A stretch of 64,000 bases of DNA, taken from contig MLAK01000763.1 in NCBI GenBank assembly GCA_001839685.1, positions 1 to 64,000 of the forward strand, read 5' to 3'. This stretch comes from Tritrichomonas foetus (lineage: Eukaryota; Parabasalia; Tritrichomonadida; Tritrichomonadidae). The stretch's first letter is position 1. Each line of letters begins with the position of its first letter. The notes below the pieces were generated by a model. That model saw nothing but the letters and a program-made list of their open reading frames with translations, did no database searches and was not told where the DNA came from. This document shows, in pieces, positions 1 to 64,000 of this stretch. The position numbers and the translations under genes are program-made.

Positions 1-1
1 T

Positions 2-259
2 TATTTCCACTCTACTACCGTCAAAATCATCAATCCCCGAGAGAAGTTCAAGAAGCTTAAGTTACCCTATAGCACCAAAAATAAAGCTTACAAGAAGTTG
101 AGTGTCAAAGTGGCGACGTACTTTATGAGTAAGTTGTTTGATCACACTTTGCCGCCAGAGATCACTAAATGCGACGACATCGCAGACGCTTACCTACAAC
201 TTCACACATTTATGGANTGGGACACTGAAGTACCCGAATCTCGCTGTTCAGTTGAGTGA
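2..259 (+). CDS. Holliday junction resolvase, A22/RuvC-like, C-terminal part (cut by window edge)
   Basis: This reading frame is open from the first bases and ends at TGA 257-259. It holds about 85 codons of the C-terminal part of a resolvase homologous to the intact copy at 2720-3217. Shared blocks are KKLSVKVATYF, LPPEITKCDDIADAYLQLH and the terminal HTF. The DDxxDA acidic block fits the last catalytic carboxylates of the RuvC/poxvirus A22 RNase-H-fold family, which cut four-way DNA junctions and resolve replication concatemers. One ambiguous base at 217 falls in a codon near the end. The protein clearly differs from the second copy, so this is a related family member rather than a recent duplicate. 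The start lies left of the window. Family assignment is good; whether this copy is functional is unknown. Confidence 0.72.
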   Translation, partial: YFHSTTVKIINPREKFKKLKLPYSTKNKAYKKLSVKVATYFMSKLFDHTLPPEITKCDDIADAYLQLHTFMXWDTEVPESRCSVE

Positions 260-375
260 TGTTTGCGACTAAAGAACTCTACTATGTGATTGATTAGGTC
301 TACTATTTTTGCCACCAAAATCTGCCACCAAGTTTTGACAGCTGTATTGATNCGNTTTAACGTTCCCATTTATNC

Positions 376-525
376 ACCGTAAAAGTGACAGATTGATACC
401 GTAAAAGTGTCATTCTATTTGGTCGTCCAATACCGTAAAAGTGACGGGCTATTTGGTCGTCCAAGACTGTTACCGTAAAAGTGCCAGTTATATACTATGG
501 TCAATTGATTCACCTTTAAAGTGTC
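376..525 (+). repeat. Iteron-like direct repeats downstream of resolvase copy 1
   Basis: Five copies of a 14-base unit with core ACCGTAAAAGTGAC start at 376, 398, 432, 472 and 512; the last is degenerate. A second unit, CTATTTGGTCGTCCAA, occurs at 415-430 and 449-464. The spacing of 22 to 40 bases in one orientation resembles protein-binding iterons or an origin/packaging region. It lies between the resolvase gene and the element terminus. Confidence 0.6.
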
Positions 526-683
526 AGAATCGTCTATATATANAGATTTATGGTTAATTAATTCACCATAACCGTTTTACTATATATAAGAGGGTTATAG
601 TTAACTAANCCCTGTTAACNCCACTGACTTGTGATATAAGATATTCCCCGGTATATGCTATATATATAATTATAGCATATATA

Positions 684-748
684 AGACGAAGAGACTAGAG
701 CTGCGCGAAGCGCATAGCGAAAGGATCGTAGTTTTTTTTTTTTTTTTT
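684..748 (+). repeat. Element terminus 1: AGACGAA box, palindrome, poly-T
   Basis: An AGACGAA box at 684-690 is followed by a short palindrome TGCGCGAAGCGCA (702-714, 5-bp arms and 3-base loop) and a run of 17 T (732-748). The layout and the 47 to 48 base length from box to poly-T match the terminus at 3324-3378, although the bases forming the palindrome differ. An AT hairpin with TATGCTATA/TATAGCATA arms sits just upstream. I read it as the end of a virus-like element. Confidence 0.6.
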
Positions 749-1193
749 ATTTCCTTCGAAGTATTAATTCATCTGTTCCTCAATTAGTATTAATTCTTGC
801 GCTTTTACAAATTATTTCCATTTTTAACCATTTGTTCATTATTTATTTTCTTTCTTTCTTATTATGATATCAATTATTCATCAATATCATTTGATTTATT
901 TCATTTTCCTTAATTAATATATCATTTGCTGTAACTATTTCCTCTTTATTTCATTCAAATTTCACTAATAATCGAATATGTTCAATTCAGAGAAATAATT
1001 TTATTTACATCATCTAATTTTCATCTATTATCATATAATGTTCATTATAATAATACAGTAAAGAATTAAAATAAATAAAGAATGATTATCATAAATAATA
1101 TTCAATTTTTAATTATTCGTCCCTTTATTTAAAATACGCTTTTTTTTGGTTTTAATGATTTTTCATTTGGAGGATAATATTCGTCTTTAACTG
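749..1193. other. AT-rich spacer, nothing recognised
   Basis: Very AT-rich sequence between element terminus 1 and the MULE relic. I see no open frame or repeat that I can support. Confidence 0.5.
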
Positions 1194-2035
1194 TTAAATT
1201 ATACAATACCTCTGGTATTTCGATCGAATTTCAAGCTGATTTATCGCCTCTTTTCTGTATCCTTCATGAATGAAGTGCCGAAAATCCGTATTCATATTGC
1301 TATTCTTATCTGAACCTGNTAGGAAACAAGAATAAATAAAGTGTGAACAAGGTAGCAGCATGTCAAATAACATATTACATGTACATTTTCCTGTTTCTAA
1401 ATTCACAAGAAACTTATATTGGGNCTTTCTTTTGTCGATTATAGTATAAAATGAACTATTTCCCNTTCTTGAGCCACNTAAAAAATATTTNGCTTCGCTT
1501 TGTTCTGTTTCTATTTTATTTTTGCAATACTCACAATAATTATCACTGCATTTTAAATCTTTTANTTTTTGAAAACTATAAAAAAGAGCCTCATGGAAAA
1601 TATGAATTGGCTCCTGAACTTTTGTCATTCTTTTAATCACTGAATTACACGATTCAACTAAAGAATCGGATAAATAACCTAATCTCCGATGTTTAAATTT
1701 GAGCTGTGAAATTTGATCGATTTTGTTTAAGAATTTGTTTCACCTTCAAACCTGGCTACAGCAATTATAATTAGTGTCCTATTGGGACTAATTGCGACTA
1801 ATAATAAAATATTACCTTGGGATACACATTGTATATGAGTGCTCTCTAAAAAAAGAAAATCAAAAAAACACGGGGAGTTTAAAAAAGTTACGATAAACTT
1901 TGGGATGAAACCCACAAAACTAATAGCATGATCATCATTTGGCAGAGTTATTAAAGTTGCTACATCACCATCGTTGGTTATAGCATCAACAAAAGGTTTG
2001 AGTAATGACCAGCTTTTATTTCTTTGTTCATTCAT
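1194..2035 (-). pseudogene. Mutator-like (MULE) transposase relic with SWIM zinc finger
   Basis: Read on the minus strand, 2035-1727 encodes a block ending in ILLLVAISPNRTLIIIAVAR-FEGE, the pattern around the second catalytic region of MULE transposases (a new-substrate strand followed by an xEGE motif). A frame change near 1727 leads to LGYLSDSLVESCNSVIKRM and then to 1640-1194. That part carries a SWIM zinc-finger signature, C-T-C-N-x7-C-S-H (KCTCNMLFDMLLPCSH). Most of the region between the catalytic core and the SWIM finger is missing, so the copy is internally deleted and frameshifted. Ambiguous bases at several positions suggest collapsed or polymorphic repeat copies. MULE transposases mobilise DNA by a DDE cut-and-paste reaction; this copy is dead. 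Confidence 0.7.
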
Positions 2036-2188
2036 CTACTTTATCATTCATTCATTTACTTTATCATTCATTTATTTACTTTATTAATCATTCATTTACT
2101 TTATCATTCATTTATTTGCTTTATCATTCATTCATTTACTTTATCATTTATTTATCTACTTTATCATTCATTCATTTACTTTATCATT
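2028..2188 (+). repeat. About 20-bp tandem repeat array
   Basis: Roughly eight imperfect copies of ACTTTATCATTCATTCATTT. Each contains TCATT, which resembles the trichomonad initiator core, and the array ends directly before the ATG at 2189. Translations of the array (Ser/Phe/Leu/His-rich) are not real proteins. Confidence 0.75.
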
Positions 2189-2365
2189 ATGATAAAAGTT
2201 ACACCTATGTATACAGGTAAAGATAGGGATAGTTACTTAACAGGTGGAGAGGATGGTCAGATTCCACCACCACCACAAATCTGGTTCTGTCGTGATACAT
2301 TCTTTACTCTCGACACTACTTATGGTCTTAAGTATCATGCATTTGGTACACCAGATGGTAAGTAA
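2189..2365 (+). CDS. Small protein of virus-like element, 58 residues
   Basis: The ATG at 2189 is the first after the tandem array; the open frame upstream is only translated repeat. The 58-residue product has a PPPP tract and aromatic-rich blocks (IWFCRDTFFTLD). I do not recognise it. It ends at TAA 2363-2365, 47 bases before an open Pro/Lys-rich frame with no ATG of its own (from 2413), so it may be the N-terminal part of one longer protein broken by a frameshift or joined by splicing. A GT at 2362 and AG at 2416-2417 would join the frames with a 56-base intron, but the conserved trichomonad intron signals are absent. Confidence 0.4.
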   Translation: MIKVTPMYTGKDRDSYLTGGEDGQIPPPPQIWFCRDTFFTLDTTYGLKYHAFGTPDGK

Positions 2366-2412
2366 AAATAAATTTTATAAGTATTATTATTTTTAGCTTC
2401 TAGCTAATTTAA

Positions 2413-2715
2413 TTAAGTCTTGAGAAGCAAAAGGCAAAACGTAAGGCAGCGGCAAACAAACCTAAAGAACCCCCAGCCAAACCTCCAGCTAAAGTCCTGG
2501 CAAAACCGCCAGCTAAACCTCCTGCTAAAGCGCCTGCAAAACCTCCCACCAAACCGTCACAAAATGACGACGAGTATTATTCAGATGAAGAAGAACAACC
2601 ACCACCAAGAGCACCACCAAGACCACCGCCACAAAATCCTCAACAACAACCACAACAATTTTACCAGCCTCCTAGAAGACTTAGACCACGCGACTATATC
2701 AACTTTTTATCTTAA
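2413..2715 (+). pseudogene. Pro/Lys-rich protein segment without own start
   Basis: Open frame from after TAA 2410-2412 to TAA 2713-2715, about 100 codons. It has a strongly biased composition: a basic start (KQKAKRKAAANK), repeated PAKPPAK units, an acidic patch (NDDEYYSDEEE), Pro/Gln-rich runs and a basic end. Such a tail is typical of nucleic-acid or core-binding structural proteins, but I cannot name it. The overlapping frame that starts at a TTG at 2420 and runs into the resolvase gives a much less orderly protein, so I prefer this one. It has no ATG, so it is either exon 2 or the downstream part of the 2189 ORF after a frameshift. Its stop lies 4 bases before the resolvase ATG, a virus-like compact layout. 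Confidence 0.45.
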
Positions 2716-2719
2716 TGAA

Positions 2720-3217
2720 ATGAAGTACTGGTCAATTGACATCGGAATTGAAAATTTAGCCATCGTCTATTACGATGATCGAGCTCATGACATTACGCTC
2801 AAACTTCATTCAATTTCTGGTGAATCAACTGTTGACATTGTCAACAACCTTGCAACCATATTAAATCAATATGATGATCCCAATATTGTGCTGATTGAAA
2901 AACAAACTCCACAGAATGTGAAGTGCTTTGCTATTATGTACGCCATCATTATGTATTGCAATANAATCCCGAGTGTTCACATCATACCTCCTCAAATCAA
3001 GTTTCACAAGTTAAATGTTCAGTACGATACAAAACGTAAAGCTCACAAAAAGTTGGCATCGGCNATAGCCACTTACCTTCTCAAAAAGTTCTTCAACTAC
3101 TCATTCCCACCAGACCTTAATAAGACTGATGATCTTTCTGATGCTTATCTACAACTTCATACATTCCTCAATATTGGTTGTGATGGGTTAACAGATTATT
3201 TAGTTAACAATTATTAA
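2720..3217 (+). CDS. Holliday junction resolvase, poxvirus A22/RuvC-like
   Basis: A 165-residue protein starting MKYWSIDIGIENLA, the first RuvC-fold strand with its catalytic Asp (SIDIG). A second acidic residue follows in VLIEKQTPQN, and the C-terminal KTDDLSDAYLQL block supplies the last carboxylates. Length and motif order fit the A22-like resolvases of poxviruses and other large DNA viruses, which cut four-way junctions during genome maturation. The ATG at 2720 was chosen because the fold begins two residues later; the longer open frame upstream has no ATG and overlaps the Pro/Lys-rich frame. Two codons hold ambiguous bases (2964 and 3064). The gene sits 108 bases before an element terminus, like copy 1. 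As I recall, the T. vaginalis genome also carries virus-like repeats with poxvirus-like genes. Confidence 0.78.
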   Translation: MKYWSIDIGIENLAIVYYDDRAHDITLKLHSISGESTVDIVNNLATILNQYDDPNIVLIEKQTPQNVKCFAIMYAIIMYCNXIPSVHIIPPQIKFHKLNVQYDTKRKAHKKLASXIATYLLKKFFNYSFPPDLNKTDDLSDAYLQLHTFLNIGCDGLTDYLVNNY

Positions 3218-3224
3218 TCATTTC

Positions 3225-3294
3225 ACTGAACCAGTGATCCACTGAACCCTCGAATGAAATTGATCCAGCTGGTTCACTGGATCACTGGTTCAGT
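3225..3294 (+). repeat. 24-bp inverted repeat (possible cruciform)
   Basis: Arms at 3225-3248 and 3271-3294 match at 23 of 24 positions in inverted orientation around a 22-base loop. Each arm is built from ACTGAACCAGTGATC-like halves, so half-sites recur several times. It occupies the place that the iterons hold in copy 1, between resolvase stop and terminus. Confidence 0.75.
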
Positions 3295-3378
3295 AAAGTT
3301 TTATATATAAAGTTTCATTTAATAGACGAACCGACCGGGAGGGCGCGCAGCGCGTGGGAGGGAGAGTGAGTTTTTTTT
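3250..3378 (+). repeat. Element terminus 2 (copy A of a ~130-bp inverted pair)
   Basis: It contains AGACGAA (3324-3330), the palindrome CGCGCAGCGCG (3344-3354) in a locally GC-rich stretch, and a T8 run (3371-3378). It is repeated in inverted orientation at 6589-6729 with few differences. The layout matches terminus 1 within one base in length while the stem sequence is different, which suggests the structure itself is conserved. Confidence 0.75.
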
Positions 3379-5090
3379 CCCCTATGATTTAAACTATTAA
3401 TTGTTATATTAATTAACTCATGAAGAGATTCTAATAAAACAGTATAATATGAATTCTCAGATGGCCTATGATCATATCTATGACTCAGAGTCACGATTAA
3501 ACTCTTCAAAAAGTGCTCTCAAGTCTTGTCAATTCTCCAGATGAATTTGAATTTCTGCCATAATTTTTGGGCACAACACAGAGTTATGCATTTATCATCT
3601 CGAAATATCAAACAATAGAGTAGCATTATTGATGTTTAATAAAATTGATGATTGCATAAAAAAATTAATTTTAAAGGTGTACTTTGAATACCTTCTCGAT
3701 TGATGACATTTAGATGCACCTCATAGAAATAAGTGGGCGGTTCAAGGTCAATAACTTTTAACCTTAGTCATAATAATTGTTAATTTCAGAAATCGATTAA
3801 CTTTCAATATAAAGCGATTTTTTCGCTAATTAATGATTCAAACAAATGTATAGACTTTTAAAAAAAGGAAAAAAGTTTTTGAAAATTTGGACTAATCAGA
3901 GATGATCTTCTTTATCTGTAGAAAAAAACCTAAAATTTTCTCTGAATTATTAAATACAAGATAGCTGCTTAATTGTTTTGGACTAAATAATCATAATTGC
4001 ATTAAAAAAATCTATTTTTTATTATTCATTTTCAATTCAAAATATTGAATTTGCATTCAAATTATTAGAATAGAAAATCTTTATTTTATCACAAAACTCT
4101 CTCTAATTATTTTAAAAAAAAAACAATTTTAACAAATAGGTGTAATGTTGTATAATAATGATAAAAAATAAAGCGATTTTAAACTAACCCAATATTCTCA
4201 AATCTCGTATTAATTTCTTATATTATCAAATCAATCGAGTGTGACTCAGGGAACCTAATGATCTGACTGCAATCATCTATAATGCTTTCACGGTTCAATA
4301 ATTCATGAAAGTGACGTGACAATAATTGAGAGAATAATGCAATGTAAAAATGAATATTGAATTAAAAGTATTGAATAAGTTAATTGTGAAGATTTTTATT
4401 ATTTTAAAAATAATTATTCAGTTTTTGAAATATTGCAAATTCTATCAATTTTTCCTCAAAAAATTAATACCTTTCGAATTTTTCACATGCTTTCCAATAA
4501 CATAAAAACGACAGAATTCTTGGACTGAATTATCTACATTGTTTCATTTTACTCTTTCCAACATTGAAAAAGAATTTCGAAATTGTATATTAACAAATGA
4601 TCAAGCGCGACTAAGTCATTCATTGTATTATGCCAAGCAATTGTGTGAAAAGTTATTAGCTTTGATAAGATTCATTCGCAAATTTAACCAAAAAATCAAT
4701 GTTTCATGTGAAAAATTCTAAAAAATGACTGATTCTTTTGATATTCGTTCTAATCTTATGAAATTAATTCAAATTTCAGTTCCTTTACTAGACTATATTA
4801 TTCAACTATCAAATATCGATTATTAAAGAAAATTTATAATTTAATGATTGAAGATTTATTTCTCAAAATTAAAAACTTAATCACGAAAATAAAAATCATA
4901 TTCACGAAAATCTAAAGTTAAAAGCGCAAATAGCAAAGTTATGAGAAAAAGTTTTCGAAAAAGTGGGAAAAAAGGGAAAAAACTTCGATTCCTATCATTG
5001 GCAATATATGTTTTTTATCATCAATCGAAAAAGACGAAATACAGAATAATTGGATTAGTCATATATATATAGAAAAACTAATGCTACAAA
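3379..5090. other. AT-rich stretch with no convincing gene
   Basis: Between two outward-facing element ends. An open frame of 60 codons at 4539-4721 shows no family signature and I do not support it. The rest is AT-rich with many stops in all frames. Confidence 0.5.
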
Positions 5091-5096
5091 AAACAT

Positions 5097-5303
5097 AATC
5101 ATTCAGATAATCAACAAATATTTGATTTCAATAGTGCTCAACCATTGGATATAATTCCAGATAAAGATTCTCACATAACAGCAATGTTATACTTTAGCGC
5201 ATCAGGTTTTTCGATTGACCAATTCATTATTACTCCACATTTGCAAATGATTCCTCCAGAACTGAATGATTTTATCAATAAGCTCATTTTACATCCAGTT
5301 TGA
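5097..5303 (+). pseudogene. Possible pogo/Tigger-type DDE transposase fragment
   Basis: One frame stays open for 68 codons and reads DKDSHITAMLYFSASGFSID, then QFIITPHLQMIPPELNDFIN. This resembles the strand pair after the first catalytic Asp of pogo-like transposases, where 'HITAV.C.SA.G....PLIILP' is usual. It stops at TGA 5301-5303, and beyond it only scattered similarity remains. Assignment rests on this single block and is weak. Confidence 0.3.
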
Positions 5304-6588
5304 ATGGGAGGATTATTCTATCAGTCAGTATAGGTTACCTTTGTCAGCACACATGAAAAATTAGCCAATATTAAACTTCTCATTTTGCCTTCATGCAGTT
5401 CATATGTTTTCCCGCGACTCAACTCGCGTTTGGTTTTTGGCTGAGATAAGCCCATAATTTTTAGCATTTCCTAGAATATCATTTTCAATTGAAGCAATTA
5501 AATGATGTTATCAATTTTTATGTGGATAAAATCGAAGTCATGATTTCTTGAATTTATTTGTTCAACTTCTTCTGATTTAACAAACTTGCGCAACCTTTCC
5601 TGAATTTATAATGCCCTTTTTAAAAGCAATCATGTCAATCATTAGAGAGTACCAGAATCGCAATGTCGCCTTGGACAAACTGAATGAAATATCTTTTTTA
5701 AAAGGATGGAGGTAGAAAGTCAAGAACCGACAAAATAAAATCATCCTTTATTGTGATTATGGTGGATGTAATGCAAAAATCATAATAGAAGAACAAATTA
5801 ATCTGGATGATTTTGATAGATCGGTTTGAATTTCAAAACTCATAGGGAATATAGCCATCCATTAAATTTTCCCGGAATAAATATTCAGGAATCTAATAGA
5901 AAAATTGGAATCAAAGAGTTAGATTAAAATTTAAAACAATCAGCAATTTATCCTATTGTGAAAACAAAAATTGCTAACATTTAAAAAGGCAAATTAATAA
6001 TATTATTCGATATTATAAAAGATCCCATAACATGGACACAATTTCTATGTATCTAAAGTGGCCATCTGCTATGAATCATTTAAAGCAACAAAGAATGAAG
6101 AGAATATTTAAATAGTCAAAAAATTAAAAAAAGAAGGAGTGGGAAAAAAAAAAGATGTCATCATGATAATAAATTTATGTGCTCAAGTATGTTCAGGAGA
6201 AGCAGAAGATGAAGGTGCACCTAATTTAGTTCAAATCAAAAAAAAAAAAAAAATGTAACATATGCCTCATAGAAGTTTTGTTAACTCTTGTCGATATAAA
6301 TACTGAGTTCTAAACTTTATAAATAAATGTTTCTAAGCGTCCAAAACTATGTTGTCAAGCCTGTTTCAATTTTCATGATTTTTATATCATCATCAGTAGT
6401 TATAAGAATTTTTTTGCGGATGAAAGATGTCAGGGGATTGTGAAATGGATCCAAGATATAAAGGTGAAGTAATCGAATCCGGATGAATATTTTCAACACC
6501 TGCCAGATTGACCTGATTCTCAATCACAAAGTATGACTAATCTGGCGAAACAATAAGCAAGCTTCATTTTCACTGAAAGGTAATATTC
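5304..6588. other. Degenerate transposon DNA
   Basis: Short coding-like pieces in shifting frames include a C-x4-C (YCDYGGCNAKI) segment near 5750 and, in another frame, a REYSHPLNF piece near 5845. Together these resemble the FLYWCH/GCM-type zinc finger at the N-terminus of MULE transposases. No frame is open long enough to annotate a gene. 6120-6588 holds nothing recognisable. Confidence 0.3.
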
Positions 6589-6729
6589 AAAAAAAAAAAA
6601 AAAAAACTAACTCTCACTCCCACGCGCTGCGCGCCCTCCCGGTCGGTTCGTCTATTAAATGAAACTTTATTTTAAACTTTACTGAACCAGTGATTCAGTG
6701 AACCAGCTGGATCAATTTCATTAGAGGGG
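6589..6729 (-). repeat. Element terminus 3 (copy B, inverted relative to 3250-3378)
   Basis: Poly-A (6589-6606) is followed by the reverse complement of the 3250-3378 sequence, including the GC palindrome (6623-6633), TTCGTCT at 6647-6653 and the CTGAACCAGTGA half-sites. Similarity stops at about 6729 (GAGGG), so no resolvase follows. This is an orphan end pointing towards terminus 2. Confidence 0.8.
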
Positions 6730-6830
6730 TCTACCTAAAATTTTTTTATCAGTTCTTTATTATACAGTTCTTATTATATAGAGTCTTCTTACATAAGGAA
6801 GTTTTATAAAACCATGCTTTTAATCGCATT

Positions 6831-7106
6831 ATGCCACCTGCTCATCTATTAATACGAAATTTAGGAAGGTGTCAAGTAAAAAGGAAAAAGTCCTGCCTGG
6901 AGAAAGAATCTATTATTGAATCTGCTTTAAGAACCAAATTAGGTCCTAAAATACCCATTAAAAAGCTTCGTTAGTTAGCACAAGAAATTTCTGATAAAGA
7001 AAACATCACTTTGCCATCATATATCTCTAGTAATAAAAAAATTTTGATCTCTTGGATGAATAGTAATGCAGAACAGACAAATAAAATTTTATCTTATTGG
7101 AAATAA
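6831..7106 (+). pseudogene. Short degenerate ORF, basic N-terminus
   Basis: From ATG 6831 the frame has one internal stop (TAG 6972-6974) and then continues to TAA 7104-7106. The first half is Lys/Arg-rich, the second reads ISSNKKILISWMNSN. It sits just inside terminus 3 and may belong to that element or to the transposase relic that follows. I do not recognise the family. Confidence 0.25.
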
Positions 7107-7462
7107 AATTAATAAATGGCCTCTTTTTTATAATTTTATTATTTTTGATGTTTAGATAATTAATAATGATTTCTTTCATACTTTATTGAAGTTAACATGA
7201 TATTGTAATATATATATCAAAAAATGGAGACTTTTTAGTTAGAAGGATTTTCTAAATCTGATCTGATATTTTGTTTGGATTTATATGATATCATTTTTTA
7301 TAGATATATATAGTTTAGATAATTTAATTCATATTGGATAAATAAAATAGATAAAAATAGCGAAGAAACATCGATTTTTTAATAAAATAGACTCAAAAAA
7401 ATCTATCGCAAAAAAGTTAGATACTTTTTTTCAATTTTTCCGTTCAAAACTATATTGATTTG

Positions 7463-8290
7463 ATGAATAAAACTGAAATTATCAGTTTGCTCCAAAGTAA
7501 CCCAAAGTTTGATCAATTTCAATGTAGTATTGAAAATGAGCTATTAAAAAAGGAACATAACAGTTTGAAACCAAAGATCTCGTCATTGACATATGAAAAC
7601 ACTCAACAGAATTAAATAGTTCTTTTTGCAAATTATCTAATAAATTCAATGAAATAAAAGCCTAATCCAAAAAAAATCTTTTATATAAAATATATAATGA
7701 AAAAGTTGATCCTATTCAATTTACCCTCAGTTGCCTGACAGAAGGTTTATCATCTAGTCAAGCTGAACGATTTCTGGCTAAATTAAATATAACCACAATC
7801 TCAGAAAAGCATTATTTACGATTAACCAAAAAAGTGGATGAGATATTAAATGATTTAACAAATGAATCATTGCGAAATTCTCGCAATATAATAAGTGAAA
7901 AGCCAAGCATTTCATTTGATTCTGCTTGGNCNCACCCAANAAATGCACATGAATGCTTTGGTGCTTTCATAGATTTGGCAACACAAAAAATTATTGACTA
8001 TTATGTAGTATCGTTAAAAAGGCATTGGTCTAGTGGAAATTGCGAGGATTTCCCCAATCACTAGAATCAGAAATATTAAATAAATTAAGTTCTAACTGAT
8101 GTTCATCAACAAAAATAGATAGTATCACAATGGATAACGATAACAATGTNNNTGGAATATTTACTAAGTTGAACTGGAAAATTATTCAATTTNNAGATGN
8201 NAATCACGNATATAAGCAATTTAAAAACTGTTTTCTTAAATTTAATTTCGACAATACAAATATATTTTCTGAAATAATGAAGTTTTTTTT
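7463..8290 (+). pseudogene. DDE-type transposase relic (possibly Kolobok-like)
   Basis: Starting at ATG 7463, coding-like sequence continues through stops and frame changes. The best part is 7834-8064, with SISFDSAW...NAHECFGAFIDLATQKIIDYYVVS. A D-x-x-W motif followed by a conserved 'FIDxxTxKIIDYxIVS' strand is typical of DDE transposases that I associate with Kolobok-like and related protist elements. A second acidic segment, SITMDNDNN, and a histidine-containing DxNHxYK piece follow near 8130-8220 and fit the middle of the same core. Ambiguous bases cluster here. Family naming is tentative; the copy is clearly inactive. Confidence 0.45.
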
Positions 8291-8426
8291 ATAATTCGTC
8301 AAAGTCTTGATTCATGACAGAGATTTACCTCTGATAACAAAAAAGAACAATTTTTTAATAGTACAGAACATTTTTCGAATAACAATCAGAAATGTTTGCA
8401 TGAGAATTTTAGTGATTTTTCAGCTG

Positions 8427-8533
8427 TTTTCGAAATAGAATTTCTTATCCGTTTTCTCTTTCAAAATACAATTTGGTTTTTTCGAAATTAAATAATTATT
8501 TTTCGAAATTGAATAATTTTTTCGAAATAGAAT
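8427..8533 (+). repeat. Left subterminal array of TTTCGAAA motif
   Basis: Four copies read TTTTCGAAATAGAAT or TTTTCGAAATT, at about 8427, 8477, 8499 and 8517. The same motif occurs inverted (ATTTATTTCGAAAAAT) on the far side of the deubiquitinase-transposase gene. Such inverted subterminal arrays commonly serve as transposase-binding sites. Confidence 0.5.
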
Positions 8534-8835
8534 TACCAAACCGATAAATTTTTCAAAATAAAATTATTTTATTTCGATTTAAAATATCTAAAAAATTGAT
8601 TTTTTTCTATGAGTTTTCTCAAAAAGTTCAAAAATTGAATCGCGAGTTGAGCGAACCTTAAAATCGCGTCGAAAAATTTATATAAATCAACAAAGTAAAA
8701 AAAAATAGAATGTTAAATTAATGTGTTCTTCTTTGTGATTCATGAAAAATGAAAAAACGAAATGAGATTATTAGTTTTTTGGAAAAAATGAAAAAAAAAA
8801 AGATATAATTTATTAAATCATAATCTGCTATCTTT

Positions 8836-8933
8836 CACGGGGGAGGTGGGGGTATTTGAGTGGGGAGAATGCAGGCGCTTTTTTTTTTGGGGGGGAGGGA
8901 GGTGATAACTGGGGTTATTTTAGGGCGGGGGAA
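8836..8933 (+). other. G-run island, G-quadruplex candidate
   Basis: Seven or more runs of 3 to 7 G in under 100 bases (for example GGGGGAGGTGGGGG and GGGGGGGAGGGAGG), in a region otherwise poor in G. The runs are spaced closely enough to fold as one or two G-quadruplexes on the plus strand. It lies between the left motif array and the 3' end of the 9106-11061 gene. Confidence 0.65.
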
Positions 8934-9105
8934 TATATTGAAATTATTTGATGTATGATATGTGATATGAAAACGCAGCAATGAAAATATATAAGGTTTT
9001 AGAGATGTATAAATAATGAATAAAAATAGTAATAAAAAGAAAAATTTGATTAGATTGTAGTTGTTTATTATGAATGTGTGATAAAGTTGTTGATATTGTT
9101 AATCA

Positions 9106-11061
9106 TTAGATATCTTCTCGATTGATTACTTTGGAAAAAACTTTAGTTGAAACATGTGTCATCACTTTGCGAGTTTCTGTTGGGTCGATGTTATTGAAAC
9201 AATTAGCAATTTTTTGATATAATTCGATTTCGTTCAACCATTCTTTTACTTTTTTTTTGATAATGCTCTTCCAATGGCCAAATATGAGTTCAATCGGGTT
9301 GAGCTCAGGCGAATACGCCGATTTGAAAATAGCTATATAATTGCCTTTCTTTACGACGTTTTCGATTTGGCCGTGGATCCGAGCGTTATCAAGCCAGAAA
9401 ACTTGCATGAATTTATTAAACAACTCACTGTTAACAGTTCCAGGAACAAGCAAACAATAAGACATTCCATTATTAGAGATTGCTGCAATAGCAGAACATC
9501 TGTAAGACTGTGGTTTGACGTTAATAAATGCTTTTTCACCTTTCTGAGACCAAGCACGTCTTCGAATATTCCCAATTTGGATAGAAACTTCATCAACAGC
9601 AGTCCAAACAAAACCTTCTGTTTGTATTGCAATTTGACGCGTTAATTCACGTAAAGATTCTGTTGAATTTGCTTGTAATTCTGAATGTATCATTTCAGCA
9701 TAATGAGGAGTAATTTTTGATTTCCTCCCTCTTGCATATGGCTTCATTTCTATAGATTCTCCTTTTTTCAGAAGATTTAACAACATTTTACAATTTCCTA
9801 ACTTGATTCCACTTTCTGCCGAATATTGTATAGGAGTTTTTTGGTTTCCATTTTCTTGATATAAACGAGTTAGTTGTTTTCTAGCTTCATTTGTTGTCTT
9901 TTGATATGATCGTTTCTCTTGGGTATTTTCTTCTGCTGGAGTTTCTTGTGATGTCATTGGAGAATCAGGAAATGTATGTAAAATAGGTAAAGATAAATTT
10001 GTGTTTTCAACTGGCGTTAAACTTGATGCCTGCGTAGTTTCAAGGGCGGGGGCATTTCGTAAGAATGTTTGCAAAGCTTCTTCCTGCCGAGTATCTAAAA
10101 AATTAACCTGCTGCATTGATGTGATTGCTCTTGATGCGGCTGGAGTTGATGCGTTTTCAGTATTATTAATTCCTTCTGTTGTTAAAAATAAATTGTTTAC
10201 TTGGTCTTTTCTGATATGACTTGCTAAATAAGTCAAACTTTGTAATGTAATTTTTCCTTGACCAAAATAAATGCGTTGTTCATTGCATTCTGTCACCAAC
10301 AAATCATTGAATGTGTAGTATTTGTTTGTAGGAAGTTCAGCCAGATGAGTTATATAATGTCCAGAATTGGGATTATTTATTTCATTTGTAGTATGATCAA
10401 TGACTCCGTATAAAACATAAGTATTTCCTTGATATATGATTTCTTTGGAATAAGTCATTGGGGTTGTATTTCTATGAAAATTTTCATCATCAAATTCTGT
10501 TCTACGAATCAAAAATAATAAAATTGAAGGAGATTTAATGATCCTAATATTTTGAGATATCCTTTCAGGTCCTTCACTAATGATTAGGTGCTGTGCAGTT
10601 GCGACTTTATCAATATGACCTTGTAGATCATCAATATTAGGGTTGACATTTTTAAATATGAATTTTTCGATTGCTGTATTCTCTTCTTCTTCCATTCCAT
10701 TATAGCAATAAGTTGTGATTTGTTTTTCTATAAGAAACATTTTGTATATTTCATTTTTGTCTTCGCCATTAGTATTAATGCATTCTAGAAGTTTGAGGAG
10801 AAATTCATGAGGGTCTTTTTGCTGTAAATCTTCAATTGATTTGTCAAATTTCATTACTTTAATAAATAAGTTTTCTAAGTCATCTTTGGTGATAGTCTCA
10901 GCACTTGTAAAAAATTGGCGAAGAATTTCTCCTGTTTCCCCTTTGAAAGGAACTTTAACAATTTCTTGTTGAAACTTGGGGAGATTTAGGAGCATTTGCA
11001 GTACGGATGCAGCAAAACAAGAATTGCCAGTGTTTCTGATTCCGATTTTATGTCGAAGCAT
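9106..11061 (-). CDS. Deubiquitinase (USP/C19)-Tc1/mariner-type transposase fusion
   Basis: A single uninterrupted ORF of 651 residues. Residues 5-260 form a USP ubiquitin hydrolase: the Cys box IGIRNTGNSCFAASVLQ places the nucleophile at C15, the His box SGHYITHL at H235, and YYTFND supplies N252/D253. Residues 300-385 are a Ser/Thr/Pro-rich linker. Residues about 387-475 look like paired helix-turn-helix domains (ESGIKLGNCKMLLNLLKKG; SELQANSTESLRELTRQIA). The DDE core follows, with D490 (TAVDEVSIQIG, RRRAWSQKG), D558 (FWLDNARIH) and E591 (SPELNPIELIF), 32 residues apart for the last pair. The catalytic motifs of both halves are present. The spacing between HTH and first Asp, and between the first two Asp residues, is shorter than usual for IS630/Tc1 proteins, suggesting in-frame losses. 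TCATTTTA lies 3 bases upstream of the ATG. Ubiquitin removal by the N-terminal domain is expected from family knowledge; its role in transposition is unknown. Confidence 0.88.
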   Translation of the reverse strand: MLRHKIGIRNTGNSCFAASVLQMLLNLPKFQQEIVKVPFKGETGEILRQFFTSAETITKDDLENLFIKVMKFDKSIEDLQQKDPHEFLLKLLECINTNGEDKNEIYKMFLIEKQITTYCYNGMEEEENTAIEKFIFKNVNPNIDDLQGHIDKVATAQHLIISEGPERISQNIRIIKSPSILLFLIRRTEFDDENFHRNTTPMTYSKEIIYQGNTYVLYGVIDHTTNEINNPNSGHYITHLAELPTNKYYTFNDLLVTECNEQRIYFGQGKITLQSLTYLASHIRKDQVNNLFLTTEGINNTENASTPAASRAITSMQQVNFLDTRQEEALQTFLRNAPALETTQASSLTPVENTNLSLPILHTFPDSPMTSQETPAEENTQEKRSYQKTTNEARKQLTRLYQENGNQKTPIQYSAESGIKLGNCKMLLNLLKKGESIEMKPYARGRKSKITPHYAEMIHSELQANSTESLRELTRQIAIQTEGFVWTAVDEVSIQIGNIRRRAWSQKGEKAFINVKPQSYRCSAIAAISNNGMSYCLLVPGTVNSELFNKFMQVFWLDNARIHGQIENVVKKGNYIAIFKSAYSPELNPIELIFGHWKSIIKKKVKEWLNEIELYQKIANCFNNIDPTETRKVMTHVSTKVFSKVINREDI

Positions 11062-11063
11062 AA

Positions 11064-11071
11064 TAAAATGA
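11064..11071 (-). promoter_or_regulatory. Initiator-like motif of the fusion gene
   Basis: TCATTTTA on the minus strand, 3 bases before the ATG at 11061. It matches the trichomonad initiator consensus TCA(Y)WT, so the transposon gene appears to carry a host-type start signal. Confidence 0.45.
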
Positions 11072-11372
11072 AGTGTTGATAATTTTACAATGAATAAAAA
11101 AATTGAATGTAATTTATTAATGCGTTTAGATTAAGATTGAATAGAATTTCTTCATACGATATGATTAAATTAAATGCATTTTTCATCAGTTTAGTTTTAT
11201 CATACTATCAATAATATATTCACTTTCTATCTTTACATTTACCTCTAAATCTTTTTTTAGATCTCAGTTTGATATATATAAAGTAATGGCAATAAAAAGA
11301 ATTTATTACTAAATAAAAAAATTTTATTTTGAAACAAAAATTGGTTAGATTTGTAAACCTTTCAAGAACAAA

Positions 11373-11600
11373 GAATTTATTTCGAAAAATGGGGAATTTA
11401 TTTCGAAAAATATAGCGGTTAAAATTTTATTTCGAAAAATCGAGAAAGTAAAAAGAAACTTATAGAAACCTTTTTCGATGGGTCTATTTTTTTATCGAAA
11501 AATAAGCTATCGTTCTTTTTTCTTCTGAAAAAGTCAAAAAATTGTGAACAATTTGATTTTTTTTCGAAAAAATTGAATTTATTTATCGAATTCGAAAAAG
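11373..11600 (-). repeat. Right subterminal array of TTTCGAAA motif
   Basis: GAATTTATTTCGAAAAAT at 11373, a close copy ending at 11410 and a third at 11424-11441 are in inverted orientation to the left array at 8427-8533. Looser copies (TTTTTATCGAAAAATA, TTTTTTTTCGAAAAAA) continue to about 11600. Together the arrays bracket a unit of about 3.2 kb with the fusion gene inside. Exact termini and target duplications could not be fixed by eye. Confidence 0.5.
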
Positions 11601-13108
11601 AGATAAAAAAATAAATGTGAAATGATATGAATAACTTTTCAAAAGGAAAAAAGGTGATGTGATATGTGATGCGTGGAAAAATATGTGAAATAATTTTTTT
11701 TTATATATACAAACGTTTTTTCTCATGATTTAATCTTCTTTCATCATCTTCATTAATTATATGTTATAAATATTCAATGGTTTCACATCATTTTTTCGAA
11801 TAACACCATAAAATCGTCCTATCTTGTTGAGCTCTATCTTAATTCAATTATTTTATGATTATATATTAATAAGAAAATATGTATAATAGATATAAACATT
11901 TGAACATAGGATTTAAATATAAAAATAAGATAGAATTAATAAAAATTTAATTAAATTTGAGAACTAAATTCATGAATTTTGTGAGAATTTAAAACTTTTT
12001 AACAGAAAAATAAGAACAAAAAACCAAAAAAAATTCAAATATAAAAATTATAATATCTAACTACATTCACATAAAATGAACGAAAATACTTTTCTTATTC
12101 ATTAATCGCATTTCATATATAAATAAAAATTTGGCTAAAATTAGATTTGAACCTATGTTTTGGAAGTATTTTATGTTATAAAAAATCTCAAAGTTCAAAT
12201 AATTTCCATAGAATATAATATTGATATGAAGAATTTATATTTTTATATAAAAATTGAAAACAATAATAATTTAAAGATGCAAATAATAATGGGTTTATTT
12301 TAGCAATGCAACATAATTTCTGAAGATTTTCGCTAATAATAACATGAAAAAGCGACAATAATATTGTATTTTCCAAAAAATCACAAAAGATGAAATAATT
12401 GAAGATATTATGATTTAATTGTTATTCAAATTATCTGAGACTCGACTGTTTCTAAAAGAGCTATCATCCCAACAGACACATGGGTCAATTTTTGATAAGA
12501 AACCAAATACCTGATTCGATATCAAACTCAAACTCATATGAAACGACATATTTTGTAACTGATTCCGATTGGGATTTCCTTTGATTACTTGGAATTTAAT
12601 ATTTATTCCATCATATTTTGAAATATTCACATGTTTTCTCTTGATTTAGTCTAATTTCAGGATTTTGATGAGAACCAAAACACACATAATAATTTGAACA
12701 AATATGCAATGTGATTTGGCAATTATCATCTCAGGATCAAAATTGATAATATACGTCGATTCACGAATAATTTCGAAATGGCATAATACTTATAATGTGT
12801 AGCACTAAAAAATTCGAACCTCAAATTGTCATGATTTAATTTTGAGCAGATGCGTCAATAATGGTGCTTTTCGATTTCAATCATATTGTTCATTCTCAGA
12901 AACTATGCCACTTTTTAAGATTACATTCACAAACATCCTTTCAAAAGATTGAACCGATTTTATACAATTAGTTTTTCTTTACATTAATAACAATTGGATG
13001 AACTTTTTCTTTTCTATGGTCATTCATTGTTTCTGAGAATTTTGATGGTTATATTAAATTTATTTCTTATTTTACTTCTTGATCAATCCTCAAGGATATT
13101 TTTTATGG
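11601..13108. other. AT-rich spacer, no supported gene
   Basis: Short open frames at 12188-12376 and 12415-12630 have no recognisable domain and random composition. Two tRNA T-loop-like strings (near 12145 and 12815, minus strand) lack the required stems. Confidence 0.5.
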
Positions 13109-15416
13109 ATGGAGCCCATCAATCAGCGAGGACTACCTATTCCAATGATCGATCAATATCGTCAAACTCACCAACATAAATTACGTAATTTCCCCGATAG
13201 AATACAACAACAACAGCGAATACAGCCACAATGATCATATAATCATCAAGCATTTCACGGTGTCGGACAAGGATGGCCTAGGGTCTAATCATATGCTGAT
13301 CAATTTTCTATTCCTCAGCAAGGCTTCGCAGGCCAACAGCTACAACAACAACCAACTAATCGACATGATAATCCTATTCGAAATAGATATAATTTATACA
13401 GTGATAATGATTCTGATTATATTGATACTGATAATAGTGATACTGATGAACATGGACAAGGATCCTTCGATTCAGACAATTTTGAAAACAACGAGAATCC
13501 TCATAATTTTGCTGCTGCTCCCATTCAATTCGATCCGATCAATGACAACCGACAACAACCACATTTCATGGATTGGAAAAATGTCAATCACGATATTAGC
13601 CCACCGATTTTTAACTCATTTCAAAACCAATTCAGAGAGACTCCGAGTAGAGCAAATTTCATTAATTCCAAGAATTTAGTAGTCAGCCAAGTATTTCTAA
13701 CATTAAGTGAATTAAGAAATTTATATCATGCTATTAATTTTGGAACTCCAGATTCCTTCAAATATCTAAGTATAATTCGCGCAAGGGAGAAAGAACTGAT
13801 GCTCTTACACAATTTCGTATACAAATATAATAAATATTATTTGAGGAAAAAAAACAAGGCCGTAGTCCTCTATTATGTGTGTTTTGGGAAATGTGGAAAT
13901 ACGATACAACTTAGCCTTAACGGGGAGATTTTAAAATATGGAAAATTGAATCATTGTTCATGTCCAACCTATGAAAGTTATATTTAGAAAACACGAATCA
14001 AAGCGGAAATGGAATCAGTGCGAAAGACAATTATTCAACAAGCAACCACTACCAATTTGCAACCACAAGAAATTTATTCCAATTATCTTATTAATCGCGA
14101 TTTTCATTCTAAGAGAAACAATAATTCAGTTGGTTCATCAAAGTCGCAATCAGACTGATAAAGATTTAATTTTATATTCTCAATTTTTCGAACGAATAAT
14201 TGTTCAAAACCAACAAGAAATACGAATAAAATGGTTGCGCCAATATATAGTACCAGAAAAAAATTATCTTTTGTTCACAGATCAAATGTTAGAATTATTT
14301 ATCAATTCGCAAGTCTTAATGATTGATGGAACATTCAAAGCAGCACCATCAGAGTTTCAGCAAATCCTTACGATAATGGGAATGAGAAATGATAAGAATT
14401 TCCCATGCATTCATATATATTTGAAAAGACGACAAAGATATACTATTAGGTACTGTGGAACTTGCTTTTATTGTATGTACCACGATGCCTTAACGTAATG
14501 AAAATAATTATTGATTTTGAAGTTGCATTAAGAGAAGCGATCACAGATGTCATTATAAAGAATCCTGATAAATTCCGAAAGGATGTTGAAATTCATGGAT
14601 GCTTGTTTCACTATGTGCAAGCAATTTACCGCAGATTTCGGAGTTTGATCAACAACCCCTCATCTGAACAGAAAACACTGCTAGCTATCTTCCTTGGATT
14701 TCCATATATAGAACCAAATTTTGTCATACAACAGTTTAACCTGATGAAAGACCTAAATTATCAACCATTTGAATCAATGGTGAAATACTATTCAAAATAC
14801 TGGATTCCCAGGATCCCTGAATTTACCCTTTATAATAAATCCCACTCACAAGTATCTACGAACAATGCCCTTGAAAGTTTCCATCGAGATCTCAATAAAA
14901 CTATTCCTGGTGCCCATCCTTGCTTCAGCGCCTCACAGGATGCATTATTTACCACTGCTAACAGAAGATATATTGAATATGAACAAAGGATGTTAAATGG
15001 TTTCGCTCGTGATCATAGATGATACAAATAATCGACCACCCAATAGATTCCAAGCAAGATTTAGAAATACAGAAACATTTCTTTCTCGAATAGCTGAATT
15101 AGTGTTTCAGATAAACGCCATAAATGCAAAACGGAATATAAATGATGATAATCTGAAAGTTCCCAAGCAGAGAGGAAGGCCAAGAAAAAACCCCAAAGAA
15201 ACAGCCAAAGGTAAGAAGAAAAAGCGATCAAAAAAAATACAAGAGCGAGAATTTGAAATCGATTCGACCGTAATAGACTTAATTGATATGGCTTATGATG
15301 ATTCTGTAACCTCTGAGCCATTTTTAGCCAATTGCGATGAGTGGTTCGCTGAAGCCACCGATGATTTCGATATGTATACTGATATTGAGAGCAACAACGA
15401 AAATGAAGAAATTTAA
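13109..15416 (+). pseudogene. MULE transposase relic, FLYWCH type, long Q/N-rich N-terminus
   Basis: Coding sequence starts near ATG 13109 (MEPINQRGLPIPMIDQYRQ). It passes two in-frame stops in a Gln/Asn/Asp-rich leader and continues in four overlapping frame segments ending at about 13987, 14498, 15022 and 15416. Domains in order are a FLYWCH-like zinc finger (YYVCFGKCGNTIQL...LNHCSC), the first catalytic Asp block (VLMIDGTFKAAPSEFQQILT), the second block (IIIDFEVALREAI, then GCLFHYVQAIYRR), the late STNNALESFHRDLNK block, and a basic tail with an AT-hook (QRGRPRKNPKE) and acidic end. At least three frameshifts make it inactive, but the order is intact, so decay is recent. It differs from the other two MULE relics and has no SWIM finger visible. 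Confidence 0.75.
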
Positions 15417-15589
15417 CGTTCCTTTTTAATTTAATACACTCCACTAACTCGCTGCAAAGTTATAAAATTGTGTAAATTCTAATTAATAAACATTGATTTC
15501 TCCTAATATTTTTGATTCTTTATTTTCATTCGTTTTTCTCATTTCTTTTGGTTCTAATAACATTTAATATCTCTACAATTCTCATTACT

Positions 15590-16320
15590 ACAATTCTCAT
15601 TACTGCATTTCGCATTTCTAATTTCTAATTTCTAATTTGTCATTTCTGCATTCCTCATTTCTATATTTCTATATTTCTCATTTCTATATTTCTCATTTCT
15701 CATTTCTATATTTCTCATCTCTTATTTCTCATTTCTTATTTCTCTTTTCTCATTTCTGCATTTTTCATTTCTCTTTTCTTATTTCTCTTTTCTTATTTCT
15801 CATTTCTCATTTCTTATTTCTCCATTTCTCTTTTCTTATTTCTTATTTCTCATTTCTGCATTTCTCTTTTCTCTTTTCTTATTTCTCTTTTCTATATTTC
15901 TNNNNNNNNNNNNNNNNNNNNNNNNNNNNNNNNNNNNNNNNNNNNNNNNNNNNNNNNNNNNNNNNNNNNNNNNNNNNNNNNNNNNNNNNNNNNNNNNNNN
16001 NNNNNNNNNNNNNNNNNNNNNNNNNNNNNNNNNNNNNNNNNNNNNNNNNNNNNNNNNNNNNNNNNNNNNNNNNNNNNNNNNNNNNNNNNNNNNNNNNNNN
16101 NNTTTCTATATTTCTCTTTTCTATATTTCTCTTTTCTTATTTCTTATTTCTCATTTCTTATTACTGAATTCCTCATTTCTCATTTATCATTTCTAATTTT
16201 TCTCATTTCTCATTTCTGCATTTCTGCATTTCTATATTTCTCATTTCTTATTTCTTATTAATGAATTCCTCATTCCTCATTATTGCATTTCTATTTCCTC
16301 TATTTATGATTTTCCTGCAA
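15590..16320 (+). repeat. TTTCTCATTTCT microsatellite with assembly gap
   Basis: Long pyrimidine-rich array built from ATTTCTC, ATTTCTT and ATTTCTATATTTCT units, with interspersed CATTTCTGCATTTC. A run of 201 N (15902-16102) interrupts it, so true array length is unknown. An open frame across it is only translated repeat. Confidence 0.9.
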
Positions 16321-17157
16321 TATCATTCCATTATTATATTTCTCTCAATATCATTCCTTCGCTTATAATTCATTTTTTCTAATTATTTTATTTTTTCTTG
16401 AACTCATATTAAATTTTGGGAAAAAAGTTGCAATATTGAATTGATATAATATATTATAGTATATGAACTATTAGGACTTGATTTAAAGTATGTCAACTGA
16501 ATATTTCCGAAGATATATCATAAATATATTTTTTGGATAATCACCATGATAACGATCAGTTGGCAGTCAATTGAAATGGATTTGAAAACATTATACCTCA
16601 AAATTCTATGTTTAAATGGGACGTTAATAATTATTTTAAAGAAAATGAAGAATGGTTTCTTGATCAAAATCAGAAATACAAATCAAAATCAGAAATACAA
16701 ATCAAAATCAGAAATTCAAATCAAAATTACTGATAGCTAAATTATTTTTAAATAAATTGCCATGACAAGAAATGCCAAAAAGGAAGACAAGAAAAGAAAT
16801 TCAACAAATTATTCAATGTCGAAAATTAACCTTTTGTGTAACTTTTAATCGTTTTTTCGAGAAAATACTCAAATTTTTCAAAAAATTAATTTTATTTAAA
16901 AATTTCTAATATTTCCTCATCTAGCCAAAAAAATCGCAATATATTTAGGAATATCTAATTAATCATTTAGTAAATGAATAAAAACATTTTATAATATAAA
17001 TTAAATCATTATATATTAAGATATATAAAAAATTATCAAATAAATCTTAGTCTATTCTCAAATAGATCATTCAAAATAATTGTAGAGTTGAATAAAAATA
17101 TCTAAAAAATATTGAATACTATTCTATCAAATAATTGTGATAAATTGGTAATTGAAT
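16321..17157. other. AT-rich spacer with a small tandem repeat
   Basis: It contains three copies of a 19-bp unit (CAGAAATACAAATCAAAAT) at 16671-16727 inside a 64-codon frame that has no other support. A possible short transposase N-terminus (MPKRKTRKEIQQIIQ) near 16771 is not followed by any recognisable domain. Confidence 0.55.
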
Positions 17158-17232
17158 AAAACATTAATTCTCACCAGGCCACTTTTTCAAGATCTCATTC
17201 AAAAACTTAGTCCAAAAAACCCAACAAGTTTT
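17158..17232 (+). repeat. Left terminal inverted repeat of a recombinase mini-element
   Basis: About 75 bases that match 17678-17750 in inverted orientation with scattered differences. Both arms contain CACTTTTTCAA, then ATTCAAAAACTT and CCAACAAGTTT-like blocks. They bracket a tyrosine-recombinase fragment. Confidence 0.7.
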
Positions 17233-17301
17233 GTGCAATCACTTTTTCTGAACTCTTTTCAAACAAAATACGAAAAAATCAAAAATTAAAAGAAAAAGTG
17301 T

Positions 17302-17571
17302 TTAGTAAATCGCATTCCCTACTTCGGCAGAAGTAGGGTGAATGTCAATCGAGAGATAGTTTAACAAAACATGAAGAGTTCGTCCAAAGTTTTTCTGATT
17401 AACGATGAAGGCGATCATGTAGTGAACAGTCACGGGGAATGGGTTTAGATGTGCTGGTTGCCGCATAAGGTTCTTGTATTGATTCAGTCCATCTTCATAA
17501 GTCTTCCTTGAGGGTAGAGTGAGAGAATTGTGGCTGATATGTAGGCCCTGATGAGCGAGATTGTGGATCAA
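17302..17571 (-). pseudogene. Tyrosine recombinase fragment (core-binding domain)
   Basis: Read on the minus strand, the segment LPSRKTYEDGLNQYKNLM, PFPVTVHYMIAFIVNQKNFG and TLHVLLNYLSIDIH fits the SAM-like core-binding domain of tyrosine recombinases, where 'S.RTY..GL..Y..FC', 'FP.t...l..FI' and 'T...YLSaI' recur. The C-terminal catalytic domain with its R-H-R-Y residues is absent: the frame ends 18 residues later. Sequence upstream to 17758 is open in another frame. It lies within inverted repeats, so this is an internally deleted element, perhaps Crypton- or DIRS-like, but the family is not decidable from this part. Confidence 0.5.
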
Positions 17572-17677
17572 AGCGGAAAGAATGAAGTGAGGAACTGCGA
17601 ATTCCTAAACACCTTTTCTTTGCAACCTTTGATTTTGCCGTTGTTTGGNTGAACAAGAGACCAGAAAATAGCTTCCG

Positions 17678-17750
17678 TAAACTGGTTGGATTTTTATGGA
17701 CCAAGTTTTTGAATGGATATTGAAAAAGTGTNCGTGAGAATTTTAGTTTT
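17678..17750 (-). repeat. Right terminal inverted repeat of the recombinase mini-element
   Basis: Inverted partner of 17158-17232. Its outer end (GTTTTCC) overlaps the first bases of a strong hairpin at 17746-17796 that has no counterpart at the left end. Confidence 0.7.
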
Positions 17751-17796
17751 CCGGNCACTTTTTGAGACTTCGTCTCAAAAAGTGACTGAGGAAAAC
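17746..17796 (+). repeat. Strong hairpin at element end
   Basis: Perfect 13-bp arms CACTTTTTGAGAC/GTCTCAAAAAGTG (17756-17784) around a TTC loop, extended after a small bulge by GTTTTCC/GGAAAAC. The arms include the CACTTTTT motif also found upstream of host genes. Confidence 0.8.
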
Positions 17797-18739
17797 TAGT
17801 AATTTATTATTATATCTAATTAAGCAAATAGAAATGAAAGTATAATTGGAAAAAATTATTCTAATAATAATAAAGAATAAATACACAATGCAACACTCTA
17901 TAATGTATGATATTCAAATATATTTGAGGCTTTATTTACTTCCGCCCACAAAATGATAATCCTTAATTTTTCTCTCAATTTCATATTTTAACAATTTTTT
18001 TTTATTTTTTTAAATTTTTCGTCGAAATATGGAAATCAATTCTTGCTTTTGTGATGTCTCTCATTCATTTTATACACATTTCTCATTCCGAACGTTTTTT
18101 ATTTTTTTCATTATTTTTTTTCAACCTTTGTTCTTTTCTATTTTAATCATCATTTCACGTGACATGCAGTCATTTCCATTCTGGGCTCAATGCCCTATAT
18201 ATTCTTTTTCCTTTTTGTATTCAAAAAACAAATAAAGTATACAAATAAATTCTTCCTAAAAACATTCAATTTATTTTTTCGAATTCGAGACTTTTATTCA
18301 AAATTTTCGAAGAAAAAATAAATTTCAGGCCAATTCCATCGTTATTATGACTTTTTCATAACTTTATTTGCTTTTCATATCACTTTTCGGAGCAAATAAA
18401 TTGACCGTTTTTCGAAATTCAATATGGTTGGAAAATAAACCATTCAAACCATGAAATTCTATTTCGAAAAATCAAAAATTCTATTTCGAAAACAACTGTA
18501 AAATTCCAGCTTTTACGTAAAATATTAATTTTAGAAAAAGAATTGATACGTTTCTTGATGATANTGTTATTATCTTTGAAAAAACAGAAGCCCATTAAAA
18601 TACTCAATGCAATGAAAGTTTACATTCAATCAAAATCAAACTGGCTCCCAAAAATAAATCTTGGAAAATGACTTTTTCAAACAGAATGAAAATTACGGTT
18701 TAGCTTTGGAATGAAGGGCACAAGTTTTATTACCAGCTC
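17797..18739. other. AT-rich spacer with TTTCGAAA motif relics
   Basis: Between 18260 and 18500 several TTTCGAAA-type motifs occur in both orientations (for example AAATTCTATTTCGAAAAATC at 18449). They resemble the arrays flanking the 9106-11061 gene and may be a dead end of the same transposon family. No gene is supported. Confidence 0.45.
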
Positions 18740-19039
18740 ATGAACAATTTTAACATCGTAGAATTAAATGATCATGATAAACAAATTATCGATAAATATA
18801 TACGACGAAAAACTCTAAACAAAGAAAAGCAGCAAACAGAAAAATACATATCACAAAAGAACCAAACCAGAAATCTTAGGAGACAATCAGGGAGGAAAGA
18901 AGGTGATCACAAATTAAAGAAAGTTTTCACTTCAATAAATATAGAATTTCAGGTAGCTGATGTCCTTCATTCAGATTTCAAAGAAGAAGAAGAAACAAAC
19001 GGTTTCAATTTTCGTGAAACCTATTTAAATTCACCTTAA
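18740..19039 (+). CDS. Hypothetical charged protein, possibly truncated by a MITE
   Basis: 99 residues, strongly charged, with a basic middle (TRNLRRQSGRKEG) and acidic end (DFKEEEETNG). I do not recognise it. Its stop codon lies in the TTAA that borders the MITE at 19040-19184. Beyond the MITE the same reading frame, taken across a single TTAA, continues for 45 codons (19189-19326) with a similar acidic start. The stop itself is part of the TTAA target, so the longer protein is possible only if that base changed after insertion. It may be a real gene or a relic. Confidence 0.3.
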   Translation: MNNFNIVELNDHDKQIIDKYIRRKTLNKEKQQTEKYISQKNQTRNLRRQSGRKEGDHKLKKVFTSINIEFQVADVLHSDFKEEEETNGFNFRETYLNSP

Positions 19040-19184
19040 GGGTCAACTGCCATACGTTTATATTTATATATTTTGAAAGAAATAGTGGTTATACCAGTTT
19101 TTCGGAAAAAGTTATGTTTTGAATTAAAGTACCACAAATTTATTCAAATATAATTCAACGGTTTATTTTTTGGGCAGTTGACCC
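19040..19184. mobile_element. TTAA-flanked MITE, 145 bp
   Basis: Perfect 12-bp terminal inverted repeats GGGTCAACTGCC (19040-19051) and GGCAGTTGACCC (19173-19184) are bordered on both sides by TTAA (19036-19039 and 19185-19188). The interior is AT-rich and non-coding. TTAA duplication is characteristic of piggyBac and Kolobok superfamilies; the terminal bases alone do not decide between them. Confidence 0.85.
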
Positions 19185-19326
19185 TTAAGAAGATTCTTTC
19201 TTTAAGGACATCAATGCAGATGATTGGTTTTCTATGACCTTTTTCGATTTGTTTAACTTTGGGAAACTATTTCTTGATCAAACATTACTAGGAAATATTT
19301 TTATAGAGCTAATAATTGTTATATAA

Positions 19327-20589
19327 ACAGTGGAATTCAATTATTAATGAGTTCAGAGCATTTTCGAACTAAGTTATTATTATCCAATAAAGATGACAAT
19401 TTGTTATTATTTCTGAAAAAATGTACAAAAAACATCGTTAATAAAAGAGATATTGATTATTTAATAAATTATTATATTGATAATTCTAAACCAACATACC
19501 TCTGCGTTTTTACTATTTTTATTGAACGACTTAGAAGAAAAATATAATATGATAGCAAATAAGACTGGATTTATTGCTAAATCCATTTTATGCTCACAAT
19601 GTGGCGCTTGAAATGAAGTGCTGGAAAATAACCTACTTTACTCAATTTCATGCTCCGAATTAACAAATATTGAAGAATGTTGTAAAAATGAACCTATAAA
19701 TGATAGTATTTATCAGTTCTGTAGAAATACTCCTTTAGCGATGACTCAAATTGTGTCCATCAACATTCTCTTAATTATTCATTTAACTGATTCGAATTAT
19801 GAGCAAATTTTTCACATCAAGTCATTTTAGGTAATTAATGGAGAATTGAGAAAGAGCAGACTCCACTATATCACTTCACATCAGATATAATTGAAAAAGT
19901 TTAAATGATCGTATAAATGGCGCCAAATTTAGCTATGGATACAAATAAAATCATACAGCAATCTATTAATCAAAGCAATCTGTTAATCAAAGCAATGTAA
20001 TAATCGGAATAACGCATCAATCAAAACAATGTAATAATCAAAGCAATAATTTTTTCTCATCATCTTTTTTCTTTTAATTTTTTTATTTAGAGCAATAATT
20101 GATCGGGTATTTATAGAATTTTCATATTGATTTCTTCTAATTTATCCAACAGCCAAAATACAAATTAAATAATATTTGAGAAGACAAATAAGTCAATAAT
20201 TAGAAAGAAACATTGCCTGAAATTCATTGAGTTGATTCAATCACTTTTTCAAATTAACTCTCAACAAATAATTTCTTTTATAACTTTGTTTTTTGAATCC
20301 TCACTGTCCTTCACTCTCCAGCAAACATTTTTTGCTCTAAATCAAAATAGTTTTGAAAGCACCATTAATTTTTTGCGAAAAAATGATTGTTGTTCTGATT
20401 CATGAATTTACTTTTTAGATTCCAATTTTTTAATGATTTTACAGCAGAAGCCTAATTTATTGAAATGTTTTTCCAGTTTTTTGATCACGATATGCTATAA
20501 TATTGAATTGGAAATGATGCATCAATTATTAATAAATTTTCATATTTTTTTGATCAAACCAGTGCATTTATCTTTACTATAGAATGCAT
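19327..20589. other. Decayed, AT-rich DNA
   Basis: Open frames of 66 and 70 codons at 19347-19547 and 19618-19830 look like fragments of a Leu/Asn/Ile-rich protein, perhaps ankyrin-type N-terminal sequence, but no diagnostic motif is present. 19960-20055 holds short AATCAAAGCAAT repeats. Confidence 0.35.
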
Positions 20590-21290
20590 ATATTTCTGGA
20601 ATTTCAGAAAACCTAAAAAATATTATCAAAATAGAATTCGAAGATTATAACATTGATGAACATATAGAAATAGAAATTCCAAATGAAAATGATATAAAAG
20701 AGCAGTTACTTCTTTGGATCTCTCAAAATGAATTAAATGAAGTGATGCAAAATTCTTTTTTAAAAAAATGGATAAATGGATGCCTTTCATTTCATGTCGC
20801 TACGATGCACAAAGTGTAATCCATTTAATTATTTAATATAATTTTATTGAATGTATCAATTTATTAGAAAACTGTACAATCGAAAAAATTATCGAAGAAG
20901 ATAAAAATCTACAATTTTTACTATGATACGGAAGTGATGAAATAATGATATCATTTTTAAACAAAAATCCTGATAGAGAAGAACTGATAAGCAGTCCAAT
21001 ATTTCTCAAAAAACTTATTGCGAATTATAGTAAAGTATTTTCATTTTATTTTTCCAAAAGTGTCTATTCTGAAAGTGACATGCTTTAATTGCTTGCAAAG
21101 GCTACTAAAGTAAATAACTTAAAAGCCATTAAGCAGATTATTGAGAGTGATCCAACGATTTTGTGTTCGCATGCATTGAAATGAAACTGTAGAAATGATT
21201 CATTGAATTTTTTCCTCTCATTTTTCGCTAAATCTTTAAATGATAAGGATCAAAGACAAATTGTTAAACCACTTGAATTTTTCTAGGATT
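20590..21290 (+). pseudogene. Degenerate coding region, unknown
   Basis: Coding-like pieces in changing frames, such as ENLKNIIKIEFEDYNIDEHI and LLAKATKVNNLKAIKQIIES. The latter resembles an ankyrin-type helix pair. Several stops occur. It could be the leader of the MULE gene downstream or an independent relic. Confidence 0.3.
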
Positions 21291-21299
21291 TATAGTCCA

Positions 21300-23646
21300 T
21301 AAGACGATACTTCAATGAAAATAAATTCAAATTTTGTCTGAAAAGAAAGGAAAATCATAACACTCTAGAAGTTTATTCTATTCCGTGTTACAATGAACAT
21401 TGTAATTTCAAATATCACTATTTGTATAGAAACAATCCAAAAACCGGTTTCTTTTTAATTACATATGTGACATATTCCACATCCTACACTTTCGACCCAG
21501 AATTGAAAGGGAAGCAAGTCACACCACAAAACATCATCTCTATTCTTGCCAATATTATTCAGCAAGGAATTCCGAAAATTCAAGAATTGCATGAAATTAT
21601 GAAATTACATTAACCCTTTCAAGAGTTCTCGAAAAGTACTGTTGAATATATACGAAGACGGATCAGCGAGCAGCTTGCTGGTAAAAGAACCCAAGCTTTA
21701 GAAAAAATTATGAAAGAAAGTGATGAATGAAGAAATAAAGGTTAGACGATTCAAGTTAAACATCATGAAGGTATCATAAATGCAATTGTGATTATTCCTC
21801 AATGGTTTTCCGCTTTTATAAATGTATATTTCTCCCCTTTAATAACTGATGGGACCCATTCATCCGATGATATGACGTTTATTATCTTATTGGGTGTGGA
21901 TGGCGAGGCACACAGTCAGATTTTAGTTATTGTCATTCGCTCTTGTGAAGACTTTCAAGGTTATGAGTATTTTTTTGAAGAAGTTGAAAAAGAACTCACT
22001 AATAAAGCCATTACTATAATAGGTGATGATACTCAAAGTATAGACAAAGCAATTTCTCTTGTTTTTCAAAAAAATAAGACAGAAATAAGGAGTTGTACTT
22101 ATTAATCTACTAAAAAACATAAGTTTTATACCCAGTTCAATCGAAGAAACTCGAAATTTAAATTATCGTATTGCTAATGGACATGCTTCTAAAGAAGATT
22201 TTCTACTTTTTATAAAAGAAGATGTAAAAATGAAATGTGGAACTTTGGATGAAGAATATCTCAATGAATCACTAAATGCTGTTATTCCTACAAGTAACCC
22301 TTTTCGGAGATTTGTTATTAGTTCTCAAAGATGTGAATCGACTAATTCATTGATTAAATGTTATTCCCATAAGGCTTGCCTCATGCTTAAAAGATTACTG
22401 CAATTGGCTGAAAAGTGGGCTAATGTCACATTTTCATATCCTAAAAACCAAATTTTTACGAATTTTACTCTTCTAAAATTAGCATCACTTTATCCAAATT
22501 GATAACATTGATAGTAAGCATCATGTTATTCATGATGATTTCACATGTTCGTGTACGTCACTGCAAGATAATGGGTTTCCATGTCCTACAATGTTAAAAA
22601 CTACAATAGTTCATGACATTAATATCAAAGAGCTTATTGACAAAATTTTTCAAATAGAAAATATGCAATCAGCTTTCTTGAATGTTACAAGTGCATATAG
22701 TCATCACTACACTCCTCAAATCAATATGTCTTTAGCACCATTACCGAATATAAACTCAAATGAAGCAGCAATGACAACTTTCAAGCTTGTTGAGATTGAA
22801 ATTGATTTCCGAAGAGAAATCACTCCTATCCTGGTGAAATATTCCAAGCATAAAAGAAGAAAATATAAAATCAATTAAGAAAATGGTAGCTGAAGCGATT
22901 GGAGATGAATGTTCTTTCGCCAATTTAGATAACTTTATTGATTTAATTGCCATGAATCTTGAATTACCAAAATTGAAATTTACAACCACAACGACCCAAT
23001 GGAACTGGATTAAAAATATTGGCGAAAAATCAATACTTATTTACTAGATGATGTAATACAAAGATCAATAGATACTGATTTTCACTTAGCGAATTTGAAC
23101 AAACATAAACCAGTGAAAGGGAAATCGACATCGAACAAAACACAAATCATTATAAATTCTTGCCCTTTTTCTTTTCAACTTCACCAGAAAAACTTCATTT
23201 CGACCATTGTTGGTATAGAAAATCCGAATATCCGTTGCTTTTTTGTTTCGGTATTACAAGTGTTATGTAGAATAGCCAATTTTTCTGAATTATTTCAATT
23301 GTGCAATAAAAAGCAAAATGAAAAAGATTGTTTCCATTACAATATATATATTATTTACGAATTCCTTAAAACTGGCAAAGTTTGGAATAAAGCGAAAGAA
23401 GCTTTTAATTATGTACCTCATCTCATAATATTAAGTTTTAATACAAATAAGATTAATGATGATATTCAAAAGATTATCAATGACAAACATTCTCTTTGTA
23501 ACAAAACATTTGAATGGAAATTTATGATTATTCAGAGTCAAGAACATGCTATATCCGTGATTAAACAAACTAAAAATAACTTTGTATGTTTTAATGACGA
23601 AAAAGCAACCGTTAAATCAATGGAAAACTCCCAAAACACCTCCTAA
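21300..23646 (+). pseudogene. MULE transposase fused to USP deubiquitinase, decayed
   Basis: The order is: a zinc-finger-like N-terminus near 21370-21500 (YSIPCYNEHCNFKYHYLYR); a linker; the first catalytic block (FSPLITDGTHSSDDMTFIIL, 21835-21890); a second block with TIIGDDTQSIDKAI; the late QRCESTNSLIK block (near 22330); a degenerate SWIM finger (CSCTSLQDNGFPCPT, final His lost, near 22550); and ORF 22591-22878. Coding sequence then continues through a frame change (22883-23047) into 23095-23646, which carries a USP Cys box GIENPNIRCFFVSVLQVL with Cys at 23236-23238. A His box (QEHAISVI, His at 23545-23547) follows, with FVCFNDEKAT after it. The pieces follow with no gap in coding character, so I infer one ancestral transposase-deubiquitinase protein. 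Stops and frameshifts make it inactive. Confidence 0.65.
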
Positions 23647-25141
23647 AATACCAATACATTTCGATTATTGGCTTTGGTGACGAAACAGTGAAAATGTTAG
23701 TTTAATCAACAAAATAATCGTGGATATGATAGAAGATGAAAATCAAAGGGATGTTTCTTTGCCTTATTTTAAAAGCTGAGTAAAAAAAGCTGATTTTGAC
23801 TCATTTATTTTCATCTTTTCGTTTATAATGAGTATTTTAATAATTATTATTACTGAATCTATCACATGAAGAATTATTCTAAAAATAAGATGCATACATA
23901 TTGATTTTTCATCAAACATTTTATTATTCAGGAGCTGACCATTTTTGAGTCTTTTTTCATTAATGAAAATATCATATTTATACATTAATAAATTATTGTC
24001 TAATTTGGTTTCATTATTAAAAGTTTTGATTCTCTAAACTTCATTATTCGTTACCTCTTTCTTTCACTGATATCTTTGGTTCTTTTTATTACGATATTAA
24101 GCGTTTTGTGAATTAGTAATCATAATTATTTTGTGTTTGAATAAGTTATTTATTGATGATTCATTTTCATTTATATTCTACAATTTCATTTCTTGTTTCA
24201 TGCATATTTGTAAATATCACAAAAATAACATGAGTCGCAGCAGATGATCGGAATTTGAAAGGTGGGAAATTTTCCTACAAACTAAAATTCATCTCTTTGA
24301 TGTAGGTTTATTTCCTACTATTCAAATTTTTCGTCGTTGCATATAACATGTCAGTAGGAAGATTTCCTAGTGATATTTTTACAGATTGCTCTCATTTGAA
24401 TGCACACAGACAAAAAAATTGAAATAACTATTTTTCATGCATTCAATTCTTTTCTGATAAATCTTGTCAAGTCAGGATTGAGAGATCACATAAAACCAAT
24501 CACTTCATTTTTTTCATTCAGTCACTTCTTATGTCAGTTGTCACTTGATATTTTTTAATTAATGATCCTCCTCATAAATACAAAACATTGTATATATATC
24601 CCATTTATAAAAGACTCAAAGCTTTCAGTACTCTTAAGATTCCCAAAGTTCAAATGGGAACAGAAAATATGAATCGTTTCATTCAAATTTAGAATTAATA
24701 AACGGCACAGACTACACCCTTAAAGGTAAATTTGTCAATAAACAACATATTTGGGAAAATTATGAAAACACATAGAAAAAATGTTTGAGAGAACTCGGCA
24801 TTCAATTTATTAGCCTTTTTTAAAGAAAAAAATGACCTTAATTTTTGATAATCTAACAACTTTTTGTAGTGAATTGTAAAGCATTGAAATATTATCTCAA
24901 TATGAAGGTGTACAACCGTAACCCTCAAATTATTTCGATCAAAAAGTCATCAATTGAGAGAACTTTCAAAGTACACTTCGAAGTGTTCATCATTTTCATT
25001 TTCTAATGGAATTGTTAACAAAAAGTCGATTTTGCTAAGTTTAGATTTGATGGGTGACCGTTTAGTTCTGAAAAACAAAATATTTCTGGTGCTTTATTGA
25101 AAAAGTGAAAAATCTCGTTACCCCAAAAATAGCTTTTCGAG
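23647..25141. other. Spacer between transposon island and gene-rich region
   Basis: No supported gene. Three near-palindromic 17-mers of the type GTAGGAAATTTTCCTAC lie at 24262-24278, 24302-24318 and 24354-24370. An AAAAAGTG motif lies at 25100-25107, 35 bases before the next ATG. Confidence 0.5.
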
Positions 25142-26872
25142 ATGAGTAACACGAATACATCCCTCTCAAAAGCTAGAAAACCCATCATCACACGTCCAAA
25201 CACGAGAAAGAATAATGCCAACAATTCTAGAGTGAATTCTCGCGTTGCAAACAACCGCCCTGCGCCACAGTCAAGAGCACAATCTCGAGCAAAGTCTTCG
25301 GCCAATCAACCACCTCAAAAGAGTAAGGCAGAACTTGAAGAAATTCGAAACAAGCTTTTCGACGGGACTGAATTTTCCGAATTTACCGAAGAAGAATTAA
25401 ATCAAGTATATCCGCATTTACGTGAATACGCCTACCAGAAAGGGAGCGAAGAAGATTACGACGAGGCCCAAAAGGCTTTCCAGCTTTCCGAAAACATTCT
25501 CGCCGAATTGAAAAATCGAAATCCGAATGAAGATCGAGAAGGCGAAATAGGTCAAAAATTCACCTCAAGACAAAATAACTTCGAAGAAGAATGGCAGATG
25601 AAGTTTGACGATTACGATGAAAATACGGCAGTTCGTCAGAAAGATCTCGACGAAACCCACGAAGAACAAAGAACGAGTTTTGAAAGACTCTGGAATGAAG
25701 ACATGCCAAGGAGATATCGAAAGCCATCACAAAGACTTCTCCAGATCAAAAAAATCGAGAAATCCCTCGCTCTTTCGTGCGAATTTGAAAGAGCCAAGCA
25801 AATTCACCTTGAAGCTGAAAAATTAGCGGAAGAAGAACTTCAACTTGCACAAGCTAACCTTAACCGTGATTATGAAATTGCTCTTCAACGACTCCTTAAA
25901 AAACAAGAAGAAGAAAAACAAAGTTTACTTGAAACTCGTGCACATTTGAGAAACATTTTGATGTCGCGTTATGAAGAAGAAAAATCTGCTGTAAATAATC
26001 GATCCCTCGTTGTTTCAACACGACAGCAGGAAGCCCAGAAGGGATACAGGACATCCAAGAGGCGAAATGAACCAATCGGAACAGGAGGAACATTTTCTGG
26101 AAATGCTGATAGAAAATTGCATGATGTTCTTTTGCCACCTCTTCGCCCACCAAATGATCCGGGATTCTTGGAGGAAGATAAAAAACGGAAAAGAGAGTTA
26201 CAGAAAAAGAAATTGGCTTATCAAAAAAATAATGCGAAAGCAACACTGGCAAAATACACAGTGGATGGACAAGAATACTCAAACTATGATGCAAATAGTT
26301 CGAATTATAATTCCAGGGGCAATTCTAATCAAAACACTTTGAGACAGACAAATGATGGAAAGAACCAAGCAAAATCTGGAACAAACTCAGGTTTATCTTC
26401 AAATACTGACAATAATAAAGGCGGTTCTGGAAAAACTAAATTTGATATGATTCAAGATGTCGCTGATCGTGTTGATGCAATTGTTACGGCTGATGGTGAA
26501 GATGAACCAAATCAAAATGGAGGAACAACAAGCGAAATTAATGCCAGCCGAGACATTAACAATAACGAGAACAATAATGAAAATAATGATGAAAACAATG
26601 AAAATAATAATACTAGCAGAAGTAATAGTAGTAGTTATAGCAGTAGTAATAACAGTCGTAAAACCGATGATGATAGTAACAATAGGAGTAACAAAGTTGA
26701 TGTAGAAAATAATACAGAAGATTTAGAGAATGACAACAATGGCAATACTAATATAAATAATAGTGAAGAGAGTAAAAATAGTGAAAGCAATGGAGAAAAC
26801 AAAAATGATGATGGAAATGCGGGTAATCTAATGCAAAATATCACTGATAAGATTGATGCAATCGCTTCTTAA
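25142..26872 (+). CDS. Coiled-coil protein with Asn/Ser-rich tail
   Basis: 576 residues. Residues 1-60 are basic and Ala/Asn/Arg-rich. Residues about 60-135 form short acidic helices (EFTEEELNQVYPHLREYAYQ). Residues about 135-290 are a charged alpha-helical coiled coil containing FERAKQIHLEAEKLAEEELQ and LLKKQEEEKQSLLETRA. The last 200 residues are low-complexity, dominated by Asn, Ser, Glu and Asp. I do not recognise a named family, though similar 'EFERAKQIHLEAEKL' proteins are common in trichomonads and look cytoskeletal. The product is probably structural or scaffolding. The ATG is the first in frame, with an AAAAAGTG box 35 bases upstream. The gene marks the left border of the gene-rich part. 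Confidence 0.85.
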   Translation: MSNTNTSLSKARKPIITRPNTRKNNANNSRVNSRVANNRPAPQSRAQSRAKSSANQPPQKSKAELEEIRNKLFDGTEFSEFTEEELNQVYPHLREYAYQKGSEEDYDEAQKAFQLSENILAELKNRNPNEDREGEIGQKFTSRQNNFEEEWQMKFDDYDENTAVRQKDLDETHEEQRTSFERLWNEDMPRRYRKPSQRLLQIKKIEKSLALSCEFERAKQIHLEAEKLAEEELQLAQANLNRDYEIALQRLLKKQEEEKQSLLETRAHLRNILMSRYEEEKSAVNNRSLVVSTRQQEAQKGYRTSKRRNEPIGTGGTFSGNADRKLHDVLLPPLRPPNDPGFLEEDKKRKRELQKKKLAYQKNNAKATLAKYTVDGQEYSNYDANSSNYNSRGNSNQNTLRQTNDGKNQAKSGTNSGLSSNTDNNKGGSGKTKFDMIQDVADRVDAIVTADGEDEPNQNGGTTSEINASRDINNNENNNENNDENNENNNTSRSNSSSYSSSNNSRKTDDDSNNRSNKVDVENNTEDLENDNNGNTNINNSEESKNSESNGENKNDDGNAGNLMQNITDKIDAIAS

Positions 26873-28328
26873 CCTTGTAATCTATTTATATGACTTTTAT
26901 ATGGAATTTTATGATTAATAATTATCATAAAAATATTGTTAAATATCAATTTCGTTTATTCTTTTATTATTACCATAAATATCAGAGTGGCTATGAAGAG
27001 AATATTACTTCATGAGACAGATTATTCATAAAATTCTAAACCCAAATTGTTGAATCATGTTCATTTTTTTACTATTTTTTATGAAATATATTCATTAAGT
27101 TGTTATTCATCCAGAATCCAACAACGGTGAAAATCTGGACAATCAAATAAAATCTAGAAATAAGTTCCGATTTTCCAGAAGTTTTTTGATGTTATAAAAA
27201 AAAGACAGACTCTGAAATATATTCTGCAAAGAAATCATTTACTAACATTTTTTTTTTATTTTCCCTTGCTAATAATTATTTTCTTTAATTGATGGAAGAT
27301 AACCAATGTAATAGTAAATGATTTATGAATTCAATCCAGTCAATTTAAACTCTTTTTTTAAAATTCATATTTCAAGAAGAAGAATTATTCATATTTAAAT
27401 ATGTTAATATATAAGTATTATAAAAGATAAATACCTAATATTTTTCGACAATAAGAAGAAAAAATCCAAATATTTGTGTTTCAAAAATGACTGATTTGAA
27501 TTGCAAATGTATTCAAAAAGTTTCCTAATAATAAAATAACAATATCTCTGCGATTTTTTTATAGTTTTATTTAAATTTGGTTTTTATAATATTTTACATA
27601 TTATTTATTGTAAATTAATGAATTTGATATAATTTTAAAATTTCATGAAATTAGAATGAATTCAAAGTGGAAATTGACGTGGATTTCTAAAAATCTCCTT
27701 TTGTATCAATGAAAAATAAACTTTTTAATTCCCATTGAGAAGAGTAAAGATTTATTGGGGGCTTGGAGAGGGAAATTTTTGAAATGTTCCATATCGTATC
27801 ATGCAAAATATTTTACGTTATTCAAAAATGCATATATAAAAAAGGAAATTTTCTCAAAATCTATATATAATTTTAACGCAAAAATCCATGACTATCTTTA
27901 TTTCTCTTTTTAAAAATAAAATTTTGCAAAAGCTCAGCAAAATAAGACAAAAGAGGTGATTCATGGCTCTATTTTTGGAGAAAAAATATGATTTGGTTTG
28001 AGCTAATGAGTACAAAATTGAATGCCGATGATGATATTTCTCAATTTTCAAAACTCTAAAACTTACCGAATAGAAAAAACAAATGGGTTTAAACTAATTG
28101 AGAATAAAAGATTTTATCTCGGATTGAATTTAATTCTTGTATTATTTATTTGATAAATTTTCATACCATCAACACTATTTTCTATAGTTTACACCAATAA
28201 AAATTCGATAGATTCTACTTTTTCAAGAACTAAACAACAACATTCTAAACTTAAATATTCTATGCAACAGACCGATTAAAAAGAGAAAAAGTTTAAACTC
28301 TATTTTTTATTTTCGTTTTTGTTTTAAA
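26873..28328. other. Intergenic, no supported gene
   Basis: AT-rich with stops in all frames. A 65-codon open frame at 27854-28051 (minus) has no support. Near the right end are TACTTTTTCAAG (28217) and GAGAAAAAGTTT (28281), related to the CACTTTTT motif upstream of other genes. Confidence 0.55.
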
Positions 28329-28334
28329 TCACTT
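28329..28334 (+). promoter_or_regulatory. Initiator-like TCACTT
   Basis: TCACTT, 12 bases upstream of the ATG at 28341. It fits the trichomonad initiator TCA(Y)TT. Confidence 0.4.
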
Positions 28335-28340
28335 CCAACG

Positions 28341-30035
28341 ATGAGCTTCAGATACGAATTAATTATTCCTATTCTCGTTTCAATTATTATCGTCATTGGC
28401 GTTGTTTTGTTTTTCCGATATTACGGCGCATTCAAACATTATTGGATAGTTTGGCTTCTCATGCTTCTCTCCGCTATAATTCCCTTCACGATGGTTATTG
28501 GGATTCTACCCTTCGATATCGGCATGTCTTTTTACGATAAGGAGACGAATTACAAATGGCTTAAGGATTTGCTCGAAGTCCTTTATTGGGTCTCTTTTGT
28601 CTTCACATGGGTCATCAATCCTATTATTGTCTCCTATTTACGGTATCCGTACTCCCTGACACTCAAGCATAGAATATGGCTGACCATTCGCGAAAACTTA
28701 ATTTTCTGGGGAACCGTTGTTGGCGTTATTGTTGTCGGTGTTATTGTTTTGATAGCATCTGGAAATTTAACGTTCCCCAATCTGATACCATTGGCGATTG
28801 CGCTAGCAAACGGCTATGGTCTTTTAATGTTATGTTTATGTCTTGGCCATGGTTTTGTTGCACTTCCACGTACAATCTGGCTTCTGGCAAACCCAGGGAC
28901 CGCATACTTGTACTACCTGCAAAAAATCTCAAAAGAAACAAAATTGTGTGCGAGCACAATTGCTGATGGCGATGAGGCTTTGAGATTATGTCGAGTTGCA
29001 ACCACAAATCTTCGATCGGATCTTAAAAAACTATACAACGAAGTTGGTGTCCAAAGAATGAAAAAGCTTTCAGACTTAAAAGATGAACTACCAATTCCAA
29101 AACGTTACCAAAATGGAAAATCGACAAGCAAAACTATTAAAAAGCTTAGTGGATTAAATTGGCAATATTTAAGTGAAAGTCAACTCGAAGATTTCTTTTC
29201 TCTTCTTGATACAACTACTCGCAATATTGAAGAAACAACTTCTTACGTCATGAAAGCATCTGAACAGGCTTTAAATGCACTGAGAAGGTATAATAGTGAT
29301 TATTCAACAGCGATGGTTGTGCTAAAAAGAATCGGTGCAGTTTTAATTGCACTTTTGAATGGATTATGTCTGTGGAGTGAATTATGTCTAATGATTAATC
29401 CTAAGTATTCATTATTCAATTACATATCACACTTAGAAATGTTACCTGCAATTCATATCCTTTGTATATCGACACCTATTCTTGCATATTTGATGTTTAT
29501 TGGAAGCTGGAGTCTAAAGCATCTTCGATTAGGTTCATTCTTTAGATTTATTGCTGGAAAAACAAATGCAAATACTTTAAACTACTTTTCTATCATTTTA
29601 TCTCGTCTAGGACCAACTATTGGCTATCATTACATGCAGCAAATTCAATCTTATGATAGTCAATTCCAAAAAGTTATGGGCACAATGAATGTTGTTGTTT
29701 TTGTTGGTGATAAATGGAATATTTATTCACCAATTCTTCTTGTCTTAATTATGTTTCTTGTTGGTTTTAATGTTTTGAATAAAATTGCAGGTTGTTGTGG
29801 TAAAAAGAGATACACGTTTGATCCAAGTATGATGGATTTTGATGATTTGGAGAATGGTGAAGAGGTTTTATGTGAAATGCAAAGTGATGTTCATCTTTTG
29901 ATAGATGCAGGTCTCAAATATAATGTAATTGTGAATAAAGAAAAACCAACATTCAAGAAATCGACTGGTTTCAAACGAAAGAAGAACTTTGCTGGGTTAG
30001 ATGATACTCCCCTCAATCAACTCTCTGAATATTGA
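28341..30035 (+). CDS. LMBRD2: LMBR1-like multipass membrane protein (LMBRD2 type)
   Basis: 564 residues with about nine hydrophobic segments: a block of five in the first 190 residues, a soluble region with helices at about 195-330, and a second block from 330 to 480, followed by a polar tail. The segment after the fifth helix, GHGFVALPRTIWLLANPGTA, and the N-terminal order of helices match LMBR1-domain proteins, and the length is close to the LMBRD2 class rather than LMBD1. The family acts at plasma or endo-lysosomal membranes and in receptor trafficking in animals; the role in trichomonads is unknown. A TCACTT initiator lies 7 bases before the ATG. The stop is followed by a short AT-rich 3' region. 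Confidence 0.8.
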   Translation: MSFRYELIIPILVSIIIVIGVVLFFRYYGAFKHYWIVWLLMLLSAIIPFTMVIGILPFDIGMSFYDKETNYKWLKDLLEVLYWVSFVFTWVINPIIVSYLRYPYSLTLKHRIWLTIRENLIFWGTVVGVIVVGVIVLIASGNLTFPNLIPLAIALANGYGLLMLCLCLGHGFVALPRTIWLLANPGTAYLYYLQKISKETKLCASTIADGDEALRLCRVATTNLRSDLKKLYNEVGVQRMKKLSDLKDELPIPKRYQNGKSTSKTIKKLSGLNWQYLSESQLEDFFSLLDTTTRNIEETTSYVMKASEQALNALRRYNSDYSTAMVVLKRIGAVLIALLNGLCLWSELCLMINPKYSLFNYISHLEMLPAIHILCISTPILAYLMFIGSWSLKHLRLGSFFRFIAGKTNANTLNYFSIILSRLGPTIGYHYMQQIQSYDSQFQKVMGTMNVVVFVGDKWNIYSPILLVLIMFLVGFNVLNKIAGCCGKKRYTFDPSMMDFDDLENGEEVLCEMQSDVHLLIDAGLKYNVIVNKEKPTFKKSTGFKRKKNFAGLDDTPLNQLSEY

Positions 30036-30509
30036 AAAGATGAAAAATAAGAGATATTTTTTGTTTATAATAAAGTTTCCATAGCGCAAAAAATTAAGCT
30101 TTTATTTGTATATACTTTTTTTTTATTTTAGTTTCATTCATGGAAGATAATAAAAGATATAATCCTCCATCTCGTGAAACATATGAAAAGATCATGATTA
30201 TTCTTGTATAATCTCAAATTTACACCAAGAATCCAACAATCCTATTCAAATAACTCCTATTGACATAGCAACAGAATGAGGATTTCCAGATGCTATTCAA
30301 ATATCTAATTCAAAACATCTAATATAATCATTTATTTTAAAAAGTAAAATAAATTTTATAAAAAATATATAAATTGTCCAATATTGAATCAATAAAATAT
30401 TATAATACATGGTGTGAAAGTTTTGAAAAAATATCAAAAATAATATTAAAATTCTAGTGAAAACAAAAGTTCTTTTAATATATATAAAACAAAAACAATA
30501 AATGAAATT
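30036..30509 (+). other. Intergenic with an ankyrin-repeat fragment
   Basis: A short piece near 30235-30320 reads TPIDIATE, stop, GFPDAIQISNSKHLI. This resembles one ankyrin repeat ('TPLHIA...G....VQLLLS') with one stop. It is too short to call a gene and is probably a relic of the large trichomonad ankyrin families. Confidence 0.35.
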
Positions 30510-33500
30510 TTATGTCACAGGGTCGTGATCATGTTCAACAATAATTCTTCCTGAGCTTGATCTTTTAATTCCCGCATTTACAACTATTGCTTCAGCTGCA
30601 CGAAATGCTTCAAGTTCATCATTTTGAATCAGCATTTCTCGAACATCATTTCCAAACATCATTGTAATCTTCTTGAAAAGTGAACGAACTGATTGTGGAG
30701 GAGGGGTTACACACATTAATCGTTTTATCAAAGTCACAAGAATTAATTCTTTATGATTTGTTGTTTCAGATTTACTAAATAATGAGAACAACAAACTTGA
30801 TGCAAATGTTGTTTGATTATTTGGATATTTTAATTGATCAACAACTGCTTCAAGAATTGGTGAAGCTGACGCATCATTAAATGATGATAAAATAGAACAA
30901 AACAAATGTACAACTGGTAAGCCTCCAATATTATCATTATCCATGTTGATTTCAGCTGATTTTGCCACGCAATAAAAAACGAATTGCCAAACAATCCGTG
31001 GAATGAATCCATTTGATTCAGAAATTGATCTTTTTAGAATTGATGTAATAAAAACAGCATTTGAACCAACAGTTGCATTATCATTCTCTTTCTTTTGGAG
31101 AATGGGATCGATTACGGCAATAATAGCTTTAGATTTAAGAGTATCGGAATAATCAAATCCAATTGGTGGTGTTGAACCATCTGGAACAGTGGCACTTAAA
31201 ATGATATTTCTTAATTGGACAAATCGAAGTGGAATATGCTCAAGAAACAGTTCATGATAAGAAATAAAGAATAATGGTGCGCATGAAGCAGTTGTCATTA
31301 AAATTCTAACAACACCTCGATAAAACACATCAGGATAATCAATAACAAGTCTTAAACAAGTAATTATGAAATTTAAGCAAAATTGCATTGGTCGAGACTC
31401 ATTTGTCCTTACAAGGTTTGGAAAAGCAGCTCGATGCATTACAAGTTGAATCCAACATAAAGAAAATGAAGGGAAATGTGACGGTGACAAAAATTCTAAT
31501 AATTCAATCATTCGCATTTTCGATCTAAAGTGTAACCAAGTAAATAATCCATTAACCAGTCTAAATAATGCCTTTGGTTGAAGATCAATTGCTGATTGTG
31601 CAATATTTTCAATTGCTTGGAAGCAATTTGATGTTAATGTTCCATTATCAATTCTTCCGGCACATTTTCCAAGTGCGAAACATAAACTATCAATTGCTGA
31701 ATAATCAATTGCTGTTGGTGTTTTAGGGGAGTTTCGTTTAACTGTTGCACAAAAAACAAAACTAATTAATGAAACAATATGACTAACTGAAGCTGTACTC
31801 ATTTTTGCAGTGAATTCACTTCGACTGCTATCATCGTGATTTCGTGAAAAGTTTAAGAAAGCACGAAGTAAAGGAATGTGTGAAGCGCTTGGTTGTGGAA
31901 TTGGTGGTGTTGGGTTTTTCCGTTGTGGAATACCAGCCAGTTCTCTTACAGAAGCAAATGAATAGTCTGGACAGAGTTCAAAACACATTGGCATAAATTC
32001 TTGAATCATTGGTTTCGCTATTGGAGCAGTTACAGGGTTAGTCAACAATTCAGAAAACAAAGAATTTATGTCAGCAGGTGCAAAGCAATGTCTATTCAAA
32101 CATGCACTCAATATATATTTATTTGGAAATGCACATCTAAAAATTGGAGCTAAATCTAAAGGTGGCATTCCTTTTGTTACTTTTTTGAATAAAGCAGAAG
32201 CTGTTCGTGCCAAAATTGGAGAATCTGCAATTGCTAATGAAACAATACACTGAAGCATTTCTTGTTCAGTTCTATCATTTCGCGGTGTCATTAAATGTGA
32301 AGTAGATTCAACAAAATAATATTTTTCGATTCTCTGTGTGCCGTTAAACACTGTTTGTTGTTCTTGTGGAAGCATTCCATGATTTGGTACATAGTGAAAA
32401 TACGAATTCAAGCAAAAACTCAAATCAAACCCATTATCAATATTATTCATACTATTATTCAATGAATTGCCAAAATTATTGTAACGTGTAATAACTTCAT
32501 GACTGAGAAGAGCTGCAGGCTGAAAAACAGTAGATCCATTTTCAGTCGAAAATTGTGCACATCTATCAAAAGAATTTTCAGGAATGACAATATTTCGATT
32601 AAAAAACAAAGAAACATCAACTTTTAAGAGATCTCCAAAGTTATGAATTTTCTCAATTATGTCTGTTCGAATTCCTGGTGTACGAAGAACAGCAGCAAGA
32701 ATTTCAAGAATCAAATTGGTCACTGGATTTGGCGGTTGATATAAAGATGACACTTTCGTATAAAAAGCAGTTAGAAAAACCAAAGCATGTCCTAAAGTTC
32801 CATTCTGAATTGATTCTCGAAGAAGGCTTGGAATATTCAACATGTATAAAGGTGGAGGCCTTCCTTGTGAAACTGTCAAGGCGCCAATCCAGCTGCCCAT
32901 TCTTTCAAGCTGCGGATGAACTTCAAAGGCTTCCCAGCTCACGTTGCTGGAATCATGAAGAAGCAATTTTGAATAGGAACAAATTGCTGAAAGAAAAGGT
33001 GGAAATCGAATTCGAACAGAGGTCGGTGGATAAGTCAAACAAATATTTACACAATATAATCTTTGCTGTTCAGCTGTTAAAGTGCGCGCGTGTTCAATCG
33101 AATTGAATAAATTGTGTTTTAATTGAATAAGCGGTTCGGAAGCGGGAAGAGGTGAAAATTGTTCGAAATATGTAATCGGCGAGAAGTATCGTTCTGTGCG
33201 AGGTAAAACGAAATGAATCCGTGTGTCGAAATAATCTAAACAAACTGGTTCATGAGCAAGCTGCTTAATTGAAATATAAAGCTCATTGTCGTAATATTGG
33301 AGAGCCTGAGAAGTCAGCAGAGACTTGCAGTAGGTTCCGTATTTCGGTAGTCGAGGAAAAATTGCACGTGCGAATAAGTGATTAAGAATGAACCCTTTTG
33401 GTGTGTTTAATTGGGACATCATCATTTTGAGATAAAGAAACGCAACTGGAACAGGGATGAGCGAGTTAACAAAAAACCATCCAATTATTGATACTGTGGT

Positions 33501-33689
33501 TTCGCTGATTGGTGAGTCGAGTAAATGTCGCAGAATGCAAGTTAAATCCGTATTTTTATGCTCTGCAAGTAATTCGCATAAAGAGGCGTGAATATCTTTC
33601 AATGGCCGTGAAAGAATGGTTTTGACTCGTTTTATTTGATCTGGGCTAAAATCATTTTGGATCTTTGTTGGATACTTACACTTCTTCAT
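30510..33689 (-). CDS. NOT1: CCR4-NOT complex scaffold subunit NOT1
   Basis: 1059 residues. Residues about 257-345 contain HPQLERMGSWIGALTVSQG followed by a LYQPPNPVTNLILEILA block. This is the hallmark of the NOT1 MIF4G domain that binds CAF1 ('NLGSWLG.LT' and 'FKPPNPWT'). Near residues 815-835, HIPLRFVQLRNIILSA matches the NOT1 C-terminal (NOT2/NOT3-binding) domain ('QLRNIILSAFP'). NOT1 scaffolds the main cytoplasmic deadenylase, linking CAF1/CCR4 to NOT2/3 and so mRNA decay to translation control. The protein is about half the length of animal and fungal NOT1: it begins close to the MIF4G core and lacks most of the N-terminal HEAT arm. TCATTAACC on the minus strand lies 11 bases before the ATG. 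No introns. Confidence 0.88.
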   Translation of the reverse strand: MKKCKYPTKIQNDFSPDQIKRVKTILSRPLKDIHASLCELLAEHKNTDLTCILRHLLDSPISETTVSIIGWFFVNSLIPVPVAFLYLKMMMSQLNTPKGFILNHLFARAIFPRLPKYGTYCKSLLTSQALQYYDNELYISIKQLAHEPVCLDYFDTRIHFVLPRTERYFSPITYFEQFSPLPASEPLIQLKHNLFNSIEHARTLTAEQQRLYCVNICLTYPPTSVRIRFPPFLSAICSYSKLLLHDSSNVSWEAFEVHPQLERMGSWIGALTVSQGRPPPLYMLNIPSLLRESIQNGTLGHALVFLTAFYTKVSSLYQPPNPVTNLILEILAAVLRTPGIRTDIIEKIHNFGDLLKVDVSLFFNRNIVIPENSFDRCAQFSTENGSTVFQPAALLSHEVITRYNNFGNSLNNSMNNIDNGFDLSFCLNSYFHYVPNHGMLPQEQQTVFNGTQRIEKYYFVESTSHLMTPRNDRTEQEMLQCIVSLAIADSPILARTASALFKKVTKGMPPLDLAPIFRCAFPNKYILSACLNRHCFAPADINSLFSELLTNPVTAPIAKPMIQEFMPMCFELCPDYSFASVRELAGIPQRKNPTPPIPQPSASHIPLLRAFLNFSRNHDDSSRSEFTAKMSTASVSHIVSLISFVFCATVKRNSPKTPTAIDYSAIDSLCFALGKCAGRIDNGTLTSNCFQAIENIAQSAIDLQPKALFRLVNGLFTWLHFRSKMRMIELLEFLSPSHFPSFSLCWIQLVMHRAAFPNLVRTNESRPMQFCLNFIITCLRLVIDYPDVFYRGVVRILMTTASCAPLFFISYHELFLEHIPLRFVQLRNIILSATVPDGSTPPIGFDYSDTLKSKAIIAVIDPILQKKENDNATVGSNAVFITSILKRSISESNGFIPRIVWQFVFYCVAKSAEINMDNDNIGGLPVVHLFCSILSSFNDASASPILEAVVDQLKYPNNQTTFASSLLFSLFSKSETTNHKELILVTLIKRLMCVTPPPQSVRSLFKKITMMFGNDVREMLIQNDELEAFRAAEAIVVNAGIKRSSSGRIIVEHDHDPVT

Positions 33690-33699
33690 TTATAGGAAC

Positions 33700-33708
33700 G
33701 GTTAATGA
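33700..33708 (-). promoter_or_regulatory. Initiator-like TCATTAACC
   Basis: Minus-strand TCATTAACC, 11 bases upstream of the NOT1 ATG, fits the trichomonad initiator. Confidence 0.4.
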
Positions 33709-33911
33709 TAAAATCAAGGTGAATATTTATCTATGATGATTGAACTTTTCAAATATTTATTCGGTCAAGGATTGAAATAAATAGGTGACTAGATTAAGAA
33801 AGAAAATGTTTACCACTCATTGATGAACTTTTTATGGTTTTATCTAGTCATTTTCTTTGAATTTCTAGCCAAATATGAATGCAAAAAGTTGCAAATTATT
33901 AAAAAAAATTC

Positions 33912-34730
33912 ATGGATTCCCCGCCAAAATCCGACTTTCATTCGGATCTTGAGAATGCATCGCACAATTCGTCGAATTTATCAGTTCAAACTTCAAAAGA
34001 CAACCAACGAGATAATCTCAAAAATACGTCAAATACGAATAATTCCTCAACACCGAGCGCTACTCTTCCATTGAGGAGACAGTCAACTCCAAACATGAGC
34101 CGCGAAGTCAAACTCATTAAAAAAGATCGTCGAAAGAAAAACGTAGAGCAGATGCTCGTCGTCTATATCGGAGACAAAACAGAAACTGGCCACTGGGTGG
34201 ACGTTTCCAGCCTCAGTTGCCAGAAGCTCATCGATGAGTACCGCGAACAGAAAGCCAAAATGCAAGAGGTGGCCAAAACCGAGTCGAAAAAATCCGGATC
34301 GCGATCAATCAAAGAAATTCGAGGTTTGATTCCTTCCCAGGACCATCAATTCATCTTTGTGGTCAATTTTAACGATAATCCAGACCAAGACGAATACGTT
34401 ATGTGGAAGGATATGCATGATCACTATGCGAAACCACTTTTGCGATATTATGAAGCGCACATCGACCAGGAAAGTATTTTGGCTCAGGTCCAGGCAAGTG
34501 AGCAAAATTCGCAAGCTGGACAGAATCTGCCAATGATGGTAAAACCCCAAAACTTGCCAAATAATCTGACAGCAAATCTTCCACGAATGCCATTTCTAAA
34601 TTTGATTCCGAATCAAAACATAAATCCGAATCAAAGCATAAATCCGAATCAAAGCATAAATCTGAATCAAAGCATTAATCCAAATCAAAACATAAATCCA
34701 AATCAAAACATAAATCTGAATCAAAAATAG
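33912..34730 (+). CDS. Chromodomain plus chromoshadow-like protein (HP1-like)
   Basis: 272 residues. Residues 1-60 are Ser/Asn-rich. Residues about 64-113 contain MLVVYIGDKTETGHWVDVSS and SCQKLIDEYREQ, which fit the second strand, the W and the C-terminal helix of a chromodomain. Residues about 133-184, with IKEIRGLIP, FIFVVNFNDNPDQDEYVMW and PLLRYYEAHI, fit a chromoshadow domain ('IiGat...l.FLvKwk...adlV.....PqkvI.FYE.rL'). This is the HP1 order; HP1 proteins bind methylated histone H3 and dimerise. The C-terminal 60 residues are tandem NQNINPNQSI units (18-bp DNA repeat, 34611-34725). The frame ends at TAG 34728-34730, but continues in frame for another 24 codons to TGA 34803-34805. The domain calls are from patterns and moderately sure. 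Confidence 0.6.
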   Translation: MDSPPKSDFHSDLENASHNSSNLSVQTSKDNQRDNLKNTSNTNNSSTPSATLPLRRQSTPNMSREVKLIKKDRRKKNVEQMLVVYIGDKTETGHWVDVSSLSCQKLIDEYREQKAKMQEVAKTESKKSGSRSIKEIRGLIPSQDHQFIFVVNFNDNPDQDEYVMWKDMHDHYAKPLLRYYEAHIDQESILAQVQASEQNSQAGQNLPMMVKPQNLPNNLTANLPRMPFLNLIPNQNINPNQSINPNQSINLNQSINPNQNINPNQNINLNQK

Positions 34731-35237
34731 AATTCTATCACAACTCCGCAAAAAGTGAAAAATGAAGAAGGAAAATCTGATGAAGTGACACCATATGAAA
34801 CATGATTTTTATTATTTGATGATTCAGAAAAGGAGAATAAATGAATTAAGGTTGTTATTATTAAAATAAAAATGAACGCAAATGTTAAAATATTTAATAA
34901 TTTATATAAAAATATTTATAATCAAGTGATTTTTTTCCCCTACATTCTGTGTGTTTTTATGTGACTTCATCTTGTTTAGAGCAAAATTCTTGTAATCATT
35001 GTTAGGCAAGATAAATCTAATCTATTGAACAAATGTACCTTAATTCTCATTTGTCCAATCTATCATTTTACTCAATAATTCATCCCCTTAAAAATATGTA
35101 ACAAAAATTGTGTGTAAAAAGGGGGATAAAATTTGAATGTATTTTTCTATTGAAATTGTGAAACGCTATTTATTTTTGAGATTTTGCGCAAAATTTGTTA
35201 TCCGTGATAATTGTTCCTCAATTGAAAATTTTACAGT
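34731..35237. other. Intergenic; begins with in-frame extension of the previous gene
   Basis: The first 75 bases stay open in the frame of the HP1-like gene after its TAG, ending at TGA 34803-34805. The rest is AT-rich without a gene. Confidence 0.5.
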
Positions 35238-35247
35238 TCATATATTT
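35238..35247 (+). promoter_or_regulatory. Initiator-like TCATATATTT
   Basis: TCATATATTT, about 20 bases upstream of ATG 35259. It supports the ATG rather than the TTG nine bases earlier as start. Confidence 0.35.
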
Positions 35248-35258
35248 TTTTGCAATCA

Positions 35259-35945
35259 ATGAGTCTGCAAAACCTTGGAAATGTTGAACATAAAAGATAT
35301 AATGTATCATTTGAATCAATTTCACTCTACGTTCAAGATTTAAAGAATGAAATCCAAAAATTTAAGCCTGCCATCGAAAATCTTGAAGAAAAAATTAATT
35401 ATGAAGAATATAGACGACTATATATGACTTTTCAATCAGTATTCACGAAAGTAAAAGAATACCAACAGCAGCTAGATGAACTAACAAAAAATGACCCTTT
35501 TCATCCTAAGGCTGAATATCTCAAAAACGAAATAGATGGCATCATCAATAATCTAACTGGAATGGAAAGTGGATTAAAAGATGTTGTCAAAATCCAAAAA
35601 TCTGCAAGGCAAGCTGAATTAGAAAAGGAAAAAGTTATAAAGGAGCAAAATGAAATGTTAATGAAGCAAGAAAAGGTAAGAAGAGAACAACATCTAGAAG
35701 AACAGCTTCAAGAAGATAATGAACACACAGAAAAAGAAATGAATAATATCAATGAGATGGCACAAAACTTGCAAAGTACTACAAAAGATTGTGATGAACA
35801 ATTAGATGATGGACACAACACACTCCTAAATACCAACGAAACGATAGATACTGCTCATGAAGAAATGAAAAAAGGCAACCAAAAGCTACGTGAAGGAGAA
35901 AAAATTCAAAAGCATCATTACCATCGCAAACGACTGAACAAATAA
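35259..35945 (+). CDS. SNARE-like coiled-coil protein
   Basis: 228 residues from the first ATG (MSLQNLGN). The N-terminal 100 residues form helices resembling a short three-helix syntaxin-type domain (ISLYVQDLKNEIQKFKPAIE). A charged coiled coil follows (ELEKEKVIKEQNEMLMKQEK). A heptad-like segment at about 155-220, with INEMAQNLQSTTKDCDEQL and the GHNTLLNTNETIDTAHEEM part, resembles a Q-SNARE motif. No transmembrane helix follows; the tail is basic and His-rich (KIQKHHYHRKRLNK), so membrane attachment would need a partner or SNAP-25-like peripheral binding. The SNARE call is an inference from heptads; a generic coiled-coil protein is the alternative. Confidence 0.45.
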   Translation: MSLQNLGNVEHKRYNVSFESISLYVQDLKNEIQKFKPAIENLEEKINYEEYRRLYMTFQSVFTKVKEYQQQLDELTKNDPFHPKAEYLKNEIDGIINNLTGMESGLKDVVKIQKSARQAELEKEKVIKEQNEMLMKQEKVRREQHLEEQLQEDNEHTEKEMNNINEMAQNLQSTTKDCDEQLDDGHNTLLNTNETIDTAHEEMKKGNQKLREGEKIQKHHYHRKRLNK

Positions 35946-36125
35946 TAAAATAACACAAAAATATAGTAAAAATAAAATAAACCTAATTAAATTGACGCAT
36001 TTTTTTAAAAAAAATTTTGATGTAGAATCAAGTCAGCATAAAACAAATCAGTCTGAACTTTCTTTGTTAAAACATTATATAATTATAATTCGATAAAAAC
36101 AAAGATATATTTTTTGATAATAAAA

Positions 36126-37172
36126 TTATATAACAAAAGTCGGTTGAAGAGTCTGCTTGTATGTTTTCAGAACAGATATTGGTGAGGATGTACATAATGG
36201 GATATTATATGAATGTCTTTTAGTACTGATGTGTCTCCTCCTCCTTCTTGTGATTATATGTTCCATATCATTATCATCATATGTACTACTGAATCCCTTC
36301 TCTGAACAAAACGATGATGCTTTTGATATTGATCCTAATTTTATATCAGACTGTGTAAATAAATCACATTTCAAAATCACTTCAATTGTTGGTCTTTTTA
36401 GTGGTTGATATGCAAGCATTTTCTTTAATAAAAGACGAAATTCTGGTGTTGTTTTACATTGAGCAAAATCTATTGTGCATATTTTTATTTCCATTGCGAT
36501 ATCCTTTTTTATTATTGAACTCCATGGATATGTTCCATTAACAAGGAAATAAAAAGTAATTCCCAATGCCCATATGTCTGTTCTATATGGATCATAGTTT
36601 TCTTTTTTGACAATCTCAGGAGCTAAGAAAATTAATGATCCAATCTGATCACATTTTGTTGCATTTTCATTAATTATTGAACTAAGACCAAAATCTGCTA
36701 ATTTTGGTCTTCCATAGTTGTCAATCAAAATATTGGATGGTTTTATATCTCTGTGAGCAATATGCATATCATGACAAAACTTTACAGCTTCTAAAATTTG
36801 TTTACATGTGACAAGCAATAAATCTCCATGAAGTCGGCCATTCTTCTTGACATAACTTTGAAGTGTACCTCCAGAACAATATTCCATAATAATATAGATA
36901 AATTCATCATCTTTAAAATAGTGATATATTCGGATAATATTAGGATGATTTAAACTTGATACAATATCAATTTCTGGGATATTATCGATAGTTTTGTCGT
37001 TCTTAATTATCTTACAAACAAAAGTCATTTGATATTGCTCTGAATACACCAAATGGCATGTAGAAAAGCCACCATTATCTAAGGCTCTTTCATATTCATA
37101 TCCATGTTTTACCAACGTATTATTGATCAAATGAAAGCGTTCGAGGTGCTTCTCCATTATCGTCTGAATCAT
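36126..37172 (-). CDS. Serine/threonine protein kinase (CAMK/SNF1-like)
   Basis: With the start at 37172 the protein has 348 residues. The kinase domain begins about 25 residues in. It has a glycine-rich loop (LDNGGFSTCHLVY), a VAIK-type lysine (FVCKII), catalytic loop HRDIKPSN, DFGLSS, LAPEI and a typical GITFYFLVNGTYPW block. All catalytic residues (K, HRD Asp, DFG Asp) are present. The order and spacing are those of the CAMK/SNF1-like kinases that are expanded in trichomonads. The C-terminal 90 residues are Ser-rich with a run of arginines (ITRRRRRHI) and no known domain. An upstream ATG at 37235 adds 21 residues, but TCATTTATT at 37181-37189 lies between the two ATGs, which favours 37172. 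Confidence 0.85.
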   Translation of the reverse strand: MIQTIMEKHLERFHLINNTLVKHGYEYERALDNGGFSTCHLVYSEQYQMTFVCKIIKNDKTIDNIPEIDIVSSLNHPNIIRIYHYFKDDEFIYIIMEYCSGGTLQSYVKKNGRLHGDLLLVTCKQILEAVKFCHDMHIAHRDIKPSNILIDNYGRPKLADFGLSSIINENATKCDQIGSLIFLAPEIVKKENYDPYRTDIWALGITFYFLVNGTYPWSSIIKKDIAMEIKICTIDFAQCKTTPEFRLLLKKMLAYQPLKRPTIEVILKCDLFTQSDIKLGSISKASSFCSEKGFSSTYDDNDMEHIITRRRRRHISTKRHSYNIPLCTSSPISVLKTYKQTLQPTFVI

Positions 37173-37180
37173 TATGTAGA

Positions 37181-37189
37181 AATAAATGA
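37181..37189 (-). promoter_or_regulatory. Initiator-like TCATTTATT deciding kinase start
   Basis: Minus-strand TCATTTATT, 9 bases upstream of ATG 37172 and downstream of the alternative ATG 37235. Confidence 0.45.
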
Positions 37190-37235
37190 AATGATGAATT
37201 TTCTGAGTTTTTGAATATATCATGATATCATCCAA

Positions 37236-38511
37236 CCCTTCTGAAAAACTTCGCTTGTGAAATTATTTTCTTCTTATCTCACCGGAGGAAAAGAAGAAAT
37301 TCTCATAATTCAAAAAGAATTCTTAAATGCAGGTGCTAATCATAGTAGAGGTAAAAAATTAGACTTATTCTCGCCAGCTAGCTCGAAATGATGAAAATCA
37401 TATTGAATCCTCTCGAAAAAAATTGGAAATTCAAAGCCGAAAAAACATTTATTTGACAATTGACAGTTTTTATTGTGTACAAATTTATCCATTTTATGTA
37501 ATTCTAATGCTATTCAATTTATCATCAATTTTTTATCAATTTCTCAGTTCATCCATTCAATCATATACGGCATTTTATGGTTTGTCATTCAAAAAAAATA
37601 CACTATCGATCGTTGATTCAGAAAATTCACAATAATAAATAAAAAAGGTTCACAGAATTGTACAGTTCAATATAATTGATGTTTTTGAAAGATTTTTAAT
37701 AAATCTATCATTTTTCATTTCATTGTTGATCAAAAAATTCCAACTAATGTTTTTTCATATTCTTTTCGAAATATCTTCCATAAATAATCAAATCTCTTAT
37801 TTGAAAATTTCCACAAAATTTCGGAACATAAATCAGTTTTGAATTATAAATACCATATTGTGATTTGTGTTCAAGCTGATAATATATAGAAGTAAATATT
37901 AATTCACTGATTTTATGGTCTTTTGATTATTGCGTTGAAATTGAAGTAAAGATTAACATCAAAATTGAAGTCTCTTGATCGTTTTCTTTATTTAATGAAT
38001 TTTTTGTGACATGATTTACCAATTATATTTTTCTATAGTTATCATTATAAGTTTAAGTGGAAACAAATAGCTTATTTCATCTCTTTATTTTAAGTATAAT
38101 GCAATCACCAAAGTTTTACCATTTTGGCTTTATTCAAAAGTGAGAAAGTATGATTTCAAAAAATAAGAAATCAAATGTTTAGATGTGTAACCACCAAGAT
38201 TATTAGACATTTTGTTTTTAAATCTCACATATGCCTATGAATTCTTTTTCAGTCTCTTACTTTATATTTTTTAGAACAATTTGGTTTTCTGAATCTTGTT
38301 TTGTGAATGATTTGATTTTTTTTTTCAATGATCAGATTCATACAAAATACTAAATTTCATGAAACTAACATTATATAGAAAGAATACTAGTATAATAAAC
38401 TGTTTATAACAATAAAATTAATTATGATTTCATTCATGGAATTATCAAATCGTTTTCATCAAAAACAATAAGAAATTTGTACAAGGATAGCAATACTAAA
38501 TAGGCTTACTT
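37236..38511. other. Intergenic, no supported gene
   Basis: AT-rich. A 70-codon frame at 37423-37635 is hydrophobic and Ser-rich without a recognisable domain. Confidence 0.5.
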
Positions 38512-38862
38512 TCATGTTAATTGATTCAGAGTGATTGGTGTATTTTGGAAGGCGCCATATTCTGTCAACTCAAAATGAATATATGGATGCCATTTCAGAA
38601 TTTGATCGAGATTATTGTCAAACCATTTCACGATCAGCTCTTTCTTTCGCTTTAAATCTCTTTCAAACGGAACATCAATTAAACATGAAAATACTGTTGC
38701 TAATGATATCAATGCTGACCTTGTAATGTCTTTCTTACCAAAAAGATTCTGAAGATATTTTTCACCGCGACTGCCTTGCGCCACAAAATCTCCAAGTAAT
38801 AGAGATGCACGTGCTTTTTCAGATGTTTTTGACCGAGGACCTATTTTTGGAAATCCTTTCAT
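38512..38862 (-). CDS. Small conserved-looking protein, unknown
   Basis: 116 residues, basic N-terminus (MKGFPKIGPRSKTSEKARA), then an amphipathic helical body (YLQNLFGKKDITRSALISLA; ELIVKWFDNNLDQILKWHPY) and a short tail. The composition is balanced and non-repetitive, and TCATTTTT lies 8 bases before the ATG, both of which favour a real gene. No domain is recognised. The alternating hydrophobic pattern could be a small all-helical fold, but I infer no function. Confidence 0.6.
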   Translation of the reverse strand: MKGFPKIGPRSKTSEKARASLLLGDFVAQGSRGEKYLQNLFGKKDITRSALISLATVFSCLIDVPFERDLKRKKELIVKWFDNNLDQILKWHPYIHFELTEYGAFQNTPITLNQLT

Positions 38863-39794
38863 CGATAAATAAAAATGAGATGAAAAATTCTGCCAATCGT
38901 TGGAAATTGAAATATTTAAAATTTTATTTAATTAGAACGACTTTTCAATTTCGTAAATTATTGTGTGTTATTTTTTTTTACGACTCAGAAAAATATTCCT
39001 AGCGTTATCCTGATAAATATTATATATTTACATGTTTAATATATATTAACATTATAAAAAGATAAATTATAAAATTTGTTAGTCATAGAAACTAATAATA
39101 ATGATATATTAAATTAGATATTTCCTAATTATAACAAAAGAGGTCATTTCGTTCGAATCTTATCATTCAATTTCATTTACATTTTTGAATGTACGCAGTA
39201 TTGAAAAAATAATCTAAATTACTGTCTTTAATTGTGTTTTTCACAAAAAATAAAAAAGATAAATTTGCAATTAGGTCGGTTATCTTTTTACTCTTAACAT
39301 ATACATGATAAAATAGCTATTTCAAAATGATTGGCAATTCTAATCTAATGATCAACTTTTCTTTGACAAATGATGAAATTTTGAGATTAAAAGTGATGTA
39401 CACAAGTGTAAAATACTATATATAATATAGTTTGATAAAATGGGATTCATTGCTTGTTTTCTGGTGTGAATCGATTTGGGTTATTTCATAAAATTGCTTT
39501 TAATATTTCTTTTCACCAATCTTATAAAGGAAATATATATTACTTAATTACATGTGATTATATAACAATAAATTTTGTAATTGTTAATTGTGAATTCTGA
39601 TAATAATGTTATTGCCCGAAGTTTAGTCCTCCGAAAAGAGCCCATTAACCTTATAAGGTTTAAAATTATCAATTTCAGATCAATTCAAAGAATTGGAAAT
39701 CAAACAATCAATAAGAAAAGTTTACTATTTTTTATTTATTATGATATTATTATTATTAAAATTTATTCTTGATCTATAGACTGACCTTTTTTTC
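38863..39794. other. Intergenic; initiator of the small gene at left edge
   Basis: TCATTTTT on the minus strand at 38871-38878 serves the 38862 start. The remainder is AT-rich with no supported gene; a 63-codon frame at 39581-39772 is not convincing. Confidence 0.5.
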
Positions 39795-41690
39795 TTAAGT
39801 TTTCATGTAAACGTGTATGTCGTCTGGTTCAGCTTTATTGTCACGCTTCTTCTTGTATATCACAATTGCTACAACAATTGCAACCACTACAATCACACAA
39901 ATTACAATCACTATTGAAAATACAGCAGGCGAGATTCCAATTTTATCCCAGAAATCACTATCAGCATCACTATCTGTGTTAGTTTCGGTATCAGTTTCAC
40001 TATAATCAACTGAAATATCACCAGCTGAAGCATCAGTTGGTTTTTGTGTTGGCTCTTTAGTTGGTTCTTGAGTTGGTTCTTTAGTCGGTTCTTGTGTTGG
40101 TTCTTGAGTTGGTGTTGGAGGTGATGGGTTGGAAAATTGAATGTAACCACAAACAACTTTTGGATCTGGGCAAATAATTGTCATTGTATCATTTGCAACA
40201 ATTTCTTGGAATTTTTGTTCGCATTTTACTACCGAACCACCAGCGTGAACAAATAGTTCGTTTCCAGTACACCACATTGGGAAGCATAAAGAAGTTTCTA
40301 AACCACTATCTATGGCGACTGAACAATATGTGTCTTCCTTTCTACCATCGACTGTCACTTGGCGTGGACAGATCGAGTCAGTGGTAAGGAGAGAGAGAGG
40401 AATTCCATCTGCCAACAAGTTTGAAAGAGAGAAATATCGCTCTCCATTTTTATCAGTAAGTGTGAAATATTGATTACAATATTGTTCATATCTACCCATA
40501 CATTTAACCAGATCGTAATATCCTGGGAAGCGATGGTCATAACTACATGATGGTGGATACCCTACATATGTGAAATATTTGCCCTCAGGGAAATAATGCT
40601 TTGGAAAAGATTCTGAAGGTGATTTTGAGAGGAAATCTCTGAATGGTTCTGTTTCACCTAAAATTGACCTATAATCACCATAAGGATATGGTTCAGCTAC
40701 AGAAAAGTCAACATCATACCATCCTGTGTCTTTAAGAAGAGCAAGAGTAAGGTTTGAAATATAGGCGTAATCATAAAAATAGGCAGACATGAGTTCAGTG
40801 AAGTAAGTACGGGATTCTAAATGACAAACAGCTGTACCATGACCTCCTTCATCTTCCATCTCAATTCCAGAACGATGACGATGTCCGTTTACATCAATGA
40901 ATTCTTCAACACCATATTTGGCCTTAACCGCTTCATGAGCCGCTGGTGAATTGAAAATCAATGAATTTCTGGCACGCCCTGGAAAAGTGATATTGATTGG
41001 CACATTTGTATATGGTTGACCGTTTTCGTCGCGCCAATATTGATAGTCGTCTTCCGCAATTCCGAGAACGTGACAGATTTCATGAAAACAAACTTCGAAA
41101 AAGTCTCGCCTTCCAGGAGTCGAAATATCGCTTGGCTCATTTGGAACACTTTGGAGATTGATGTTAATAACGCCTTGAATAGGTCGATGCGTGTTAGCGT
41201 CGTGGGCCACTGATGAAGCTGAAGCTAATGTTGATTTACTGCCAAATGGTCGAGCATAAACGCCAATGTATAAATCTGTATTTTTCATCTCGCTGACTGG
41301 GACTGGATATTCTTCGATTGGAACAACTGGAATTGATTCGGCAGGATCAACTCTGAATGCTCTTGACATAAACCTGGCGACATTTTCAATTGATTGTGTA
41401 ATAATTTCGTATTTCTTTTCTGTCATGATATCACCTTCCACACACTCCTGAGGAGTTCCGTACCAGGTGATCCATTGACCTACTTCGTAGCAACGTCGTG
41501 TGTCTTCTCTATTGTTCATTTCTAAGTAAGTGAAGTCCATATGGACGCGAATATTTTCACGGGTGGCTTTGCCATTGATTACACGTTTTCTGGGAATCTC
41601 GATCAACTTCTTGTATGGTCTAATTTGTCGAGCAAAAGAACCATGCCCGCAAAATTGTCGATGAAAGACAAGGAAAAGGAGAAAGAACAT
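39795..41690 (-). CDS. Leishmanolysin-like (GP63, M8) metalloprotease, membrane anchored
   Basis: 631 residues. It has an N-terminal hydrophobic stretch MFFLLFLVF as a short signal peptide, then a prodomain-like region. The zinc site HEICH (203-207) and the third ligand His290, in GTAVCHLESRTYFTELMSA, have the long insert between them that marks family M8; the ELM segment is the Met-turn. Many cysteines follow (about 390-530). A Pro/Thr-Gln/Lys-Glu repeat (PTQEPTKEPTQ, about 535-560) acts as a stalk. An acidic patch and one transmembrane helix (about 585-608) precede a basic cytoplasmic tail. In trichomonads these surface proteases act in adhesion and host-protein degradation (family knowledge). 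An in-frame TAA eight codons upstream makes this ATG the first possible start. Confidence 0.9.
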   Translation of the reverse strand: MFFLLFLVFHRQFCGHGSFARQIRPYKKLIEIPRKRVINGKATRENIRVHMDFTYLEMNNREDTRRCYEVGQWITWYGTPQECVEGDIMTEKKYEIITQSIENVARFMSRAFRVDPAESIPVVPIEEYPVPVSEMKNTDLYIGVYARPFGSKSTLASASSVAHDANTHRPIQGVININLQSVPNEPSDISTPGRRDFFEVCFHEICHVLGIAEDDYQYWRDENGQPYTNVPINITFPGRARNSLIFNSPAAHEAVKAKYGVEEFIDVNGHRHRSGIEMEDEGGHGTAVCHLESRTYFTELMSAYFYDYAYISNLTLALLKDTGWYDVDFSVAEPYPYGDYRSILGETEPFRDFLSKSPSESFPKHYFPEGKYFTYVGYPPSCSYDHRFPGYYDLVKCMGRYEQYCNQYFTLTDKNGERYFSLSNLLADGIPLSLLTTDSICPRQVTVDGRKEDTYCSVAIDSGLETSLCFPMWCTGNELFVHAGGSVVKCEQKFQEIVANDTMTIICPDPKVVCGYIQFSNPSPPTPTQEPTQEPTKEPTQEPTKEPTQKPTDASAGDISVDYSETDTETNTDSDADSDFWDKIGISPAVFSIVIVICVIVVVAIVVAIVIYKKKRDNKAEPDDIHVYMKT

Positions 41691-44216
41691 TGGTTCGTCT
41701 TGTTTGAATGGTTATCAATTTTCTTACTTTTTGTTAGGTGCCGAACAGAATTTTCATTCATAGGGATAATTTTTATAGTCATAATGAATGAATTTTATCA
41801 ATTCTCATCGATAAAAATTGAATATAATAATAATTATTTCTCAAAAGCATTGAAATAAATCGTTGAAATTCACAAACTATTCATCAGTAATTCAATATTT
41901 CATAAAGAATTGAGAATTCAAATAAATTCATTCATCGTTGTCGAGCAATTCAAAAACAATGAAAATGAAATCTCTCACATTCTCATGTTATGAATCTCTT
42001 TGAACGATTTTTTTACTCCATCGACACGAATGCATATACAAAGGGATAGAGACGCAATATTTTGATAAAAAATTATGGAAAAATGTTCTTTCGACGAAAT
42101 TGTGTTTGACCCAAATTTCATGTATGAAATCCAAAAGTTAGTTAATATTAAATCATTTAGTTCTGTTTATCGTAGTAATTAACCCCCAAATTTCATCTCG
42201 GCGATATGATTAGTCTTTTCGAACGCCGCTCGAGGATATCGTCTAGCATTGCTGATAGAGTTTCGAATATGCATACGCTTTCAGATGCGTTGAAAAAACT
42301 CATTATTTACATAAAGTTTGAATTTGGCGGATTTCGAGATAAAATGCCTTTTCCATATACTTTCTGAGGTGTGAGAAAGACATACTGTGTGAAAAATTCA
42401 ATTCCAGAGGCGCGGGGAAGGATATTTCGAAATATAAACATAATCGAAGTTGATGCGAGTTTTTAGGAAATAAAAGTAAGCATTGAAAGTTATTGATTCA
42501 ATCAGTTCTCTTTTAAAGCTATTGTGCGTGAAAAATCTACATTATGATGGAATTTTTATGATATTTGAGAATCCTAAATTTTCATGCCAAAACATTTCTC
42601 ACAGAAAAGACAAAAATTTCCTTGTGGTGTTTATCGGAGTTATGCTCAATTTTTATAGATTCACCATTTTTTTGGACAATGAAGATGACCAAAATCTTTG
42701 GTTTTCTCAGCAGAAAATGTTTAAAAATTAAATTAAATAAGAGTGCTTCCTCTATTTTCGAGTATGGTTCAACAAGCACCAAATGAAAGATTTCCATTCA
42801 TTGGAAGAAATTTGGTCTTCCTGATGAAAGAATTATTTCTCTCTTTTTGAAATTAATAATTGTGAGAAGTAGAGTCATTTTCTCCGAAAATTAAGAAATA
42901 TCGAAACAATCATATTTGATCCGAAGTTTAGCCTAAAAAAATCTAATTTTTGGAGTGAAAAGATATTTTCCTTTTTGGATTAAAAAAGGAAGTTTGGATC
43001 CACTTGAGAAAAATAAATGTTCCAAACTATTTATGAGAAAAATCGTGTTTATTCGACATCGCTGTTACTATTTCGAGATATAAATGAGAATTTTGATGAC
43101 GAATAAGTCTTGGACCAATTTTTGTGCGATTTTGATTTTGGAGGTTGAAGATTTTTTTTCGTTTTTAGAACTGTTAATCATGGAATTGTTTCCTTTGTAG
43201 AAATTAAAAATTATATTCGCAAACTTCATCACATTAAATGAACTATAAATTTTTGATAAGATGTTGGATTTTCAAATTTATCAAAGTGCTTATATTTTCA
43301 TTCAGGAACATTGCAATAAAAGACTTTTGCGAGCTTGACAATTTCCTATCTGAATTTGATCTCACGATAAAAATATATAAAATATGAAATGATAGTTCAT
43401 ATTTCAGATTTTCAATCATTTCAATTATTTCAATAAGACATAGAATTCTTCTGAATTCATCAGAATATTTTGTTTCTGTTATCGAAAATTATTGAATGAA
43501 AATTGAAATTCCATTTCATATTGAAAATAGAAATAATAATTGTTTTTAAATTTGTGTCTTTCAAAATTTCAATGATTGATACTTTCTGTATCCTCAAAAT
43601 TCATTTATTTCATATCTAATCCACCGTGAATTTTATTCGAAATTATACCGAGATTTTTATCATTCCTCACACTTTTTTTCAAGTGGAAAGCTCTAATTTT
43701 ATCTCAAACACTAGATAAATATAGTTTTATCGAATGAAAGCACATTTCTGATAAACACCACTCATACTTTGAGAAAAACATATCACATGATCTCACAAAA
43801 TACAATCACTTTTTAAATGAAATGAATTAAATAATTTTACTCAAAAAAATTGATTGCATTTCAATAAATATTTTTATTCAAATATATACTCATATTTTCT
43901 TTGACCATTCAATATTCTATTACTCCTATCAAAAATGAAAAAATTGCTATCAATTCCAATGACGGATTTGAATACATTTTGACAGGTGTGACATGTTATT
44001 GACATTTTTTCACATCAACTCTTTTTTCTGGTGTATGTAAAGTATTGAATTATTTGCAACAAAGGGAAAAAATAAAAGGGGAAAAAACTCAACTGAATTA
44101 AACAATTGTTTTTTTCATTGAGTTGCATTCAATTTTTTATTCAATTATCAAAAACTATTTCAAGTTCTATATCTATTACCTCGTCATTTTGAATAGAATT
44201 AAAAAGCACTTTTCTT
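41691..44216. other. 2.5-kb intergenic region with weak coding relics
   Basis: A frame from ATG 42206 runs 53 codons to TGA 42365-42367 and then another 32 codons to TAG. It is less AT-rich than its surroundings and may be a decayed gene. Two similar short strings (EIVFDPNFM near 42100 and ETIIFDPKFS near 42905) hint at a duplicated relic. CACTTTTT motifs at 43670 and 43807 precede the calcium ATPase. Confidence 0.4.
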
Positions 44217-44228
44217 TCATTTATAATT
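44199..44228 (+). promoter_or_regulatory. Core promoter of calcium ATPase gene
   Basis: AAAAAGCACTTTTCTTTCAT-type sequence. An initiator-like TCATTTATAATT starts at 44217, 16 bases before the ATG, and a CACTTTT box lies about 10 bases before the initiator. Confidence 0.4.
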
Positions 44229-44232
44229 TTTA

Positions 44233-47217
44233 ATGTCTGTTACAGTTGAATCAATCCTTCAAGTCTTCGAAAGAAGTGGCTCAGAAAACGCAGGCAAGCT
44301 TTTCCAAGAAAACGGCGGCATTCAACCATACATCGATGCTTTCGGAACCGATATCGAGCATGGTCTTTCACAGTCCGAGAAAGACAACAATTTCCAAGAA
44401 AGACGTGAAAAGTGGGGCGTCAACATTCTCCCAGATCCACCAAAGCAATCATGGTGCTCAATGTTTATTGAGTGCTTCGGTGATCTCATGCTCAAAATCC
44501 TTTTGATTTCTGCTATCCTCTCAATTATTTTGGCATCTGTTTTCCCAGAAGGAGGTGAAAGAAAGATCGAAAACTACATTGATACAATTTCAATTTTCAT
44601 TGCCGTTTTCCTCGTTGCTTTTGTTCAGACACAAACAAACTATTCACAACAAAAAGCATTCATGGAAATCAACAAACTTAAAAACGAGTTCAATGTCAGT
44701 GTTATCAGATGTGGTGAAGAAACTCAAATTTTGAATACAGAAGTTTTAGTTGGTGATATTTTAACTCTAAAGAATGGTGACCGTGTTGCTGCTGATGGTT
44801 TCTACATTAGAGGACACAACCTTAAAGTTAACAATTCCCAAGAAACAGGTGAATCATGTGCAGTTTCAATCACAGAAGATAAGCCTTGGGTTCTCGGTGG
44901 TGGTGCTGTAGAGTCAGGTGATGCTCACATTCTTGTTGCAGCTGTTGGTGAACACAGCCAATCCGGATCACGAATGATGGATATCCAAAAACTTGAAGAA
45001 GAAAAAGAAAAATCACCACTTGAAAAGAAACTCGATAAAGTTGCAGTTCTTCTTACATACATCGGTCTTTCTGGCGCTCTTCTTACTTTCATCGTTCTTC
45101 TCATCTTTTGGATCATTGACGTTGTTAACAAGAAGAAAGAAGAAGGAAAATTCAACTACGAATGGCTTAACGACCTCGTTCAGAAATTCATGATTGGTGT
45201 TACAATTTTCATTTGCGCAGTTCCAGAAGGTCTTCCATTAGCCGTTACTCTTTCCCTCGGTTTCTCAATGAAGAAGATGATGCACGATAACAACTTTGTT
45301 AGACACTTGAACGCTTGTGAAACAATGGGTGGTGCAACAACAATTTGCTCTGATAAAACAGGTACCCTTACACAAAACAAGATGACTGTTGTTCGTTTCT
45401 CAATGGATGGCGAAGACCAAGATGGCAAGCCAGAACTTAACAAGAAAGTTAAGAATTTATTCACAGAATGTATCGCCATCAACTCATCAGCATTCATGGC
45501 TATCGTCGAAGGAAAATCACAGCCAGAATATATCGGATCATCATCAGAATGTGCCCTTCTCCAGATGCTTCCATTCTTCAAAGTTGACTTCAAGCAACTC
45601 CGTGAAGAAAATCCAGCAGTCATCATCCACGAATTCAGCAGTGCTAGAAAGAAGATGTCAACAATCATTGCTAAAGATGGAAAGCACCGTGCCTACGCCA
45701 AGGGTGCCCCAGATTTCGTTCTTCGTGGATGCACACGCTATCTTACAAAGGATGGTGAAGTGAAAGAACTCACAGAAGAAAAACGCCAAGGAATTCTTGA
45801 TACTGTTGGTAAATTCGCCGATGATTCACTTCGTACAATGCTCCTTGCTTTCCGCGATCTCGATAGTGCTACAAAGCTTCCAGAATGGGACGATCCAGTC
45901 AACATCGAAAAGGATCTTACAGTTATCGCTCTTGTTGGTATTCAAGATCCACTTCGTCCAGAAGTTAAGAAGGCCATTGAAGATTGCAACCGTGCCCAAG
46001 TCGTTGTCAGAATGGTTACAGGTGATTACATCAACACAGCACGCGCCATCTCTAAAGAGTGCGGAATTCTCGAAGGTGATTCAATCGCCATGCTCGGTGA
46101 AGATTTCGCTAAGAAGTCTAAACTCGAACTCATCGACATCCTTCCAAAGCTTCGTGTTCTTGCTCGTTCATCTCCACGTGATAAGCTTAGGCTTGTTTCC
46201 CTCCTTATGGAAGCCGGTGAAGTCGTTGCCGTTACAGGAGATGGTTCAAACGACTCACCAGCCCTTAAGAAGGCTAACGTTGGTCTTTCTATGGGTCAAT
46301 GCGGAACAGAACTTGCCAAAATGGCTTCAGATATCGTCATTCTTGATGATAACTTCAACTCTATCGTTTCAGCCCTTAAATGGGGACGTTGTGTTTATGA
46401 TAACGTCAGAGGATTCCTTCAATTCCAACTTACTGTCAACTTCACAGCTATGATTATTGCTTTCATTGGTTCTTGCGTTCTCCACGAATCTCCACTTAAG
46501 ACAATCCAACTCCTTTGGGTTAACCTTATCATGGACTCTCTTGGTGCCCTCGCTCTTGCCACACGTGGTCCCACAGAAGCACTTCTTAATCGTCCACCAT
46601 ATGGTGAATCAGATGGTCTCATTTCCAACGTTCTCGCAAGAAACATTGCTGGTCATACAGTTTATCAACTCATCGTTCTCTTCCTTATCCTCTTCGGAAA
46701 TAAGACTATTTTCGGCATCAATGATCCAGATGCAGAACTCCTCGAAAGACATACATCTACAATGGTTTTCAATGCTTTCGTGTATATGCAAGTTTTCAAC
46801 TTGATCAATGCAAGAATTGCAGCACAAGATATTCCATTCTTTGAAGGACTCTTCACAAACCCATACTTCATTGGTATCTTCATCGCTATTGCAGGTCTCC
46901 AGGCCATCCTTACAGAACTTGCCAAGAGCGCCTTCGTTACAGTCCACATGAATTGGAAAGAATGGCTCATCTGTCTCGCTTTCGGTGCTGGATCACTCAT
47001 CATTGGGGCAATCCTTAGATGCATCAGACTCAAGGACAACACAACTAAGAAGCTTGAAGCTCTCCGTAACACAAGAAGAGAGCAAATCAAGAAGTTCTAC
47101 GAACATGTTCCAAGTGAGAAACAATGGGAGATGAACATGATCGATTTCAAGAAGATGGAAGAAGAAGGCGAACTCGAAGAAAACTATTTAGATGATGTTA
47201 AGGCAGCGTTATTATAA
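44233..47217 (+). CDS. P2B-type (PMCA-like) calcium-transporting ATPase
   Basis: 994 residues with the full P-type ATPase order. Two N-terminal helices lie at about 80-132; the actuator TGES at 205-208; then helices and PEGLPLAVTLSLGFSMKKM (331-349), the cation-binding M4 signature of P2 pumps. The phosphorylated Asp374 follows in CSDKTGTLTQNKMT. KGAPDFVLRGC in the nucleotide domain and TGDGSNDSPALKKANVGLSMG near 670 come next; Ser replaces the usual Thr of TGDGTND. Six C-terminal helices follow, including a LLWVNLIMDSLGALALATR segment. The SPLEKKLD and NVRGFLQFQLTVN segments favour the PMCA class over SERCA. It pumps Ca2+ out of the cytosol at plasma membrane or vacuoles. The C-terminal tail is short and I see no clear calmodulin-binding helix. 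Codon use favours C-ending codons more than its neighbours, suggesting high expression. Confidence 0.94.
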   Translation: MSVTVESILQVFERSGSENAGKLFQENGGIQPYIDAFGTDIEHGLSQSEKDNNFQERREKWGVNILPDPPKQSWCSMFIECFGDLMLKILLISAILSIILASVFPEGGERKIENYIDTISIFIAVFLVAFVQTQTNYSQQKAFMEINKLKNEFNVSVIRCGEETQILNTEVLVGDILTLKNGDRVAADGFYIRGHNLKVNNSQETGESCAVSITEDKPWVLGGGAVESGDAHILVAAVGEHSQSGSRMMDIQKLEEEKEKSPLEKKLDKVAVLLTYIGLSGALLTFIVLLIFWIIDVVNKKKEEGKFNYEWLNDLVQKFMIGVTIFICAVPEGLPLAVTLSLGFSMKKMMHDNNFVRHLNACETMGGATTICSDKTGTLTQNKMTVVRFSMDGEDQDGKPELNKKVKNLFTECIAINSSAFMAIVEGKSQPEYIGSSSECALLQMLPFFKVDFKQLREENPAVIIHEFSSARKKMSTIIAKDGKHRAYAKGAPDFVLRGCTRYLTKDGEVKELTEEKRQGILDTVGKFADDSLRTMLLAFRDLDSATKLPEWDDPVNIEKDLTVIALVGIQDPLRPEVKKAIEDCNRAQVVVRMVTGDYINTARAISKECGILEGDSIAMLGEDFAKKSKLELIDILPKLRVLARSSPRDKLRLVSLLMEAGEVVAVTGDGSNDSPALKKANVGLSMGQCGTELAKMASDIVILDDNFNSIVSALKWGRCVYDNVRGFLQFQLTVNFTAMIIAFIGSCVLHESPLKTIQLLWVNLIMDSLGALALATRGPTEALLNRPPYGESDGLISNVLARNIAGHTVYQLIVLFLILFGNKTIFGINDPDAELLERHTSTMVFNAFVYMQVFNLINARIAAQDIPFFEGLFTNPYFIGIFIAIAGLQAILTELAKSAFVTVHMNWKEWLICLAFGAGSLIIGAILRCIRLKDNTTKKLEALRNTRREQIKKFYEHVPSEKQWEMNMIDFKKMEEEGELEENYLDDVKAALL

Positions 47218-47783
47218 AAAGCCATGCTTTAGAAAATAATTAAAATTCGTTATAAATCATATTTCATTTGTTTCCATGTTGTTAGTTTCTTCTCCTTTAG
47301 GAAAAATGGGCAATAAATGGTCAAAGTAGTTTTTAAACGGTCTCTTCTTCTCCAATCCGAAATAAGCTTGATTGTTGTTTTGTTGTTGCTTTTTTGGATT
47401 GGAAAAATGACAAAGAGAATGTGTCTAAGTTCAATTCAATGAAATCACTGAATTAAGAAAAGCTTCTATCATATTGGCAGAGTTGTTTCTCATTTATGTT
47501 GATCAATTTTTAAATAATAAGAACGTTTATTTTAAGAATGAAGTCTCAAATTTGAGAACACATATGGACATTATACATTGAAAAATTTTCTTATCAACTT
47601 TTATTTCAAACTCAAAAAATCACTTTTTTTCACTATCTCCCAATATTTAAAAAGTCCGATATCAGAGAAAAAGTGGAATCATATAAACTTTTTCAATGAT
47701 ATTAACACACTTTTTAAAAGATGTTAAAAAAATTTCATTCTTTAAACATCAAAATTTAGAATTATCAAAAGCGATATTTAACC
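47218..47783 (+). promoter_or_regulatory. Spacer with three CACTTTTT/AAAAAGTG boxes
   Basis: Boxes at 47621-47628, 47668-47675 (inverted) and 47708-47715 lie 70 to 165 bases before the HECT gene ATG. The same octamer recurs upstream of other genes here. The TTATAAAA at the ATPase stop matches the trichomonad habit of a TAAA polyadenylation signal overlapping the stop. Confidence 0.4.
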
Positions 47784-50700
47784 ATGAGTTCGCGCGGAAG
47801 CTACGCTGCAGCAAATCGATTTTCACCAGCAGCTTATAAGCGCATAATTAACGACATCAAAACAAACTCTCCTGGCTTTTCTAATACAAAACGATTGGAC
47901 GGACTTGAGAAACTCGCAGAAACTTTGGCTTTTGCTGAGCCAACACAATTGAGGAACTTCCCAACAACGGAATGTTGCAAAGAAATTGTGAAAATCATTC
48001 AAAATTCGAACGATTTATTAATTTTAACGCTATCAACGCAGTGCATTGTAAATTTGCTCGAATCAATTCCAGACAGTCAAAAGAGTATCGTTAATGCCAA
48101 TTATATTTCGATTGCGAAAGAAAAAATTGTATCCGATAATAAACAAAATTCTGGCCAGAATCTATCCAAATCAATTATCGAAAATATTATCCATTCATTC
48201 TGCACATTAACGAAATACAGAGCAAAAGAAATTGGACAGAATATTGGTGTTAAATTTATATTGGATAATTTTGAAAGAATTAATACGGCTGAAAAGCATT
48301 ATGCATCAATAGCAATGTCCAAATTTACATCATATTTTGTTGCTCCACGCTTTGCGAAATCGTTACCAGTGATTGCCGGTTATTTCGCCTCTAATGATGA
48401 AATTATTGCCAATTATATGATTGACACTTTTACAAATATATTGAATTCTGTTGACTTCTCAGATATTCCACTTGAAGTAGCAGAAGTCCTTTCTGCAGTT
48501 ATTATTTGTATAGAAAGCGCCGAAGTGATGCTTCGCGTTATTGAACTACTTCAAAGACTCACATTTAACAAAAAATTTGCAGAAGCTGTTATTGATAACG
48601 ATTTTAATTTCGCTCATGTCCTTCTTCACAATGATACAGAAATAGAAACAAGCATCGCTCTTGAAAACCGTTCAAACCGACGAAACCGTCAAAATCAAAA
48701 TGATCAAGATAACTCCACAATTACTGAGAATGAGTCAGATGATTCAATCAGCAATGAAACCATTCATGATGAAAATGGATCAACAGCATTTAGAAATAAT
48801 AGTGTAAGTAGTAGTGGTTTCTACAGTGGAAGCGGATTTCGTCGGAGTTTTAGTGGTGGTTTTGGAGGTAACTTTGGAAGTGACTATGGACAAATAAGAA
48901 GAGCTATTCTTCTTCTTATTCGATCATTTTTACCTGTTCCTGATTTTCCAGTTGGTTTTTGGGAAAGTGATCGTGCTGTACCCGATAATTCAGAAAAATT
49001 TGCATCTTTTATTCAAAAATTACTAATTGAACTTGCACTTGATAATTCTGGTGACTTAGATCTAATTTTTGTTTGTCTTGCAATGTCTCTTCAGCTTTCA
49101 CCTTGTGAAGTTCCTCATCAATTGTTCCCATTAATGGTTGTTACTTCAACTGATACAAAATTGGCACCATTTGTACTCTTATTAGCATTAAGTATACCAA
49201 ATAAACAAGCTATTGGAAAATCTGGTCTTGTATCCCATTTATCCATGTTAAACATCACTAATCCGATTATTACTCAATGGTTTTCGCAGAAAATGACAGT
49301 TCTTCGTTCTTTTTGCAATAATCCAACAATTGAAAGACCACCATTGAATTCTTTTGAATCATTTAATGAAATCTTTAAATTTATTGATACAACTGACATT
49401 TCTTCATTTGAATTGCACGCTTCAGGATACATTAACAAGTTTTTAGAGCTGCTTAAAAAGAAATTAAAAGAAGATAAAGATGCATTTCATGAATATGATT
49501 TCTCTAACATTGTTAATAGGCTACATCAATTAATCACATATACTAATATACCTGACCTTCTTGATCCATTCGAAGCAATGAGCCCACAAGAACTTTCTAC
49601 AGGCACCATTATTGTGGATATTAAATATAACAATAAATTATATAAGCATAAAAAGTTCGAAAATACCTCATTAATGGTTGCTATAGAAGCATGGTATAAT
49701 GAAACAGTTCTTCATGTAACAACAAATGATCTTTTAAACGCTGCACGACATTCAGGAAGGTTTGGACAGCTCATTTCTTTAGAAAATGCAGGTAGTATTA
49801 ATTACACACATATCGGACTGCTACATAGAGCATTTGGAACCAAAAGATATCGAAGGTTTTCATTCAAAATGGATCTAAAAACTTATTCAGCAAATGATTA
49901 TATGTTTCAAGCAATTGCACGAAATCTTCCAACACCTGAATATTGGCCTTTAATAGTTCCAGAAATCGAATTAATCAATGAAGAACTAAATAATATAACA
50001 GAATTACTTGTACCAAGTGATAAAATTCCAATTAAACCTATTTTTGAACTCCTCAAAATGATTCACAACTTAAAACCATCATTAGATATTAAATGTCTGG
50101 ATTTAGAAAATGCTTTGTATCCACACTTGATGTCATTCTTTCTTGATATTGGCCTTTTTTCACCAGCTATTCAAATTTCCTATCATTATCCGTTTTTATT
50201 CTCTTTTGAGTTTCGTTCTTTTGTTTTTAGAATGATTGCATCTGATTTTTATTCATCTTTATCGTTTGCCCAGAAAACCTTATTCAACAATTCTGAAAAA
50301 TTAAGAAACGGTCGAATTTTTAATCATTGTACTATTCATAGAAACTCTTTATTTGATGATGGCTTTCTTCTGATGAATAAAATCGCAAGTGGACCCTTAC
50401 AATTTGATATAAGCTTTGATAATGAAGCTGGTTTTGGAATTGGTCCAACAAAAGAATTTCTTTCTCTTTTTGCCAAAGAACTCACTCATAAATCCCACAA
50501 AATGTGGCGTACAGATGATACTGAGAGAGAATATTCATGGACTAAAATTGGTCTCTTTCCATTTTGTAATGCTGATCCTGAACTTTTTTACGTTTTTGGA
50601 ATACTTTGTGCAAAGGCGATAAACATGAATACAGTTTTACCGATTCCTTTAAGTGTGGAGTTCTTTAAATTCATTCGTGGTGATCGTTTAACAATGGCTG

Positions 50701-51353
50701 ATATTGATCAGGATTATGATAATGCATTAAAGAACCATGAAGGCCTATATGGACTCACTTTTCTGCTTCCAGGTACTACAATTGAATTAAAACAAAACGG
50801 CGGAAACATTGAAGTTGACGAGTCCAACGTGAATGAATTCGTTAAACTTGTAAATGAGTTTACATTTGGATCAGAATTAGAATTAATTCGGACACGATTC
50901 ATTGAAGGATTCTCAACAGTTTTTCATCATAATGCTTGGAATCTTTTAGATGCAAGAGAATGGAGAAGACTCATAGCAGGTGAAGATGTTTCAATCACTA
51001 TGAAAGACTTAAAAGATTACGTCGAAATTTCACATGGATACCATAAAGATTCTCCACAGATTTCCATGTTATTTGAAGTGCTTACGGAGTTCGATAATAG
51101 TCAAAAATCATTATTTGTAAAATTCATTACAGGAAGTGAAAGGCTTCCAATTGGCGGTTTAGCTTCTTTGCAACCACAACTTGCAGTAGCAAAACGGATT
51201 GATGATAGTGTTGATAATCCAGATGATTCACTTCCATCTGTGATGACTTGTACAAATTATTTCAAACTTCCTCCTTGTTCGTCAAAGAAAATGATGAAGG
51301 AAAAAATATTGAAGGCAATCACTGAAGGACAAGGTGCATTTTTGTTGACATAA
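47784..51353 (+). CDS. HECT-type E3 ubiquitin ligase, TRIP12/UPL3-like
   Basis: 1189 residues. The N-terminal 300 residues are armadillo/HEAT-like helices (ITLSTQ-type repeats, SKSIIENIIHSFCTLTKYRA). An acidic, Ser/Gly-rich insert occupies about 300-375. More helices follow, then the HECT domain from about 850: FDNEAGFGIGPTKEFLSLFA, then FPFCNADPELFYVFGILCAK. The C-lobe contains TGSERLPIGGLASLQPQLAV and the catalytic Cys1156 in LPSVMTCTNYFKLPPCSSKK, ending EGQGAFLLT. The C-lobe wording and the armadillo-like N-terminus are those of TRIP12/UPL3/UFD4-type ligases, which act on ubiquitin-fusion and N-degron-type substrates and chromatin proteins (family knowledge). Substrate in this organism is unknown. 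The ORF is intact, and three octamer boxes lie upstream. Confidence 0.92.
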   Translation: MSSRGSYAAANRFSPAAYKRIINDIKTNSPGFSNTKRLDGLEKLAETLAFAEPTQLRNFPTTECCKEIVKIIQNSNDLLILTLSTQCIVNLLESIPDSQKSIVNANYISIAKEKIVSDNKQNSGQNLSKSIIENIIHSFCTLTKYRAKEIGQNIGVKFILDNFERINTAEKHYASIAMSKFTSYFVAPRFAKSLPVIAGYFASNDEIIANYMIDTFTNILNSVDFSDIPLEVAEVLSAVIICIESAEVMLRVIELLQRLTFNKKFAEAVIDNDFNFAHVLLHNDTEIETSIALENRSNRRNRQNQNDQDNSTITENESDDSISNETIHDENGSTAFRNNSVSSSGFYSGSGFRRSFSGGFGGNFGSDYGQIRRAILLLIRSFLPVPDFPVGFWESDRAVPDNSEKFASFIQKLLIELALDNSGDLDLIFVCLAMSLQLSPCEVPHQLFPLMVVTSTDTKLAPFVLLLALSIPNKQAIGKSGLVSHLSMLNITNPIITQWFSQKMTVLRSFCNNPTIERPPLNSFESFNEIFKFIDTTDISSFELHASGYINKFLELLKKKLKEDKDAFHEYDFSNIVNRLHQLITYTNIPDLLDPFEAMSPQELSTGTIIVDIKYNNKLYKHKKFENTSLMVAIEAWYNETVLHVTTNDLLNAARHSGRFGQLISLENAGSINYTHIGLLHRAFGTKRYRRFSFKMDLKTYSANDYMFQAIARNLPTPEYWPLIVPEIELINEELNNITELLVPSDKIPIKPIFELLKMIHNLKPSLDIKCLDLENALYPHLMSFFLDIGLFSPAIQISYHYPFLFSFEFRSFVFRMIASDFYSSLSFAQKTLFNNSEKLRNGRIFNHCTIHRNSLFDDGFLLMNKIASGPLQFDISFDNEAGFGIGPTKEFLSLFAKELTHKSHKMWRTDDTEREYSWTKIGLFPFCNADPELFYVFGILCAKAINMNTVLPIPLSVEFFKFIRGDRLTMADIDQDYDNALKNHEGLYGLTFLLPGTTIELKQNGGNIEVDESNVNEFVKLVNEFTFGSELELIRTRFIEGFSTVFHHNAWNLLDAREWRRLIAGEDVSITMKDLKDYVEISHGYHKDSPQISMLFEVLTEFDNSQKSLFVKFITGSERLPIGGLASLQPQLAVAKRIDDSVDNPDDSLPSVMTCTNYFKLPPCSSKKMMKEKILKAITEGQGAFLLT

Positions 51354-51729
51354 ATTGTTTTTATTTGTTGTTTTTTTACTATTATGATTTTTCATATTTT
51401 ATAAAATTTATTTATCATTGCAAACCTACTGAAGGTTGTCAACACATCCAAGATTGTAAACTCTTTCACGATTGTAAACACATTCAAGAGAATAGTTCAA
51501 ATTGAAATTCATTCAGTTGCATGATTCCAACAACAATTTTCATGAATCAATTCGTGAAACCAAAAGATATATTTTTCATTGACTAAGTGTCTTACAGCAG
51601 GTTCATTTAAATAAAATTCTTTTGGAGTTTTCACATTGCTCATACAAAAATTCGAAAATATAGAGCTGTTTTCAAATAGAGTTTGTTTATTGAAAGAAAA
51701 ATAAATATTATAACACAAAGTACCATTAA
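51354..51729. other. Convergent intergenic, no gene
   Basis: 3' regions of two convergent genes. The sequence TTGTAAAC recurs three times near 51450-51485. An 80-codon minus-strand frame overlapping it and the ICMT stop is not supported. Confidence 0.5.
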
Positions 51730-52311
51730 TTAATCGATCATTGGGAACCATGTTCGTGTTTTAGCGCGATACTCAACATATGCTGCACCGAACATCGACA
51801 CAAGAGCAGTTTCCTCATCTTGAATTCTATCGCTGAAGAACTTCCACAGGACGCTCGCGAAAACGACCGTTGAGACTGGATTTCGAAGATAGATTTGGGT
51901 TCCAACTGAAAAGACAAACATGCCAAAATATCCGGGATGGCGAATAACTCCGTAAATTCCGTGCGTGATGAGCTTGTGTTGAGGCTCATGTTTGTATGCG
52001 ATGTGGTGAGTGAAAGACTGCTTTGCAGTGAGCTCGGCGAGAATTCTGATTGCCAGGCCAACAATTGAAAGGACAAGGCCTGTCCATAGTGTGATATTGT
52101 GAAGGTTGATTTTGTTTTCACCGAAGAGATAGAATTCTATGATGAATTCGGCGACACCAAACGAAAAGGCGAATAAAAATGGAATCGTGACCAGAAGCGA
52201 TCCTGATGATGTTGTATCAGGATGATGCATTCGACTGATAAAATATTCCATAATATGGAATATAATTACAATAATTACTAAAACTGATAACTGGAGTATA
52301 ACTTCAATCAT
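51730..52311 (-). CDS. ICMT: Protein-S-isoprenylcysteine O-methyltransferase
   Basis: 193 residues with about five hydrophobic helices. The C-terminal half carries the family signature: HKLITHGIYGVIRHPGYFGM, then helices, then DEETALVSMFGAAYVEYRAK. The RHPGYFG and EE...FG..Y..Y motifs bind S-adenosylmethionine and close the active site. The enzyme methylates the prenylated C-terminal cysteine of CaaX proteins at the endoplasmic reticulum, acting after prenyl transfer and CaaX cleavage. It is somewhat shorter than animal ICMT (about 280 residues) because the N-terminal helices are fewer; yeast STE14 is closer in size. Start at the first ATG. Confidence 0.92.
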   Translation of the reverse strand: MIEVILQLSVLVIIVIIFHIMEYFISRMHHPDTTSSGSLLVTIPFLFAFSFGVAEFIIEFYLFGENKINLHNITLWTGLVLSIVGLAIRILAELTAKQSFTHHIAYKHEPQHKLITHGIYGVIRHPGYFGMFVFSVGTQIYLRNPVSTVVFASVLWKFFSDRIQDEETALVSMFGAAYVEYRAKTRTWFPMID

Positions 52312-53410
52312 CTTATATTTTTTATATCACATATCATTTTCATATCAAATTTCATGCTCTCCATTTTTTCTATTACTATTCAATTATCGATTGATAAGAA
52401 AGTCGACTGTTCACAACAAAGGAATCTTATAAAGCTTCAGAAATTTGTCTTATAAACAAATCGATTCTGAAGATTCATCTCAACTGACAAAAAAACCTAT
52501 CGAGATAAAAGTATTCAAAATTTCATGAGGAAACATTCAAAATTTAAATAAAGGTTCAGAAAATCAAATATTTTGAGAAGTTTTGCGATTCATAAAGTCA
52601 ATTGAAAATCCAATTAGCACATTCAATTGCCATATTGTGATTGAGTAATCATTGAATGCTATATTTCAAAGTCCTTCACAATACTTTTCAGAGGTTTTTG
52701 GAAAACGAAAAAAAAGAAGAAAGAAAAAACAGATTTACTGATATTTCTATGATAAATGAATACAGAAAAAAAGGACAAAGAATAGGGATCAAACTTATGC
52801 CCAAAATGATATTGAAAAACGAAAAGTGTGACCATAAAGATTTATAGATGACGAAAACATAGATGAAGTATCTTTTGATTAATGGATGACCCATCTCAAA
52901 AGTCGGTCATTTGAATGTCCATCTCAAATAATTGTATACTCAACACGGCTTTTTGTTAATCATCATTGAATTCGCAATATTGTTAACTCAATCACTAGGA
53001 TTTTCAATTGACTAAAATTTTTTCAATAAAACCAAACCAACAAACAAACCCAAATTGTTCCACTTTTTGAGAATAAAAAACATAAAATAAATATAAATAA
53101 AAAAAGGCATTATGTGCAAGATTTACAGAAATTTAACCAATTTATTCGGAAACAAGAGATAATATTGAATTAAATAATGTTGATTATTTTTGCAACAATT
53201 GCATTTATAAAAAGATATTAGGCAAAACATTTAGAATGATCATGCTCAATTGATATCAAGACAATGAATTCATCTCAAAATATCCTTTTATTATTCAGTT
53301 ATATTCCAGGAAAAAGAAATAATCGATATTTTGATAGTCATATAGAAACCTAACTTTTGAGAAGAAATTGAATATTGTGAGGCGACCCATAACAAAACAT
53401 TCAATCGAGG
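52312..53410. other. Intergenic, no supported gene
   Basis: AT-rich. A 63-codon Lys-rich frame at 52656-52847 has no domain. A CACTTTTT box lies at 53061-53068, 340 bases before the next ATG. Confidence 0.5.
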
Positions 53411-56400
53411 ATGAAAGAAAGTGAAATTTATCGAACCTGGCCTGGCCTCGAACATTGGAGCCCGATTTATCACTTATTTCATTACATAGGTGAATCAAAA
53501 ACGTTACCCAGTCAATTCAATGTTTTCTTTTACTTTATTATTTTATTATATATTTTTTGCGTGATTTCGCTCATCAATTTCTATGATATCAATAAATCGA
53601 TGGATCCATTAACCAAAACAATCGTTCTTTTCGTGCATCACTTCATATATTTGGAGGCCATTCCATCTGATTATTTGGCGCCAGCAATTATGATTTATGT
53701 CCTTTCAAATATTTTATTTGGCCTAGCAATATACAAAATTCCGCAGTTATTAGAAAGACAATCAATTTCATTTACAATCAGATTTTTCATTCAATTTTCT
53801 TCATTATATCTCCTGTTGGTATCAAATTCACTTTTGCAAAAATCAATTACAGCATTTCTTTTTGATGAGCATCATTGGAGATGTTTGGTTTTTTCATCGA
53901 TCGACATTATTCTCCTTTTAATTGTTTCTTTCTTCACAATATTTTTCTTTTCGCGTCCAATGTCATTGAGAACCCTGATTGTATCATCATGGGACGATAA
54001 AAATTTCATTTTCATGATTTATACAACTTGCGTTCTTCAACAACTTTGGAGTTTTGTTTATTGGCGTCCAAAAATTTGCTCATATATAATGTTTGGTCTA
54101 AATTTTATATTTTCAATATTTTTTCTCTTTCAATCACTTAATTTATTCTTTTATTCAAGTTTTATTAACATTTCATTGATTTTTATTTCTTCTTTTGGCC
54201 TCGTGGCTTCAATTATTGCAATAATTATTTGGTATGATCCAACTCTTATCTTTTATTTAATGATAGCACTTTATCTTTGCTTGATTACAGATGCTTGCTT
54301 TTTGTCACCATGGATTTATGACTTATATTCACTTCATATTTCAAAACAGCTTCAAGTATCCAATCAAAAAGATGAAGATCAAATTGATGAAATGTCTGAA
54401 AACAGTGATATTGAAATTGGTTTACCTCATCTTCCGCCTTCTCAAATGATTCGACTTATTCGTTATTTGGTTTCTCATAATTATCCAGATGTTAATGAAT
54501 TAACCATTCGAATTGCAGAAACACAAACTAATGCATCAGTTATTATAGAATGTTTTCGTATCTTACATATTCAAAGTTGTGTTCCATCTGCAGTCTGGGC
54601 AAAGATCATTGATATTGATAAAAGAGAAGTGAATTTTTTTGATAGATCACTTTTATGTGATCTTCAATATGAGGCTATTAAACATGAAATAAATGAACCT
54701 GTTTTTAAAAATTTATGTGATGATTTAGACGAAATAAAGAAGAACATTCAAAGATCATTGCTAACATTTGTTAATGGATTACAAATTGAATCTAAAAAAA
54801 TGATAGAAGAAGGACATGTTGACTATGGAATTCTATGTCAAATGTACGAAGTAAAAGCGAAATTATATTTAAAAAATGCACCACGATCGATCGAAATCGC
54901 ATCGAATTATGAAGATTATTTAATGAAATTAAAAGGAGATTTCGTGAGTGGTCATTTCTGGGGACAGAAAGTCGAATGTTTAAAATCAGGGCATATAACA
55001 AATAAAATTACTGGACATTTAAGCACACCATTAATTAGTATGTCGAGTGCATCATCTTTATTATCAACATCAACGACTCAAAATCAAGAATTGATTTATC
55101 AAGAAGCCTCAGAAAAAATAAAAAGCCGAGCATTGCCTATAGTTCCTTTTGCACTAATTCTAGTTGCAATTGTCATGCTTTTTTGTATCATTTTTAGGCC
55201 TTCAAAAGTAATGACATTTTCTGAATCATCCCATCATTCAAAAATTAGTATGTATGATCCAACAACTTTTGCTATAGCTCAAATGCATCTTCTTCGATAT
55301 GCGATGCCACAATTTGTTGATATTTGTGCTATTATTTCAAAATATTTGAATTTCACAAATATTCCAACTTCTTCTTTTGATCACTATATTTATTTTCCCG
55401 AAGATGTTCGAAATAAAATCAACACAGAAGCAATTTCATATGTAAGTGAACTAGTGTCTGAAACAGTTTATTATAAACGTGCAATTGATATTAAAAAAGT
55501 ATGGGCATATGATCATGCATCAGAATTACTTCCTTTTCCTTTAGATTATTCAACATATTTAGTTAAGCATTTTATTGATTATTCTTTACAATTTGCGGAT
55601 AGAATATTAAATGGGGAATACAAAAATCACTCATATGCAGAACAAACTCTTCGAGATTCCATTTTTAATGTTATTTTATTATCAAATGATATAAACATAT
55701 CATCGAATAAATTTGTTAATACATCATTAATGTATCTTCAAAGCGTTCATTCTGATTACACATATAATTTAATTATTTGGTGTATCGTGACTTTTATTTT
55801 AACAATCATTTTCTATCTTTTACTGTTGTATTTTTTGCTTTTTTATCCTAAAAAAGAATTCCAGAAATTCTTTGATGTTTTTGCACACATTGATCCTGAA
55901 AGTCTTGTTGAATTTCAATCATCAATTACCACGATGATAAATGGATCACAAAGTACAGCATCTGTTAAATTAGAACTTCCAATCGATGATATAAATTCTT
56001 TAGCTCTTGATGAAGTAGAATTATCTGAAGATAATCCAATTTCTATACCAATTTCCCTTGGTTTTCAAAAAAACATATACGAAGAAATAAATGAAGAAAA
56101 AACGAATTTATATGGAAGAAATTGTGTTAAAAATTCCATAGTTTTCGAAATTATTTTAATTTCTATTTTCTTAATTGGAATGGCTACGGCGGGAATAATT
56201 CATAGATATGTCAATTATTATGGAAATATGATTGCCAATGATTTTGCTACAGCAACATATATTGTTCCAGTATCTTTATATACAATGAGAAATGCTTTGA
56301 TGTATCTGGCAGGCATTCATTCTGAAAAACCAACAATGAAATGCCAATTAAGAGAAGTTGCTTACTTTAAGCGTGATATTTTTGAAGATTATTGTATTGC

Positions 56401-58153
56401 TTTTGAAAATAACTATACCTCTTGGTCTGGTCAAATTGATGATCAGTTCATTTACATCGTTAATTTAACTTTTAGTATTACCTCTTTAGTTATTGATCAA
56501 TTGCCTAGCATCATTGATGATGCCTACACTATATTCAACATGTACAAAATAGGAGTCATTCATGGAATGTACACAATTTTAATCTTGGTTATCGTGATTT
56601 TTATTGCTACTGTTTTTGTACACATGCAATTTACTGTTATTTTATTCGATTCTCTTGTTTGTTTATTGAGATTAATTCCATCTCGGTATTTTTCGACGAT
56701 ATCATCTATTATTGAAACATTTGAATCTTCTAAAAAGAAAACCAGTTTGAATTCGAATAAAGTGAAACGAGTAATGATGCATTCTATTGATCCAGTAATA
56801 TTAATCAATAAGAATAATGTTATTATTGATGCTGGACAATCTGCTTTATCGCTTTTTGAATATATGCGAAATGAATTGAATGGACACAATATTGAAGTCA
56901 TTATTCCTTCATTTAACATACACATTAGGCCAAAAGTAAGAGACAGTGTAGAAATTACAGAGAGTTCAATATTTACTAATTCTATTTCACTTTCTCAAAG
57001 TAGTCGAAATCATCATCACCACCATCAACATCATCATCACCATAGCCATCAACATCAACATCATCATCATCATCATCACCATCATCTTAAAAGAAAAGCC
57101 GATGTTTACGTAGCAAAATCTAAAGAAAATTTTGCAGACTCACAAATTTATCATACATCTGACCATAAAACCCCTCAGATTACACCACAGAACCAAGAGA
57201 ACGATCAAAATAATGATCCTTATAAATTAGATGAATTCATTTTACAAGATGATGAATTAGATGAAGAAAATATTTATGATTCGAAAGCGGATAGATTACG
57301 ATTAAATTTGAACCTTAATAGTGCTGAATATAGTGATACAGCGACGAATGGCGATGGAATTAAAGTATTTGAAGCAGAAGCTTTCACAAAAAGAAATAAT
57401 AAAATTTTAATGCGTGTGATGGTAATTCCAACCAAAACACAAACATCAATGATAATTCTGAAAGACATGTCGAATCTCATCGACATCAAGAAACAAACAC
57501 AAAATGCACAATTAAATCTTAAAGTATTTTTGAATCGACTTATGCCAAATAAGTTCTCTAAAATGTATTTAAATGGTCAATACACAGCTGTTGTTACAGT
57601 TCCAAATGCAACATTAGCTTCGCTTGGAATTGAAAACTTTTCACAGTTCTGTTTAACTCACACGCATGAAGAAGTATTTGATTGTTTGGATTTCTTCCAT
57701 GGAAATATTGACAGAATTTTATCTCGTTTTCCAGCAATTGCACGGCTTGGACAAGATAATGGAAAGTTTTTCTATGTGTCTGGTATAACTAATCCAGAAT
57801 TAGGCACGAAAGAGAATTCAAAAATAATGTTTGAATTTATTCAAACTTGCTTCCAAACCATCATGGAAGGAAAAGAAAATCTTGAATGTAGCGATTGGTG
57901 CGAATTGATTGCAGCAATTCACGTTGATGGTCCAGTTTCTGGTGGAATATCCAATCGTGAAAACCCAATTTTCAAAGAATGGAGTAGTTTTTATCCATTA
58001 ATGAATGACATGATGAAAGATGTTCCAAAGCGTAAGGTGAGAATCTCTAAAAAGGCACTGAGGTACTTAAAAGATTTCATTGGAGATATAGAAAACCTTG
58101 AAGTCGACAATGTAACTATGCCATCAAGAACCTATTTGTTAGCATTATCATAA
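53411..58153 (+). CDS. Multipass membrane protein with PAS and degenerate nucleotide-cyclase domain
   Basis: 1580 residues. The N-terminal third has about eight hydrophobic helices (from residue 37), followed by a cytosolic helical region (about 310-560). Further single helices lie near 578, 793, 910 and 1055, separated by extracellular and cytosolic loops. A PAS domain at about 1118-1165 reads DPVILINKNNVIIDAGQSAL, LFEYMRNELNGHNIEVIIP. A tract of about 22 histidines among 1199-1226 follows, then an acidic linker. Residues 1379-1580 align with the class III cyclase fold (GPVSGGI, then FKEWSSFYPLMNDM in place of the usual 'GPVVAGV...DVWGDTVNLASRM'). The first metal-binding strand reads AVVTVPNATLASLG instead of 'VLFADIVGFT', so the metal-binding Asp is gone. 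Trichomonads have a large family of such PAS-cyclase receptors; this one is probably a catalytically dead member, acting as sensor or dimer partner. Confidence 0.8.
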   Translation: MKESEIYRTWPGLEHWSPIYHLFHYIGESKTLPSQFNVFFYFIILLYIFCVISLINFYDINKSMDPLTKTIVLFVHHFIYLEAIPSDYLAPAIMIYVLSNILFGLAIYKIPQLLERQSISFTIRFFIQFSSLYLLLVSNSLLQKSITAFLFDEHHWRCLVFSSIDIILLLIVSFFTIFFFSRPMSLRTLIVSSWDDKNFIFMIYTTCVLQQLWSFVYWRPKICSYIMFGLNFIFSIFFLFQSLNLFFYSSFINISLIFISSFGLVASIIAIIIWYDPTLIFYLMIALYLCLITDACFLSPWIYDLYSLHISKQLQVSNQKDEDQIDEMSENSDIEIGLPHLPPSQMIRLIRYLVSHNYPDVNELTIRIAETQTNASVIIECFRILHIQSCVPSAVWAKIIDIDKREVNFFDRSLLCDLQYEAIKHEINEPVFKNLCDDLDEIKKNIQRSLLTFVNGLQIESKKMIEEGHVDYGILCQMYEVKAKLYLKNAPRSIEIASNYEDYLMKLKGDFVSGHFWGQKVECLKSGHITNKITGHLSTPLISMSSASSLLSTSTTQNQELIYQEASEKIKSRALPIVPFALILVAIVMLFCIIFRPSKVMTFSESSHHSKISMYDPTTFAIAQMHLLRYAMPQFVDICAIISKYLNFTNIPTSSFDHYIYFPEDVRNKINTEAISYVSELVSETVYYKRAIDIKKVWAYDHASELLPFPLDYSTYLVKHFIDYSLQFADRILNGEYKNHSYAEQTLRDSIFNVILLSNDINISSNKFVNTSLMYLQSVHSDYTYNLIIWCIVTFILTIIFYLLLLYFLLFYPKKEFQKFFDVFAHIDPESLVEFQSSITTMINGSQSTASVKLELPIDDINSLALDEVELSEDNPISIPISLGFQKNIYEEINEEKTNLYGRNCVKNSIVFEIILISIFLIGMATAGIIHRYVNYYGNMIANDFATATYIVPVSLYTMRNALMYLAGIHSEKPTMKCQLREVAYFKRDIFEDYCIAFENNYTSWSGQIDDQFIYIVNLTFSITSLVIDQLPSIIDDAYTIFNMYKIGVIHGMYTILILVIVIFIATVFVHMQFTVILFDSLVCLLRLIPSRYFSTISSIIETFESSKKKTSLNSNKVKRVMMHSIDPVILINKNNVIIDAGQSALSLFEYMRNELNGHNIEVIIPSFNIHIRPKVRDSVEITESSIFTNSISLSQSSRNHHHHHQHHHHHSHQHQHHHHHHHHHLKRKADVYVAKSKENFADSQIYHTSDHKTPQITPQNQENDQNNDPYKLDEFILQDDELDEENIYDSKADRLRLNLNLNSAEYSDTATNGDGIKVFEAEAFTKRNNKILMRVMVIPTKTQTSMIILKDMSNLIDIKKQTQNAQLNLKVFLNRLMPNKFSKMYLNGQYTAVVTVPNATLASLGIENFSQFCLTHTHEEVFDCLDFFHGNIDRILSRFPAIARLGQDNGKFFYVSGITNPELGTKENSKIMFEFIQTCFQTIMEGKENLECSDWCELIAAIHVDGPVSGGISNRENPIFKEWSSFYPLMNDMMKDVPKRKVRISKKALRYLKDFIGDIENLEVDNVTMPSRTYLLALS

Positions 58154-58613
58154 TTGATATTGTATGCGGATAATTATAGATATATAAACATGTTTGAAAT
58201 AAATATTTTGTAGACGAAGTGTTTTCCACGTTTCTCTTTCTTCTTTTTTCATTATTGAGAATAACATAAAGATGAATACTAGTAGAAATTCTCTCAGTAA
58301 TAAGTCTCTCATCTATATAACTACTATCTATCACATCTTTCTTTATTCAATTGAAATTTTTAAAGAATTTGTTATAACAGTGACATTTCAAAAAACGAAA
58401 ACAAATAAATAAATAAAAAAAAAAAAGATATTTTATTTTGTTGTAAATCGTAATTCTGGAATTCCGGGATGAAAGCTTGTTGAATGAAAAATCTTTTCAA
58501 TAATTGTCATTGAAGAAATGTTTCCTATTTAAAATTGATGGGATATTCCGACATAATTTCAATTCTCACTTTTGGCGGGTTTTGGAAAGATCGACCATTT
58601 TTGCCCCTCGTGA
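58154..58613. other. Intergenic, no supported gene
   Basis: AT-rich spacer. It contains CTCACTTTTGGCGGGTTTTGG about 40 bases before the next ATG, a variant of the CACTTTTT box followed by a GGCGGG string unusual for this DNA. Confidence 0.4.
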
Positions 58614-59087
58614 ATGAATCAAACCATTACAATCATTGTTAAAAGATGGAATGAAATCCATTCTATTGATGTTCAAATGCTGGACTCTGTTTTTTCTATT
58701 TTTGAAAAGTTGAATATCTCTGAACCATATAACTACTCCATTTCATTCAATCACCAGATCATATTAGGTGTTTTGTCATTTAAATTTTATAATATTAAAG
58801 AGAATGATGAATTTTTAATATTACCAAATATCAAGATTCATTCAAAACCAGCAATTCGTTCAGAAAGACATTATCCATCACTTGAAAAAATAATGGAAAC
58901 AATTAATTTTTTCGAGTTGGAAAACAATGATGAAAACAGACAAAGGGTCTGTCAGGCTTTTCTGAAGCCAAAACAAACGTGCGATGCATCTTGCATTCTT
59001 GACCGCAGACTATGGAAAATAGAGGGAAACAAAAATGCTTATCGGAAATGTATTCGTCTTTTTCAGGAAAGAACAAATCACCAATAA
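58614..59087 (+). CDS. Ubiquitin-like-fold protein
   Basis: 157 residues. Residues 3-70 have the strand-strand-helix-strand pattern of ubiquitin-like domains: ITIIVKRWNEIHSIDVQMLD, SVFSIFEKLNI, then SISFNHQIILGVLSFKFYNI-KENDEFLIL, the usual '...dG..I...D..' ending of the fold. There is no C-terminal Gly-Gly, so it would not be conjugated. Residues 80-157 are helical and basic with four cysteines (VCQAFLKPKQTCDASCILDR). This resembles the many short ubiquitin-fold proteins of trichomonads whose partners are unknown. The fold assignment is from pattern alone. Confidence 0.6.
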   Translation: MNQTITIIVKRWNEIHSIDVQMLDSVFSIFEKLNISEPYNYSISFNHQIILGVLSFKFYNIKENDEFLILPNIKIHSKPAIRSERHYPSLEKIMETINFFELENNDENRQRVCQAFLKPKQTCDASCILDRRLWKIEGNKNAYRKCIRLFQERTNHQ

Positions 59088-59576
59088 GTTTTATTTTTGT
59101 TCGTCATTTGTTTTCATATTTTGAATTGAACAAGTTTCAGTCGAATTCTTATGTATTTGATTAAGTAAATAATAAATATAAATGATCAATATTTTTACAG
59201 ACCAATGTTAAAAATCATGTATAAATAAATCTCTCTTTTTTTTTTTTTTAAAAAAAAATTCACTGCTAATAACTTATTTGTGGATGATCCTTCCAGAAGA
59301 CATTTTATGGATAATTATCGAATTCGTGAAGGAGCATTAGATATGAAAAATAAAACTTGAGTAGAAACTTGATAGCTTATAATTATATAAGAAAGGTAAT
59401 CTAAATAATGAGAGGAGAAAAGCACAAAGAGGATGATTCTTCAAGTACACATAATGATATGTTTTCAAACAAACTCAAATGATTCTTCTAGATTCATTCA
59501 CAAGAAAGAAATGAAAATAGGAAGAAATAAAAGTATTCAAAGAAAAACAAAATTTTGAACAAAGTATACAAACAAT
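59088..59576. other. Convergent intergenic, no gene
   Basis: AT-rich 3' flanks of two genes; a poly-T/poly-A block (TTTTTTTTTTTAAAAAAAAA type) lies near 59240. Confidence 0.5.
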
Positions 59577-60971
59577 TTATTCAAAAACCGCAGGAATGGA
59601 AAGGACAAGTCTTCTTCGAAGTTCATCAGTGTGAAATGGTTTTATGTTTTCATCAGTAACCATTACCCGGTTCAAAAGTCCATTTGCGACTCTTAAAGTA
59701 GCCTTTTCAGGAGTGTCAGCATTCGCCAAAAGACAAAAAGGTCCTGTTTTGCTCATTACGTTTGTTGACGGATAAATGAGCCTTATTTTATCACGAAGGG
59801 ATTCTTCTGATTTATCAGCCCAAGCGGAAATTAGTGCGAAAAGTGACTTATCTGAACGTGCAATTTTCCCAAACATTACAGGCTCCAAAATAAGCGGATT
59901 CCAGAGAGTGAAATTTCCAAAAAATGGATCTAACAACCTCATCATTGCAATCCTCATTGTTTCATAGATTTTTGCTGCATCGCTTGGACAGATGAAGTTT
60001 TCTGGGAGACCCGGGTGCTTCATCTGATGTCTTGAAACATGAAATGAAAGGACGGCCTCCTGTCCATCAAGGGGAATTTCACCATCACGGTTTAAAAGGA
60101 GCCTCAGTTTGTTGTCTTGAATTGGATGAAAGCCGCCTTTTCTGAATTCAATGAAGCTCATTGAATTTTCTGCAATTAAGCTGCTTTTGATAGAAAATGG
60201 TTTACGATTTGATGGAACTCGAACATAAACAACAACTTCGACATATAAAGCAACTTCTGCATCAGATTCAATAATCCAATCAAATTGATGAAAAGTTAAC
60301 GGTCTCCACGTTCCGCTTTTATTTAGGCACATTGGAACTTCTATAATGTTGCTGACACATCGGCTGGCACGAACAAGCGTCATAAAAACGGATAATCTTT
60401 CGATCGACTGGAGCGGAAATCCGATATATTTTGTGTGAAAGGCGATACGCGATGTTCGAATAACAACTCGATTTGATGTCGATAAAGTTGGATCGTACGG
60501 AAAGAATCCAGATGGATCAAATAATGGTCGAATTGCATGGTCAAATGCTGTAGAAGAGCTGGAAATGTATTCTCGAAGTGCGGATTCGTGAAATGTTGCT
60601 GAAGCGACCTCCTGGGGCGTCAAAATTGTTCCTGAAAGTTTTGCATTTGTCGTTGGCGGGACTTCTTTGAATTGGCTTGAATGACTACTCAATTTTGAGC
60701 CTTCACTTGGCGTTTTGGTTTTACTTACGCGCGATTTATTCGGTACTAATTCGACTCGCTTTTTATTGGCGACATTCAAGTTCTCACCAAGCATGAATTC
60801 ATCCTGATTGACAATTTGATTAAACATGTACGATTTGGGGAGATTTAAAGGGTCCTGGGGTTTCCGACGTAATTTCAATCCATATAAGCAGAAATCTGTA
60901 GAGAACAAAAAGCGCGATGGAATATTCGTGTTTTGTTGGCTTCGGAGATTGTCTCGGTTAAATTCTGACAT
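59577..60971 (-). CDS. Unknown protein, 464 residues
   Basis: I do not recognise a family. Residues 1-110 are polar with a basic Ser/Lys patch (KSRVSKTKTPSEGSKLSSHS), probably disordered. Residues 120-460 look like a folded alpha/beta domain with regular hydrophobic strands (RVVIRTSRIAFHTKYIGFPL, ALYVEVVVYVRVP, EAVLSFHVSRHQ) and a helical end (LRRRLVLSIPAVF). There is no signal peptide or membrane helix. It is divergently arranged with the karyopherin gene, 185 bases between the two ATGs, so the two may share a promoter. Codon use matches neighbours and the ORF is intact, so it is likely a real cytosolic or nuclear protein. Confidence 0.75.
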   Translation of the reverse strand: MSEFNRDNLRSQQNTNIPSRFLFSTDFCLYGLKLRRKPQDPLNLPKSYMFNQIVNQDEFMLGENLNVANKKRVELVPNKSRVSKTKTPSEGSKLSSHSSQFKEVPPTTNAKLSGTILTPQEVASATFHESALREYISSSSTAFDHAIRPLFDPSGFFPYDPTLSTSNRVVIRTSRIAFHTKYIGFPLQSIERLSVFMTLVRASRCVSNIIEVPMCLNKSGTWRPLTFHQFDWIIESDAEVALYVEVVVYVRVPSNRKPFSIKSSLIAENSMSFIEFRKGGFHPIQDNKLRLLLNRDGEIPLDGQEAVLSFHVSRHQMKHPGLPENFICPSDAAKIYETMRIAMMRLLDPFFGNFTLWNPLILEPVMFGKIARSDKSLFALISAWADKSEESLRDKIRLIYPSTNVMSKTGPFCLLANADTPEKATLRVANGLLNRVMVTDENIKPFHTDELRRRLVLSIPAVFE

Positions 60972-61156
60972 GTTAATATATTAAGTAAACAAAATCTTCG
61001 AAAATTTATAATTTTTAAACGTTCGTGTTTTTTTAAATCACATTTCATGACTCGCCTTATCAAGTGATTAGAAAATTTGGCCATATTAACATAGAAAAAG
61101 TCGGAACATATTACAACATTTTTTCCTGTTTGCAAACTTTAAATAAAAAGTCAAAG
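60972..61156. promoter_or_regulatory. Bidirectional promoter region
   Basis: Only 185 bases separate two divergent ATGs. It contains GAAAAAGTCGG (61095), a relative of the AAAAAGTG box, and TTTCATGAC near 61045. Confidence 0.35.
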
Positions 61157-63274
61157 ATGGATTTATTATCACCAAATTCATTGGCTAATATTGTATGTTT
61201 TTTAGAACAAGGATCTAATCCAGAAATGCAACAACAATTTTTTGACACATTAAATCAATTAAAAGCTCATCCACAATTTATATTTTCACTTTTAAAAATT
61301 GTTTTAAATCAAGAAGTTAATTTTGTTGTTAGAATAAATGCAGCAAGCTTAATCAAACAACAAATGAAAACCATCTTGCCTGAGCATGCTCAACTCTTTA
61401 TTAATGAAGCAAATGGTTTATTTTATGTCTTGCAAACTCCACTAACAAGTTTAGTTAGAGTTGTTGCAGGATTAGTTGGAGAAATATATCATTTGTTTAG
61501 AAAAAATTATAATTTAGTGATTTTTCCAAATGCTACTCAGATTCTTACAGCTACTATTCAAAATCCTTCATTTTGTGAAAACGCTTTTATTTTCGCAATT
61601 GAACTTTTAAATTCAGGCTATAACATTGGAGTTAGTTTTGCTTCACTTTTACCGAATTTCATAATCAGTCCTTTTTCTGAATATTCGATTAAAACAGCTA
61701 GTTTAATGCCTTTATTTGCAAGTGATTTTAAGAACACTATTTTGCCAATAATTTTTCAAAATTTAAATAATATTTCTCAAGATTCATTATTTCATACTTG
61801 TATATTGGTTGAAAATATTTTAAAAGATGATCGAAATGATCAAAATTTATTAAATTTCATGATTTCTTGTTTACAAAGTGATTGTGAAGCAGTTGCAATT
61901 GAAGCAGCTAAAACTTTTCAAGAAAACCAAATGATTCAACTTCAAGAATTAACAATTTCTAATCTTTATTTAAGGCTCGGAAATGACTTTAATTTGAATA
62001 TGTATAATTTATCTTATCAATTCATAAAAACATTAAAAATTTTATATAGAAATTCAAAAGAAAAGGTTCATCCTATTTTAATTCCACTAATTCATGAATC
62101 ACTAAATTCCCAAAATGAAGTATCAATACGTTGTGCAGTTCGTGCAATGTCTTTTATTGAAATTGAAGAAGAAGCAGAAAAAAAATTGTTCTTTGATCAT
62201 CTCTGGTGCTTTTTGAATTCATCTTTTTGTTGCGATGCACTTTTTTCATTAATGAAAAGGTCTAAAAATCATACAGAAATAATTATTCCAACATTTGATA
62301 GAGCTTTTCAAATACTTGGAAGCGCGACAATTGAACATCGAATTGTAATTGAAACATATCTTTCTAAATTATTAAACAACAAAGAAATTGAATCAGAGCC
62401 TTATTTAAGCAGTTTAATGCAACTTCTTCAAAGCACAAAAGACGAAGAAGAAATTCATTCATTAATGTTTTTAATAGGATCTTTATGTAATTGTGTTAAA
62501 ACATTTGAACAGAATAACAATTTTAATGATTTTATTCGTTTAATTCTTGATATATTATCATCCCGATCTTTTTTGTTAATTGAGTGTTTATATATTTTTT
62601 CCTCAATCATTTCAAAGAGACAAGACACCTTCCCTGTTATTTTTGGAACTATTGGTCAAATAGCTCAAGCAATATTAAGTAGTCCTTTACAAGACGTGAA
62701 AGAAACAGAATATGCATTTTATTTCTTTTCTCAAGCAATTGAAGGATCAAATAAATTTAATCAAAATATATTTGATATTATTACACAAATTTGTGATATT
62801 GGAATAAAATGTTTAGATCCAAATATTCCAGAAGTTATTCAAAAATCAGCATGGTTATTTTTTTATTCAATTATTTGCTATTCTAAACAATTTTTTGATA
62901 TGAAATTAAAAATTCCCATTTTACAAGCAGCTTTGTTTATGAGCGAAAAAAAAGATTTGAGTATTTTAGGGATTGAATGCCAGCTTTTATCAGAATATTT
63001 AGATATGTATGGTGATTCACTTGGTGATGAAATTAAATATCATATTTATCATTTATGTATGAATGGTTTAGAATTTTCAACTTGGGATGGTGATTTAGAT
63101 CGGCAAAATATTGCATTTTGTTTAATGAAACTGATTTTCAAAACACCAGAATTTATACCTACTCCAGAACTAATTGACACATTTCAAAACATCTGTGAGT
63201 ATCTCAATCCTTCAACCAAATCAACTGAATTTGTGAATCAACTTCAAACTCTCATGGAAAGGCAACCTTTATGA
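61157..63274 (+). CDS. Importin-beta/transportin-like karyopherin
   Basis: 705 residues from the first ATG; the open frame extends 93 bases upstream but begins at GTG. Residues 1-80 fit the importin-beta N-terminal domain: LEQGSNPEMQQQFFDTLNQL, FVVRINAASLIKQQMKTILP ('...R..A...LKN.v...') and a following hydrophobic helix pair. The rest is a uniform series of HEAT-type antiparallel helices (for example VSIRCAVRAMSFIEIEEEAE). These proteins carry cargo through nuclear pores and bind Ran-GTP. At 705 residues it is shorter than typical members (about 850 to 1000). The subfamily cannot be fixed; transportin or importin-4-like are both possible. Confidence 0.75.
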   Translation: MDLLSPNSLANIVCFLEQGSNPEMQQQFFDTLNQLKAHPQFIFSLLKIVLNQEVNFVVRINAASLIKQQMKTILPEHAQLFINEANGLFYVLQTPLTSLVRVVAGLVGEIYHLFRKNYNLVIFPNATQILTATIQNPSFCENAFIFAIELLNSGYNIGVSFASLLPNFIISPFSEYSIKTASLMPLFASDFKNTILPIIFQNLNNISQDSLFHTCILVENILKDDRNDQNLLNFMISCLQSDCEAVAIEAAKTFQENQMIQLQELTISNLYLRLGNDFNLNMYNLSYQFIKTLKILYRNSKEKVHPILIPLIHESLNSQNEVSIRCAVRAMSFIEIEEEAEKKLFFDHLWCFLNSSFCCDALFSLMKRSKNHTEIIIPTFDRAFQILGSATIEHRIVIETYLSKLLNNKEIESEPYLSSLMQLLQSTKDEEEIHSLMFLIGSLCNCVKTFEQNNNFNDFIRLILDILSSRSFLLIECLYIFSSIISKRQDTFPVIFGTIGQIAQAILSSPLQDVKETEYAFYFFSQAIEGSNKFNQNIFDIITQICDIGIKCLDPNIPEVIQKSAWLFFYSIICYSKQFFDMKLKIPILQAALFMSEKKDLSILGIECQLLSEYLDMYGDSLGDEIKYHIYHLCMNGLEFSTWDGDLDRQNIAFCLMKLIFKTPEFIPTPELIDTFQNICEYLNPSTKSTEFVNQLQTLMERQPL

Positions 63275-63541
63275 TAATGGTTATCACAATCACAATTGTA
63301 TAATCTTGTAAATGAGAACATAGTTTCATTTCATCTAAAATGAATAACTAATGTTCAAAGAATAATGAAAGCCAAGATTGAATCATGTTTTAGAAATCTC
63401 AAAATTAATTGTTCTCTTAGTTTCTAGATCTGGAGATCGAATATGAATCGAATTCATATTTTACAAAACTTTAAATAGAATAGCAATGCTAAAATGAGAA
63501 AAAGTAAAAATAGATATATATATTTTTTTTATTGCTTATTT
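63275..63541. other. Convergent intergenic
   Basis: Short AT-rich spacer between stop codons; nothing recognised. Confidence 0.5.
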
Positions 63542-64000
63542 TCATTCATCATCATCTGGAGGATTCTCTAACATTTCTTTGATTTCCTCATACTCACTCT
63601 TTAACATATTGATGAACGCCTTTCTATCACCTTGTTCTTTTACAGTAAGAGATGGGAGTTTTTCAGTTTCACGCTTAATTGCTTGTTCAAGTTGTCCCAA
63701 GTATTCATTTGGATCAAGTTCTCCATTTTCTTGAGCTTGCATAAACTCCTCCATTTTCTTAGAAAATGCAGTATTTTGGTCAACCAGAGGTTGTGGAATT
63801 TCAAGTTTTTTATCGCGATAAATCGACATCAACACTTTTGATTGATTTATTAAAAATTCTGTAACTTTTGTTCCCCAAAACAATCCATGTTCTTCTTTAC
63901 TCAACAATCGATATTCAGGAATTCCATTATTTGGCTGTGCATTGCGAGTTGGCTTTGGAACATTTTGTGTTCCAGCTATTTGCTTCTGTTTTGGTTTTGG
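63542..64000 (-). CDS. Helical protein, C-terminal part (cut by window edge)
   Basis: The minus-strand frame is open to the last base, so about 152 C-terminal residues are visible and the start lies beyond 64000. The visible part begins with a Pro/Gln/Asn-rich linker (KPKQKQIAGTQNVPKPTRNA). A helical segment (LLSKEEHGLFWGTKVTEFLI), a charged coiled-coil-like region (NTAFSKKMEEFMQAQENGEL; YLGQLEQAIKRETEKLPSL) and an acidic end (ENPPDDDE) follow. I do not recognise the family; a DM14-like or other helical adaptor is conceivable. Confidence 0.65.
   Translation of the reverse strand, partial: PKPKQKQIAGTQNVPKPTRNAQPNNGIPEYRLLSKEEHGLFWGTKVTEFLINQSKVLMSIYRDKKLEIPQPLVDQNTAFSKKMEEFMQAQENGELDPNEYLGQLEQAIKRETEKLPSLTVKEQGDRKAFINMLKSEYEEIKEMLENPPDDDE

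Follow-up and report, generated by a model that had tools for sequence, protein, structure and literature searches.

Proteases of the ubiquitin and SUMO kind sit in several unrelated kinds of transposon, and their role there is treated as conjecture in those parts of the literature that we consulted. The Kaonashi elements of plants are MULEs with SUMO/Ulp1-type proteases. According to the consulted sections of PMC2836005, which discuss ubiquitin in transposition, Ginger1 carries C-terminal OTU or Ulp1 domains, Mutator carries Ulp1 and Helitrons carry OTU; those of PMC9741609 describe VTD and OTU deubiquitinases in Helentron/Helitron elements and assays of VTD members. The same sections of PMC2836005, citing Gladyshev and Arkhipova (2009), also name a Trichomonas vaginalis protein, XP_001314237.1, in which a transposase_11 domain (PF01609) and a Peptidase C19 domain (cd02657) are combined. 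An earlier note on the locus studied here had named no precedent for a C19 deubiquitinase fused in frame to an IS630/Tc1-type transposase; the wider suggestion that no fusion between a C19 deubiquitinase and a transposase was known is not supported in view of this T. vaginalis protein.

The literature searched, which covers few subscription papers and preprints, yielded no description of a Tc1/mariner element with a C19 domain. Transposition assays are well established for the Tc1/mariner superfamily; Mos1 and Sleeping Beauty have a TA target and, to our knowledge, carry no USP. In the parts of the relevant studies that we consulted, DNA transposons are given as about 30% of the Tritrichomonas foetus KV-1 genome in a main text without the word mariner (PMC11415386), a study of Tc1/mariner elements in T. 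vaginalis is without the word ubiquitin (PMC4021607), and two C19 transcripts of T. foetus are mentioned, TRFO_12536 not being named (PMC9203502).

Here, we describe a transposon of T. foetus that resembles the T. vaginalis protein in uniting a C19 deubiquitinase and a DNA transposase in a single trichomonad protein. The two differ in their transposases, Transposase_11 in T. vaginalis and IS630-Tc1-mariner (DDE_3) in T. foetus, the former protein being compared by its published description alone; a search of the T. foetus assembly for PF01609 gave zero matches at E <= 0.01. As far as the consulted sections describe them, Ginger1 and Mutator likewise join a cut-and-paste transposase to a ubiquitin/SUMO-type cysteine protease domain, but they belong to other transposase superfamilies, use other protease families and, in Ginger1, carry the protease at the C-terminus. 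Helentron/Helitron elements, on the same partial basis, share the presence of a deubiquitinase domain inside a transposon ORF, but they are rolling-circle RepHel elements and their domains are of the VTD/OTU families, not C19 USP. By profile and by fold, the T. foetus element shares the paired helix-turn-helix (HTH) units and the DDE/D RNase-H core of Mos1 and Sleeping Beauty.

The fused reading frame of the window

The window, that is, the whole 64-kb stretch of T. foetus DNA analysed here, contains the uninterrupted 651-residue frame that the earlier note had described; it lies on the minus strand, which the note had left unsaid, and comprises 651 codons with zero N and zero stops (Table 1). 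A random sequence of the same base composition would stay open over this length with a probability of about 5e-23. The residues listed for the two domains (C15, H235, N252 of a TFND motif, D490, D558 and E591) are all found where they had been placed, and the Pfam searches proposed as a check returned both UCH (E 8.8e-22) and DDE_3 (E 4e-15) above their curated cut-offs. The HTH-like helices were borne out in part: the first HTH is complete, and is the sole HTH unit left whole, whereas the second is without its last helix. We take N10 of the USP domain to be the oxyanion position. The 13 bases AACACTTCATTTT occur once in the 64-kb window, both strands considered, and are also present 5 and 6 bases 5′ of the start codon in lineage B and in C226 (see below); they resemble the trichomonad initiator.

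Table 1. Position of the fused frame, its domains and the surrounding element in the window.
Feature	Position	Strand	Basis or remark
Decayed element, approximate extent	8421..11500	-	
3′ terminal inverted repeat (TIR), CAGCTGTTTTCGAA	8421..8434	+	2 mismatches to the TIR of the active element
Fused ORF, 651 aa, lineage A copy: C19/USP, linker, HTH, DDE_3 core	9106..11061	-	
DDE_3 catalytic core, residues 489-603: D490, D558, E591	9253..9597	-	PF13358
In-frame absence of 12 residues relative to the 725-aa copies, between residues 554/555	9399..9400	-	
In-frame absence of 65 residues relative to the 725-aa copies, between residues 480/481	9621..9622	-	
First HTH, residues ~391-432	9766..9891	-	Aligned with helices 388-429 in the AlphaFold model of P0001
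Ser/Thr/Pro-rich linker, residues ~291-384	9910..10191	-	46% identical between lineages (90 codons), the lowest conservation of all parts
USP/UCH domain, residues 6-262: C15, N10, QKD box at 81, H235, N252	10276..11046	-	PF00443 and boxes aligned with host UCH domains
AACACTTCATTTT, 13 bases, 3 bases 5′ of the ATG of the fused ORF	11065..11077	-	

Several features indicate decay. With the missing 65 residues, the second HTH has lost its last helix and the DDE core the segment leading up to its first catalytic Asp; the missing 12 correspond to the helix that precedes the second catalytic Asp. The match to CAGCTGTTTTCGAA is by itself at chance level, with 12 TIR-like matches at <=3 mismatches found against 8.1 expected; it coincides, at 8421, with the end of the window's alignment to the intact element described below (element B). 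The TA expected outside this 3′ TIR is absent there, and no 5′ TIR was recognised for the window copy; its homology to element B ends near 11500, and that to C226 already near 11475. The frame is thus open but probably does not encode a working transposase, and the window copy is best read as a diverged and probably immobile copy of the element that still encodes an intact-looking USP.

An intact element in several copies

The assembly that holds the window (63.7 Mb in 1064 contigs) carries an identical 725-aa fused ORF, letter for letter, on eight contigs with different flanks; since this assembly has many N gaps, the identity of the copies may be overstated through repeat collapse. The protein encoded is identical to P0001 (725 aa, TRFO_12536 / USP domain-containing protein), and a ninth contig, C826, bears it shortened to 686 aa. 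Together with an 860-bp 5′ fragment on C393 (99.9%), these nine copies make up lineage B. The window copy and C226, 94.9% identical over 1365 bp, form lineage A, and C580 represents a third, decayed lineage with stops and gaps, 85% identical to B at the DNA level over 907 bp.

The earlier note had asked whether the junction at the linker might be an assembly chimera and whether homologous copies consistently lack one half. A chimera is ruled out, as both halves stand in one frame in nine further contigs and in the window, which belongs to a second lineage. Nor is either half consistently missing: even the decayed C580 keeps the remains of both in the same order. C393 and C226 are uninformative on the other half, because the former is a 5′ fragment and the latter runs into an N gap. 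Searched with the DDE half, the genome yielded, beyond the fused loci and C580, just weak stop-bearing fragments at C438, C615 and C124. Ten of the 74 DDE_3 matches in the genome are the fused copies, and none of the other 64 lies closer than about 5 kb, judged by eye, to the UCH matches listed. The in-frame fusion of a C19 USP to an IS630/Tc1-type transposase that had been reported from the window therefore recurs in this trichomonad, its junction being the same in several copies, and we regard the existence of the fused element as practically certain.

Extended outward from the eight identical ORFs, the alignment of the copies holds as far as sharp edges, outside which zero columns are shared. 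The left edge, TA followed by CAGTCGTTTTCGAATTGG, is present in 9/9 copies; the right edge, CGAAAACGACTG, was found in five of the nine loci, each time with TA after it. The terminal repeats correspond to CAGTCGTTTTCGAA, the TIRs having a 14-bp identical core. Element B measures about 3.3 kb, and the copy with only 2 N (3285 bp) contains no other ORF of >=100 aa. The 725-aa ORF has zero Met between residues 273 and 595, so that no AUG in 274-594 could yield a transposase that lacks the USP and yet retains the DNA-binding domain. For want of a suitable internal Met, the transposase apparently exists solely as a fusion, and the USP looks like an obligatory part of it.

Short copies that share the ends of the element

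The TIR pattern has 48 matches in the genome, against 0 for a reversed control. Fourteen further TIR pairs were extracted (L039-L052, e.g. G000:C340:23957-24713); 13 of them delimit non-autonomous copies of 754-758 bp, which form a MITE-like family with 97.2-100% identity, and one delimits a 1600-bp relative. Each of the 14 is bordered by TA at left and right, and the ends themselves match those of the fused element at 91-99% identity. Compared with the full element, a middle stretch of the short copies is just 76-79% alike and another stretch has no match; since their inside differs from B in this way, they are not simple internal deletions of present B copies.

One short copy, L041, lies in a repeat, and its joined flanks gave 37 genome matches, of which 35 span the junction. 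Five of these empty sites were fetched, and each contains a single TA at the junction, against two in the filled site; duplication of TA is thus documented in sequence, against the empty site, for one short element that shares the ends. The same search with the joined flanks of one full-length copy recovered these two flanks and, in addition, seven further matches, of which six cover one side; the seventh spans the junction at 80% and lies inside the 1600-bp element. From the TA pairs and the L041 empty sites, it follows that these ends are recognised by a transposase that duplicates TA and that has recently mobilised short copies, and from the shared ends we infer that the fused transposase was the mover. 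At another locus (L013, G000:C281:104819-104899), two TIR starts of the same orientation are separated by 65 bp. Element B apparently inserted there into a TA within the left end of a short-copy-like element; the right side is lost in an N gap.

The transposase half

A profile built from seven sequences matched the Sleeping Beauty SB100X chains (4.7e-12) and the Mos1 chains (9.9e-10), and the NCBIfam IS630 model gave 6.8e-20, yet below its own cut-off; a match to HTH_32 in P0001 was also below cut-off. D552, D632 and E665 of P0001, which correspond to D490, D558 and E591 of the window, are invariant in 7/7 aligned proteins. The second Asp and the Glu are separated by 32 residues in both P0001 and the window copy, and by 34 in P0003, a protein described below. 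Canonical Tc1 and mariner transposases have 34 residues between the second Asp and the Glu/Asp.

The AlphaFold model of P0001 has a mean pLDDT of 53.6 overall and is better in the transposase half than in the USP half, which is too poor for a claim on its fold; the Foldseek and VIA-align results therefore bear on the transposase half alone. In that half, three-helix units were seen at 388-429 (block pLDDT ~67-92) and 449-498 (56-75), in addition to an RNase-H-like core. Mos1, SETMAR and Sleeping Beauty hold the top ranks in both comparisons, retroviral integrases and the remaining DDE transposases being placed lower, and the Mos1 chains align by VIA-align from model residue 383-385 onward. With a DDE/D triad in an RNase-H-like core, an N-terminal paired HTH and, in lineage B, TIRs and TA, the element is, on these predicted and sequence features, an IS630-Tc1-mariner DNA transposon.

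The USP half and its possible origin

UCH/C19 (PF00443, E 6.1e-24) is the sole Pfam family over cut-off in the N-terminal half of P0001 in a search at E <= 10, with no Ulp1 or OTU. The Cys, QKD and His boxes align with those of host UCH domains, and the third residue, of the D/N type, is N252 in the window copy. USP28 and other USP chains match this half by sequence (best 1.3e-05). Many USPs carry a CxxC pair in their fingers; the element USP has none.

At least 143 UCH matches are present in the genome, which makes a host donor of the USP plausible. Nineteen of these loci were fetched, of which 15 show the boxes or most of them and entered the tree; L071-L074, short or without a Cys box, were left out. 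Aligned identity between the element USP and the 15 host domains is 17-22%. In the tree of these domains and two element USPs, the element pair is joined at 100/100 on its own long branch, and none of the 15 is its supported sister. A protein search with residues 1-300 returned the element's own two proteins and nothing else.

A full-length search among 5.8 billion proteins, which reaches relatives sharing short exact words, gave two matches, both of T. foetus (the window ORF and P0001), and a search of viral contigs with the same reach gave no homologue. The 441-aa protein P0003, encoded on a public contig of 1514 bp, has a DDE_3 domain and is 30% identical to P0001 over 322-725, linker included. 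By comparison with the fused element it begins in the linker, its contig being too short to show an upstream USP.

Lineages and constraint

The proteins of lineages A and B are 64% identical, with 44% amino acid change in the USP, and the catalytic residues are kept in both. Since dS is about 2, and thus saturated, the NG86 dN/dS ratios between A and B are rough and just their direction is safe: 0.163 for the USP (288 codons; codon bootstrap 0.08-0.31), 0.239 for the linker (90 codons; 0.10-0.47) and 0.068 for the DNA-binding and DDE parts (268 codons; 0.04-0.11), with 34, 35 and 18, respectively, of 200 bootstrap replicates giving no usable value. Third codon positions differ most in every part. 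Taken in this rough sense, the ratios indicate that both halves have been under constraint between the two lineages.

Proposed function

We propose that the element acts through a single fused protein whose USP protects the transposase or the transpososome from ubiquitin-dependent turnover, a statement that we hold, as a whole, with a probability of roughly 0.55. By homology to Mos1 and Sleeping Beauty, the transposase part would bind the TIRs through its paired HTH units, and the DDE RNase-H core would cut and join DNA. A USP would be present on every transposase molecule, to judge from the lack of an internal AUG for a complete transposase. The predicted USP may strip ubiquitin from the transposase itself or from its partners in the transpososome, and this deubiquitination would prevent proteasomal turnover.

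Self-stabilisation and action at targets would both fit the anatomy of the element. The main rival is that the USP acts not on the transposase but on chromatin or repair proteins at the site of insertion or excision (e.g. ubiquitylated H2A/H2B or PCNA), and we consider it rather doubtful. The fusion would deliver the USP to DNA through the DNA binding of the transposase, and the consulted part of PMC2836005 reports a proposal that transposon-borne Ulp1/OTU domains activate repair factors during or after transposition; compared by eye, the flanks of the copies have TA alone in common, which says nothing on chromatin. It appears less probable still that the USP is no active peptidase and instead binds ubiquitin, mediates dimerisation, or was captured once and is carried along as a tolerated passenger. 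Its faster evolution relative to the transposase (dN/dS 0.16 vs 0.07), its divergence from the 15 host domains and its lack of a CxxC pair would agree with such a role, but C15, N10, the His and Asn positions and the QKD box have been kept in both lineages despite the extent of amino acid change, whereas decay would be expected of a passenger at a dS of about 2.

For the window ORF, one may also imagine a domesticated host gene, an immobilised copy whose frame has been maintained for the sake of the deubiquitinase once the transposase had been disabled. The frame has indeed stayed open despite two whole-codon deletions and an unrecognisable 5′ end, but such deletions may be chance in a young relic, and dN/dS of the USP against C226, the nearest relative of the window copy, is 0.50, a weak constraint as might be expected of relics; domestication is, in our opinion, highly improbable. 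Protection of the transposase from turnover remains our preferred reading for the element. As the element is a compact and recently spread Tc1/mariner with a 754-bp TA-flanked donor and a single fused protein, the reason why transposons carry deubiquitinases becomes testable by one active-site change.

A second, unrelated kind of C19-bearing transposase in trichomonads suggests repeated capture. It is conceivable, although we lean against it, that trichomonad hosts hold transposition in check by degrading transposases in a ubiquitin-dependent way, and that unrelated superfamilies for this reason each captured a C19 domain as an obligatory counter-defence required for mobility.

Other features of the window and of the genome

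Overlapping short frames were observed at 13260-14498 (+) of the window, one with a stretch MIDGTFK... which, we presume, recalls MULE-type transposases; a Pfam scan of 13289-13987 gave zero matches at 1e-4. A 638-aa frame at 39795-41711 (-) has a leishmanolysin-like Peptidase_M8 domain (E 1.2e-25). At 47760-51353 (+), about 37 kb from the fused ORF, a 1197-aa frame contains a HECT ubiquitin-ligase domain (E 4.4e-66), probably a coincidence. Elsewhere in the genome, 30 places (e.g. C30:40658-40852) show the same sub-threshold DDE_3 match of 24.8 bits and represent a high-copy family, 25 of them lying within a 446-aa open frame.
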